This document shows positions 1 through 41,611 of a DNA stretch of 41,611 nucleotides, one piece after another. A program made the position numbers and the translations under genes. Within the stretch, counting starts at the first letter, position 1. Each line of letters starts with the position of its first letter. The notes beneath the pieces were generated by a model that did not search any database, was not told where the DNA came from, and saw nothing but the letters and a program-made list of their open reading frames with translations. The stretch is from an uncultured Balneolaceae bacterium (GTDB lineage Bacteria; Bacteroidota; Rhodothermia; Balneolales; Balneolaceae), in contig CALKOA010000015.1 of NCBI GenBank assembly GCA_938091655.1, forward strand, positions 1-41,611. The letters are read 5' to 3'.

Positions 1-822
1 GATGGATCCCTGATAATTGGTTTGCATGTATTCATCGATATTGTGCACCCAGTCTTGAGTGGGTAGGTCTCGCATCCACCAATGTTGGTCACCAATATGG
101 TTGTGAATCATATCCATAATTACTCGCATATCACGCTCATGAGCGGCATCTATGAGGGCCTTGTACTCGGCGTTAGAACCGTATCGTCGGTCGACTTTGT
201 ACAAGTCTGTTGCGGCATATCCATGATAGGCTCCATACTCAGGTTTCATATCGTTTTCAATGATGGGCGTAAACCAAATAGCCGTCATACCTAAGTCATC
301 CAAGTAGTCCAAATGCTTAGCAACCCCGGCTAAGTCGCCCCCTTGTCGACGTTCTGGATTCGATCGATCGGCCGATTCGAGCATTCCATCAATGGTATCG
401 TTTTCGGGATTCCCGTTGGCAAAGCGGTCGGGCATCATTAGATAAATGACATCAGACGCGTCAAAACCTTGGTTCTTATTGGTTCGATCTTCGCGATTCT
501 TAAGTTCAAAACTTAGGTCTAATTGTTCATCACCACGGCTTAGTACGATAGGAATATCGCCGGCCTCTGCGGATGAATGTACCTGCAGGTAAAGAAATAG
601 ATAATTGGGTGAATCAACGGCAATTTGTTTGGTTAACTGGACCCCCTCATACTCTATCTCTGCTCTATAAAGACCGAGATCAGGCCCATATAATTGAATT
701 TGAACCTCTTCCATAGGCATGTCCACCCACCAAAAAGGAGGATCTACTCGATCTATTTGAGCCTGAGCTTGAGGCTGAAGAGTTAAGATGAAACAACTAA
801 AAAGGATTAAGATTCTAATCAT
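1..822 (-). CDS. SusA-like alpha-amylase / neopullulanase (GH13), 3' part missing
   Basis: Secreted glycoside hydrolase family 13 enzyme that should cleave alpha-1,4 glucans or cyclodextrins in the periplasm or at the surface. I read 274 codons from the ATG at 822 to the window edge; the catalytic nucleophile and acid/base half of the barrel lies outside. Residues 1-20 are a signal peptide ending in a QAQAQ-like stretch. Residues about 21-120 look like the N-terminal beta-sandwich of cyclomaltodextrinases. The GH13 barrel then begins with a MPDRFANG motif, followed by GGDLAGV, YHGYAATD and region I DMIHNHIG, the SusA/neopullulanase pattern. It lies 36 bases downstream of the M20 amidohydrolase on the same strand and may be co-transcribed. 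GH13 membership is secure; exact substrate is not. Confidence 0.88.
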   Translation of the reverse strand, partial: MIRILILFSCFILTLQPQAQAQIDRVDPPFWWVDMPMEEVQIQLYGPDLGLYRAEIEYEGVQLTKQIAVDSPNYLFLYLQVHSSAEAGDIPIVLSRGDEQLDLSFELKNREDRTNKNQGFDASDVIYLMMPDRFANGNPENDTIDGMLESADRSNPERRQGGDLAGVAKHLDYLDDLGMTAIWFTPIIENDMKPEYGAYHGYAATDLYKVDRRYGSNAEYKALIDAAHERDMRVIMDMIHNHIGDQHWWMRDLPTQDWVHNIDEYMQTNYQGSI

Positions 823-858
823 GATGGATAAAACTTGATGGAATGAAGGACTTAATGC

Positions 859-2193
859 TTAGTTACTCGCGCTTTCTAAATAATCAACTACAAGATGGCC
901 TAGCGTTCGAACGCCCAATTCTAAACCGCTCTCATCGATATAGAAATCTGGGGTATGATGACCAGCAGGAGTACCTCCCTCGGGTAAGCCTCCTAGGAAG
1001 AAATATAGACCAGGTATTTGCTGTTGAAAGAAAGAAAAATCTTCTGCACCAGTTATTGCTGGTATGGTTACCACCTTTCCAACACCAGCCGCACTCTCCA
1101 AAGTTGCAACCATTTGACGTGTCAACTCAGGATCATTATAAGTGATAGGGTATCCATGAGAGATGGTCACTTCGGCAAGTGCACCCATAGCCTCAGCTGT
1201 TTTGGTAGCGATGGATTCGACTCGCTCGAAAATGTAATCCCTCATATCATTGTCAAGTGCACGGATAGTACCTTCCATAAAAACTTCTTCAGGAATAATA
1301 TTACTTCGAACGCCACCATGAATTTGACCTACTGTAACCACGGCAGCCTCATTGGTGAGTTCCATGTTTCTGCTTACAATCGTTTGTAGGTTATTGATGA
1401 TTTGTGCGGCAGTTACTATTGGGTCTATACCCGACCATGGGGCTGAACCGTGTGCTTGTTTACCATATACGGTAATCTGAAAAGTATTAGAACTCGCCAT
1501 GATACCGCCCTCTCGATAGGTGATCATTCCAACTGGTGTTGCATCTGAAATATGAAGCCCAAAAATGGCATCTACATCAGGGTTTTTAAGAACGTCTTCT
1601 TTAACCATTAATTCCGCACCACCTTCTTCCCCAGCAGGAGCACCTTCTTCTGCCGGTTGAAAAATAAATTTCACACTTCCTTCAAGTTCGTCCTGTAACT
1701 CTGTTAAAATTTGAGCCACTCCCATAAGTATTGCAACATGAGTGTCGTGTCCGCAAGCATGCATAACTCCCACCTGATTTCCTTGGTATTCACCTATTGC
1801 CGTAGATTTAAAGGGTATATCGGTACGCTCGGTCACTGGTAGGGCATCCATATCGGCACGCAATCCGACAACCGGCCCTGGCTTACCGCCTTCTAAAACA
1901 GCGACTACTCCCGTATGTGCCACTCCAGTCTGCACCTTCAATCCAAGTTCTTCAAGATGAGCGGCAATATATTTTGCGGTTTCATATTCTCTGTTTGATA
2001 GTTCTGGGTTTTCATGGATATGCCGACGCCATTCAATCACTTTATCCTCTAATTCGGTAGCTCTGGTATCGATTAAGGCTTTTAGATTTTGTGCTTGGAT
2101 ATTAGCGGGTATGAACAACCAACATAGGCCTAAGAAGAGCGCTAAGAAAAATTTATGATTGTATAGGTGATAAAAAACGCGACGATGAAGCAT
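859..2193 (-). CDS. Secreted M20 family amidohydrolase (IAA-amino acid hydrolase / hippuricase type)
   Basis: Zinc peptidase-fold amidohydrolase of subfamily M20D, which removes N-acyl groups from amino acids (HipO/ILR1/AmhX relatives). Metal-binding landmarks are the MHACGHDTH motif, the QPAEEG motif with the catalytic and ligand glutamates, the IFGLH histidine, and a C-terminal GAEDFSFF motif with GHHTPDF near the end. The reading frame stays open up to a TTG at 2268, but I choose the ATG at 2193 because it gives a clean signal peptide (basic start, hydrophobic core, cleavage after IQAQ) and 444 residues. It follows nadA on the same strand after 82 bases. Natural substrate unknown; periplasmic scavenging of acylated amino acids is inference. 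Confidence 0.88.
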   Translation of the reverse strand: MLHRRVFYHLYNHKFFLALFLGLCWLFIPANIQAQNLKALIDTRATELEDKVIEWRRHIHENPELSNREYETAKYIAAHLEELGLKVQTGVAHTGVVAVLEGGKPGPVVGLRADMDALPVTERTDIPFKSTAIGEYQGNQVGVMHACGHDTHVAILMGVAQILTELQDELEGSVKFIFQPAEEGAPAGEEGGAELMVKEDVLKNPDVDAIFGLHISDATPVGMITYREGGIMASSNTFQITVYGKQAHGSAPWSGIDPIVTAAQIINNLQTIVSRNMELTNEAAVVTVGQIHGGVRSNIIPEEVFMEGTIRALDNDMRDYIFERVESIATKTAEAMGALAEVTISHGYPITYNDPELTRQMVATLESAAGVGKVVTIPAITGAEDFSFFQQQIPGLYFFLGGLPEGGTPAGHHTPDFYIDESGLELGVRTLGHLVVDYLESASN

Positions 2194-2275
2194 AATTTGC
2201 AGGATTTGTTTAAAAGTGGAATCTTCTTTTGGGCTTACCAAATAAAAGTGACTGCTTATAATAAACAAAAAAAAC

Positions 2276-3385
2276 TTAACTCAACTCAAGCATACGTTCC
2301 AAGGATAGAACGGCATATTTTGCGACCTCTGGATCCACTTTAATACGGTTTACCACTCTACCCGCTTCAATTTCTTCTAATGACCATAGTAGATGAGGTA
2401 GGTCAATTCTATTCATTGTTAAACAGGGGCACATAAACGGATTAAGAGATTCAATTTGTTTGTCAGGATGTTCGGCGATAATGCGATTGACCAAATTCAT
2501 TTCGGTTCCAATGGCCCACTTAGACCCTGATGGAGCAGCTTCGATGGTATTGATTATAAAATTAGTGGATCCGGAATAGTCAGAATGTTGAACGACATCA
2601 AAGGTACATTCAGGATGCACAATGACCTGTATTTCAGGATCGCGCATTTTTGCGTGTTCAATATGTTGAACGGTGAATTTTTCATGTACAGAGCAATGCC
2701 CTTTCCAAAGAATGACTCGAACATCTTCCCATGCGCCATCAAATTCAAATTCATTCGCTATAGGGTCATAGACACACATATGCTCTAGAGCAATGCCAAG
2801 TTCGAAGGCCGTGTTTCGTCCTAAATGCTGGTCAGGTAAGAAAAGTATTCGCTCCTTTTGCTCAAATGCCCATGTTAGCATAGTATGAACATTGCCTGAG
2901 GTTACACATGCTCCTCCATATTTCCCCACAAATCCTTTAATTGCCGCAGTCGAATTTACGTAGGTGAGAGGAAGTATGGTATCCCCCCAAATTTTCTGCA
3001 TACGCTCCCAACCCCGCTCTGTCTGTTCAATATCGGCCATATCTGCCATGGAACATCCTGCTCTCATATCGGGTAAAATTACCTTTACTTCTTCTTTGGT
3101 CAGCATGTCGGCTGTCTCCGCCATAAAATGAACCCCACAAAAAACAATGTATTCAGCCTCTGGCATCTCAGCACAAATCTGAGCCAATTTTAGTGAATCA
3201 CCTCGGGCGTCGGCAAAATCAATAACTTCGTCTTTTTGATAATGATGGCCTGGAATAAATAGACGAGCACCTAAACGGCTTTTAATTTCAGATACACGAT
3301 GTGCCATTTCATCGCTACTTAACTCATAATAGTGATTGGGAATTCTCAGATCGGTTTCTACACCTAATAAGTCGTTTAGCTCCAT
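2276..3385 (-). CDS. nadA: Quinolinate synthase NadA
   Basis: Condenses iminoaspartate with dihydroxyacetone phosphate to quinolinate in de novo NAD synthesis; a cytoplasmic [4Fe-4S] enzyme. The 369-residue length and cysteine spacing match the long NadA type of Bacillus subtilis: C111 (RAGCSMAD), C231 (GHCSVHEKF) and C321 (CPCLTMN), each one residue beyond the B. subtilis cluster ligands 110/230/320 as I remember them. Other family motifs are [36 protein letters not shown] and [10 protein letters not shown]. The ATG at 3385 is the first start. It lies 198 bases downstream of nadC on the same strand, so it may have its own promoter. Its stop is followed at once by a run of eight T on the coding strand. 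Confidence 0.97.
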
Positions 3386-3541
3386 AAGACAAAAAATAAT
3401 CGGTTTAAGCTAAGTTCAAGTTACTTGTGATCGGATCATATACAACAAGTCGGCATTCACGGTTTTTTTATTGTGTGATCTCTATGTTTATACGTGAATA
3501 CGCTTAAGATAGCATTTTAATCGGTAATACGTTATATCACC

Positions 3542-3555
3542 ATAACCTTGGTTAT
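3542..3555. promoter_or_regulatory. Perfect dyad in the nadC-nadA gap (possible operator)
   Basis: ATAACCTTGGTTAT: 6-base arms around TT, perfectly symmetric, 29 bases beyond the nadC stop and 157 bases before the nadA start. The two-base centre is too tight for an RNA hairpin, so a dimeric repressor site is more likely than a terminator. A second, weaker dyad (TGATC-G-GATCA) is at 3428-3438. The rest of the 198-base gap shows no gene and no clear promoter. It matches no NAD-regulator site I can name with confidence. Confidence 0.25.
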
Positions 3556-3583
3556 TCTCTTCAGGGTTCGCATTCAGGCACTT

Positions 3584-4414
3584 TTAATCAATATAAAAGC
3601 TAATATCACATGCCTTTACAGAATGGGTAATCCACCCTACAGAAATTACATCTGCCCCACATCCTTTGTAGGCGGCAATGTTATCAGGATTTATTCCGCC
3701 CGATAGTTCAACAATGATCGATTTCGGAATGTGTTGGCGTAGCTCTTTAACTCGATCTGGAGTCTGGTTGTCCAACATAATTACATCTACTTCGGCGTTC
3801 ACCGCTTGTTGCACTTGATCTAGTGTCTCAACCTCTACTTCAATTTTTATCATATGCCCTTGCTGTTCACGAACCAGTGCTACAGCCTTTTCTATACTTC
3901 CAGCCGCCGTAATGTGATTATCCTTAATCATAACCCCATCATCTAGCCGAAAGCGATGATTAAAACCACCACCACATCGCACAGCGTATTTTTGCACCAT
4001 TCGTAAACCTGGCAACGTTTTACGCGTATCGGTGACTTTAATGCTTGGATCATCTAAGCGCCTAATTAGATCTTGAGTTGAACTGGCAATTCCTGAGAGG
4101 TGTTGCAATAGATTCAAAATGACCCGTTCACCGCTCAGCAAGGTGCCCACTGGTCCATTCACATGGGCAAGAATCGACCCTGCTTCAAAACCTTGACCAT
4201 CTTCAACTAACCAAGAAAGCTCAACGCCCCCATCCAACGCGTTATATACCCTCTCCACAACCTGCATACCTGCAAAAATTCCTGACTGCTTGGCCACGAA
4301 GCGGCCATTTTTTCGGGTTGATGTATCAAAAAGCCATTGGCTAGACCAGTCCCCCATTCCAAGGTCTTCTTCTATGGCTTGTTTAATTAGATGATCTAAG
4401 CTTAATGGGTTCAT
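3584..4414 (-). CDS. nadC: Nicotinate-nucleotide pyrophosphorylase (carboxylating), quinolinate phosphoribosyltransferase
   Basis: Converts quinolinate and PRPP to nicotinate mononucleotide, CO2 and pyrophosphate, the step after NadA. The 276-residue length is normal. Typical motifs: GERVILNLLQHLSGIAS, the TDTRKTLPGLR phosphate/substrate loop, KYAVRCGGGFNHRFRLDDGVMIKDNH, EVEVETLDQ, DVIMLDNQTP and a C-terminal VELSGGI and GADVISVGWITHS. The ATG at 4414 fits the family start (substrate domain begins immediately). It is the first gene of the minus-strand run and is divergent from the cysteine desulfurase at 4553. L-aspartate oxidase (nadB) is not present here, so iminoaspartate must come from a gene elsewhere. 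Confidence 0.97.
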   Translation of the reverse strand: MNPLSLDHLIKQAIEEDLGMGDWSSQWLFDTSTRKNGRFVAKQSGIFAGMQVVERVYNALDGGVELSWLVEDGQGFEAGSILAHVNGPVGTLLSGERVILNLLQHLSGIASSTQDLIRRLDDPSIKVTDTRKTLPGLRMVQKYAVRCGGGFNHRFRLDDGVMIKDNHITAAGSIEKAVALVREQQGHMIKIEVEVETLDQVQQAVNAEVDVIMLDNQTPDRVKELRQHIPKSIIVELSGGINPDNIAAYKGCGADVISVGWITHSVKACDISFYID

Positions 4415-4552
4415 AAGAACTATGTGGGTTTGAGTGGTACTTTTTTAATAATTTACTGATAGTCGTTTTAACCACTTCAAAGTAGGTGTAAGGTACGCAG
4501 ATACCATCACTAAAACACTTTTCTTAGTCTCTTAAAAGTAAAATAAGCGCTA

Positions 4553-5713
4553 ATGATCTATTTGGATTACGCAGCAACCACACCCATGAGCGAGCAGGCC
4601 TTACATACGTATACTAAGGTAGCTAGAGAATATTATGGGAATGCTAGTAGTTTGCATGAAGAAGGCACTCGAGCTCAACAGATTGTTACAGCATCTAAAC
4701 AAGTAATTGCCCAAGCTTTAGGAGCTTCTGGCCGGCATTTACACTTTGTAAGTGGGGCAACGGAAGGAAATTTTTTGGCAATTTATGCATTGTTAGAATC
4801 GGTAAAGCAGCAAGATCCCAGCAAGAATCATATTTTATGTTCTCCAATTGAACATGATTCGGTTCTTCGGGTAATGAATAGGCTGGTAGCCGAGGGGTGG
4901 GAGGTAGAGTATATGCCACTTTTAGACAATGGTAGAGTATGCATTGACCAACTCAAAGAATGTTGTACCGAGTCAACGGCATTAATTGCTTTGCAGCTTG
5001 TTAATTCCGAGTTGGGAACGTATCAACCCGTGGGAGAAATTGCTGAAATTGCACGGAAAATGGACATAAAAGTGCATTGTGATGCGGTTCAGGCATTTGG
5101 AAAAATACCTATAGATGTACAAGCATTGGGAGCTCACTCGCTAAGTATTTCTGCGCATAAAATTTACGGACCCCAGGGTATTGGAGCCATATGGTTAGAT
5201 CCAAAAGTGGAATGGAGCGGATTTTTTCCAAGCGCCACCTCTAAGAAATTTAGACCAGGTACATTAGCCGTTCCATCTATAGCCGCTTTTGCCGTTGCCA
5301 CTAAAGGAATGATCGAAGACATGGAGGCCGAATTTGTGCGGGTGCAACAGCTAAGGGAAGTTTGGTTGGAGGCGTTGGGTGGTATGCCAAACCCTCCAAT
5401 AATTGAGGGAGCTAAGAGCTCAGCCCATCAAAGTCCGTTCATTTTAGGGCTTCGGTTCCCAGGCATGGAAGGGCAATTTTTAATGCTCGAGTGCGATCAG
5501 GCAGGTGTGGGTATATCCACGGGAAGTGCTTGTCAATCTGGAACGGATGAACCTAATGTTAGCATGAAGGCTCTGGGTAGAAGCGAGCAAGAGGCTAGAG
5601 AATTTGTTCGTTTTTCATTTGGTAAGGGTCATGATGTTGAGGAAATACCTCATATTATTGAGAAAATTCGTACTATAGTAGAGCGACATTATTCTCATGT
5701 TTCAACTTTTTAA
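4553..5713 (+). CDS. NifS/IscS-type cysteine desulfurase
   Basis: Pyridoxal-phosphate enzyme that takes sulfur from cysteine for iron-sulfur clusters or thio-modification. The 386 residues begin with MIYLDYAATTP; the PLP lysine is K203 in SAHKIYGPQG, the aspartate is in HCDAVQAFGK (about 177), and the catalytic persulfide cysteine is C327 in STGSACQSG. The short active loop following SAC looks group I (NifS/IscS). It is divergent from nadC across a 138-base gap. In Bacilli and many other bacteria a dedicated NifS paralogue sits next to nadB-nadC-nadA and matures the NadA cluster; the position here suggests the same, as inference. General IscS or tRNA-thiolation duty cannot be excluded. Confidence 0.93.
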   Translation: MIYLDYAATTPMSEQALHTYTKVAREYYGNASSLHEEGTRAQQIVTASKQVIAQALGASGRHLHFVSGATEGNFLAIYALLESVKQQDPSKNHILCSPIEHDSVLRVMNRLVAEGWEVEYMPLLDNGRVCIDQLKECCTESTALIALQLVNSELGTYQPVGEIAEIARKMDIKVHCDAVQAFGKIPIDVQALGAHSLSISAHKIYGPQGIGAIWLDPKVEWSGFFPSATSKKFRPGTLAVPSIAAFAVATKGMIEDMEAEFVRVQQLREVWLEALGGMPNPPIIEGAKSSAHQSPFILGLRFPGMEGQFLMLECDQAGVGISTGSACQSGTDEPNVSMKALGRSEQEAREFVRFSFGKGHDVEEIPHIIEKIRTIVERHYSHVSTF

Positions 5714-5737
5714 TGTTCATTTAAACGTAATTGTATC

Positions 5738-6355
5738 ATGTTTTTTAATCGAATTTCAATCTTTAGTTTTGTTGTTCTATTGATAATGGCTTGTGGCCCC
5801 TCCGAAGCGCAACAAATTAACAATCAAATTACCACTTCTTCTGGGTATACTCCTGAAATTAACCCTAATCCAGACGCACCTGTTCAAATTGTAAAATTTA
5901 GTGACTATCAGTGTCCTGCCTGTAAGTTTTTTGTTCCGATTGAACAAAAAATAAAAGAGGATTACGGCGATCAAGTAAGTATTGTTACGAAACATTTTCC
6001 ATTGTCCATGCATCCATACGCCCATGTTGCCTCTCGTTCTGCAGAAGCAGCTAGAAAACAGGGTAAGTACAAGGAAATGCACGATAAAATATTTGAGGGA
6101 CAAGAAGTCTGGTCCAAAGGCAATGCCGAACGCTTATTTATCGGCTATGCTGAGGAAATTGGTTTAGATACCGAAGTATTTACCGCCGATATGAATTCTG
6201 CCGAAATGAATCAGATTGTGATGGAGCAGCGTAAAGAGGGGGTTCGGATGGGCGTAAATGCAACACCTACATTTTACATCAATGGGATAAAAGTCGAGAA
6301 CAATCCCCAGACCTACATGGGATTTAAAGTTTTAATTGATCGGGAATTGGATTAA
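5738..6355 (+). CDS. DsbA-family thioredoxin-fold lipoprotein
   Basis: Periplasmic thiol-disulfide oxidoreductase of the DsbA/BdbD type. The N-terminus is a lipoprotein signal with LIMAC as lipobox (C19), so it should be anchored to a membrane. The active site is CPAC (C59, C62) within SDYQCPACKF, and the cis-proline loop is ATPTF (about 175-179) followed by YINGI. Between them is the helical insertion typical of DsbA-like proteins. CPxC differs from the strongly oxidizing CPHC of E. coli DsbA, so oxidase or isomerase activity is open. It lies 24 bases after the desulfurase and 50 bases before the carbonic-anhydrase-like gene in the same direction. Confidence 0.9.
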   Translation: MFFNRISIFSFVVLLIMACGPSEAQQINNQITTSSGYTPEINPNPDAPVQIVKFSDYQCPACKFFVPIEQKIKEDYGDQVSIVTKHFPLSMHPYAHVASRSAEAARKQGKYKEMHDKIFEGQEVWSKGNAERLFIGYAEEIGLDTEVFTADMNSAEMNQIVMEQRKEGVRMGVNATPTFYINGIKVENNPQTYMGFKVLIDRELD

Positions 6356-6405
6356 GGTTTTAGGATTTTTATCCACTTCTGGTCACATTAACTCGATAAA
6401 ACGCG

Positions 6406-6954
6406 ATGATACAACCATTTTTAGGTGTTGAACCAATAATTAATCCTACCGCCTTTATTGCCGATAGCGCTGACATTATCGGTGATGTTCATATAGGAGA
6501 AATGTCGAGCGTGTGGTTTAACGTGACCATTCGGGGTGATGTAAATAAGATTCGGATTGGGAACCGTTCGAATGTTCAGGATAATGTGTGTATTCATGTA
6601 ATGAACCAAACGGGCCCAACACAAATTGCTGATGAGGTGACCATTGGTCACGGCGCAGTGGTTCACGGGTGTACGATTCAAAGTCGGGTACTAGTGGGAA
6701 TGAATGCCACCTTACTCGATGGTTGTGTGGTAGAATCGGATGTTATAGTCGCGGCAGGCACCTTGGTTCCTCCAGCTAAGGTGTTGGAAGGGGGTTATTT
6801 GTATATGGGCTCGCCTGCAAAAAAAGTGCGTAAATTGAGTGAGAATGAGCGGGAATCTATTGGTGATTATGCCCAAAATTATGTCCGATACAGTCGCGTT
6901 TATAGAGGAGAGCATTCTTATACGGAAAATCCATTCTATCGCCGCGACCTTTGA
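6406..6954 (+). CDS. Gamma-carbonic-anhydrase family protein (left-handed beta-helix)
   Basis: Hexapeptide-repeat trimer of the YrdA/PaaY/CaiE group. The repeats run from about residue 13 to 140 (NPTAFIADSADIIGDVHIG pattern). All three zinc ligands of gamma carbonic anhydrases appear kept: H64 (CIHVMN), H82 and H87 (GHGAVVHG). The 182-residue length fits the short cytoplasmic members, many of which show weak or no carbonic anhydrase activity, so the function is left open. The final four bases (TTGA, 6951-6954) hold its TGA stop overlapping the TTG start of hemW, implying translational coupling. Confidence 0.9.
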   Translation: MIQPFLGVEPIINPTAFIADSADIIGDVHIGEMSSVWFNVTIRGDVNKIRIGNRSNVQDNVCIHVMNQTGPTQIADEVTIGHGAVVHGCTIQSRVLVGMNATLLDGCVVESDVIVAAGTLVPPAKVLEGGYLYMGSPAKKVRKLSENERESIGDYAQNYVRYSRVYRGEHSYTENPFYRRDL

Positions 6955-8162
6955 GCGGGATTTATGTTCATATCCCATTTTGTAAGCAGGCCTGTTCGTA
7001 TTGCGATTTCTATTTTGTCACTAAATCGGATCAGAAAGAAAACTTTGTTCAGGCTTTAATTGCAGAAATTGCTGCTCTTGAAGGACAGCTGTTTACAGAG
7101 GAAGTGGTTAGAAGCGTATATTTTGGTGGAGGTACGCCTTCACTGTTAAGCGCAGATCAATTGGGGCGTATTATATCCGAATTGGAACGGGTATTTAGCT
7201 TGGAACTGGATGAACTAACCATTGAAATGAATCCTGATAATGTGACTCCTTATTATTTAACGTCGTTAAAGGCTTGTGGGTTTGATCGAATAAGTATGGG
7301 TGTTCAGAGCTTTTCAGAGAAAAGTCTAAATTTTATGAATCGAGCGCACGATCGAAATCAAGCCTTGCAGGCATTAGAAGATATTGTGACATCATCGTTT
7401 GAAAACTATACAGTTGATCTAATTTATGGCCAACCCGATCAAACGAGTGCCGAACTGCAAGAGGATATTGACCAACTCATGGTATTTAATCCTCCCCATA
7501 TTTCGGCATATGCTCTTACCATTGAGCATAATACTCGTTTAGCAAAGCAAGTGGAGCTAGGAAAGGTGAAGCCAGCAGCTGATGATGAGGTGGCTGATCA
7601 AATGGATTTGTTGGCTACATCCTTGATGAAGTATGGACTCGACAGATACGAAGTGAGTAGTTTTGCAAAAGCGGGGTTTGAAGCTAAGCATAATCAAATA
7701 TATTGGGATCATGGAAATTATTTAGGGCTTGGACCAGGAGCTCACTCCTTTTGGTGGCCAAAAACACCCATTGAGAAAGAAAGATTGATGGGCGATGATG
7801 TGGGGTTTTTTAGGGGTTTACCAACTGAACAAGCAGCTGGGTTGCGATGGTCCAACCCTAAAGATCTTACAGGATATATTCATAAGAAAAATGAATACCA
7901 ACAGAGATTGTACAGTCTTGTTGAATCAACTAGCGAGCTTAGTTTGGCGGAAGAATATATATGGCTTGGACTGCGAACTAGTCGCGGATTTGATCGTGGA
8001 GTATTGTCTGAGCGGTATAATTATGAGTGCAACGCAAAACAACAAAACCGATTAGAGGGCCTGGTTAACGATGGAAAAATAACTCAAGATGGTGAGCTTT
8101 TTTGCCTTACTCGTGAAGGTATTCGATTGGCCGATTATATTGCCTTAGATTTGTTGAGCTAA
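6951..8162 (+). CDS. hemW: Heme chaperone HemW (HemN-like radical SAM protein)
   Basis: Radical SAM protein related to oxygen-independent coproporphyrinogen oxidase. The cluster motif is C11-x3-C15-x2-C18 in PFCKQACSYCDF; the next position is DF rather than the fourth cysteine of true HemN (CxxxCxxCxC), which is the signature of HemW, a heme-binding chaperone. FGGGTPSLL, the EMNPDNV segment and MGVQSF are also typical, and a C-terminal HemN_C helical domain follows (EEYIWLGLRTSRGFD). The start is TTG at 6951, overlapping the preceding stop by four bases; the sequence begins MSGIYVHIPFC, exactly where the family starts. 403 residues, normal length. Confidence 0.93.
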   Translation: MSGIYVHIPFCKQACSYCDFYFVTKSDQKENFVQALIAEIAALEGQLFTEEVVRSVYFGGGTPSLLSADQLGRIISELERVFSLELDELTIEMNPDNVTPYYLTSLKACGFDRISMGVQSFSEKSLNFMNRAHDRNQALQALEDIVTSSFENYTVDLIYGQPDQTSAELQEDIDQLMVFNPPHISAYALTIEHNTRLAKQVELGKVKPAADDEVADQMDLLATSLMKYGLDRYEVSSFAKAGFEAKHNQIYWDHGNYLGLGPGAHSFWWPKTPIEKERLMGDDVGFFRGLPTEQAAGLRWSNPKDLTGYIHKKNEYQQRLYSLVESTSELSLAEEYIWLGLRTSRGFDRGVLSERYNYECNAKQQNRLEGLVNDGKITQDGELFCLTREGIRLADYIALDLLS

Positions 8163-8180
8163 TCTAACTAGATTCAGTTA

Positions 8181-9785
8181 TTACATGCTGTTTGGATAAT
8201 AGACCGAAGCACTTCGATAGCTTTGAGCTAAGTTACTTTTTCCAGCATTTTCATAGGCTTGGGCAACATGCAGTAAAGCAATACGCAGTCGCTCTCTTTC
8301 AATTTCGCTGAATGAACCAGGGGTTGCTACTTTAGGAACGGATAAGGTAGTACCATCAGCAATATCATCAGGATTTTGACTGGTACTAAAGTTTTCTTCA
8401 AACAGTAGTACCCAGAGTCGTGGGTTGCCATAAATTTCTTGAGCCATGTTGTAGAGTCCGATTTCACTCCTGAAACGTACACTTTCAGAGGTAGAAGATC
8501 CTGATGAAGTGGAACTAGATGCTATAATATTACTCAAGTTTCTTGATGTGTTGACGTTTGACCTATTGGTACTTTGTGTAGCATCAGGAGTTAATTCAGT
8601 ACGATCAATAGTATTGGTTTGGATGGGTTGCTCTTGAGTATTACCAGTTAACTTAGTTTGAATTGATTGTTGACTTGAAGTATTCATACTATCAGTGGAC
8701 CCTCGTCCAAAGAATGTGTCCACTATGGACCCAATTAAAAATCCACTTATAAAGATCACAAAAATAGTTACTAAACTACTTGAGATAAATATTTTTTTAT
8801 CGATGCTAATTGTAGCATTGGATGTAGGTTTTATTCGTTCTGATTTTGAACTAATATTTTTTATGGCTGTTTTTAGTTCATCCATTGACTCTATAAAATC
8901 TTTAAGTAAATCCTCTTCGACAGGTATATATTTTTTCGGATTAATTGAGCTTTCAATATTGGGAAGGGTACTTTCTTTTGTAATTTGTGGAGGTGTAGGA
9001 TCAACAGCAGATGTACGCTCTACCGAGATGATATTATTTGGGAATACATTCTCTTTTTCTTCTTCCTGATTTGGTGCATTTTGTTCGGTAAAGTCTTCAT
9101 CATCAACCCGAATATCTAGGGAATTACTCATCATATGTTTCTTCTTTTGCAGAATTAATAATTCTAATTCATCCAATAAAGCGGTTTTTTCTGAGTTCTC
9201 TAATTGCACATCATTTGTTTCAAGATCATTTGCTGGTGTCGTGGAAAGCTTAGGTATTTTAAATTCAACTGTTTTAGCTTTTTCCTGAGATTTTATTCCG
9301 TCTATATCCTCAAAAAAAGAGTCATTATTTTTTTCCATTTCTTTATTTTTATTTTTAAGTATGTTTGATTCGTTTGAAATTGGAATTTGATTAAGCTCAT
9401 CAGATATTTGCAACTTGTCACTTGTACTTAAAAACGTAGCAGTATCTATACTATTTCTTGGTTTGTCATTTAAATTTTCATTTTTATTGGTAATATTATT
9501 GTTACTAACCAAATCGGCCAGCCTTTTATATGGAGTAAAGTATATTCGCTTGTGAGCTGGAATAATAATTCTTTCGCCTGTACCTGGCTGAGTTCCTTCT
9601 CGATCAGCTACCTCTGAAATGGTAAAACGCCCAAAACCTGTAATAGTTGCTTTTCCTTCACTAATAGCTACTTCGGTAACTGTTTCAGATAAAGCCTGAA
9701 TAAATAATTTAGCCTCGGTGGTACTAATTCCAGCTTTTAATGCGAATAAATCGATGAGCTCACTTGCATTTCTTTTAGTACTCAC
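8181..9785 (-). CDS. HU/IHF-like DNA-binding domain fused to a transmembrane segment and LysM-like domain
   Basis: 534 residues with three parts. Residues 1-95 are an HU/IHF fold: ATITGFGRF, the DNA-arm tip TQPGTGER and the RIYFTPYKRLADLV end. Residues about 96-325 are polar, low-complexity and Asn/Lys/Glu/Ser-rich, without a visible fold. Residues about 332-356 are one hydrophobic transmembrane helix. Residues about 357-435 are Ser/Thr/Gln-rich, and about 437-486 resemble LysM (LYNMAQEIYGNPRLWVLLFEEN ... NPDDIADGTTLSVP), followed by a short helical tail. The expected topology is DNA-binding end in the cytoplasm, LysM in the periplasm on peptidoglycan. The start is GTG at 9785, overlapping the upstream HU stop as GTGA. 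The linker is markedly A+T-rich. Domain calls are firm for HU and TM, good for LysM; a bridging role is inference. Confidence 0.85.
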   Translation of the reverse strand: MSTKRNASELIDLFALKAGISTTEAKLFIQALSETVTEVAISEGKATITGFGRFTISEVADREGTQPGTGERIIIPAHKRIYFTPYKRLADLVSNNNITNKNENLNDKPRNSIDTATFLSTSDKLQISDELNQIPISNESNILKNKNKEMEKNNDSFFEDIDGIKSQEKAKTVEFKIPKLSTTPANDLETNDVQLENSEKTALLDELELLILQKKKHMMSNSLDIRVDDEDFTEQNAPNQEEEKENVFPNNIISVERTSAVDPTPPQITKESTLPNIESSINPKKYIPVEEDLLKDFIESMDELKTAIKNISSKSERIKPTSNATISIDKKIFISSSLVTIFVIFISGFLIGSIVDTFFGRGSTDSMNTSSQQSIQTKLTGNTQEQPIQTNTIDRTELTPDATQSTNRSNVNTSRNLSNIIASSSTSSGSSTSESVRFRSEIGLYNMAQEIYGNPRLWVLLFEENFSTSQNPDDIADGTTLSVPKVATPGSFSEIERERLRIALLHVAQAYENAGKSNLAQSYRSASVYYPNSM

Positions 9786-10066
9786 AACCCGGCTCCCTTT
9801 AACTCTTCTTTAACCGCTTTGGTGGGTGTGAATTGTATAATTATTTTAGGTGGTACGCGCATTTTTTTCTTGTAATGCGGATTATACGCTATATAAGATG
9901 CTCGTTCACGGGTTTCAAATTGCCCTAAGCCAGGAATTTGGATCGTGTTTTGCTGCTTTAATTCCTCACACATTAGATCAATAAGATGAGCTAATCGTTC
10001 TTCTGTTTCATTTTTTGTGAGCGATAGTTGCGTACTTAATTCATTGACCAGGCGTGCCTTATTCAT
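9782..10066 (-). CDS. HU-family DNA-binding protein
   Basis: Small 94-residue histone-like protein. The N-terminal helical half (NKARLVNELSTQLSLTKNETEERLAHLIDLM) is followed by IPGLGQFETRERA, the beta-arm with YNPHYKKKMRVPPK and the closing IQFTPTKAVKEEL, a pattern typical of Bacteroidota HU proteins. It should bind and bend DNA as a dimer. Its TGA stop (9782-9784) lies inside the GTGA shared with the GTG start of the HU-TM-LysM gene, so the two are translationally coupled and might form heterodimers through their HU folds. The 148 bases upstream (10067-10214) hold its probable promoter but no box I can identify. Confidence 0.92.
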   Translation of the reverse strand: MNKARLVNELSTQLSLTKNETEERLAHLIDLMCEELKQQNTIQIPGLGQFETRERASYIAYNPHYKKKMRVPPKIIIQFTPTKAVKEELKGAGL

Positions 10067-10214
10067 AGTAATGCAAGTTTATTCTCTATCTATCGTTTAA
10101 TGATATGTACGATGATACGATTGTTATACAACTAGATGATATTATTAGAAGTATACTTTATTTAATTTAAAAATGAAACAAAGCTCATAGAAAAGGCCAT
10201 GATACCACCCCATA

Positions 10215-12002
10215 TCATCGAATCACGGTCATCAATTTAGAAGAAACTTGATTAGCTGCACTAATTCTATATATAAAGGTGCCTGCTGATAAATTGCTAA
10301 GGTTAATGGAGAATTGCTGCAATCCCGCATTAGCTCGACCCCTAAAAACGGTCAAGGTATGGCGACCTAATAGATCAAATATATCGATGCTCAGGTCGGT
10401 TCTGCTTGGTAGCATGAGTTCGATGGTAGTTCGATCGGAGGCGGGATTGGGATAGTTTTGCTGAACTACAATATTTTCTCCGTATGTATAGTCACTAAGC
10501 ACAAGTTCAAAATATCCATTTACCTGTTCATGGGTATTAGTCACGATAATCCCTAGTTTTTGTACATCTTCCCAATTACTATTGAGTCGGTATTCAATCC
10601 ATGAATCAGCCGTCGATTCGTTATATAATGGTTGATATAAGGGAGTTCCATCATTCAGATAGGTAAGTACACCGAAGGTTATGGCCGCATCATCGACCAT
10701 AGAATGAATGCGTACAAAACTTCCAGGGACATCATCAACAATGACCTCATAATATCGGCTAGACATTCGGCTTAAATCACCTGTAATTTTCCCTTCTACT
10801 TGAACATCTAGTACGGGATCAGGTACTGATGAACCCAAATCAATTGCAAACTCGGTTAAGGTATTAGTAATAAAGGGATCAGGATAAAAGGCACTTTCTT
10901 CAAAACCAAATGAGGGATATATGGAGTTAAGTCCTGAGGCATAGTGGAATGCATAAGCCTGCAATAAGGTGGGTTTCCATGATTTATTTTTTGTTTTTAG
11001 GACTTGTTGCGCGGCCTGGAGGAAAGTAGTCTGTGGGTCTTCAGCAATTAATTCCCAAGACAAAGGCCAGAAATCAGCACCAATTATTTCATGGAAATAA
11101 AGGGCAAAGGTAACATCTTCATAGGAACCTGGAATTAGGCTTCTATGCGCTTGTGTAAAAAGATCAGTTGAAAAATCATCGATATAGTTGTAATAATCAT
11201 TGACATTATCATAAACCACTTCTTCCATGAGCGTTGCGTCCATTTCGGCCCATTGGTCTGTTTCACCTTGCCAATTATTTTGTATGTATTGGATAGCATG
11301 CTTGAATTCATGGGCAATAGTGACCTGAAGTGCTCCTTTCGCCTGATTTTCAGGATGATCGTTGGGTGGAAACCCAGCAAAGTCATTCTCGCTAAAAATA
11401 CATGTACTGGTTGAATTTACTCCACAAGCGAAAATCCCAGTTCTAGACGTATTGGTGAGCCCATATGCTCCATAGGAAGATAAATCTTTTAGGTAGATAT
11501 CGTAGCTGGTACCAGTAGGGATTGGATCGGGATATCCGAGTTCATTGATTTGGAGTTGATAGGAGGAGTCTGCAGCTTCAGCCGCCCACTCTACAAAGTC
11601 AGGAATTCCGTCTTCATTGGCATCCGTATTGGGTACAGCATCTATCCCATTAGTAACATAATGAATGGTAAATTTCCTAGATTCAGAGAGGTATTGTTGA
11701 CGCTCATTTAGAAGTTTTGACGTAGCTATAAGGGTTAGCCCTTCTTCAAATAGTGTACCAAAGCGTTCCATGGCTAAAGAATCGTCTTTAAGAAAAGGGG
11801 TTAGACATTTGGTGAAGGCCTCTGTTGGACGTTCTTTTGATGATACGGTGACGTTAGAGGACTCGATGGTTGAGATAGATTCTGACATAGTTTGGGCAGC
11901 GATGGGTACACTAAATCCAACGAATCCTAGACAAATGAATCCTATAAGATAAACAAGGGAAAGTGGACAAATAAAAAAAGTGTGGGTCTTTCTGTATCCC
12001 AA
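10215..12002 (-). CDS. T9SS-exported putative metalloprotease (MXAN_6640-like)
   Basis: 595-residue secreted protein. Residues about 1-37 are a signal peptide ending in PIAAQ. The central region has a DANEDGIPDFVEW motif, typical of this putative metalloprotease family, and an HExxH zinc motif H231-E232-F233-K234-H235 (TIAHEFKHAIQYIQ), with a possible third ligand in QWAEMDATLMEE (E253). The last 80 or so residues (from about 515) are a type IX secretion type A sorting domain: NYPNPASDRTTIEL, IDIFDLLGR, LSNLSAGTFIYRI and a basic end. The start is TTG at 12002, preceded by a good ribosome site (AGAAGGAAG, about 8 bases upstream); no ATG gives a signal peptide. Protease activity is predicted from the motif; substrate unknown. 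Confidence 0.85.
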   Translation of the reverse strand: MGYRKTHTFFICPLSLVYLIGFICLGFVGFSVPIAAQTMSESISTIESSNVTVSSKERPTEAFTKCLTPFLKDDSLAMERFGTLFEEGLTLIATSKLLNERQQYLSESRKFTIHYVTNGIDAVPNTDANEDGIPDFVEWAAEAADSSYQLQINELGYPDPIPTGTSYDIYLKDLSSYGAYGLTNTSRTGIFACGVNSTSTCIFSENDFAGFPPNDHPENQAKGALQVTIAHEFKHAIQYIQNNWQGETDQWAEMDATLMEEVVYDNVNDYYNYIDDFSTDLFTQAHRSLIPGSYEDVTFALYFHEIIGADFWPLSWELIAEDPQTTFLQAAQQVLKTKNKSWKPTLLQAYAFHYASGLNSIYPSFGFEESAFYPDPFITNTLTEFAIDLGSSVPDPVLDVQVEGKITGDLSRMSSRYYEVIVDDVPGSFVRIHSMVDDAAITFGVLTYLNDGTPLYQPLYNESTADSWIEYRLNSNWEDVQKLGIIVTNTHEQVNGYFELVLSDYTYGENIVVQQNYPNPASDRTTIELMLPSRTDLSIDIFDLLGRHTLTVFRGRANAGLQQFSINLSNLSAGTFIYRISAANQVSSKLMTVIR

Positions 12003-12056
12003 GGTGGTACTTCCTTCTAAATTATGGTTATCTTTATGTGTATAAAGGAATTATCT

Positions 12057-13061
12057 ATGTTACAAACTATGTACGAAGTTATACTCTATTACCATTTTCT
12101 TGAAATTGTGTCGCCCGATGAGTTTTGCAAGGCACACAGGGCTAAATGTAAAGAATTAGGTCTTAAAGGTCGTATTTATATTTCAGAAGAAGGTCTTAAT
12201 GGTACCGCCTCCGGGAGCTCCGAACAAATAGAAGCATATAAACAGTATGTATGGGCTCTACCTGGTTTTGATCAAACGGAATTTAAGCAGGAGTCCTATG
12301 ACGAGGTACCATTTGCAAAGTTGATTTGTAAAGTGAGAAAGGAAATCGTCTCCTTACATGTCGATGGGGTGGACCCTAGAGAGGGAGGGAGGCACCTAAA
12401 ACCACATGAATGGCGAGCAGTTCTAGAATCCGATGAAGAGCATGTAATCATAGATGTGCGGAACAATTATGAATCTAAAGTAGGTCACTTTAAAGGGGCA
12501 ATAAAACCCGATGTTAAAAACTTTTATGAATTTCCAGAATGGTTAAAAACAGCGGATATACCAAAGGATAAAAAAGTACTTATGTATTGTACGGGGGGGA
12601 TTCGCTGTGAGAAGTTTTCGGTACTTATGAAAAAAGAAGGCTGGGAAGATGTCAACCAGTTGCATGGTGGAATTTTAAATTATGCGTACAAAGAAGGAGG
12701 AGAACATTTCAAAGGGAAGTGTTTTGTCTTTGATGATCGACTTGTAGTGCCGGTCAATCCTAATGATTTAGCGCCTATTGCCCATTGTGAAATTACGGGG
12801 AAGCCAGCCGATAGTTATGTTAATTGTGCTAATATGGAGTGCAATAAGTTGTTTATTTGTACTGAAGAGGGAGCACAATTGATGGAGGGTTGTTGTAGTG
12901 AAGAATGTAAAAAAAGTGAATATCGAAGGCCCTTTGATCCAGATCAAGCTTTCCAACCCTTTAGAAAGTGGTATAATTACTTTGATGAAGATTTTAAAGA
13001 ACGAAATAAAGAGTGGATCAAAAAAGCAGAAACCGAAGCCCCAAACGGCTGCCTGTCGTGA
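12057..13061 (+). CDS. trhO: tRNA uridine(34) hydroxylase TrhO (YceA-like rhodanese)
   Basis: Rhodanese-domain enzyme that makes 5-hydroxyuridine at tRNA wobble position 34 in an oxygen-dependent way. An N-terminal acylphosphatase-like domain (YHF..., GRIYISEEGLNGT) is followed by the rhodanese domain (IIDVRNNYESKVGHFKGA) with active cysteine C178 in YCTGGIRCEK, and a cysteine-rich tail (CANMECNKLFIC ... CCSEEC). The reading frame opens at 12024, but I start at the ATG at 12057: an AAAGGA ribosome site lies 7 bases upstream and the protein then begins MLQTMYEVILYYHF, as in the family. 334 residues. An RluA-type gene follows after 63 bases, giving an RNA-modification pair. Confidence 0.92.
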   Translation: MLQTMYEVILYYHFLEIVSPDEFCKAHRAKCKELGLKGRIYISEEGLNGTASGSSEQIEAYKQYVWALPGFDQTEFKQESYDEVPFAKLICKVRKEIVSLHVDGVDPREGGRHLKPHEWRAVLESDEEHVIIDVRNNYESKVGHFKGAIKPDVKNFYEFPEWLKTADIPKDKKVLMYCTGGIRCEKFSVLMKKEGWEDVNQLHGGILNYAYKEGGEHFKGKCFVFDDRLVVPVNPNDLAPIAHCEITGKPADSYVNCANMECNKLFICTEEGAQLMEGCCSEECKKSEYRRPFDPDQAFQPFRKWYNYFDEDFKERNKEWIKKAETEAPNGCLS

Positions 13062-13124
13062 TTAATCTAAACTCTTACTAAGATAGTCTAAGCGAGTATG
13101 AATAAGCCCTGGTTCGCATAAGGC

Positions 13125-14051
13125 ATGACTTTGTCGCGCAAGATACGATTGGTTTCATCCTACCCCTATACTCATCAAACAGTGGTTCGAAGCGATGGGC
13201 ATGGTAAAGAACTCCACCACTATTTAGTTGAACGTTTTCCACATGTAGGAAAAAAAGCATGGCGTCATCGTGAACATGAGGGCCTAATTCAAGTTTTAAG
13301 GGATGGAAAACCCATAGAGACCCACAAATTGAATGAAATAGGTTTACTGGCTGGTGATACTATTGTTCATCATGTACCTAAAATGATAGAGCCTAGTGTT
13401 CCCGATGAGGTCATGATATTGGAGGAGTCACCTGATATACTGGCGGTATTTAAGCCCGCACCAATGCCCATGCATGCAGGAGGTCGATACTATAAAAACA
13501 GCCTGCATTATATTTTACAAGAAAAAGGCTACGAGGCATTGCGAATAGTACACAGGCTCGATGCGGTAACATCGGGTCTTGTTATTTTGGCAAAAAATAT
13601 AGAAATGGCACGTGAATGTACCAAAGCTTTTGAAGAGTCCAGGGTAAAGAAAATCTATTGGGCGCGAGTTCAAGGAAATCCTACAGCAAAAGGAGAACAC
13701 CTTATCAACGCTCCTATCCGCAGAAAAAAAGGATTTGTATTTGAATGTGGGGATGGTTTAGATGGAGCTCTTGCCGCCCAGACCTTCTGCACTTTATTAC
13801 GTAAAGATGGACCAGAATCTTTGATTCAATGTCGTCCAATTACTGGAAGAACCCATCAAATCCGCCTGCATCTATCCTATTGGGGGCATCCAATTCATAA
13901 TGATCCCATCTACGGCCCAAACGGAGATAACTCCGGTGTTCGCTTGCAAAATCAAGGCATTGCTCTTGTAAGTAAGAGCCTAGAATTCCCAACTCTTGGA
14001 TTTAGTTTTAGTCTTCCTAATCAGTTGGTTTTAGATACGCTTCGGCAATAG
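13125..14051 (+). CDS. RluA-family pseudouridine synthase
   Basis: Isomerizes uridine to pseudouridine in rRNA or tRNA. The catalytic motif is HRLDAVTSGLVILAK (aspartate in HRLD), followed by KIYWARVQG and the C-terminal GRTHQIRLHLSYWGHPIHNDPIYG, all diagnostic of RluA/RluC/RluD/TruC-type enzymes. The first 90 or so residues resemble a small, divergent S4-like RNA-binding domain (LVERFPHVGKKAWRHREHEGLIQVLRDGKPI ... LLAGDTIVHHVP). The 3' end overlaps the convergent alpha/beta hydrolase gene by 35 bases. Target position cannot be decided from sequence. Confidence 0.92.
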   Translation: MTLSRKIRLVSSYPYTHQTVVRSDGHGKELHHYLVERFPHVGKKAWRHREHEGLIQVLRDGKPIETHKLNEIGLLAGDTIVHHVPKMIEPSVPDEVMILEESPDILAVFKPAPMPMHAGGRYYKNSLHYILQEKGYEALRIVHRLDAVTSGLVILAKNIEMARECTKAFEESRVKKIYWARVQGNPTAKGEHLINAPIRRKKGFVFECGDGLDGALAAQTFCTLLRKDGPESLIQCRPITGRTHQIRLHLSYWGHPIHNDPIYGPNGDNSGVRLQNQGIALVSKSLEFPTLGFSFSLPNQLVLDTLRQ

Positions 14052-14910
14052 CAACGAATTGTTTAGGTTTATCCAAAAAAGCATAATGCCCGCATCCATC
14101 CATTACAACTAAAGCAGCCTCAGCAAGTCCCTTTTCCATCCTTTGCGCTTGATATAGAGGTGTAGCATCGTCATTTTTACCCCACAATAATAGTACGGAA
14201 TGGGAAATTTTTGGAAGAGTAGGTTCTAAATATTCTGTCACCGAATGAACAAAAGTTTCACGCATAACACCGGATAAGACAGCATACTCACGAGAACCCA
14301 GAGATTTCCAGGTCGATGTTGTCCGAAGCCAATCTAGACCTCGTGATTTGAAGGGCTCTGGGAGTAAATTAAAGGGTGTTTTAAGGATTTTAGCTACATA
14401 TTTTTTAGCATAAAAACTCGCACTGCGGCGTGGCTTCATTCCGGCACCACCCGTAATTAATACATTTTGAACATGCTCCTTGGACCAAGGCCGAGTGAGT
14501 AATTTTAACGTAATTCGTCCACCAAAAGAATGGGCTAAAATATCGAATTTTAGAAGACCTATATGTTCCACCCAGGCTTGAATACTATCGGCATAATCAT
14601 CAATTTTCCAAGCAAAAGGGGGCTCAGAAGATTCTCCAAATCCAGCCAAATCTATCACATAACAATCACGATGAAAAGCTAACATCCGACCAAGAGGTTG
14701 CATTATTTTTTTACTTGCACCCCATCCATGTAGAATGATGAGCGGACACGATGAGCTGTTAGGTACCTCAGTAGTTGAATTATGCGATGAATCACTAGCT
14801 GAACCTATGGAATGTTCCATACGTATATGTTCCCAAGCCAAGATGGTTCCATTGTAATCAAAGCGATGGGCTTGTATGGTAGGGTTATCCCCAGTAGTGG
14901 ATAGTAACAT
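14017..14910 (-). CDS. Alpha/beta hydrolase
   Basis: Alpha/beta-hydrolase-fold protein of 297 residues, probably an esterase or lipase-like enzyme. The oxyanion loop is LIILHGWGASKK, the nucleophile elbow AHSFGGR (serine), the acid is likely the aspartate in WGKNDDATPL, and the histidine is in GCGHYAFLDKP. The first 60 residues are less conserved and there is no signal peptide, so it appears cytoplasmic. It stands alone on the minus strand between two plus-strand gene groups, overlapping the pseudouridine synthase tail by 35 bases. Substrate unknown. Confidence 0.88.
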   Translation of the reverse strand: MLLSTTGDNPTIQAHRFDYNGTILAWEHIRMEHSIGSASDSSHNSTTEVPNSSSCPLIILHGWGASKKIMQPLGRMLAFHRDCYVIDLAGFGESSEPPFAWKIDDYADSIQAWVEHIGLLKFDILAHSFGGRITLKLLTRPWSKEHVQNVLITGGAGMKPRRSASFYAKKYVAKILKTPFNLLPEPFKSRGLDWLRTTSTWKSLGSREYAVLSGVMRETFVHSVTEYLEPTLPKISHSVLLLWGKNDDATPLYQAQRMEKGLAEAALVVMDGCGHYAFLDKPKQFVAIAEAYLKPTD

Positions 14911-15056
14911 GATTAAATATAGTGCTAGTTGGATAAAAAATTAAGCTCCAAAAAAAACAAAGGTTGCCTAAAATATTTTGTAAGTATACAAAGCTAGGGA
15001 GCTCTTACTATTCAGAAGTTTTGAGTTATTTCATCATTTAATAAGAAAGGATTCGT

Positions 15057-15548
15057 ATGCACATCAACCGGATATTGTTTTATTGGAGTCAGTATTTGGG
15101 AGCTGATCCTAAAGAAATCACACTTATAAGCAGCCTTTTAGTAACAGTAAGTCTGGTTGGTTTTTTTCAGATTGTGAGCCTGCGAGCTACATCAACAGCA
15201 ACCCCTTCGTATGATCAACAATACCACGAATTTGTTGAACGATCTCAGGCTTTTGAGCAATCGTATGAAAAAATAGTTGGGTCCATCTCTGATTCATTGT
15301 CATCAAGATCTAACACACTACGATCAGATTCAGGAGATACCCTTACTATAAATATGAATACAGCAACACTTAAAGAATGGGTTCAACTCCCCGGAATTGG
15401 TGAGGTTTATGCCCAAAGAATACTCGAATATCGAAGTATACATGGAGATTTTAGCCGTTTAGAGGACTTAATGGAAGTGAAAGGCATTGGTCAAAAACGA
15501 TGGGAAAAATTAAAAATACACCTATACATTGAATCTACTATGGAATGA
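15057..15548 (+). CDS. ComEA-like helix-hairpin-helix protein with N-terminal membrane anchor
   Basis: 163 residues. A hydrophobic stretch at about 22-40 (ITLISSLLVTVSLVGFFQIV) suggests a membrane anchor or uncleaved signal. After a polar linker, residues about 97-160 form two helix-hairpin-helix motifs: NTATLKEWVQLPGIGEVYAQRILEYR and GDFSRLEDLMEVKGIGQKRWEKLK, the ComEA arrangement. Such proteins bind double-stranded DNA in the periplasm during uptake in competent bacteria, but in FCB genomes stand-alone members are frequent and often uncharacterized. The ATG at 15057 has a good ribosome site (AAGAAAGGA). It precedes porX by 98 bases. Confidence 0.87.
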   Translation: MHINRILFYWSQYLGADPKEITLISSLLVTVSLVGFFQIVSLRATSTATPSYDQQYHEFVERSQAFEQSYEKIVGSISDSLSSRSNTLRSDSGDTLTINMNTATLKEWVQLPGIGEVYAQRILEYRSIHGDFSRLEDLMEVKGIGQKRWEKLKIHLYIESTME

Positions 15549-15646
15549 TTAGGCATGCTATTGAATTCAAATTATTAGACTGCATAGCCTTCTGGGGTTT
15601 TAGTATATTCAATAAGCACAATAACCATTCATGAATCCGCTGTACT

Positions 15647-17236
15647 ATGCCAAGTATATTATGGGCAGATGATGAGATAGATCAACTACAATCCAACATA
15701 CTTTTCCTACAAAGAAAGGGCTTTGAAGTCATAGCGGTGACCAACGGTAGAGACGCTGTAGCAATGATGGATAAGCAGCTGTTTGATGTGGTTTTTTTAG
15801 ACGAACAAATGCCAGGGATGGGGGGATTGCAAGCCTTGGAACAAATTAAATCCAAATTTCCATTGGTTCCTGTAGTCATGATTACGAAAAGTGAGGAGGA
15901 ATCAATTATGGAAGAGGCCATTGGAGCTAAGATATCTGACTATCTTATCAAGCCAGTAAATCCATCACAGATACTTCTAACCGTAAAAAAATTATTGGAT
16001 AGAGGTCGTTTAGAAAACGAAAAATCGGCCCAAAGTTACTTGCGTTCTTTCCCCGAAATGGACGCCTTACTCCATCATCGTACTACCTGGCAAAGCTGGA
16101 TTGAGGTATATAAAAAGTTAACTCAGTGGCAAATGGATTTGGGCCAAGGAGATGAAACCTTAAGGCAGGTGTTGGACGATCAATTTCAATCGGCCAATCG
16201 AGAGTTTGGTAAAATGGTAGAGCAAAACTACAGGCAATGGATAAAAAAGTATGAACTAGTAGACGCCTTTGACCGAAATCAAGAAGAAAATGAATCCCCT
16301 TTGTTGTCGCCAGGGATACTATCTACCTACATAGAACCCTTGATTAAGCAAGGAAAGCATGTCATGTTCTTTGTTATTGACTGTATGCGATATGATCAAT
16401 GGTTAGTTTTTGAGAGATATTTGAACCAATATTATGATATTCAAACCGAATTTTATCTCTCGCTATTACCTACCGCAACCCCCTATTCTCGAAATGCTAT
16501 ATTTTCCGGCTTAACTCCGTTACAAATTTCAAAACAATACCCAGCATTGTGGGAGCAGGGTCAAGATGAGCAATCTTGGAATAGACATGAACACGAGCTG
16601 CTCAATTCTTATGTCTCAAGAAGAGGCTTAGGGATTAAAACGAAATATGAGAAAATACGTAATGCACAGGAAGGGCGTCAGATTGCACAAAAAATTAAAA
16701 GTTACGCCCAAAGTCCACTCTCGGCTTTTGTATTTAATTTTGTAGACACCTTAGTCCACTCTCGTTCCGATTCCGATGTTATTAAAGAGTTGGCACCCGA
16801 TGAAGCAGGATTTAGAGCTATCACAGAGGCATGGTTTCAACATTCTTCCCTGTTTCAGATGTTCAAAGAATTGTCGGAGGAGGGGGTTCATCTTATCATT
16901 ACGACCGATCATGGTTCAGTAAGAGCCCTTCGGGATACTAAAGTGTTCGGTGACAAGGATACTGCAACGGGCTTGAGATATAAGTATGGACGAAATTTAA
17001 ATGCCGAAGAAGAAGACTCAGTCATTGTGTTCAAAGAAGCTCAAGCATTTGGCTTACCTGAATACGCCAACGTCAAAGACTACCTGATAGCAAAAGAAAA
17101 TTATTATTTTGTGTATCCCACTAACTACCATAAATATCAAAACCGCTACAAGGACACCTTTCAACATGGGGGTGCTTCTATGGAAGAAATGATTTTACCT
17201 TTGGCACTCTTAGAACCTAAATCAAAAGATGGATAG
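15647..17236 (+). CDS. porX: PorX-type response regulator with PglZ domain
   Basis: Residues 1-120 are a CheY-like receiver: acidic pair D8-D9, phospho-acceptor D52 (FLDEQMPG), T80 and K102. A helical linker follows to about 235. The rest is a PglZ/alkaline-phosphatase-superfamily domain with likely metal residues D245 (FVIDCMRYD), T276/T278 (LPTATPYSR), D421-H422 (ITTDHGS) and H508 (TFQHGGAS). This two-domain form is PorX, the regulator of type IX secretion in Porphyromonas and other FCB bacteria, reported to act on oligonucleotides. The T9SS cargo at 10215-12002 supports a working T9SS. No PorY kinase is in the window. Its end overlaps tsaE by 8 bases. Confidence 0.93.
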
Positions 17237-17690
17237 CAGCCTAGGTCATACTTTTCTTTCTTCATCAGTTGAACAAACCATCGCCTTAGCCAAAGAATTT
17301 GCCCAGAGACTACAGCCAAATGATGTGGTCATAATTCAGGGAGGGTTAGGAGTAGGTAAAACTCATTTTACAAAAGGATTGGCAGCTTATTTCGATATCA
17401 AACAAGAGCAAGTACAGTCGCCGACCTATGCGGTGGTGCATGAATATGTTGGGCAAACAACTCTTTATCATTTTGACTTATATCGTTTGAAATCGCCAAG
17501 TGAGCTTCAAGAAATTGGATTTGAAGAATATCTTTATAACGAGGGTATTTGCATTATAGAGTGGCCTGAACTAGCCCTACCATACGTCTCAGGCGATTGG
17601 TGGTCAGTGGATATTGAACGCTCGAATAATGAACCAGAGAGTCGAGCGATTCATGTACGAAAAAAACAGACCTATGTCGCTGGACAGTAA
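17229..17690 (+). CDS. tsaE: tRNA threonylcarbamoyladenosine biosynthesis ATPase TsaE
   Basis: P-loop ATPase that works with TsaB/TsaD in forming t6A at position 37 of ANN-decoding tRNAs. The 153 residues show Walker [14 protein letters not shown], the [10 protein letters not shown] switch segment, YHFDLYRL and the IIEWPELA end, all TsaE hallmarks. It overlaps porX by 8 bases upstream and the next small gene downstream, so the group is one transcription unit. Confidence 0.94.
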
Positions 17691-17964
17691 AAAAAGACTT
17701 TCATACCGATTAGATTTATTACCGGTGATTATGCCCTTTCACCGGCGAGCAAAGAACGAACTTGTGCCGGGGGATTTAGTTTACTATGGCCCAAGTCCAG
17801 AATTTTACGGGATTGGTGAAATTGTTCTGAGAGAAGAAAACGTATGTGTAGTTGATTTTAGAGGAACAGGGCTATTAGGCATACATAAGGATGAAATTCT
17901 TATCAACTATTTAATACCCATACATACCCTGAATTTGACGGGCGTATTAAAAACAAAAGTATGA
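17674..17964 (+). CDS. Small protein of unknown function, beta-rich
   Basis: I do not recognise this gene. The frame opens at 17614, inside tsaE; I take the ATG at 17674 (96 residues, 17-base overlap with tsaE), but an ATG at 17731 (77 residues) is possible and no ribosome site decides between them. The conserved-looking core is NELVPGDLVYYGPSPEFYGIGEIVLREENVCVVDF, alternating strands and turns that could form a small SH3-like or KOW-like barrel. The last four bases (ATGA, 17961-17964) overlap the pnuC start, and this coupled position argues that it is a real gene. No signal peptide or membrane segment. Confidence 0.6.
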   Translation: MSLDSKKRLSYRLDLLPVIMPFHRRAKNELVPGDLVYYGPSPEFYGIGEIVLREENVCVVDFRGTGLLGIHKDEILINYLIPIHTLNLTGVLKTKV

Positions 17965-18560
17965 TAGATTATTTATTCAGCCTTGAGGGCTTAGCTGTGG
18001 GCACTGGTTTAGCCAGTGTCTGGTTTTCGGTTAAAGAGCGTATATGGGTATATCCTATTGGATTGGTTAGTGTCGGTATCTATGTGTACTTATCCTACGT
18101 ATTTGGGATTTACGCTGATATGGGCATCAATATATACTATGTTATTATGAGTATATATGGTTGGTATAGGTGGCTGCAGCCCTCAGGGAGCAGCGCAGTT
18201 AAAGAAATTACTCGTAGTAGTAGAAATGAATGGATTTTATCCATCGTATTGTTTCTACTTTCTTGGCTTGCACTTTTTGTTATTCTTCAAAGATTCACTG
18301 ATAGTGAAATTAGGCTTTGGGATTCCTTTACTACATCGTTGGCTATTGTGGGAATGTGGCTTATGGCTGAAAAAAAAGTCGAACACTGGTTGTTTTGGAT
18401 TGTAACCAACCTAGTTTCTATCCCTCTGTATTATTATAAAGGGCTGGTGTTGACCAGCGGGCAGTTTTTTGTTTTTACTGTGTTAGCTGTAATGGGTTGG
18501 CTACAATGGAATAAAACTCTTTCGATTGGAGATCAAAGTAATCAGCCTTCTCTCCATTAA
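17961..18560 (+). CDS. pnuC: Nicotinamide riboside transporter PnuC
   Basis: Inner-membrane facilitator of about seven helices (199 residues) that imports nicotinamide riboside for NAD salvage. Family features: a glycine/tryptophan-rich first helix with VWFSVKERIWVYPIGL, the segment GIYADMGINIYYVIMSIYGWYRW, the central tryptophan-rich helices and VSIPLYYYKGLVLTSGQFFVFTVLAVMGWLQW at the end. The start shares ATGA with the stop of the preceding small gene. It gives this genome a salvage route to NAD besides nadA/nadC. No NadR or nudix gene is adjacent. A thiamine-transporting PnuT cannot be fully excluded, as there is no TPP riboswitch or thiamine gene nearby. Confidence 0.9.
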   Translation: MIDYLFSLEGLAVGTGLASVWFSVKERIWVYPIGLVSVGIYVYLSYVFGIYADMGINIYYVIMSIYGWYRWLQPSGSSAVKEITRSSRNEWILSIVLFLLSWLALFVILQRFTDSEIRLWDSFTTSLAIVGMWLMAEKKVEHWLFWIVTNLVSIPLYYYKGLVLTSGQFFVFTVLAVMGWLQWNKTLSIGDQSNQPSLH

Positions 18561-18579
18561 TCTCAGGTATGATAATGAT

Positions 18580-19482
18580 TTAGGCCATTGATAAGAATAG
18601 GCTTAGTTTATCCATCCATTTTTCGTTATCCAGTGGCGACATAGAGGACACATCCACCTGTTGTTGCCCCAATTCAGTGTATAAGGCTGCATGTGCGCTT
18701 TCATGATTAGATAAAGCCAGCAAATCAATCTTTAACAATTTTGTACTAACTCCTTTTTCGCTTAAAATAACATCTAAGCTTTGTGTATTTCCCTTGCCAT
18801 TCATTGCAAACGCAATCCGAGTGTGAGTTTCATCTTCCCCAAAACTAGTTATGAGATAATAGTTGTCTAGCATAAATTCCGCAGGAATATCCTCAAAATC
18901 CAAATAAATAGGTGGAGACTGCAAATCTACATACAAGCGTGAGCATATATTTCGCACTAACTCATGCAATGAGTCTGGGATGTACGGATATACAAATCCA
19001 CGATCCACCCAATATGGTAGTTGCCGATCAACCTCTCGGGTCGATTTGTACTCATCCGGAAGATATTCAAGATATTCAATACCTCTTGATGTACGTTGAA
19101 ACCAGACATCAACTCTGCCATTGGTAATAAGTAAATAGGGACTGGGAAGGCTCAGATGGTATTTTGCAATTTGCTGCGCGACCTGTTCATTTAAAGGTAT
19201 ATGTACCTGTTTACATTCTACTAGGCAATGAGCTTGATAATTAGCATCAAAACAAACAAGATCGATGCGACCTTTCTTTTGATTACCTAGGTTAACAGTA
19301 AACTCAGGACCAATTTTGCTGGGCGACAGTTGACACTCTTGTAGGAAGTATTCGGCTACCCGGAGTCGAATACGTTCTTCTGGTCTGTTTTTAAGCCATT
19401 GCTTGTGAATGGGGTTCCACAGCTCCAATTCATTGGACCGATGACGAACGATTGGATAGTGGTGTAAGGCGGTGCTTAACAA
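18580..19482 (-). CDS. Solitary HsdR N-terminal-like PD-(D/E)xK domain protein
   Basis: 300 residues. Residues about 35-125 match the N-terminal nuclease-fold domain found in type I restriction R subunits and as free-standing proteins: ERIRLRVAEYFLQ, a GRIDLVCFD strand with the aspartate, HCLVECKQ with the E-x-K residues, and PYLLITNG. The rest (about 130-300) is unassigned. No HsdM, HsdS or helicase part is present, so it is not a restriction system as seen. The start is TTG at 19482 with AAGGA 8 bases upstream; no ATG precedes the conserved region. It lies 145 bases downstream of yidC on the same strand. That gap has only weak inverted repeats. Function unknown. Confidence 0.8.
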   Translation of the reverse strand: MLSTALHHYPIVRHRSNELELWNPIHKQWLKNRPEERIRLRVAEYFLQECQLSPSKIGPEFTVNLGNQKKGRIDLVCFDANYQAHCLVECKQVHIPLNEQVAQQIAKYHLSLPSPYLLITNGRVDVWFQRTSRGIEYLEYLPDEYKSTREVDRQLPYWVDRGFVYPYIPDSLHELVRNICSRLYVDLQSPPIYLDFEDIPAEFMLDNYYLITSFGEDETHTRIAFAMNGKGNTQSLDVILSEKGVSTKLLKIDLLALSNHESAHAALYTELGQQQVDVSSMSPLDNEKWMDKLSLFLSMA

Positions 19483-19627
19483 ATTTAGGTTCCTTGAATA
19501 CTGCAGGGCTATGTTGTTTTTTCTTTTGGTTCAAGCTTAGTGACAGCCAAAGCTGAGTATAGCTAAACAAAACATTGCACAGTTTTGATATTGTCGCTTA
19601 TTTATTATCGACCAAAGAAAAAAAAAC

Positions 19628-21472
19628 TTAAGACTTTACCAGTGCTGCTCTATGGGTATTACGATTGATGTAGTATTGTTGAACAATCGATAACACATTG
19701 TAAATGAGATAGTAAAGGCTCAATCCAGAAGCAAAACGGTTAAATATGAACAGCATCATAATTGGGAGTAGATACTGCATTATTTTCATCTGCTGAGCCA
19801 TAGCACCGCTTGCGGCACCACCGCCACTCGCCCCCCCGGTAAGTCGGCTTTGTAACCCCATGGAGAGTGACATCAATAGTACAAACCCACCAATTTGATC
19901 TCCTATAAACGGGATTCCAAAGGGTAAATTGATGATAAAATCTGGTGCGGATAAGTCATTTGCCCAAAGGAAAGATTCTTGTCGTAATAGAATAGAATTT
20001 TGGAAAAATTGCCAGAGAGTGATTAGGATAGGAAACTGAAGTAACATGGGCAAACACCCTCCTAACGGATTCACTTTATTTTTACGATACAAATCCATGG
20101 TCGCTTTCTGCTGCTTCTGAGGGTCATTTTTATATTTTTCTTGTAGTTCTTTCATCTGCGGCTGTAGTTCTTTCATGGCCGCCATACTTTTAAAACTTTT
20201 ATAGGTGAGTGGAGAAAGTACAAGTTTAACAGCAACCGCAAATACAATGATTAATACACCGTAGTTGGAGATAAACCCACCCATTACATTAAAGAATGGA
20301 ATAACAATAAACCGTACAAATGGATCAGAAAACCATCTTAGCCATCCATAACCAACTTCTACCATATCAAAAGCATGATCATTATAGCTTTTCATGTCGG
20401 CATATTTAGTTGGCCCAATGTAGAGTCGGTATTCTTGGATTCCATTACTAGGTATGTCAGAATTGACCATGGCTTGATATGCGTGGTCGGTAGTTGCTTG
20501 ATCCACTTTACCATTGATTTGACCCGCAAGTAAGGCTCCTTCAGTACTATGGACCGGTTGTATAAGTTGAGCAAAGAATTTTGTTTTGGTGGCTACCCAT
20601 TCCACCGCGCCGTTTACGTTTAATTCGTTGTAGCCGTTGTTTTCGTCTGGCTTGTCGACTTTAAGTCTTTCGAGTTCTCCCCCTGCATATAAGTAGGCAG
20701 AAGTCGCGAGAGCCTCTTGCACTCGATCACGTTCGGTGAAATTTAATGGGCTATTAAAACTAAAATCAACGGATCGGCCTAAGATATAATCTTGAATACC
20801 AATGTATTCTATACTTAAGTCTATCTCATAGCTGTCAGAAAAAAAAGTATAGGTGTAACGAAGTGCACCCCCATTGGCAACATTTAATCGGTAGCTAATA
20901 CTCCTGCTTTCACCTGCCAACACACGGATATTTGAAGCTAGATTTTCTGCTTCGAAAAGTAGTTCCTGGGTTTCAACATTATAGTTCTCCGTACTTAAAA
21001 AGCCTAAATTATAGGCAGCAAGAGAAGTATCTCCGATCATTTGTACGGGTGCACCCGCCCAGTTGATATGTTCTTTTAACGTGAATTGCGCAGGTCCCGC
21101 TCCCTTATTTGTAAAAATAGCTTTATACAGTGGGGTGTCTATGGTAGTAAATCGTTGTACAGAATCTTGCATAGCTCCAAACATTCCAACATTCTGTATT
21201 CTGGATTCATCACCATCGGTAATCTGACTAGAGTACATAGTACTCTGTCCATCGGTACTAGTACGTTGGTTTTGTAGATTACGTGTAATTCTGTTATCTA
21301 TTTGTAAGTCAGGGTCTATGTTTTGGTTTAATTCAACCTGAGCTAAACTGTCTCTAATAGCTCTTTGACGTTGTTGCTCGGCCAATTGTTCTTCACTTGG
21401 TAAGGTGAAATAAAACCAGCCCAGCATGAGCACAAAAATGAGGGTAAATCCAACTACAGTATTCTTATCCAA
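19628..21472 (-). CDS. yidC: Membrane protein insertase YidC
   Basis: Inserts and folds inner-membrane proteins with or without SecYEG. 614 residues: an N-terminal helix (about 5-24), a large periplasmic beta-sandwich domain (about 70-370), and the conserved core of five helices from about 385 (GFISNYGVLIIVFAVAVKLVLSPLTYKSFKSMAAMKELQPQMKELQEKYKNDPQKQQKATMDLYRK, then NPLGGCLPMLLQFPILITLWQFF). The charged hairpin after TYKS and the positively charged groove region are visible. The start is TTG at 21472, giving MDKNTVVGFTLIF, the usual family beginning. It follows rnpA by 41 bases; no yidD lies between. A run of nine T follows the stop on the coding strand. Confidence 0.96.
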   Translation of the reverse strand: MDKNTVVGFTLIFVLMLGWFYFTLPSEEQLAEQQRQRAIRDSLAQVELNQNIDPDLQIDNRITRNLQNQRTSTDGQSTMYSSQITDGDESRIQNVGMFGAMQDSVQRFTTIDTPLYKAIFTNKGAGPAQFTLKEHINWAGAPVQMIGDTSLAAYNLGFLSTENYNVETQELLFEAENLASNIRVLAGESRSISYRLNVANGGALRYTYTFFSDSYEIDLSIEYIGIQDYILGRSVDFSFNSPLNFTERDRVQEALATSAYLYAGGELERLKVDKPDENNGYNELNVNGAVEWVATKTKFFAQLIQPVHSTEGALLAGQINGKVDQATTDHAYQAMVNSDIPSNGIQEYRLYIGPTKYADMKSYNDHAFDMVEVGYGWLRWFSDPFVRFIVIPFFNVMGGFISNYGVLIIVFAVAVKLVLSPLTYKSFKSMAAMKELQPQMKELQEKYKNDPQKQQKATMDLYRKNKVNPLGGCLPMLLQFPILITLWQFFQNSILLRQESFLWANDLSAPDFIINLPFGIPFIGDQIGGFVLLMSLSMGLQSRLTGGASGGGAASGAMAQQMKIMQYLLPIMMLFIFNRFASGLSLYYLIYNVLSIVQQYYINRNTHRAALVKS

Positions 21473-21513
21473 AACAGCTAAATATTATTGGGTTAGTATT
21501 CGGGGGATAGATA

Positions 21514-22023
21514 TCAAATCCGGTTCTTTGGAGACTGTTGTACTTCCTTGTACTCCTCTGAGTGTTGAAATGTATCAATATCATGGGCTAAATTCTCAAT
21601 GAGATGATTCAGTCCTATACGCATATGACTTTTTACATACTCAAAATTAGGACTAGGATAACGGGCAATGAGTGCCAAATGCAAATAAATTGAGTTTTTC
21701 TCCAAAAAATGATGCAAATCTGCGTTAGAAGTACGAAAAGATTCCCTGAATGAACGTTTCGTTCTATTTCTTAAAACCGCATTACCTAAACGTTTCGGAG
21801 CAATGAAAGCCGTTTGGAGGTTATTTTTAGGAGTAAAAGTGTGTTCATTTATAGGAACAAGGCAGTATCGAAATAAAATACTGCCGGAGCGAAAAGTGTT
21901 GGAGACCTTGAAGAGTCTTTCAAAAGCAGATTTCCCTCTCAATATAGATAACTTGGGTAGCTGATGCCTTTGTGCATCAGTTGAGAGAGGAGCTAATAAA
22001 TTATTTGGCTCCTTTTCGCTCAT
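21514..22023 (-). CDS. rnpA: Ribonuclease P protein component
   Basis: Protein subunit of RNase P, which trims tRNA 5' ends. The core has [17 protein letters not shown] at the start, [25 protein letters not shown] with the conserved RNRxKR motif, and a [19 protein letters not shown] segment. At about 169 residues it is longer than average because of a polar N-terminal extension of about 20 residues and a C-terminal tail. The start is the ATG at 22023 (a GTG at 22026 is one codon earlier); no later start exists before the conserved core, so it overlaps rpmH by 23 bases in another frame. Confidence 0.93.
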
Positions 22024-22159
22024 CACTTACCGTTAGCTTATGACGGCCTTTTGCTCGTCGACCAGCAATAACTTTTCTTCCACTATGGGTAGACATGCGG
22101 TCACGGAAACCGTGCTTATTCTTGCGCTTTCGATTACTAGGTTGGTATGTACGTTTCAT
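22001..22159 (-). CDS. rpmH: 50S ribosomal protein L34
   Basis: 52-residue ribosomal protein read directly from the minus strand: it begins [19 protein letters not shown], continues through [23 protein letters not shown] and ends [10 protein letters not shown] before a TAA at 22003-22001. The C-terminal ERKGAK extension exceeds the usual 44-46 residues by a few residues. It heads the rpmH-rnpA-yidC cluster, and its last codons overlap the beginning of rnpA, which suggests coupled translation. A FCB-type -7 box lies upstream at 22201-22208. Confidence 0.96.
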
Positions 22160-22200
22160 GGATCAGGTTTCTTATAGTTTTTCAATATCCAAAAGAGCCT

Positions 22201-22208
22201 CAAATATA
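22201..22208 (-). promoter_or_regulatory. Candidate -7 box of the rpmH-rnpA-yidC promoter
   Basis: On the minus strand this reads TATATTTG, a full match to the Bacteroidota -7 consensus TAnnTTTG. A possible -33 element (ATTG) lies 23 bases upstream (plus-strand CAAT at 22232-22235), a little farther than the usual 19-21. Transcription would start near 22195, giving a leader of about 35 bases before the L34 start at 22159. Confidence 0.45.
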
Positions 22209-22269
22209 GGCATTAATTTCTATAAATCGAACAATTATCCAAGGAAATTAAACTTATCTGCAACATGTG

Positions 22270-22300
22270 TTGAACGGCCTCGTTTGAAAGGTTACATTTG
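22270..22300 (+). promoter_or_regulatory. Candidate secA promoter (TTG-N20-TACATTTG)
   Basis: TTG at 22270-22272 and TACATTTG at 22293-22300 are separated by 20 bases, which fits the Bacteroidota sigma-70 promoter pattern (TTTG, 19-21 bases, TAnnTTTG). The predicted start near 22306 leaves a leader of about 80 bases before the secA ATG. The box is divergent from that of rpmH, so the 225-base gap 22160-22384 serves both operons. Confidence 0.5.
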
Positions 22301-22313
22301 ATGTAGCATTGAT

Positions 22314-22330
22314 TTAGTTATACTAACTAA
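22314..22330 (+). promoter_or_regulatory. Inverted repeat in the secA leader
   Basis: TTAGTTA-TAC-TAACTAA: perfect 7-base arms with a 3-base centre, beginning about 8 bases after the predicted transcription start of secA. A second dyad, ACGTG-N9-CACGT, is at 22344-22362. Either could be a repressor site or form a small hairpin in the 5' untranslated RNA. No reading frame of a SecM-like arrest peptide was evident in the leader. Confidence 0.3.
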
Positions 22331-22384
22331 CGAAAACTGAATTACGTGCCATTCTAACACGTTTCAATAGACTATTTCATACCC

Positions 22385-25300
22385 ATGATTGATAAGGTAG
22401 GCAAGCTAATTACCAAGATTTTTGGCTCAAAAAGCGAAAAAGATATTAAATCCATTCAACCACTCATTGAAGAGATTAAATCATATAGTTCCGTTTTGGA
22501 AGGGCTGAGTGATGAGGAGCTAAAAGCTAAAACAGAGCTTTTTAAGCAACTCATTGCAGAAGCGACCAACGAAGTAAGAAATGAAATTGCCGAACTCAAG
22601 GGTAAATTAGATCATATTGAAGAGCTACAAGATGCAGATCATCGACAACTAACGGATGAACTTGAGGAGTTAGAAAACAGAGAGTTAGAGCTTATAGAGC
22701 AAACTCTAGACCGTATTATGACCGAAGCCTATGCGGTATTAAAGGATACTTGCCGCCGATTTGTGGGTAAATCTTGGAAAGTTGCAGGCGACGCTATTGA
22801 ATGGAACATGATTCCCTACGATGTACAACTAGTTGGCGCAATTGCACTTCATCAAGGTAAAGTAGCAGAGATGAAAACAGGTGAAGGAAAAACCTTGGTG
22901 TCTATATTTCCAGCCTATTTGAATGCCTTAGCAGGCAAGGGTGTGCATGTAATCACAGTGAACAATTACCTGGCAAAGCGAGATGCTGAATGGAACGAGC
23001 CTATATTTAATTTTCATGGTCTCAAAGTTGATTGTATTGATCGATACGAACCCAACACTGAGCAACGTAGACAGGCTTATCGGGCAGATATAACCTATGG
23101 CACCAACAATGAATTTGGCTTTGATTATCTTAGAGATAACATGGTCATTAACCCGGATCAACTGGTTCAAAAAGATCATCATTACACCATTATTGATGAG
23201 GTGGATTCTATTCTTATTGATGAAGCCAGAACCCCACTCATCATTTCAGGACCCGTTCCAAATGACAACAAGTCCGATAAATATATAGAGATGAAGCCTC
23301 GAGTAGAGTCACTGGTGTTGGCTCAGAAGAAGTTGGTAGCCAATCTGGTTCAGGAAGCTCAAAAACATCTGGATGAGGGCAACGAAGATGACGCAGGCCT
23401 TGCTTTATTTAGAGTGCAGAGAGGATTCCCAAAAAATACTCGCTTCAAGAAAATGCTACAGGAGCCAAGTATTCAAAAACTCATTCAGCGTACCGAAGGA
23501 TTATATCTTCAAGACAACGCAAAAAACATGACTATTGTGGATGAGTATTTGTTTTATGCCGTTGACCAGAAAATGAATTCGATTGAAATGACCGATAAAG
23601 GTCGTGAGTTCGTTACAAAAAAGGGAGAAGATGCTGAATTTTTTGTCATACCCGATTTGGGAGAAGAAACATCTAAGATTGAAGCAGAATTTGCTGCCAT
23701 TGAATCTGAGCGTGTTCATCAAATAGAAACGAAGGATGAATTTAGCGAAGAGTATAAGAATAAAAAGCTAGAAGAAACTAAATCACAACTACTCCAAGAG
23801 CGTGAGCAGAAATTCTCGGAACTTCACCGGCTGTTTGCTGAGCGGGGAGACCGAATTCACACGGTAAATCAGTTGTTAAAAGCGTATACCAATTTTGAAC
23901 GTGAGGAAGAATACATTGTACAGGATGGTAAAGTTCAAATTGTAGATGAGCATACCGGTCGGGTATTGTCAGGTCGCCGATATTCGGATGGATTGCATCA
24001 GGCCATCGAAGCCAAAGAGCAAGTAAAGGTAGAAGCGTCAACACAAACCTATGCCACTATCACCTTGCAAAATTATTTCCGAATGTATCATAAAATTTCT
24101 GGGATGACTGGTACAGCGGAAACCGAGGAGGGAGAATTCAATGAGATATATGAATTAGACGTAATGGTTATTCCGACTAACCGGCCTATTGCAAGAGAGG
24201 ATCACGAAGATTTGGTTTTTAGAACGAAGCGTGAGAAGTACAAGGCCATTATAGAGAAGATTCAGGAATTTCATACCAGTGGACAGCCTGTGCTAGTAGG
24301 CACGACCAGTGTAGATGTGTCGGAGTCGATGAGTCGAATGCTTAAGCAGGCGAGTATTCCGCACAACGTGTTAAATGCTAAGCAGCATGCCCGAGAAAGT
24401 GACATCGTAAAGCAGGCAGGGCAACTAGGGGCAGTAACTGTGGCGACCAATATGGCAGGTAGGGGTACCGACATTAAGCTTGCACCGGGAGTAAAAGAAA
24501 AAGGGGGGCTCGCCATTTTAGGTACAGAGCGCCATGAGTCCAGACGTATTGACTTGCAGTTGCGTGGGCGAGCAGGACGCCAAGGGGACCCGGGTTTTTC
24601 TCAATTCTACGTTTCCTTAGAAGACAAGCTTATGGCGTTGTTTATGAGCGACCGTGTAGCGGGGGTTATGGATAAGCTAAGTTTTGATGAGGGCGAAGTC
24701 ATCACCCACCCTTGGATCACCAAGTCCTTAGAGCGAGCGCAGGGTAAGGTTGAGCAAAATAACTTTAGCATACGTAAACGACAGTTAGAATACGATGATG
24801 TCCTCAACAATCAGCGTAACGTGATATATGCTCGTCGAAAGCACGCCCTTTTGGGAGATCAATTACGCACCGATCTATTAGGCATGCTCGAATCACTTAC
24901 GGAAGAATGGGTAGCTGAACACGTGGCCATCGGTGACTATCAAGGTCTCCATTCAACACTCCTTAGAAACCTTGCTGTCGATGTACCCTTTGACGAAGAA
25001 GAGTGGAGATCCATGGGCGAAGATGAACTGGTTGACGTGATTGTTCGTCGTGCACTTGAGGTCTATAAAAGGAAAGAAGACATGGTTAGTAAACCGCTGT
25101 ATGAGGTAATGAAGCGGATAAGCGAAACCCAGGCGGATCGACGACCGGACAAAGTACAGGTCGTTTTTACTGACGGATCTCGGCGAATGCGCGTGGTGGT
25201 TGGAGTGGATGCGGCGCTTGAAAATGAGGGTAAAGAAGTAGTTAGAGCTCTCGAAAGATCGGCTGTACTGTCTGTGATTGATGATAAATGGATGCAGCAT

Positions 25301-25774
25301 TTACGGGAATTAGATTCGGTAAAAGAAGGTATTGGGCTACGATCTTTTGCACAAAAGGATCCTTTATTAGAATACAAAAAAGAAGCTTTTGAGATGTTTA
25401 AACAGCTTATAGAAATGATTAACCGAGAGGTTATTTCATTGATTTGGAAAGCTGTCCCAGAGGCACAAGCATCACCCAGTACCGTGCAACAGGCTCAGCA
25501 GCAAAAGTCATCATACGATACTCAACGCATGCAGACACAACATGCCGATTCAACAGGCATGGGTCTTCAAGCACCCGCTGCACCCAGTCCAGGACAAGGA
25601 CAACCACCGATGGGTCCAAACGTTAAGCGAAAGCCCGTTGAAGTTGATGTTGAACCTGGAAGGAATGATCTTGTTACTATACAGAATTTGGCTACGGGTG
25701 TTACTGAAAATATGAAGTGGAAATTTGCCAAGAAAAAAGTCGAGCAAGAAGGATGGGTCATTGTCGAACAATAA
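22385..25774 (+). CDS. secA: Preprotein translocase ATPase SecA
   Basis: Motor of the Sec export pathway. 1129 residues, longer than the 840-900 of most bacteria but usual for Bacteroidota-type SecA, owing to an N-terminal charged helical insertion (about 60-105) and another in the middle (about 305-420). Landmarks: Walker A KTGEGKT (about 164-170), DEVDSILIDEARTPLIISG (271-289), the SGMTGTAETEEGEF segment, TNMAGRGTDIKL and the LRGRAGRQGDPG motor motif. The C-terminus has PGRNDLV where others have the zinc-finger start GRNDPCPCGSG; here no cysteine follows, only a Lys-rich end. It is divergent from rpmH and followed by ppgK after 11 bases. Confidence 0.97.
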   Translation: MIDKVGKLITKIFGSKSEKDIKSIQPLIEEIKSYSSVLEGLSDEELKAKTELFKQLIAEATNEVRNEIAELKGKLDHIEELQDADHRQLTDELEELENRELELIEQTLDRIMTEAYAVLKDTCRRFVGKSWKVAGDAIEWNMIPYDVQLVGAIALHQGKVAEMKTGEGKTLVSIFPAYLNALAGKGVHVITVNNYLAKRDAEWNEPIFNFHGLKVDCIDRYEPNTEQRRQAYRADITYGTNNEFGFDYLRDNMVINPDQLVQKDHHYTIIDEVDSILIDEARTPLIISGPVPNDNKSDKYIEMKPRVESLVLAQKKLVANLVQEAQKHLDEGNEDDAGLALFRVQRGFPKNTRFKKMLQEPSIQKLIQRTEGLYLQDNAKNMTIVDEYLFYAVDQKMNSIEMTDKGREFVTKKGEDAEFFVIPDLGEETSKIEAEFAAIESERVHQIETKDEFSEEYKNKKLEETKSQLLQEREQKFSELHRLFAERGDRIHTVNQLLKAYTNFEREEEYIVQDGKVQIVDEHTGRVLSGRRYSDGLHQAIEAKEQVKVEASTQTYATITLQNYFRMYHKISGMTGTAETEEGEFNEIYELDVMVIPTNRPIAREDHEDLVFRTKREKYKAIIEKIQEFHTSGQPVLVGTTSVDVSESMSRMLKQASIPHNVLNAKQHARESDIVKQAGQLGAVTVATNMAGRGTDIKLAPGVKEKGGLAILGTERHESRRIDLQLRGRAGRQGDPGFSQFYVSLEDKLMALFMSDRVAGVMDKLSFDEGEVITHPWITKSLERAQGKVEQNNFSIRKRQLEYDDVLNNQRNVIYARRKHALLGDQLRTDLLGMLESLTEEWVAEHVAIGDYQGLHSTLLRNLAVDVPFDEEEWRSMGEDELVDVIVRRALEVYKRKEDMVSKPLYEVMKRISETQADRRPDKVQVVFTDGSRRMRVVVGVDAALENEGKEVVRALERSAVLSVIDDKWMQHLRELDSVKEGIGLRSFAQKDPLLEYKKEAFEMFKQLIEMINREVISLIWKAVPEAQASPSTVQQAQQQKSSYDTQRMQTQHADSTGMGLQAPAAPSPGQGQPPMGPNVKRKPVEVDVEPGRNDLVTIQNLATGVTENMKWKFAKKKVEQEGWVIVEQ

Positions 25775-25785
25775 GTTAAACTAAA

Positions 25786-26535
25786 GTGAAGGTATTAGGC
25801 ATCGATATCGGTAGCTATGGTATCAAAGGCGCTGTTGTAGATACGGTCAAAGGAGAGATTATATCAGGGAAAAAATCTACCGACAAATTAGAAGATACTC
25901 GTCCTCACAAAATTATTTCAAAAGTACATAAACTGGTCAAAAAATTTGATTGGAAAGGCCCAATAGGTTGTGCATTTCCAGCCGCCATTCATAAAGGCCG
26001 AGTGTTGTCAGCCTCTAGAATAGATACGGCTTGGGTCGATGCCGATGCTGAACACTTATTTAGTGAGATTACTGGTTGCCCAGTACACCTTATAAATGAT
26101 ACCGACGCAACAGGTATTGCAGAAATGACCTTTGGAGTTGGCAAAGGCTACCGAGGAACGGTCATCGTTTTGACAGTAGGGACAGGGATTGGGTCATCAA
26201 TTTTCGTAGATAATATACTCGTGCCAAATACGGAGCTGGGTCTTATCGAATTAAAAGGTATTAGCATAGAAGAACGAGCATCGAATAGGGCAAGAAAGGA
26301 AGAGGGAATTCAGCGAAAAACATGGGCAAAACGACTTCAGTTTGCCTTACAATATTACGAAAAGCTTTTTCACCCCGAACTTTTTATCATCGGTGGTCAG
26401 CTTAGTAAAAAAGCCGATAAAACCTTCCCCTACATGAAAATTAGCACAAGGTTAAAAGCGGCGGAATTTCAAAACAATGCCAGTATTGTAGGTGCTGCGT
26501 ATCATGCGGCCTCACTTAGTTCTCGGAGTACTTAA
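25786..26535 (+). CDS. ppgK: Polyphosphate glucokinase-type ROK family kinase
   Basis: ROK-family sugar kinase that phosphorylates glucose using polyphosphate and/or ATP. The 249 residues start MKVLGIDIGSYGIKGAVVD (phosphate-1 loop), then GCAFPAA, the catalytic-aspartate segment VHLINDTDATGIAEMTFG, and VLTVGTGIGSSIF (phosphate-2); PNTELGLIEL replaces the classical HLE zinc-binding region seen in many ROK kinases, as expected for PPGK. The start is GTG at 25786, 11 bases after the secA stop, so it is probably read through from secA. The 3' end overlaps the convergent DUF456 gene by four bases. Preference for polyphosphate is family inference. Confidence 0.88.
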   Translation: MKVLGIDIGSYGIKGAVVDTVKGEIISGKKSTDKLEDTRPHKIISKVHKLVKKFDWKGPIGCAFPAAIHKGRVLSASRIDTAWVDADAEHLFSEITGCPVHLINDTDATGIAEMTFGVGKGYRGTVIVLTVGTGIGSSIFVDNILVPNTELGLIELKGISIEERASNRARKEEGIQRKTWAKRLQFALQYYEKLFHPELFIIGGQLSKKADKTFPYMKISTRLKAAEFQNNASIVGAAYHAASLSSRST

Positions 26536-27023
26536 AACGCACCAACCACCCATCTGATAAGTTCGGTTCCATAATACCAGCAAAGGATTAAGGCCGCCAT
26601 CACTTTAATACCGGTAGCTGCCATAAATCCCAAAAATGAACCCCAAGCCGCCTTAAGGGCTTGCTCTTGACCTTGACCACCCATCATTTCACCCAGAAAT
26701 GCACCTGTGAGCGGACCGATTATAAAGCCTATTGGAGGGAAGCCAATACCGACTAGCATACCGATAAGACTACCCCAAAAGCCATAGCGAGTTCCCCCGG
26801 TTTTTTGGCTGGTCCAAGCAGGTATAAAATTGTCGAGCACGGAGAATAACACAATAGCTATGGCCCATCCCCAAATAAATGCAGAAGAAAAGGGCGTAAT
26901 GGTCCACTGCATAATTAAAATTCCCAATAAACTGATCGGTAAACCAGGTACTACTGGTAAAAAAGATCCAATAAATCCGAAAAGGATTAATAACGCGCCA
27001 AGGATGAGTAAGAGTAATTCCAT
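26532..27023 (-). CDS. DUF456 family membrane protein
   Basis: 163-residue inner-membrane protein with about four helices. The pattern FGFIGSFLPVVPGLPISLLGILI near the N-terminus, WTSQKTGGTRYGFWGSLIGMLVG and the glycine-rich IGPLTGAFLGEMMGG followed by AWGSFLGF is typical of DUF456, a family of unknown function with glycine-zipper-like helices. It stands alone between two divergent or convergent neighbours, ending four bases inside ppgK. Confidence 0.9.
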   Translation of the reverse strand: MELLLLILGALLILFGFIGSFLPVVPGLPISLLGILIMQWTITPFSSAFIWGWAIAIVLFSVLDNFIPAWTSQKTGGTRYGFWGSLIGMLVGIGFPPIGFIIGPLTGAFLGEMMGGQGQEQALKAAWGSFLGFMAATGIKVMAALILCWYYGTELIRWVVGAF

Positions 27024-27165
27024 ATGAACAGGATTTTTAAGCCATACCTACACTAACGATTTACTTATCCAAAGGTTGCATTGGGCTTGCGGTCGAAGTT
27101 AGGTTTAGCTATAATCTAAGCTATTGCTATATTTTCATAAATAAGACTAACCTAATTTTGACATT

Positions 27166-28863
27166 ATGAGTATGAGTACCACCTCAACGGGCCCCTTAGA
27201 GGCCCAGCAAAACGACTTTTTTGGGCATCCAAGGGGCTTGTCTACCCTCTTTTTTACCGAATTGTGGGAGCGTTTCAGCTATTATGGTATGCGCGCTTTA
27301 CTGGTACTTTTTATGACAGCAGAGGCCATTGGTAATAATCCTGGCTTGGGTTTATCGGTAGGTGAGGCCACCGCTATTTATGGTCTTTATACCTTTTTTG
27401 TTTATATGTTATCACTTCCTGGGGGTTGGATTGCTGATAATATTTGGGGGCAACGAAAAGCGGTATTTATAGGTGGTATTATCATTGCCATGGGGCACTT
27501 TAGTATGGCAGTCCCAACAACAACTTTTTTCTTTATTGGATTAGCACTTATAGTTATTGGCACGGGATTGCTAAAACCAAATGTAAGTTCAATGGTGGGC
27601 GATTTATATCCCGAGGGCGGCGCAAAGCGTGATGCAGGTTTTTCAATATTTTATATGGGGATTAATTTTGGTGCCATATTAGGTCCATTATTATGTGGCC
27701 TTCTAGGGGAAGGGTATAATTGGCATTACGGGTTTACATTGGCTGGTTTTGGTATGGTATTAGGTTTGATTTCTTATCAGATTGGCGGAAAATATTTAGG
27801 AACAGCGGGGGATCTTAAGGTAGATGTAGATCCTGATACTCTTGCCAAGCGGAGCAAAATCTTTTACACAGTGGTTTCCATCATTGGTGCACTTATAGTA
27901 TTATTAGGCTTCTTAGTTAGCTCTGGTGCTATTGAACTTGCTTTGGAATCATTAGCAGGTAATTTAGGCCTGGTTGCCGTGGTAATTACGGTCGCGTTTT
28001 TTGGGTATATCATATTTTTTGGTGGGCACACAGGAGAGGAAAAAAAGCGCCTAGGTGTCATTTTTTGGTTGTTCATTTTAGCGGCGATTTTTTGGAGTGG
28101 TTTTGAACAAGCCGGTTCTTCGTTGAATATTTTTACGGCCGAACTAGTGAATCGTTCTGCAGGGCCTAGTGTATTCTTGGGGGGTATTGGTGCTCTTATG
28201 TTAACGGCATTGTTAGCTATTCCACTTGGTTATTATACGTATAAAACATGGACTCGTGAGGATATTTGGTCGGTAGCTAAAATTGCTGTTGTGTTTACCA
28301 GTGTAGGCCTGCTAGGGTTAGTTTATTGGATGCTGAGCCAAGTGGGTAAAGGTTGGGAAATCCCTGCCAGTACGCTGCAGCTAATTAACCCGTCATTCAT
28401 TGTGATATTTGCCCCTATCTTTGGTTTTATGTGGACATGGTTAGCTAGTAAAAATGCCAATCCGTCTATACCTATGAAATTTGCTTTAGGTCTTCTAGGA
28501 CTATCTGCAGGTTTCTTTGTGCTTGCATGGGGATCTGCCAATGCCTCCAGCACCAATTTGGTTTCACCAGCGTGGCTTATAGTGATGTATTTTTTACATA
28601 CGGTTGGTGAACTTTGTCTATCACCTGTTGGACTATCTTCGATGACTAAGCTTTCTCCTAAAAGTCGTGTAAGTCAGATGATGGGTATATGGTTTGTGGC
28701 AGCGGCACTTGGAAACTTAATTGCTGGTTTGGTAGCGGGACAGTTAGAAAATCTTGCCCCTGCTAGTCTATTCCAAGCAGTAGCACTATTTGTTGGTGGG
28801 GGTGGAGTAATTGCTATATTGGCAGCGCCATCAGTGAAAAAACTGATGGGAGATATTGACTAA
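27166..28863 (+). CDS. POT/PTR2 family proton-coupled peptide transporter
   Basis: Major-facilitator-superfamily importer of di- and tripeptides. The 565 residues show the POT signature: FTELWERFSYYGMRALLVLFM (ExxER motif for proton coupling), GGWIADNIWGQRKAVFIGG, the GTGLLKPNVSSMVGDLY motif and FSIFYMGINFGAILGPLLCG (PTR2 signature). A DtpT-like extra pair of helices between the two six-helix bundles explains the length. HTVGELCLSPVGLS near the C-terminus is another family motif. ATG at 27166; the 142-base upstream gap is shared with the divergent DUF456 gene. It fits a proteolytic, peptide-using lifestyle together with the secreted peptidases nearby. Confidence 0.93.
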   Translation: MSMSTTSTGPLEAQQNDFFGHPRGLSTLFFTELWERFSYYGMRALLVLFMTAEAIGNNPGLGLSVGEATAIYGLYTFFVYMLSLPGGWIADNIWGQRKAVFIGGIIIAMGHFSMAVPTTTFFFIGLALIVIGTGLLKPNVSSMVGDLYPEGGAKRDAGFSIFYMGINFGAILGPLLCGLLGEGYNWHYGFTLAGFGMVLGLISYQIGGKYLGTAGDLKVDVDPDTLAKRSKIFYTVVSIIGALIVLLGFLVSSGAIELALESLAGNLGLVAVVITVAFFGYIIFFGGHTGEEKKRLGVIFWLFILAAIFWSGFEQAGSSLNIFTAELVNRSAGPSVFLGGIGALMLTALLAIPLGYYTYKTWTREDIWSVAKIAVVFTSVGLLGLVYWMLSQVGKGWEIPASTLQLINPSFIVIFAPIFGFMWTWLASKNANPSIPMKFALGLLGLSAGFFVLAWGSANASSTNLVSPAWLIVMYFLHTVGELCLSPVGLSSMTKLSPKSRVSQMMGIWFVAAALGNLIAGLVAGQLENLAPASLFQAVALFVGGGGVIAILAAPSVKKLMGDID

Positions 28864-28929
28864 TTAATCCATCCTGAACCTAATCAAACCACCTTATAGC
28901 GGCTAGTTACGAGTTCACATACAAGCCGA

Positions 28930-29658
28930 TTAAATGATTAGATATACTATAGCCGCTAGGGTACCACCAACCAAAGGACCTAGGATGGGAATCCATCCGT
29001 ACTTCCAATCACTGGTTCCTTTGTTTGAGATGGGCAGGATTGTGTGCGCTAAGCGTGGACCAAAGTCTCTTGCAGGATTTATGGCATAACCGGTGGTCCC
29101 ACCTAAGCCCAAGCCAATACACCAAACAAGAAAAGCAACGGGTAAGGCACCTACTGATCCTAATCCAATAGGGGTATTTGAGTCACCTAGTAATTGGCCA
29201 TCGCTAATAAAAAACACTACAAACACTAACACAAAGGTACCAACTATCTCGGAGAATAGATTGCTAAAAGGTGATCTAATGGCTGGTATGGTGCTGAAGG
29301 TAGAGAGAATAACAGAGGTATCTTGAGTTTCATTGTAGTGGTCTTTATGCATAAGCCATACAACACTTCCACCTAAAAAGGCTCCAAGAATTTGAACAAT
29401 TATATAGCCTGGAACCTCTGCCCAAGAGAATTCTCCTGCTATGGCTAAGCCTAGGGTCACTGCCGGATTTAGATGAGCTCCTGAATAAGGGGCGGCAACC
29501 ACAACCCCGGTAAAAACGGCCAGTCCCCAACCAGTAGTTATGACTAACCACCCTGAATCATGTCCTTTTGTTTTGGGTAATACAACATTTGCAACTACTC
29601 CATTACCTAAGAGTAGTAATAAAAAAGTGGCGATAAACTCCGCAGCTAAAGGGTTCAT
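28930..29658 (-). CDS. glpF: Glycerol uptake facilitator / aquaglyceroporin GlpF
   Basis: Major intrinsic protein channel for glycerol. Both pore motifs are present: GAHLNPAVTLG in the first half and GYAINPARDFGPRLAH in the second; the aspartate after NPAR is characteristic of glycerol facilitators as opposed to water-only aquaporins. Six membrane helices, 242 residues. An earlier in-frame TTG at 29667 exists, but I choose the ATG at 29658 (MNPLAAEFIATFLLLLLGNG). It lies 24 bases downstream of glpK on the same strand, giving a glycerol uptake operon. No glpD is in the window. Confidence 0.95.
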   Translation of the reverse strand: MNPLAAEFIATFLLLLLGNGVVANVVLPKTKGHDSGWLVITTGWGLAVFTGVVVAAPYSGAHLNPAVTLGLAIAGEFSWAEVPGYIIVQILGAFLGGSVVWLMHKDHYNETQDTSVILSTFSTIPAIRSPFSNLFSEIVGTFVLVFVVFFISDGQLLGDSNTPIGLGSVGALPVAFLVWCIGLGLGGTTGYAINPARDFGPRLAHTILPISNKGTSDWKYGWIPILGPLVGGTLAAIVYLII

Positions 29659-29682
29659 TATAGACAATTATAGGGTTAATAA

Positions 29683-31179
29683 TTATGAGTATGTCGTCCA
29701 AGCTTGCACCGCATGGATAGCCTTGTTCCAACCGTCAATCGCTTCCGATACATGAGCGCCATTTGCCCTTGTTTTAAAGCGATGATCGATTGTCCAGATT
29801 GACTGAATCTCTTCAATATTTTCCCAATATCCAACCCTTAAACCTGCTAAGTAGGCGGCGCCTAGTGCCGTGGTTTCGATATGTTTTGGGCGAATCACAT
29901 TGGCACCCAATAGGTCGGCTTGAAACTGCATCAATAGATTATTCGTAGTTGCTCCCCCATCTACCCGGAGTTCTTTAATAGATATTCCTGAGTCAGCCTC
30001 CATAGCCTTTAGTACATCATAACTTTGATAGGCCATTGATTCGAGGGCGGCACGTGCTATGTGAGATTTAGTTGTTCCACGAGATAAACCAACCAGCATA
30101 CCTCTAGCTTCTTGGTTCCAATAAGGTGCACCCAACCCTGCAAATGCTGGAACAAAGTATACTCCATCGGTATGGGTGGATTGTTTAGCCAAGTCTTCTA
30201 TTTCGGATGAATGACGAATTATTTCCATGCCATCACGGAGCCATTGAACCACCGCGCCTGCAATAAATACACTGCCTTCTAAGGCATAATGCAGCGTACC
30301 ATTAATTTTCCATGCAATTGTGGTTAAGAGGTTGTGTTTGGAGTGTATAAATTTAGGACCAATGTTCATGAGCATGAAGCATCCGGTTCCGTAGGTATTT
30401 TTAACCGTTCCTACCTCGGTACACATCTGCCCGAAAAGAGCAGCTTGCTGATCGCCCGCAACTCCTGTAATTGGAATACGATGCCCAAAAAATTGCTCAC
30501 TTGTACTACCAAAGTCATCGCTTGATTCCATTACTCTTGGCAGCATCGGTGAAGGAATACTAAACAGGTTTAATAACTCTTCGTCCCATTTTTGGTCGCG
30601 GATGTTATAGAGCATAGTTCGAGAGGCATTGGTTACATCGGTTACATGGGATTGCCCTTCAGAAAATTTCCAAATAAGCCAACTATCAACGGTACCAAAT
30701 GCTAGATGCCCCTCTTCGGCGAGTTTTTGTGCTCCAGGCACCTGCTTTAAAATCCACTCCACTTTTGTAGCGGAGAAATAGGCATCTATGACCAGGCCTG
30801 TTTTAGATTGAATCTCTTGGAGTCGTCCTTGTTCTTTTAGTTGATTGCATCGCTCCGATGTTCTTCGATCTTGCCAGACTATGGCATGGTAAATAGGCTG
30901 CCCCGTTCTTTTATCCCAGACAACCGTCGTTTCTCGTTGATTGGTAATTCCGATTGCAGCAATCTGGTTTCCTTTGATGTGAGCGGCACTCATCACTTCT
31001 GTTGCAACACTGACTTGACTTGACCAAATCTCGTTTGCATCGTGTTCTACCCATCCGGATTGAGGAAAAATTTGGGTAAATTCTTTTTGCGCCATTGCCA
31101 CAATACCCCCTTTTTTGTCAAAAAGTATAGCGCGAGAACTTGTAGTGCCCTGGTCTAGTGCGAGTATATAGGAATGCAT
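29683..31179 (-). CDS. glpK: Glycerol kinase
   Basis: FGGY-family kinase that makes sn-glycerol 3-phosphate from glycerol and ATP, trapping glycerol that enters by GlpF. The 498 residues have [16 protein letters not shown] at the start, the [11 protein letters not shown] and [13 protein letters not shown] motifs, [21 protein letters not shown] and the FGGY signature region [18 protein letters not shown] and [16 protein letters not shown] at 31179. Divergent from mnmE across a 75-base gap that carries a 19-base dyad. Confidence 0.97.
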
Positions 31180-31210
31180 AACAGTTGAGTTTGGTTAAAA
31201 AGTGTACGTA

Positions 31211-31229
31211 GATTATTGTACTAATAATC
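31211..31229. promoter_or_regulatory. Dyad between divergent glpK and mnmE (possible operator)
   Basis: GATTATT-GTACT-AATAATC: perfect 7-base arms with a 5-base centre, 32 bases before the glpK ATG and 26 bases before the mnmE GTG. Its position inside a 75-base divergent gap fits a repressor site for the glpKF operon. It does not match the E. coli GlpR consensus as far as I can tell. Confidence 0.3.
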
Positions 31230-31254
31230 ATCCAGATAAAACAAATAAAATCAC

Positions 31255-32679
31255 GTGACAGAGTCTTCAAATAGTACAGATAAAGAACCCATTGCTGCCA
31301 TTGCCACCCCCATAGGGGAAGGCGGGATTGCGGTGATTAGAGTTTCGGGGAGGGGGGCTATTGCGAAGGTGCAGGAACGGTTCAAGGGAAAAGATTTAAA
31401 TAAGGCCGCATCGCATACCATTCATTTTGGGCGCCTTGTAGATGAACAAGACCGCTTGGTAGATGAGGTTTTGGTGAGCCTATTTCATTCACCTAGAAGT
31501 TACACAGGAGAGGAAACAGTAGAAATTTCTTGTCATGGCGGTATTTTGGTGACCCAGCGCGTGTATGAAACTTTGTTGGCAACAGGCATTAGGGCCGCGG
31601 AAGCCGGAGAGTTTACTCAACGTGCTTTTTTAAATGGCAAACTAGGCTTAGAACAAGCTGAGGCTGTAGCTGATCTAATTCATGCTCGTAGTGCGAAAGC
31701 AGTTGACGCCGCGAATCAGCAGTTATCTGGTAGTTTGGGAGCCTATGTAAAAGAATTTAGGCAACAAATTATTGATGCGACCGCGATGATTGAATTAGAA
31801 TTGGATTTTATAGAGGAGGATGTTGAGTTTGCTAATAAGGAACAGTTGCAACAGCTGTTAGAAGATGTTAAGAAGGCCATTCATAGGTTATTAGAAAGCT
31901 ATGAGGCTGGTAGGTTGGTGAAAGACGGTATAAAAACAGTGCTCGTTGGTCGCCCCAATGCAGGTAAATCAACACTTTTAAATGCTTTGGTAGGGACTGA
32001 TCGAGCGATTGTTACCGATATAGCTGGGACCACAAGAGACACTGTTGATGTAGAATGGAATCATGGAGGGTTGTTATTTAGGCTTATTGATACAGCAGGA
32101 TTACGTGAAACAGAGGATCGTGTCGAGGCCGAAGGAGTCCGGCGTAGCCAAGCAGCCGTAAAAGAAGCGGATGTAATAGTTTACTTGAGGGATTTGAATG
32201 AACTATTTACCAAAGAGGAAATGAATGAGATGGAATATTTGCAAGCATCAGCAATGGATACCCCATTTCTCTGTATCGGAACCCAATATGACCGTTTAAC
32301 CAAGACGGAACAGCAGGTGTATGACGATCACGCTATCAGTGAGAAAAGCGATTGGAGTAGTATTGAAGATCTGCATATATCTGCGGCAACTGGCGAGGGT
32401 TTACAGGAACTAAAGGATCGCATTAAAAAGGTCGCAATGAGTCAGGCCCATTTCGATGGAGATTCTCTGCTGGTTACTTCTTCTCGACACAGAGATGCCC
32501 TTGAAAAAACATTGAATCATGTTGAGGCCGCTCTCAACGGATTACTGAGTGGACTAACGGGTGATTTTCTAGCGATTGACCTACGTGCAGCCTTGCAGAG
32601 CCTGGGAACCATAACAGGGGAAATTACCAATGAAGATATTTTGGATTCTATATTTTCCAGGTTTTGTATAGGGAAGTAG
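31255..32679 (+). CDS. mnmE: tRNA modification GTPase MnmE
   Basis: With MnmG it installs 5-carboxymethylaminomethyl groups at wobble uridine 34. 474 residues: an N-terminal folate-binding domain (IAAIATPIGEGGIAVIRVSG to about 120, with CHGG), a helical domain, a GTPase domain with GRPNAGKSTLLNAL (G1), DIAGTTRD (G2), DTAGLRE (G3), and the C-terminal FCIGK with the catalytic cysteine. The start is GTG at 31255, as no ATG precedes the conserved part. The stop abuts the photolyase ATG (TAGATG), so they are likely co-translated. Confidence 0.97.
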   Translation: MTESSNSTDKEPIAAIATPIGEGGIAVIRVSGRGAIAKVQERFKGKDLNKAASHTIHFGRLVDEQDRLVDEVLVSLFHSPRSYTGEETVEISCHGGILVTQRVYETLLATGIRAAEAGEFTQRAFLNGKLGLEQAEAVADLIHARSAKAVDAANQQLSGSLGAYVKEFRQQIIDATAMIELELDFIEEDVEFANKEQLQQLLEDVKKAIHRLLESYEAGRLVKDGIKTVLVGRPNAGKSTLLNALVGTDRAIVTDIAGTTRDTVDVEWNHGGLLFRLIDTAGLRETEDRVEAEGVRRSQAAVKEADVIVYLRDLNELFTKEEMNEMEYLQASAMDTPFLCIGTQYDRLTKTEQQVYDDHAISEKSDWSSIEDLHISAATGEGLQELKDRIKKVAMSQAHFDGDSLLVTSSRHRDALEKTLNHVEAALNGLLSGLTGDFLAIDLRAALQSLGTITGEITNEDILDSIFSRFCIGK

Positions 32680-34188
32680 ATGAGTGAAGCTACCCTAGAT
32701 AAACTATCTAAGCCAACAATAAACATAATTTGGTTGAAGAGAGACATTCGTTTAGCTGACCATGAAGGTTTTTATCTAGCAGAGCAAGCCGATCAAGATT
32801 ATATCCCACTCTATATATTTGATCCGGATGAGTTAGCAGGCCCCGATTCGTCTCTGCGGCATCAACAGTTTGTCTTTCACTCCTTATTGGACGTAAATAA
32901 ACAATTAGAAGCAGTTGGAAGAGAATTAATTTATTGTTGGGGGAATAGTAGTAAAATTTTTGAATTTTTTGCTGAAAAATTTTCTGTCAAAAGAGTGTTT
33001 TCTTATCAAGAATCTGGTACAATTAGAACCTGGAAAAGAGACCAACGAATGGCTAATTTTTTCGTTGGCAAGGGCATAGATTGGAAGCAATGTCAACGAG
33101 ATGGGGTTATTCGTGGATTAGATAGTCGGGATGGATGGAGTAAGGCATGGTTGGATTGCATGAATCGACCTTTGTTTTACCCAGCTTATACAGCGCCAAG
33201 TGAACATATAAATGCTTTTTTTAAGGGTATTTCAAATCGGCATCCTTTTCCACTGCCTGCGGAGTTAAGGGCTGAATTAGAGCGTTACCCGGGAATGCAT
33301 CAACCAGCGGGAGAAAGCCAAGCATGGAAATGTTTAGAGACTTTTATGGGAGCTCGAGGGCGGAACTACCAGCGGCACATCTCAAAGCCACTTTTATCTA
33401 GGGAGAGCTGCAGTCGAATTTCTCCATATATAGCTTGGGGGAATGTTAGTATTAGACAGGTGTATGGTTTTGTAAATAATCATTCTGCTAAGGCGGAAGC
33501 GCCACGCGCATATGCTTCGTTTTTAACGCGCCTTAGGTGGAATGCTCATTTTATTCAAAAGTTCGAAATGGAACCGGAGTATGAACTTCAATGCGTAAAT
33601 CGGGGGTATGAACTAATGTCATACTCCAATCGCCCGGATTTTTTGGAGGCATGGAAGCAAGGCTCTACTGGTGTACCACTGGTTGATTCATGCATGCGGT
33701 GTTTGGAGGCAACGGGATGGATTAATTTCCGCATGAGAGCTATGTTGGTATCTTTTTTGTGTCATCATTTGGATTGTGATTGGAGACTTGGTGTATATCA
33801 TTTGGCAAGGCTATTTTTGGACTATGAACCCGGTATCCATTATCCTCAATTTCAAATGCAAGCCGGTACTACGGGTGTGAACACGATTCGAATGTACAAT
33901 CCAGTGAAACAGTCCAAGGATCATGATCCGGATGGGGAGTTTATTCGGCAATGGGTTCCTGAGTTGGAGCAGTACCCCACGGCTTATATACACGAACCAT
34001 GGTCTATAACACCTATTGAAAAGGCATGTCTGCCATCTGGGAATGGTATCGAGTATCCCGACCCAATAGTAGATGTTGCAGGTGCGGCATCGGTAGCGAG
34101 AAAAAAGATTTGGAGTTACAGAGACTCTTTATTGGTTAAACAGGAAAATCAGAGGATTCTAAAAAAACATACCCATCGCACACGTTAA
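32680..34188 (+). CDS. Cryptochrome/photolyase family FAD protein
   Basis: Flavoprotein of the photolyase superfamily, likely a light-dependent DNA repair enzyme. The N-terminal alpha/beta domain starts [32 protein letters not shown] follows. The FAD-binding helical domain has [76 protein letters not shown] and [25 protein letters not shown]. The 502-residue form matches a clade common in Bacteroidota-like bacteria that differs from E. coli PhrB; CPD photolyase versus cryptochrome duty cannot be settled. The last codons coincide with the terminator of the convergent M16 gene. It directly follows mnmE with no gap. Confidence 0.9.
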
Positions 34189-34202
34189 TGTGGATGGGTA
34201 TG
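34161..34202 (-). terminator. Intrinsic terminator for the M16 gene, inside the photolyase 3' end
   Basis: On the minus strand CATACCCATC and GATGGGTATG form a perfect 10-base stem, extended by CACA/TGTG with one bulged C and a TTAACG loop, and are followed immediately by seven T (plus-strand A run at 34161-34167). It lies 71 bases beyond the M16 stop and overlaps the last codons and stop of the photolyase gene. No T run follows on the plus strand, so it should act mainly in the minus direction. Confidence 0.75.
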
Positions 34203-34273
34203 ATAAATGAAGTAGAGTATGATCTTTCTTGCTACAAGGCCAATAAATAGCCAATGTCTAGCTAAATAATCAC

Positions 34274-37159
34274 TTATTCGTTCCCTTCTTGAACAGGCTC
34301 TATGATATCTCCCTTCTCGGTTACATCCACAACCTCATAACCTAGGGCTTTTAGTTTATCGCGATTACTCGCTCCATCACCTACCACCAAAATGTATGCG
34401 TTATCAGTATTTAGGTACTTTCTGGCTAGCGTATTGATTTCCTCTCGCGTAATACTCTGAATGATTTCAGCTTGTTTGTCTACATAGGAGCCGTCTAAAT
34501 TATATCGGATGATGTTACCCAAGAAGCCGGCTTTTTGAAAGGGTGTTTCATAACGACGTGCATCTCGCTGGCCAATAGAGTTTCTCATAAAATTGAGTTC
34601 ATCATTGGTAATCCCATTTTCTTGGAAGCCTTTGATTTCTTTTATAAACTCTACTACAGCACTATCAGTAGCACTGGCTTTGATACCTGCCGAGGCCGTA
34701 AATTGACTCCCTCGATCATTTCCACTAAACCCAGAGCGAGCGCCATACGTCCAACCTTTGTCTTCCCGTAGGTTTAGATTAATTCGGCTATTAAATGCCC
34801 CCCCTAAGCTATAGTTCATTAAGCTGGTCTTGAAGTACTCACCGGTGGCATCGTAGGTCATATCAGAAAGGTAACCAATGCGTATTTCAGATTGTGGGGC
34901 ACCCACTTTGTCCATAAGATACACTTTTGTATAGTCTCCGGGCTTTGGCTCGGGTAAGTCAGGTATCTCTACATTTTTGCTTTCCCAATTGTTTAAGAAA
35001 GCTAGGCTAGAGAGTGCTTCTTCTTCTGAAATATCACCAACCACCACTACTTCTGAAATTTCTGGAGACATGTAGGATTCATAGAAGGCTCGAACATCTT
35101 CAACGGTAATTCGACTCACTGTTTCCTCGAGACCAGAGGTTGGGACCGAGTAAATATGTTCATCTCCATAAAGTAAGCGGCTGTAGATTTGGCTGGCTAC
35201 GGCAGCAGGATTCTGATATGAAGCACGAATGCTTTCTAGTTGCTGTTGCTTAACCCGATTAAAGTCGTCCTCTGTAAAGGCTGGTCGGTAGAGTATTTCT
35301 TCCAAAAGTTCCATAGTTCGGATCAAATTCTTGCTTAGAGTACTTACCCCGATTACTGTTTCACTTCTGCCACCTGATACAGAAATGGAACTGGCCACAA
35401 GGCGCAATTCTTCGGAAATCTCCTCCGAACTGTAATTTTGGGTACTTTCATTCATCAACGCAGCAGTTAAGGATGCAAGACCAGCTTTTTGTGGGTCGTT
35501 TGCATCCAATTCATGTCCACCTTTAATGTATAATTGTACATTAACGGTGGGTACTTCGTTTGATTCGGTCCCAATAAGTTGAATTCCGTTCTCAAAGCTA
35601 GCTCTCCAATAATCTGGTACCTGTACTAAAGGAGCGGTGCCAGGTGTCGGTTTTACGCTACGATCAAAGCTATCTCCTTCTGGACGTGAGTAGGATAGGC
35701 CGGTATAATCTGTGGTAGGAAATGGGTTGTCTCCATCTTTTTGTGCAACATAGTTGTCGGGGGCTGCGGGCGCAGTTGCCCCTCCATCATTAGGTAGCAC
35801 ACTAAGTAAGACACCAGGTTTGTTATAAATGTATTCGTTAAAAACCCGCATGATATCTTCTTTGGTCACAGCCAAATAACGGCTTAAGTCCTCTTCTATA
35901 TAATTAGCATTGCCAGCAATAGTCTGATAATCAGCTAATTGAGAAACTTTACCGCTAACAGAAGTTAGGCCATTAATAAAGCTAGATTCGAAGCTAGCTT
36001 TAATCTTTGTTAAGTCATTATCACTTACTCCTTCCGTTGCAAATTCATCTAAAATGACTCTCATTTCTTGCTCAAAATCGGCTAGAGTTTGGCCTGGAAA
36101 TGGCAGTACAAACATAGTAAACTCACCAGCTAATTCACTTACTGGATGAAATACAGAGGCTTGAATGGCTTTTTGGGTGAGGATAAATTTTTTAAACAAG
36201 TAGGAACTTCTACCAGTGCCAAGAATTTGGGCTAAGAAATCAAGAGGTGCTTCATCTGGATGGAAGCGGGGTACCGTTGGGTAGGTTGCTAAAAGTGCTG
36301 GAAACCGGATATTGTTATCTACATAAGAAACATAGCGGTCTGCGTCGAGCTGAACAGGCTCCAAAGTCATATTCTCAACTTCAGGCCCTCTTGGGATGAC
36401 GCCAAAATATTTTTCAACCATGGGAATGACTTCTTCCGCGGTTACATTTCCACCGATGGTAAGGGTGGCGTTATTTGGACCATACCACCGCATAAAGAAT
36501 TTTTTTAGATCGTCCACATCGACCCGGTCAAGATCTTCCAATTTCCCAATAGTAAGCCAAGAATAAGGATGGCCAAAGGGGTACAAGGTTTCAGCGGTGA
36601 GTTCACTCCATCGGCCATATGCAGCGTTGTCGTAGTTTTGACCTTTTTCATTTTTTACGGTTTCTCGCTGAATCTCAAACTTCTTCTGGGTTACTGCATC
36701 TAAGAAAAATCCCATTCGATCAGCCTCTAACCAAAGTACCACTTCTAGTTGGTTACTAGGCACGGTTTGATAGTAATTAGTTCGATCTCGGTTGGTGGAT
36801 CCGTTTAAGGTTCCTCCCGCATCACTAATGATTTTAAAGTGTTCTTCATCGGCTACATTTTCAGAACCTTGAAACATCATATGCTCAAAAAAGTGAGCAA
36901 ATCCAGACTTATACAGTTCTTCTCTTGCTGATCCTACATGATAAGTTATGTCTACATGAACCAAAGGATCTGAATCATCCTCATGAACAATAACAGTGAG
37001 CCCATTGTCCAGTTCAAACTTTTTGAATGGTATAATAATTCCGTCATGTTTCTCTGTTAAATTAATTTCTTCAATCAAACTTGTTTGAGCTTTTAAATGA
37101 AGCATACTTGTTGGTAATATGGTTATTAATAAAGTGATTTTTAAAAGTTGATTAAGCAT
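34274..37159 (-). CDS. Secreted M16 family zinc metallopeptidase, two-repeat
   Basis: 961-residue pitrilysin-family peptidase with a signal peptide (residues 1-25, ending LKAQ). The first M16 repeat has the inverted zinc motif H89-F-F-E92-H93 (GFAHFFEHMMFQG), with the distal glutamate in RETVKNEKG (E166/E171). A second M16-like repeat starts at about 530 (FENGIQLIGTESNEVPTVNVQLYIKGG) and lacks HxxEH, as is normal for the non-catalytic half; the segment GWTYGARSGFSGNDRGS is the usual substrate-cradle motif. It probably degrades peptides in the periplasm. ATG at 37159, monocistronic, ended by a strong intrinsic terminator. Confidence 0.93.
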   Translation of the reverse strand: MLNQLLKITLLITILPTSMLHLKAQTSLIEEINLTEKHDGIIIPFKKFELDNGLTVIVHEDDSDPLVHVDITYHVGSAREELYKSGFAHFFEHMMFQGSENVADEEHFKIISDAGGTLNGSTNRDRTNYYQTVPSNQLEVVLWLEADRMGFFLDAVTQKKFEIQRETVKNEKGQNYDNAAYGRWSELTAETLYPFGHPYSWLTIGKLEDLDRVDVDDLKKFFMRWYGPNNATLTIGGNVTAEEVIPMVEKYFGVIPRGPEVENMTLEPVQLDADRYVSYVDNNIRFPALLATYPTVPRFHPDEAPLDFLAQILGTGRSSYLFKKFILTQKAIQASVFHPVSELAGEFTMFVLPFPGQTLADFEQEMRVILDEFATEGVSDNDLTKIKASFESSFINGLTSVSGKVSQLADYQTIAGNANYIEEDLSRYLAVTKEDIMRVFNEYIYNKPGVLLSVLPNDGGATAPAAPDNYVAQKDGDNPFPTTDYTGLSYSRPEGDSFDRSVKPTPGTAPLVQVPDYWRASFENGIQLIGTESNEVPTVNVQLYIKGGHELDANDPQKAGLASLTAALMNESTQNYSSEEISEELRLVASSISVSGGRSETVIGVSTLSKNLIRTMELLEEILYRPAFTEDDFNRVKQQQLESIRASYQNPAAVASQIYSRLLYGDEHIYSVPTSGLEETVSRITVEDVRAFYESYMSPEISEVVVVGDISEEEALSSLAFLNNWESKNVEIPDLPEPKPGDYTKVYLMDKVGAPQSEIRIGYLSDMTYDATGEYFKTSLMNYSLGGAFNSRINLNLREDKGWTYGARSGFSGNDRGSQFTASAGIKASATDSAVVEFIKEIKGFQENGITNDELNFMRNSIGQRDARRYETPFQKAGFLGNIIRYNLDGSYVDKQAEIIQSITREEINTLARKYLNTDNAYILVVGDGASNRDKLKALGYEVVDVTEKGDIIEPVQEGNE

Positions 37160-37264
37160 GATTATGTTATTATTAATTAAATATTCTGTTGATACTTAGA
37201 ACGCATTACGCTATTATTAGAAATAAGTTTCGCAGATTTATAATAAAATTCTATAAGGCTAGAT

Positions 37265-37702
37265 ATGTCAAATGAAACCAAACCATCAGTTGAACTACGT
37301 ATACCCATACTTAAAGATATGGAATTAGTAGCAACCAATACAGCTGATGTGATAGCAAAATACATGCAATTGAGTGAAGAAGAATCGGGTGAAATATCAA
37401 TGGCATTGATTGAAGCAACAATCAACGCTTTTGAACATTCTGAGTCACAAAAAGATATCTTTATAAACTTCACAATTTCGGATGATGAACTAACAATAAA
37501 GGTTATAGATCAAGGTAAAGGGTTTGATAGTAAGGGCATACAAATACCAGATATTGACTCAAAATTAAAGAAACAAGAAAGAAAGAGAGGATGGGGTGTA
37601 ATGCTTATTAAGGAATTGATGGATTCAGTCGATTATGAATCAAGTAATGATGGAACCACACTGACAATGACTAAGAAAAAGAAAAATGAGCAAGATAATT
37701 AG
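37265..37702 (+). CDS. RsbW-like anti-sigma/serine kinase ATPase
   Basis: 145-residue GHKL ATPase domain of the SpoIIAB/RsbW type, which phosphorylates a STAS antagonist and sequesters another partner. ATP-site motifs: N-box EATINAFEH (E50, N54), G1 IDQGKGFD (D82, G84, G86) and G2 RGWGVMLIKELMD (G109, G111). In partner-switching modules it forms complexes with either the antagonist or the target. The 3' end overlaps the STAS gene by 17 bases, so the two are coupled. No sigma factor gene is present, so the target is likely something else; the neighbouring cyclase is the best candidate. The region is visibly A+T-rich. Confidence 0.9.
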   Translation: MSNETKPSVELRIPILKDMELVATNTADVIAKYMQLSEEESGEISMALIEATINAFEHSESQKDIFINFTISDDELTIKVIDQGKGFDSKGIQIPDIDSKLKKQERKRGWGVMLIKELMDSVDYESSNDGTTLTMTKKKKNEQDN

Positions 37703-38021
37703 TACCGAAGAACAAAATAAGTATGTAATAGTCAAAACTGAAGGCTATTTCAATAAAGATCTTGGTGAACTCGTGATATCAGTAGTAGAAGAAAAAGTTC
37801 AAGAAGATAAGTTCCATTTCATTTTAGATCTCGAGCAATCAAAAATTGTCAATAGTATTGGCGCTTCCATCCTTATTGAGGTTATCGAGATTCTTCAAGA
37901 TAAAGATGGAACTTTATCTTTATGCCATATGGCCCCCATAATTGAAAAAACATTTTCTATAATGGGTCTTACAAAGTATTGTAATATCTTTGCTACATTA
38001 GATGAAGCACTTGCGCAGTAA
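37686..38021 (+). CDS. STAS domain anti-sigma factor antagonist (RsbV/SpoIIAA-like)
   Basis: 111-residue single STAS domain. The phosphorylation loop is KIVNSIGASILIEV, with S57 in the position of the serine phosphorylated in SpoIIAA/RsbV (usually DSxGLG; here NSIGAS, so the serine is kept). The unphosphorylated form should bind the kinase at 37265 and release its partner; a SpoIIE-type phosphatase would reverse phosphorylation, and such an enzyme is encoded at 39950-41611. The ATG at 37686 lies inside the kinase gene; the cyclase follows after 24 bases. Confidence 0.9.
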   Translation: MSKIISTEEQNKYVIVKTEGYFNKDLGELVISVVEEKVQEDKFHFILDLEQSKIVNSIGASILIEVIEILQDKDGTLSLCHMAPIIEKTFSIMGLTKYCNIFATLDEALAQ

Positions 38022-38045
38022 TATTATTTAGGGTAGGGTTTACTT

Positions 38046-39953
38046 TTGGTATCAAAAATAATTTCAGATTATAAAAGCAAATACTCTGACTTAGATATTG
38101 ATTGTTCTTTTCACGAGCAAAAAGAATTACTTAAAAGTATCGGTGGGGCAAAATATCTACATGAGGGTAGACAAATACCTTATTATGAAGAGTCGCTAGC
38201 TTTTCTCAAAGATAAATTAGACTCAAATAAGTCTTTAGATACAGAAAATCTTTATTTCATTAATGAAAAAAACAATACGATCAATGTTCCTATCTTTTGT
38301 AATGATGAAATAATTGGTATTGTGTTGGGTCGAAAATCCAATATTAAACCAAATATTATCAATAGTCTCGGTATTCAGCTATCAAGCTTTATCACAAAAA
38401 AATTTTTCACGAAAAAAATAAAGAGTATTGAGTCAAGAGCTAATATTAAAGATTTAGAGTTCGAATCAATAGTCCAACTCACAAATATGCTGAGTTTTTG
38501 CGATAATTTATCTAACGAAACTTTAGAATACATACTGATACATTTAGTCTCGCTTTATGCAGCGTCAAAAGGTATGTTCATCCTTAGAGATACGAACACT
38601 AATATTTATGAAGTTCGGGCTACTTTTGAAATACGGGAAGAGGATATGCCTAGACGAATGTTGACAGATAATAAAGGTCTACTCGCTGAACTGAAAAATA
38701 CAAAGAAAACGTTTCTTGTAGAATCTGATAAATTTAATTTAGTCAAATTTGTTGAGCACAATTCAATTTGTAGCCCAATTTATTTCAGAGGTAACTTGCT
38801 TGGCTGTATAATTTTAGCTGATAAAGAAAGTAGAAAGGGGTTTATACACTTTTCAGATTTAGATGCCAATCTTTTTGATAGTCTGACTAAAGAGATTAGT
38901 TTAACAATCAATAATCTCAAGCTTATTGATGATCTTCAATCAACAAATAGTCTGATTGACAATATAATGACATCTATAGAAGCTGGAATCATAAAGTTTA
39001 CTGAATTTGGCGAAATTGAATACGTAAACAAGAAAGCAATTGAAATTATTGGAATAGAACGAGATCTAATTCAGAACCAACATTATGGAATAATTTTCGC
39101 CGATAATGGGTCATTTCTGGAAGTAATTAGTAATTACGAGTTAGCTGGAACTGACAATCAGGCACAAGTAGTCAAAAATGTACCTTTTAAAAGTATGAAT
39201 GGCACTATTCATACCTTGGATACTACAATAACACCTGTTTACGATAAAAACAAAGACAGATCTGGATATATATTGTCATTTGATGATATTTCAGATATGC
39301 AAAAAGTTAAGACGACTTTTAAAAAATATGTTTCTGGGAATATTGTAGATGAAATCTTGGATGATAATTCGAAAAGTGATTTAGGCGGTACCTTATCAGA
39401 TGCTTGTGTATTATTTGCTGATATTAGAGGTTTTACGGCTTTTTCAGAAAAAACATCAGCATCAGAATTAGTCTCAATATTAAATCAATATTTTACCGAA
39501 ATGATTGACATTGTATATGAATACAATGGCACCTTAGATAAAATTATTGGTGATGAATTAATGGTTTTGTTTGGCGTCCCAAATAATACTGAGCATGATT
39601 GTCAAAATGCTGTCGATTGTGCAATTACTATGTTTAAAAGACTCGACAAATTCAATGAAAAACTAGAAAAATCACACAATCATAAATTGAAGATAGGTGT
39701 AGGCATTCACTATGGTGAAGTAGTTGCTGGAAATATAGGATCAGATAAACAGATGAACTACACTGTTATAGGAGATAATGTTAATCAAGCAGCTAGATTC
39801 TGCTCAAATGCTAGTCCAAATGAGATTGTAATATCAGAGGATGTTTATAATAATATTTCAGATCAGAGTCTATTTAGTGAAAGTATTTTGATCAATGTAA
39901 AAGGTAAACATAATGCAATACCCGTCAGGAAATTTACTCATTCCTCGATTTAA
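38046..39953 (+). CDS. GAF-PAS class III adenylate cyclase
   Basis: 635-residue cytoplasmic signalling enzyme. A divergent N-terminal region (1-130) could hold a degenerate sensor; residues about 150-290 look like a GAF domain, about 303-415 a PAS domain (IMTSIEAGIIKFTEFGEIEYVNKKAIEIIG), then a short helix (TTFKKYVSGNIVDEIL) leads to a class III catalytic domain from about 448. Catalytic residues are all present: metal aspartates D459 (FADIRGFT) and D503, ATP-selecting K499 and D577, and transition-state N580 and R584 (IGDNVNQAARF). So it should make cAMP. The start is TTG at 38046; no ATG lies before the conserved part. It is 24 bases after the STAS gene, and shares a TTAA with the convergent phosphatase stop. 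Confidence 0.9.
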   Translation: MVSKIISDYKSKYSDLDIDCSFHEQKELLKSIGGAKYLHEGRQIPYYEESLAFLKDKLDSNKSLDTENLYFINEKNNTINVPIFCNDEIIGIVLGRKSNIKPNIINSLGIQLSSFITKKFFTKKIKSIESRANIKDLEFESIVQLTNMLSFCDNLSNETLEYILIHLVSLYAASKGMFILRDTNTNIYEVRATFEIREEDMPRRMLTDNKGLLAELKNTKKTFLVESDKFNLVKFVEHNSICSPIYFRGNLLGCIILADKESRKGFIHFSDLDANLFDSLTKEISLTINNLKLIDDLQSTNSLIDNIMTSIEAGIIKFTEFGEIEYVNKKAIEIIGIERDLIQNQHYGIIFADNGSFLEVISNYELAGTDNQAQVVKNVPFKSMNGTIHTLDTTITPVYDKNKDRSGYILSFDDISDMQKVKTTFKKYVSGNIVDEILDDNSKSDLGGTLSDACVLFADIRGFTAFSEKTSASELVSILNQYFTEMIDIVYEYNGTLDKIIGDELMVLFGVPNNTEHDCQNAVDCAITMFKRLDKFNEKLEKSHNHKLKIGVGIHYGEVVAGNIGSDKQMNYTVIGDNVNQAARFCSNASPNEIVISEDVYNNISDQSLFSESILINVKGKHNAIPVRKFTHSSI

Positions 39954-41611
39954 GCAACTTTCTTTATAACAACTAATGTTATATCATCTGGTAAGTCATC
40001 CAGATGAGAACGCCATTTTTTACCTAATGCTAATAGTGCATTTGAAATTTGTTTAGCACTTTTATCAATATTATAAAATATTTCATTATATATAGCTTCA
40101 TAGTCCAACAACTCATTTGATTCATTAGGTAATTCTGGTAAACCGTCTGACATCATTACTAGAATATCACCAACTTCAAAATTATGTTTTTTAGACTCAT
40201 ATTGGGTTCGACTTAATCCACCCAAAGGCAAGTTAGGAATTAACACCTCGTTTAGCTTGTTGTTCTTTGCACTGTATATAAAATAAGGTGGCATTGCAGC
40301 TGAACTTATTTCTATTGAATTCTCTTCAAGTTTAACTACTGATAAACTCATACGAATTCTACCAAAATTCACTTTTTTAACAATGGTATTTAATTTACTT
40401 AGCATGGTGGATGGAGAATTTAATTCAACACCATTTAAACCTGCCTTAGTAACGGAAACCATAATTCCTGAAGTTACCCCATGGCCTGTTGCATCACCAC
40501 ATATACTATAAAGTTTGTCTTCAAACTCAATGAAATCGAAATAATCACCACCCATTTCATTAGCAGATTGTAGATATGTGCTAATATCGAAAATATTTGT
40601 TGCTGGTGTTATTTTAGGTAGTAAGCTTTGTTGTAAATCTCTGGCTTCGTTTAATTCCTTTTCACGTCTTGCTTTTTCAAACTCATCTTTTGCTTTTTCA
40701 ACTCGCCTTTTCTGGATTAACCAATAAATACCGATTATAGCAATAAAATAAAGAAGTAATGCTTGGTAACTAAACCAAAAGGGAGGTTTGTTGGTTATAG
40801 CTATCTCTATTTCATTAAGAGATCGATTTCCATTTGCATCAACAAGGTATATACTTAATTCTGATCCATAATATGGAAGTGAGGAGATAACAATTTGGCT
40901 TCCATTAATGTTTGCATTATAAGGATCATCATTAATACTGTAATAGAATCTATTATTGTCTGATTTGTAGTGGTTACCAATATAAACGTCAAACAACAGT
41001 GATGTTATTTGATAGTCTATCTGTATTTTGTTATCAATAAATTGAATAGGATAAGGATTGTTGAATTTATCATAGCCTATAACTTTGAATAATTTTATTT
41101 CATTTGAAGCATCAATTTCATACAAATCTCCATAATTAAATTGATAAAGACCATCTGTTCCACTTAGTACAATATTTGTGCTATCAATTTGGTGAATAGA
41201 CTTTTTATTGAAAGATGTCATAAAAAGTCCGTCTTCTTCTGTTATTGAGCGGATTTTTCCATCCTTAATTAAATTTATACCTTGCCCACTTTGAACAAAT
41301 AGAATACCATTTTGATTGTAAATATCAGATATATTATTGGATAGTAACCCGTCTTCTTTTGTAATTCTACTAATAGTTTTTGATTCTAAATCAAATGTGT
41401 ATAACCCTCTTCCACTGGTTCCACCGTACATTGTGTTATTCTCTTTATCATAATAGAGATTGTCGATTCTATTTAATGTACTTAGAGCATTAGATCCATT
41501 ATCTGTGAAGTCAAAATTTAATGTATCGTCTAAATTTTCTATTTGGTGAATGGAAAGAGTTTTGATATCACTTGATATCCACAAACTGCTATCAACTCTT
41601 TCAATATCGGT
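39950..41611 (-). CDS. Beta-propeller sensor with SpoIIE-type PP2C phosphatase, 5' end cut
   Basis: 553 codons are visible and the frame is still open at the window edge, so the N-terminus is missing. The visible order is two-component-regulator propeller repeats (LWISSD, MYGGTSGRGLYTFD, ITKEDGLLSNNISDIY, IRSITEEDGL, VLSGTDGLYQF), a Y_Y_Y-like beta-sandwich (ISSLPYYGSELSIYLVDANGNRS), one transmembrane helix (about visible residues 279-301), a short charged coiled-coil, and a SpoIIE/PP2C phosphatase with metal-binding motifs EMGGDYFD, GDATGHGVTSG, MMSDGLPE and DDITLVVI. The propeller should sit in the periplasm and the phosphatase in the cytoplasm, where it would dephosphorylate the STAS protein at 37686. 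Convergent with the cyclase, overlapping four bases. Confidence 0.9.
   Translation of the reverse strand, partial: TDIERVDSSLWISSDIKTLSIHQIENLDDTLNFDFTDNGSNALSTLNRIDNLYYDKENNTMYGGTSGRGLYTFDLESKTISRITKEDGLLSNNISDIYNQNGILFVQSGQGINLIKDGKIRSITEEDGLFMTSFNKKSIHQIDSTNIVLSGTDGLYQFNYGDLYEIDASNEIKLFKVIGYDKFNNPYPIQFIDNKIQIDYQITSLLFDVYIGNHYKSDNNRFYYSINDDPYNANINGSQIVISSLPYYGSELSIYLVDANGNRSLNEIEIAITNKPPFWFSYQALLLYFIAIIGIYWLIQKRRVEKAKDEFEKARREKELNEARDLQQSLLPKITPATNIFDISTYLQSANEMGGDYFDFIEFEDKLYSICGDATGHGVTSGIMVSVTKAGLNGVELNSPSTMLSKLNTIVKKVNFGRIRMSLSVVKLEENSIEISSAAMPPYFIYSAKNNKLNEVLIPNLPLGGLSRTQYESKKHNFEVGDILVMMSDGLPELPNESNELLDYEAIYNEIFYNIDKSAKQISNALLALGKKWRSHLDDLPDDITLVVIKKVA

Follow-up and report, generated by a model that had tools for sequence, protein, structure and literature searches.

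Partner switches release sigma factors, and a few cases act on diguanylate cyclases. Among the latter, the SiaABCD system of Pseudomonas aeruginosa is the closest working analogue of the locus described here; unphosphorylated SiaC binds and activates SiaD, with the antagonist contacting the stalk of this diguanylate cyclase (PMC8457831). In HsbR-HsbA-HsbD, it is phosphorylated HsbA that binds HsbD (PMC6482189). Another means of control is provided by RsbT, which activates RsbU through the RsbU linker, and a modular exchange with GGDEF enzymes has been proposed for this kind of regulation (PMC12143880, where the term adenylate cyclase has 0 occurrences). Finally, Woyke et al. (2009) drew rsbW, rsbV, rsbU and a PAS gene, an adenylate cyclase according to the figure legend, in the marine flavobacterium MS024-2A and proposed sigma-24 control (PMC2668756).

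Four adjacent genes and their products

The window, i.e., the whole stretch of 41,611 nucleotides that was analysed, is one entire contig from an uncultured Balneolaceae bacterium and ends at position 41611. Its last four genes encode, in order, an RsbW/SpoIIAB-type kinase, a SpoIIAA/RsbV-type STAS protein, a class III cyclase and, convergently, a SpoIIE phosphatase. In a 534-aa ORF elsewhere in the window (8181-9785), a bacterial HU-type DNA-binding domain is confined to the first 93 residues, and Pfam matched nothing in the long remainder. The features of the locus are as follows.

37265..37702, plus strand: RsbW/SpoIIAB-type serine kinase (GHKL ATPase), 145 aa; HATPase_c_2 2.1e-23
37686..38021, plus strand: SpoIIAA/RsbV-type STAS antagonist, 111 aa; Pfam STAS 2e-10
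38046..39953, plus strand: class III (ATP-type) nucleotidyl cyclase, 635 aa, GAF-GAF-PAS-cyclase; Guanylate_cyc 1e-33, PAS, AlphaFold2 model
38046..38495, plus strand: N-terminal GAF-like domain of the cyclase with linker helix, residues 1-150; AlphaFold2 model, missed by Pfam
38514..38972, plus strand: GAF domain 2 with linker helix, residues 157-309; Pfam GAF 0.0014 (below cut-off), model
38985..39287, plus strand: PAS domain, residues 314-414; Pfam PAS_9 4e-7, model
39390..39938, plus strand: catalytic domain of the cyclase, residues 449-631; Pfam, residue conservation, model, Foldseek
39950..41611, minus strand: propeller-transmembrane-SpoIIE (PP2C) phosphatase, C-terminal 553 aa; Pfam SpoIIE 2.2e-23
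40712..40780, minus strand: probable transmembrane segment FWFSYQALLLYFIAIIGIYWLIQ of the phosphatase, read by eye from the sequence

An earlier sequence-only reading of this DNA had proposed the same four-gene set, with a 17-base overlap between kinase and STAS genes, a 24-base gap before a cyclase with every ATP-type catalytic residue, and a convergent propeller-transmembrane-SpoIIE phosphatase. All four ORFs were found where that reading had placed them, with the overlap and gap it gave, and Pfam and NCBIfam bore out the families. The stops of the cyclase and phosphatase genes overlap by 4 bases.

The best NCBIfam models for the kinase were RsbW (9e-17) and SpoIIAB, both under their curated cut-offs, and a profile search of the PDB returned RsbW (6m36) and SpoIIAB (1til/1l0o/1th8). 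As in the RsbW/SpoIIAB family, its GHKL ATPase fold combines a catalytic Glu/Asn pair, E50 (37412-37414) and N54 (37424-37426), with intact G boxes, and E50, N54, D82, G84 and G86 are kept in all readable relatives. This kinase is one of several in the genus, which also has a lone RsbW and a separate STAS-RsbW-GAF-SpoIIE operon. The latter, at L082 8880-11470 and also in L071 and L080, represents a second conserved partner-switch operon, apart from the cyclase module. The STAS protein gave a SpoIIAA profile match against the PDB (3e-10), and it pairs the STAS fold with a phosphorylatable Ser after Asn, as SpoIIAA/RsbV proteins do, with NSxG in place of DSxG. Its predicted phospho-acceptor, S57, lies at 37854-37856 in the motif VNSIG, and N56-S57-x-G59 is invariant in 93/93 relatives.

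The cyclase starts with TTG at 38046, an assignment that close relatives support, their own copy of this TTG being preceded by a GAGGAAAGG-like stretch. An AlphaFold2 model (pLDDT 80) contains, in order, a GAF-like domain, a helix (102-150), a GAF domain, a second helix (271-309), a PAS domain, short helices and the cyclase domain; with an overall pTM of 0.38, the arrangement of these domains in the model is not reliable. The order of predicted secondary structures suggests that the extra N-terminal domain is GAF-like, and the linkers are modelled as helices of 40-50 residues. GAF domain 2 carries a D/N-K-E-S-R-x-G...F...D motif (NKFDE-like), in which K-E and F occur in 66/66 module cyclases.

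In the catalytic domain, D459, D503, K499, T573, N580 and R584 are all present, as the sequence-only reading maintained, and the six are conserved in 66/66 module cyclases save for one masked residue at D459. We take D459/D503 to be the metal-binding residues, K499/T573 the substrate residues and N580/R584 the transition-state residues, and the Lys/Thr pair presumably points to ATP as the substrate. Two metal Asp, a Lys/Thr pair and an Asn/Arg pair are what characterizes class III ATP-type cyclases, and cAMP is the predicted product in vivo. By Foldseek, the catalytic domain resembles the adenylyl cyclase CyaC of S. platensis (TM-score 0.84-0.91); the guanylyl cyclase Cya2 of Synechocystis also matches. 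One module cyclase, at L166 7466-9559, has an HD phosphohydrolase domain after its cyclase domain (Pfam HD 1.7e-7), and judging from its domains, synthesis and breakdown could possibly be united in one protein. Similar 698-aa cyclases occur in L167, L168, L170, L173, L178 and L181 (Cytophagaceae/Spirosoma), with L166 being the one covered by the HD scan.

The phosphatase of the window is incomplete at the contig end (41611), and much of its sensor half is missing. The corresponding protein of an intact relative (L064 5754-8987) has 1,077 aa and a Reg_prop repeat, in keeping with the propeller proposed earlier. The PP2C motifs GGDY, GDATGHG, SDG and DDIT are present in the window, and metal-binding Asp motifs together with an N-terminal sensor place the protein among sensor SpoIIE/RsbU PP2C phosphatases.

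Conserved linkage and exchange of the third gene

Kinase and cyclase genes occur together in 6/9 of the genus genomes searched, and all four genes are in the same order in the five of five genus relatives whose neighbourhood was examined; the nearest named relatives are marine Balneola MAGs. A GAF-GAF-PAS cyclase in G091 was rejected as a module member, no kinase or STAS gene being recognised in its 7.5-kb contig. At the level of the phylum, a STAS profile separated 25 orthologues, scoring at least 91 bits, from other STAS proteins, scoring at most 46 bits.

A wider STAS scan of 84,980 species genomes produced 298 relatives, and the best 80 of these were analysed. They were ranked by similarity to the STAS protein of the window, and the fractions that follow describe near relatives, not the whole family. 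Among these best 80 of 298, the kinase lies beside the STAS gene in all 80, the cyclase is the next gene in 59 (it is found anywhere in the examined stretch in 63), and the four genes occur together in 52, with contig ends cutting some others. This is the conserved adjacency to be expected from the sequence-only reading, and the two findings that would speak against it, a consistent other partner gene or a lack of conserved linkage, were not encountered. By label, the 59 cyclase-next loci belong to Bacteroidota (39), Fidelibacterota (Marinimicrobia; 11), Balneolota (5) and Pseudomonadota (4), although most are MAGs or single cells whose individual taxon labels may be wrong. The Porticoccaceae or Methylococcales labels of some contigs with cyclase modules (L148, L161, L169 and L191) reflect either horizontal transfer or misassignment.

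In the 59 cyclase-next loci, the phosphatase gene precedes the others in tandem (28), follows them in convergent orientation (24) or lies outside the examined stretch (7). Of 62 loci in which the gap between STAS and cyclase genes was measured, 52 have one of 20 bp or less, and it is often just 0-1 bp. In G058, from another family of the order, the genes run SpoIIE-RsbW-STAS-cyclase; here the phosphatase carries a 7TMR-DISM sensor instead, and the flanking genes differ. Because the linkage is conserved in relatives, a chance neighbourhood of the four genes was rejected. As in SiaABCD-type systems, phosphatase, kinase, antagonist and cyclase are conserved as one gene set. The module is strongly conserved, and is probably a cAMP-output partner switch; conservation of gene order is a sign of shared function, not of direct contact.

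The third slot is not always occupied by a cyclase, a variation that the sequence-only reading had missed. Other Bacteroidota families provided 22 loci with a protein of this STAS family, with the kinase detected in 20/22 and the cyclase in 0/22; most of these loci have a SpoIIE protein of ~535 aa in this slot, with a large propeller-type SpoIIE after or before. More generally, the kinase-STAS pair of other Bacteroidota families and of Acidobacteriota is followed by a GAF-GAF protein that ends in SpoIIE. The cyclase may therefore be one of several clients of the pair. Moreover, two Sericytochromatia loci have GAF-GGDEF diguanylate cyclases near the pair (L212 7860-9500 and L218 5703-7262). Since slot 3 holds a cyclase, a GAF-GAF-SpoIIE protein or a GAF-GGDEF protein depending on the lineage, the output domain looks interchangeable.

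The N-terminal regions of the module cyclases and of the slot-3 phosphatases are homologous. A tandem-GAF profile made from the N-terminus of the 535-aa SpoIIE protein matched 53 module cyclases (best 2e-21) and only 6 other proteins of the same pool (best 2.5e-8), and this comparison with other GAF proteins disfavours generic GAF similarity as the source of the match. Only this direction is informative, because the cyclase profile also matches unrelated multi-GAF proteins. A slot-3 GAF-GAF-SpoIIE protein of Blastocatellia and a cyclase N-terminus of Marinimicrobia share 31% identity over 345 aa (E 3e-45).

In a kinase-STAS tree, the cyclase-type loci form a single, well-supported group from which G058 alone is missing, its pair being placed with the SpoIIE-type modules. 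On account of this placement, the cyclase was probably recruited more than once, although G058 has a long branch. A tree that holds all cyclase-type rows together, as a single origin would require, was rejected (p 1e-26), a result weakened by long branches and by the mixed locus L202. It is conceivable, with the evidence evenly poised, that these loci form a class of cAMP-output partner switches across Bacteroidota, Balneolota and Marinimicrobia, in which one kinase-STAS pair would drive a GAF-GAF chassis whose output is swapped between SpoIIE, diguanylate cyclase and adenylate cyclase.

A different arrangement occurs at L130 (1149-6147) and L135 (1581-6576), where a multi-GAF histidine kinase, a receiver-SpoIIE protein and a STAS protein of the studied family stand in a row. 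RsbW was not detected at these two loci (domains were scanned in L130), and from its gene content the arrangement is apparently a two-component version.

A proposed cAMP-output switch and its alternatives

The best explanation, which we hold with reasonable confidence, is a partner-switching module with an adenylate cyclase, not a sigma factor, as its output. The sequence-only reading had tied the switch to the cyclase in the same way, and that proposal gains from the complete kinase, STAS and phosphatase set, the ATP-type residues, the lack of a sigma gene nearby and a linkage that spans several phyla. Together these suggest a switch that would turn cAMP production on and off, and we infer control of the cyclase from them, including the contact with it, the polarity and the signal.

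In the proposed mechanism, the propeller-transmembrane-SpoIIE protein would act as an envelope sensor that meets an outside cue and strips the phosphate from S57 of the STAS protein, and the RsbW-type kinase would re-phosphorylate this residue. The phosphorylation state of the STAS protein would select the partner engaged with the tandem GAF domains and helical linkers of the cyclase, and through these the engaged partner would set the cAMP output of the cyclase dimer. By analogy with SiaC-SiaD, HsbA-HsbD and RsbT-RsbU, kinase and STAS protein should act on this GAF-linker region. The polarity is most likely SiaABCD-like, with unphosphorylated STAS, freed by the phosphatase, binding and activating the cyclase and the kinase serving as the off switch; this choice follows from the phosphatase being the envelope sensor of the loop.

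A weak point of the cAMP-output reading, not raised by the sequence-only reading, is the cAMP receptor: none of CRP type was found in the genus, and G006, a relative with a 98% complete genome, gave a single cNMP_binding match. The corresponding protein in the genome of the window (L220 1393-1938) is a stand-alone cNMP-binding protein of 181 aa without a recognised HTH, with a cassette that is non-canonical by eye. It is the sole above-cut-off cNMP_binding match in that genome, where a second match is partial, sub-threshold and at a contig end.

An unlikely variant, though the best of the alternatives, is RsbT-like: the kinase, once released by the STAS protein, would itself bind and activate the GAF-linker region of the cyclase, and the STAS protein would be a kinase sink only. 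The range of slot-3 outputs (SpoIIE, GGDEF and class III cyclase on GAF-GAF) does resemble that of RsbT targets (PMC12143880), but the kinase best matches RsbW and SpoIIAB, the STAS protein matches SpoIIAA/RsbV models, and no RsbR/RsbS-type scaffold was noticed in an incidental reading of the annotated genes of the loci examined.

The sigma model, published for apparently the same operon in MS024-2A (PMC2668756), is quite improbable here. Under this model, the kinase would be a true anti-sigma factor whose target, an ECF (sigma-24) factor, is encoded elsewhere, and the cyclase would serve as an accessory sensor, acting on the phosphatase or on a parallel output. The host genome does encode ECF sigma factors elsewhere, which favours this model, and these may be targets too. 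However, the 1,200 ORFs from 109 loci yielded no sigma gene in phmmer searches with host RpoD-like and ECF-like queries, for which the positive control worked, whereas the cyclase stays in the module when the genes are rearranged; this argues against sigma binding by the kinase, a sigma gene nearby in relatives is rejected, and the lack of one in the sequence-only reading extends well beyond the window. In addition, a SigB/SigF system would have a SigB/F/G member, and none scores over cut-off in the host genome (90% complete), where the best match, far below cut-off, is probably the primary sigma factor. The passages of PMC2668756 considered here hold no experiment on the model.

Lastly, it is very improbable that the cyclase shares regulation with the switch genes and feeds into the loop, with cAMP acting on the switch via the NKFDE-like GAF, for example, and STAS protein and kinase never acting on the cyclase: its tandem-GAF architecture resembles that of the cAMP-activated CyaB2 of Anabaena (PMC4411481) and the NKFDE-like motif is conserved in GAF2, but the kinase-STAS pair is also accompanied by SpoIIE outputs with related GAF-GAF regions, and this fits a chassis for docking or regulation better than a cAMP-only sensor.

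If the preferred reading of an adenylate cyclase as the output is true, the module would be a candidate cAMP input in marine Bacteroidota-type bacteria, and it would provide a function for RsbW/RsbV genes usually annotated there as anti-sigma factors. Moreover, the SpoIIE, GGDEF and cyclase versions would constitute natural domain-swap sets in which one switch drives different enzymes. The carriers are many uncultured, mostly marine bacteria; some may be cultivable, as certain loci are labelled Spirosoma fluviale, though these are MAGs.

Comparison with described systems

In CyaB1 and CyaB2 of Anabaena, a PAS domain lies between the tandem GAF domains and the cyclase, and we know of no partner-switch genes with these enzymes. 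Like the window cyclase, they place tandem GAF domains ahead of a class III cyclase (PMC4411481), a likeness missed by the sequence-only reading, but they are regulated by cAMP binding to GAF.

The rsb operon of MS024-2A, matched by its description in a figure legend, is apparently the same operon as that of the window. It differs in being drawn from a single genome in a supplementary figure, with a sigma-24 reading and, in the parts of the paper concerned, no comparative test (PMC2668756). The sequence-only reading knew of no described case with an adenylate cyclase in this lineage; no description of an adenylate cyclase as a partner-switch target was found in the open-access literature searched, but what is apparently the same operon was already drawn in 2009.

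RsbT-RsbU and the RsbT-GGDEF system of Moorella are similar in that an RsbW-family kinase acts on the N-terminal or linker region of a modular enzyme with interchangeable outputs (PMC12143880); unlike the window module, they are tied to an RsbR/RsbS scaffold. In HsbR-HsbA-HsbD and in BgrSTUWV-BgrR of Sinorhizobium, a STAS partner-switch protein controls a nucleotide cyclase (PMC6482189; PMC8457831). The former was the precedent named by the sequence-only reading and holds as such, although the closer SiaABCD was overlooked. Both systems differ from the window in having diguanylate cyclases, and since HsbA also binds FlgM and HsbR also binds RpoS, sigma control remains.

Finally, SiaABCD, too, is without a sigma factor and combines a sensor PP2C phosphatase with a kinase, an antagonist of STAS fold and, as the output (a proposed one in the window), a nucleotide cyclase. 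The window module is distinct from SiaABCD proper, its output matching Guanylate_cyc and its antagonist STAS. SiaD, with its helical stalk, is a diguanylate cyclase of the GGDEF type and SiaC a DUF1987 protein phosphorylated on Thr68; the module of the window instead has a class III ATP-type cyclase, an RsbW-type kinase and a true STAS protein, in which the residue concerned is Ser.
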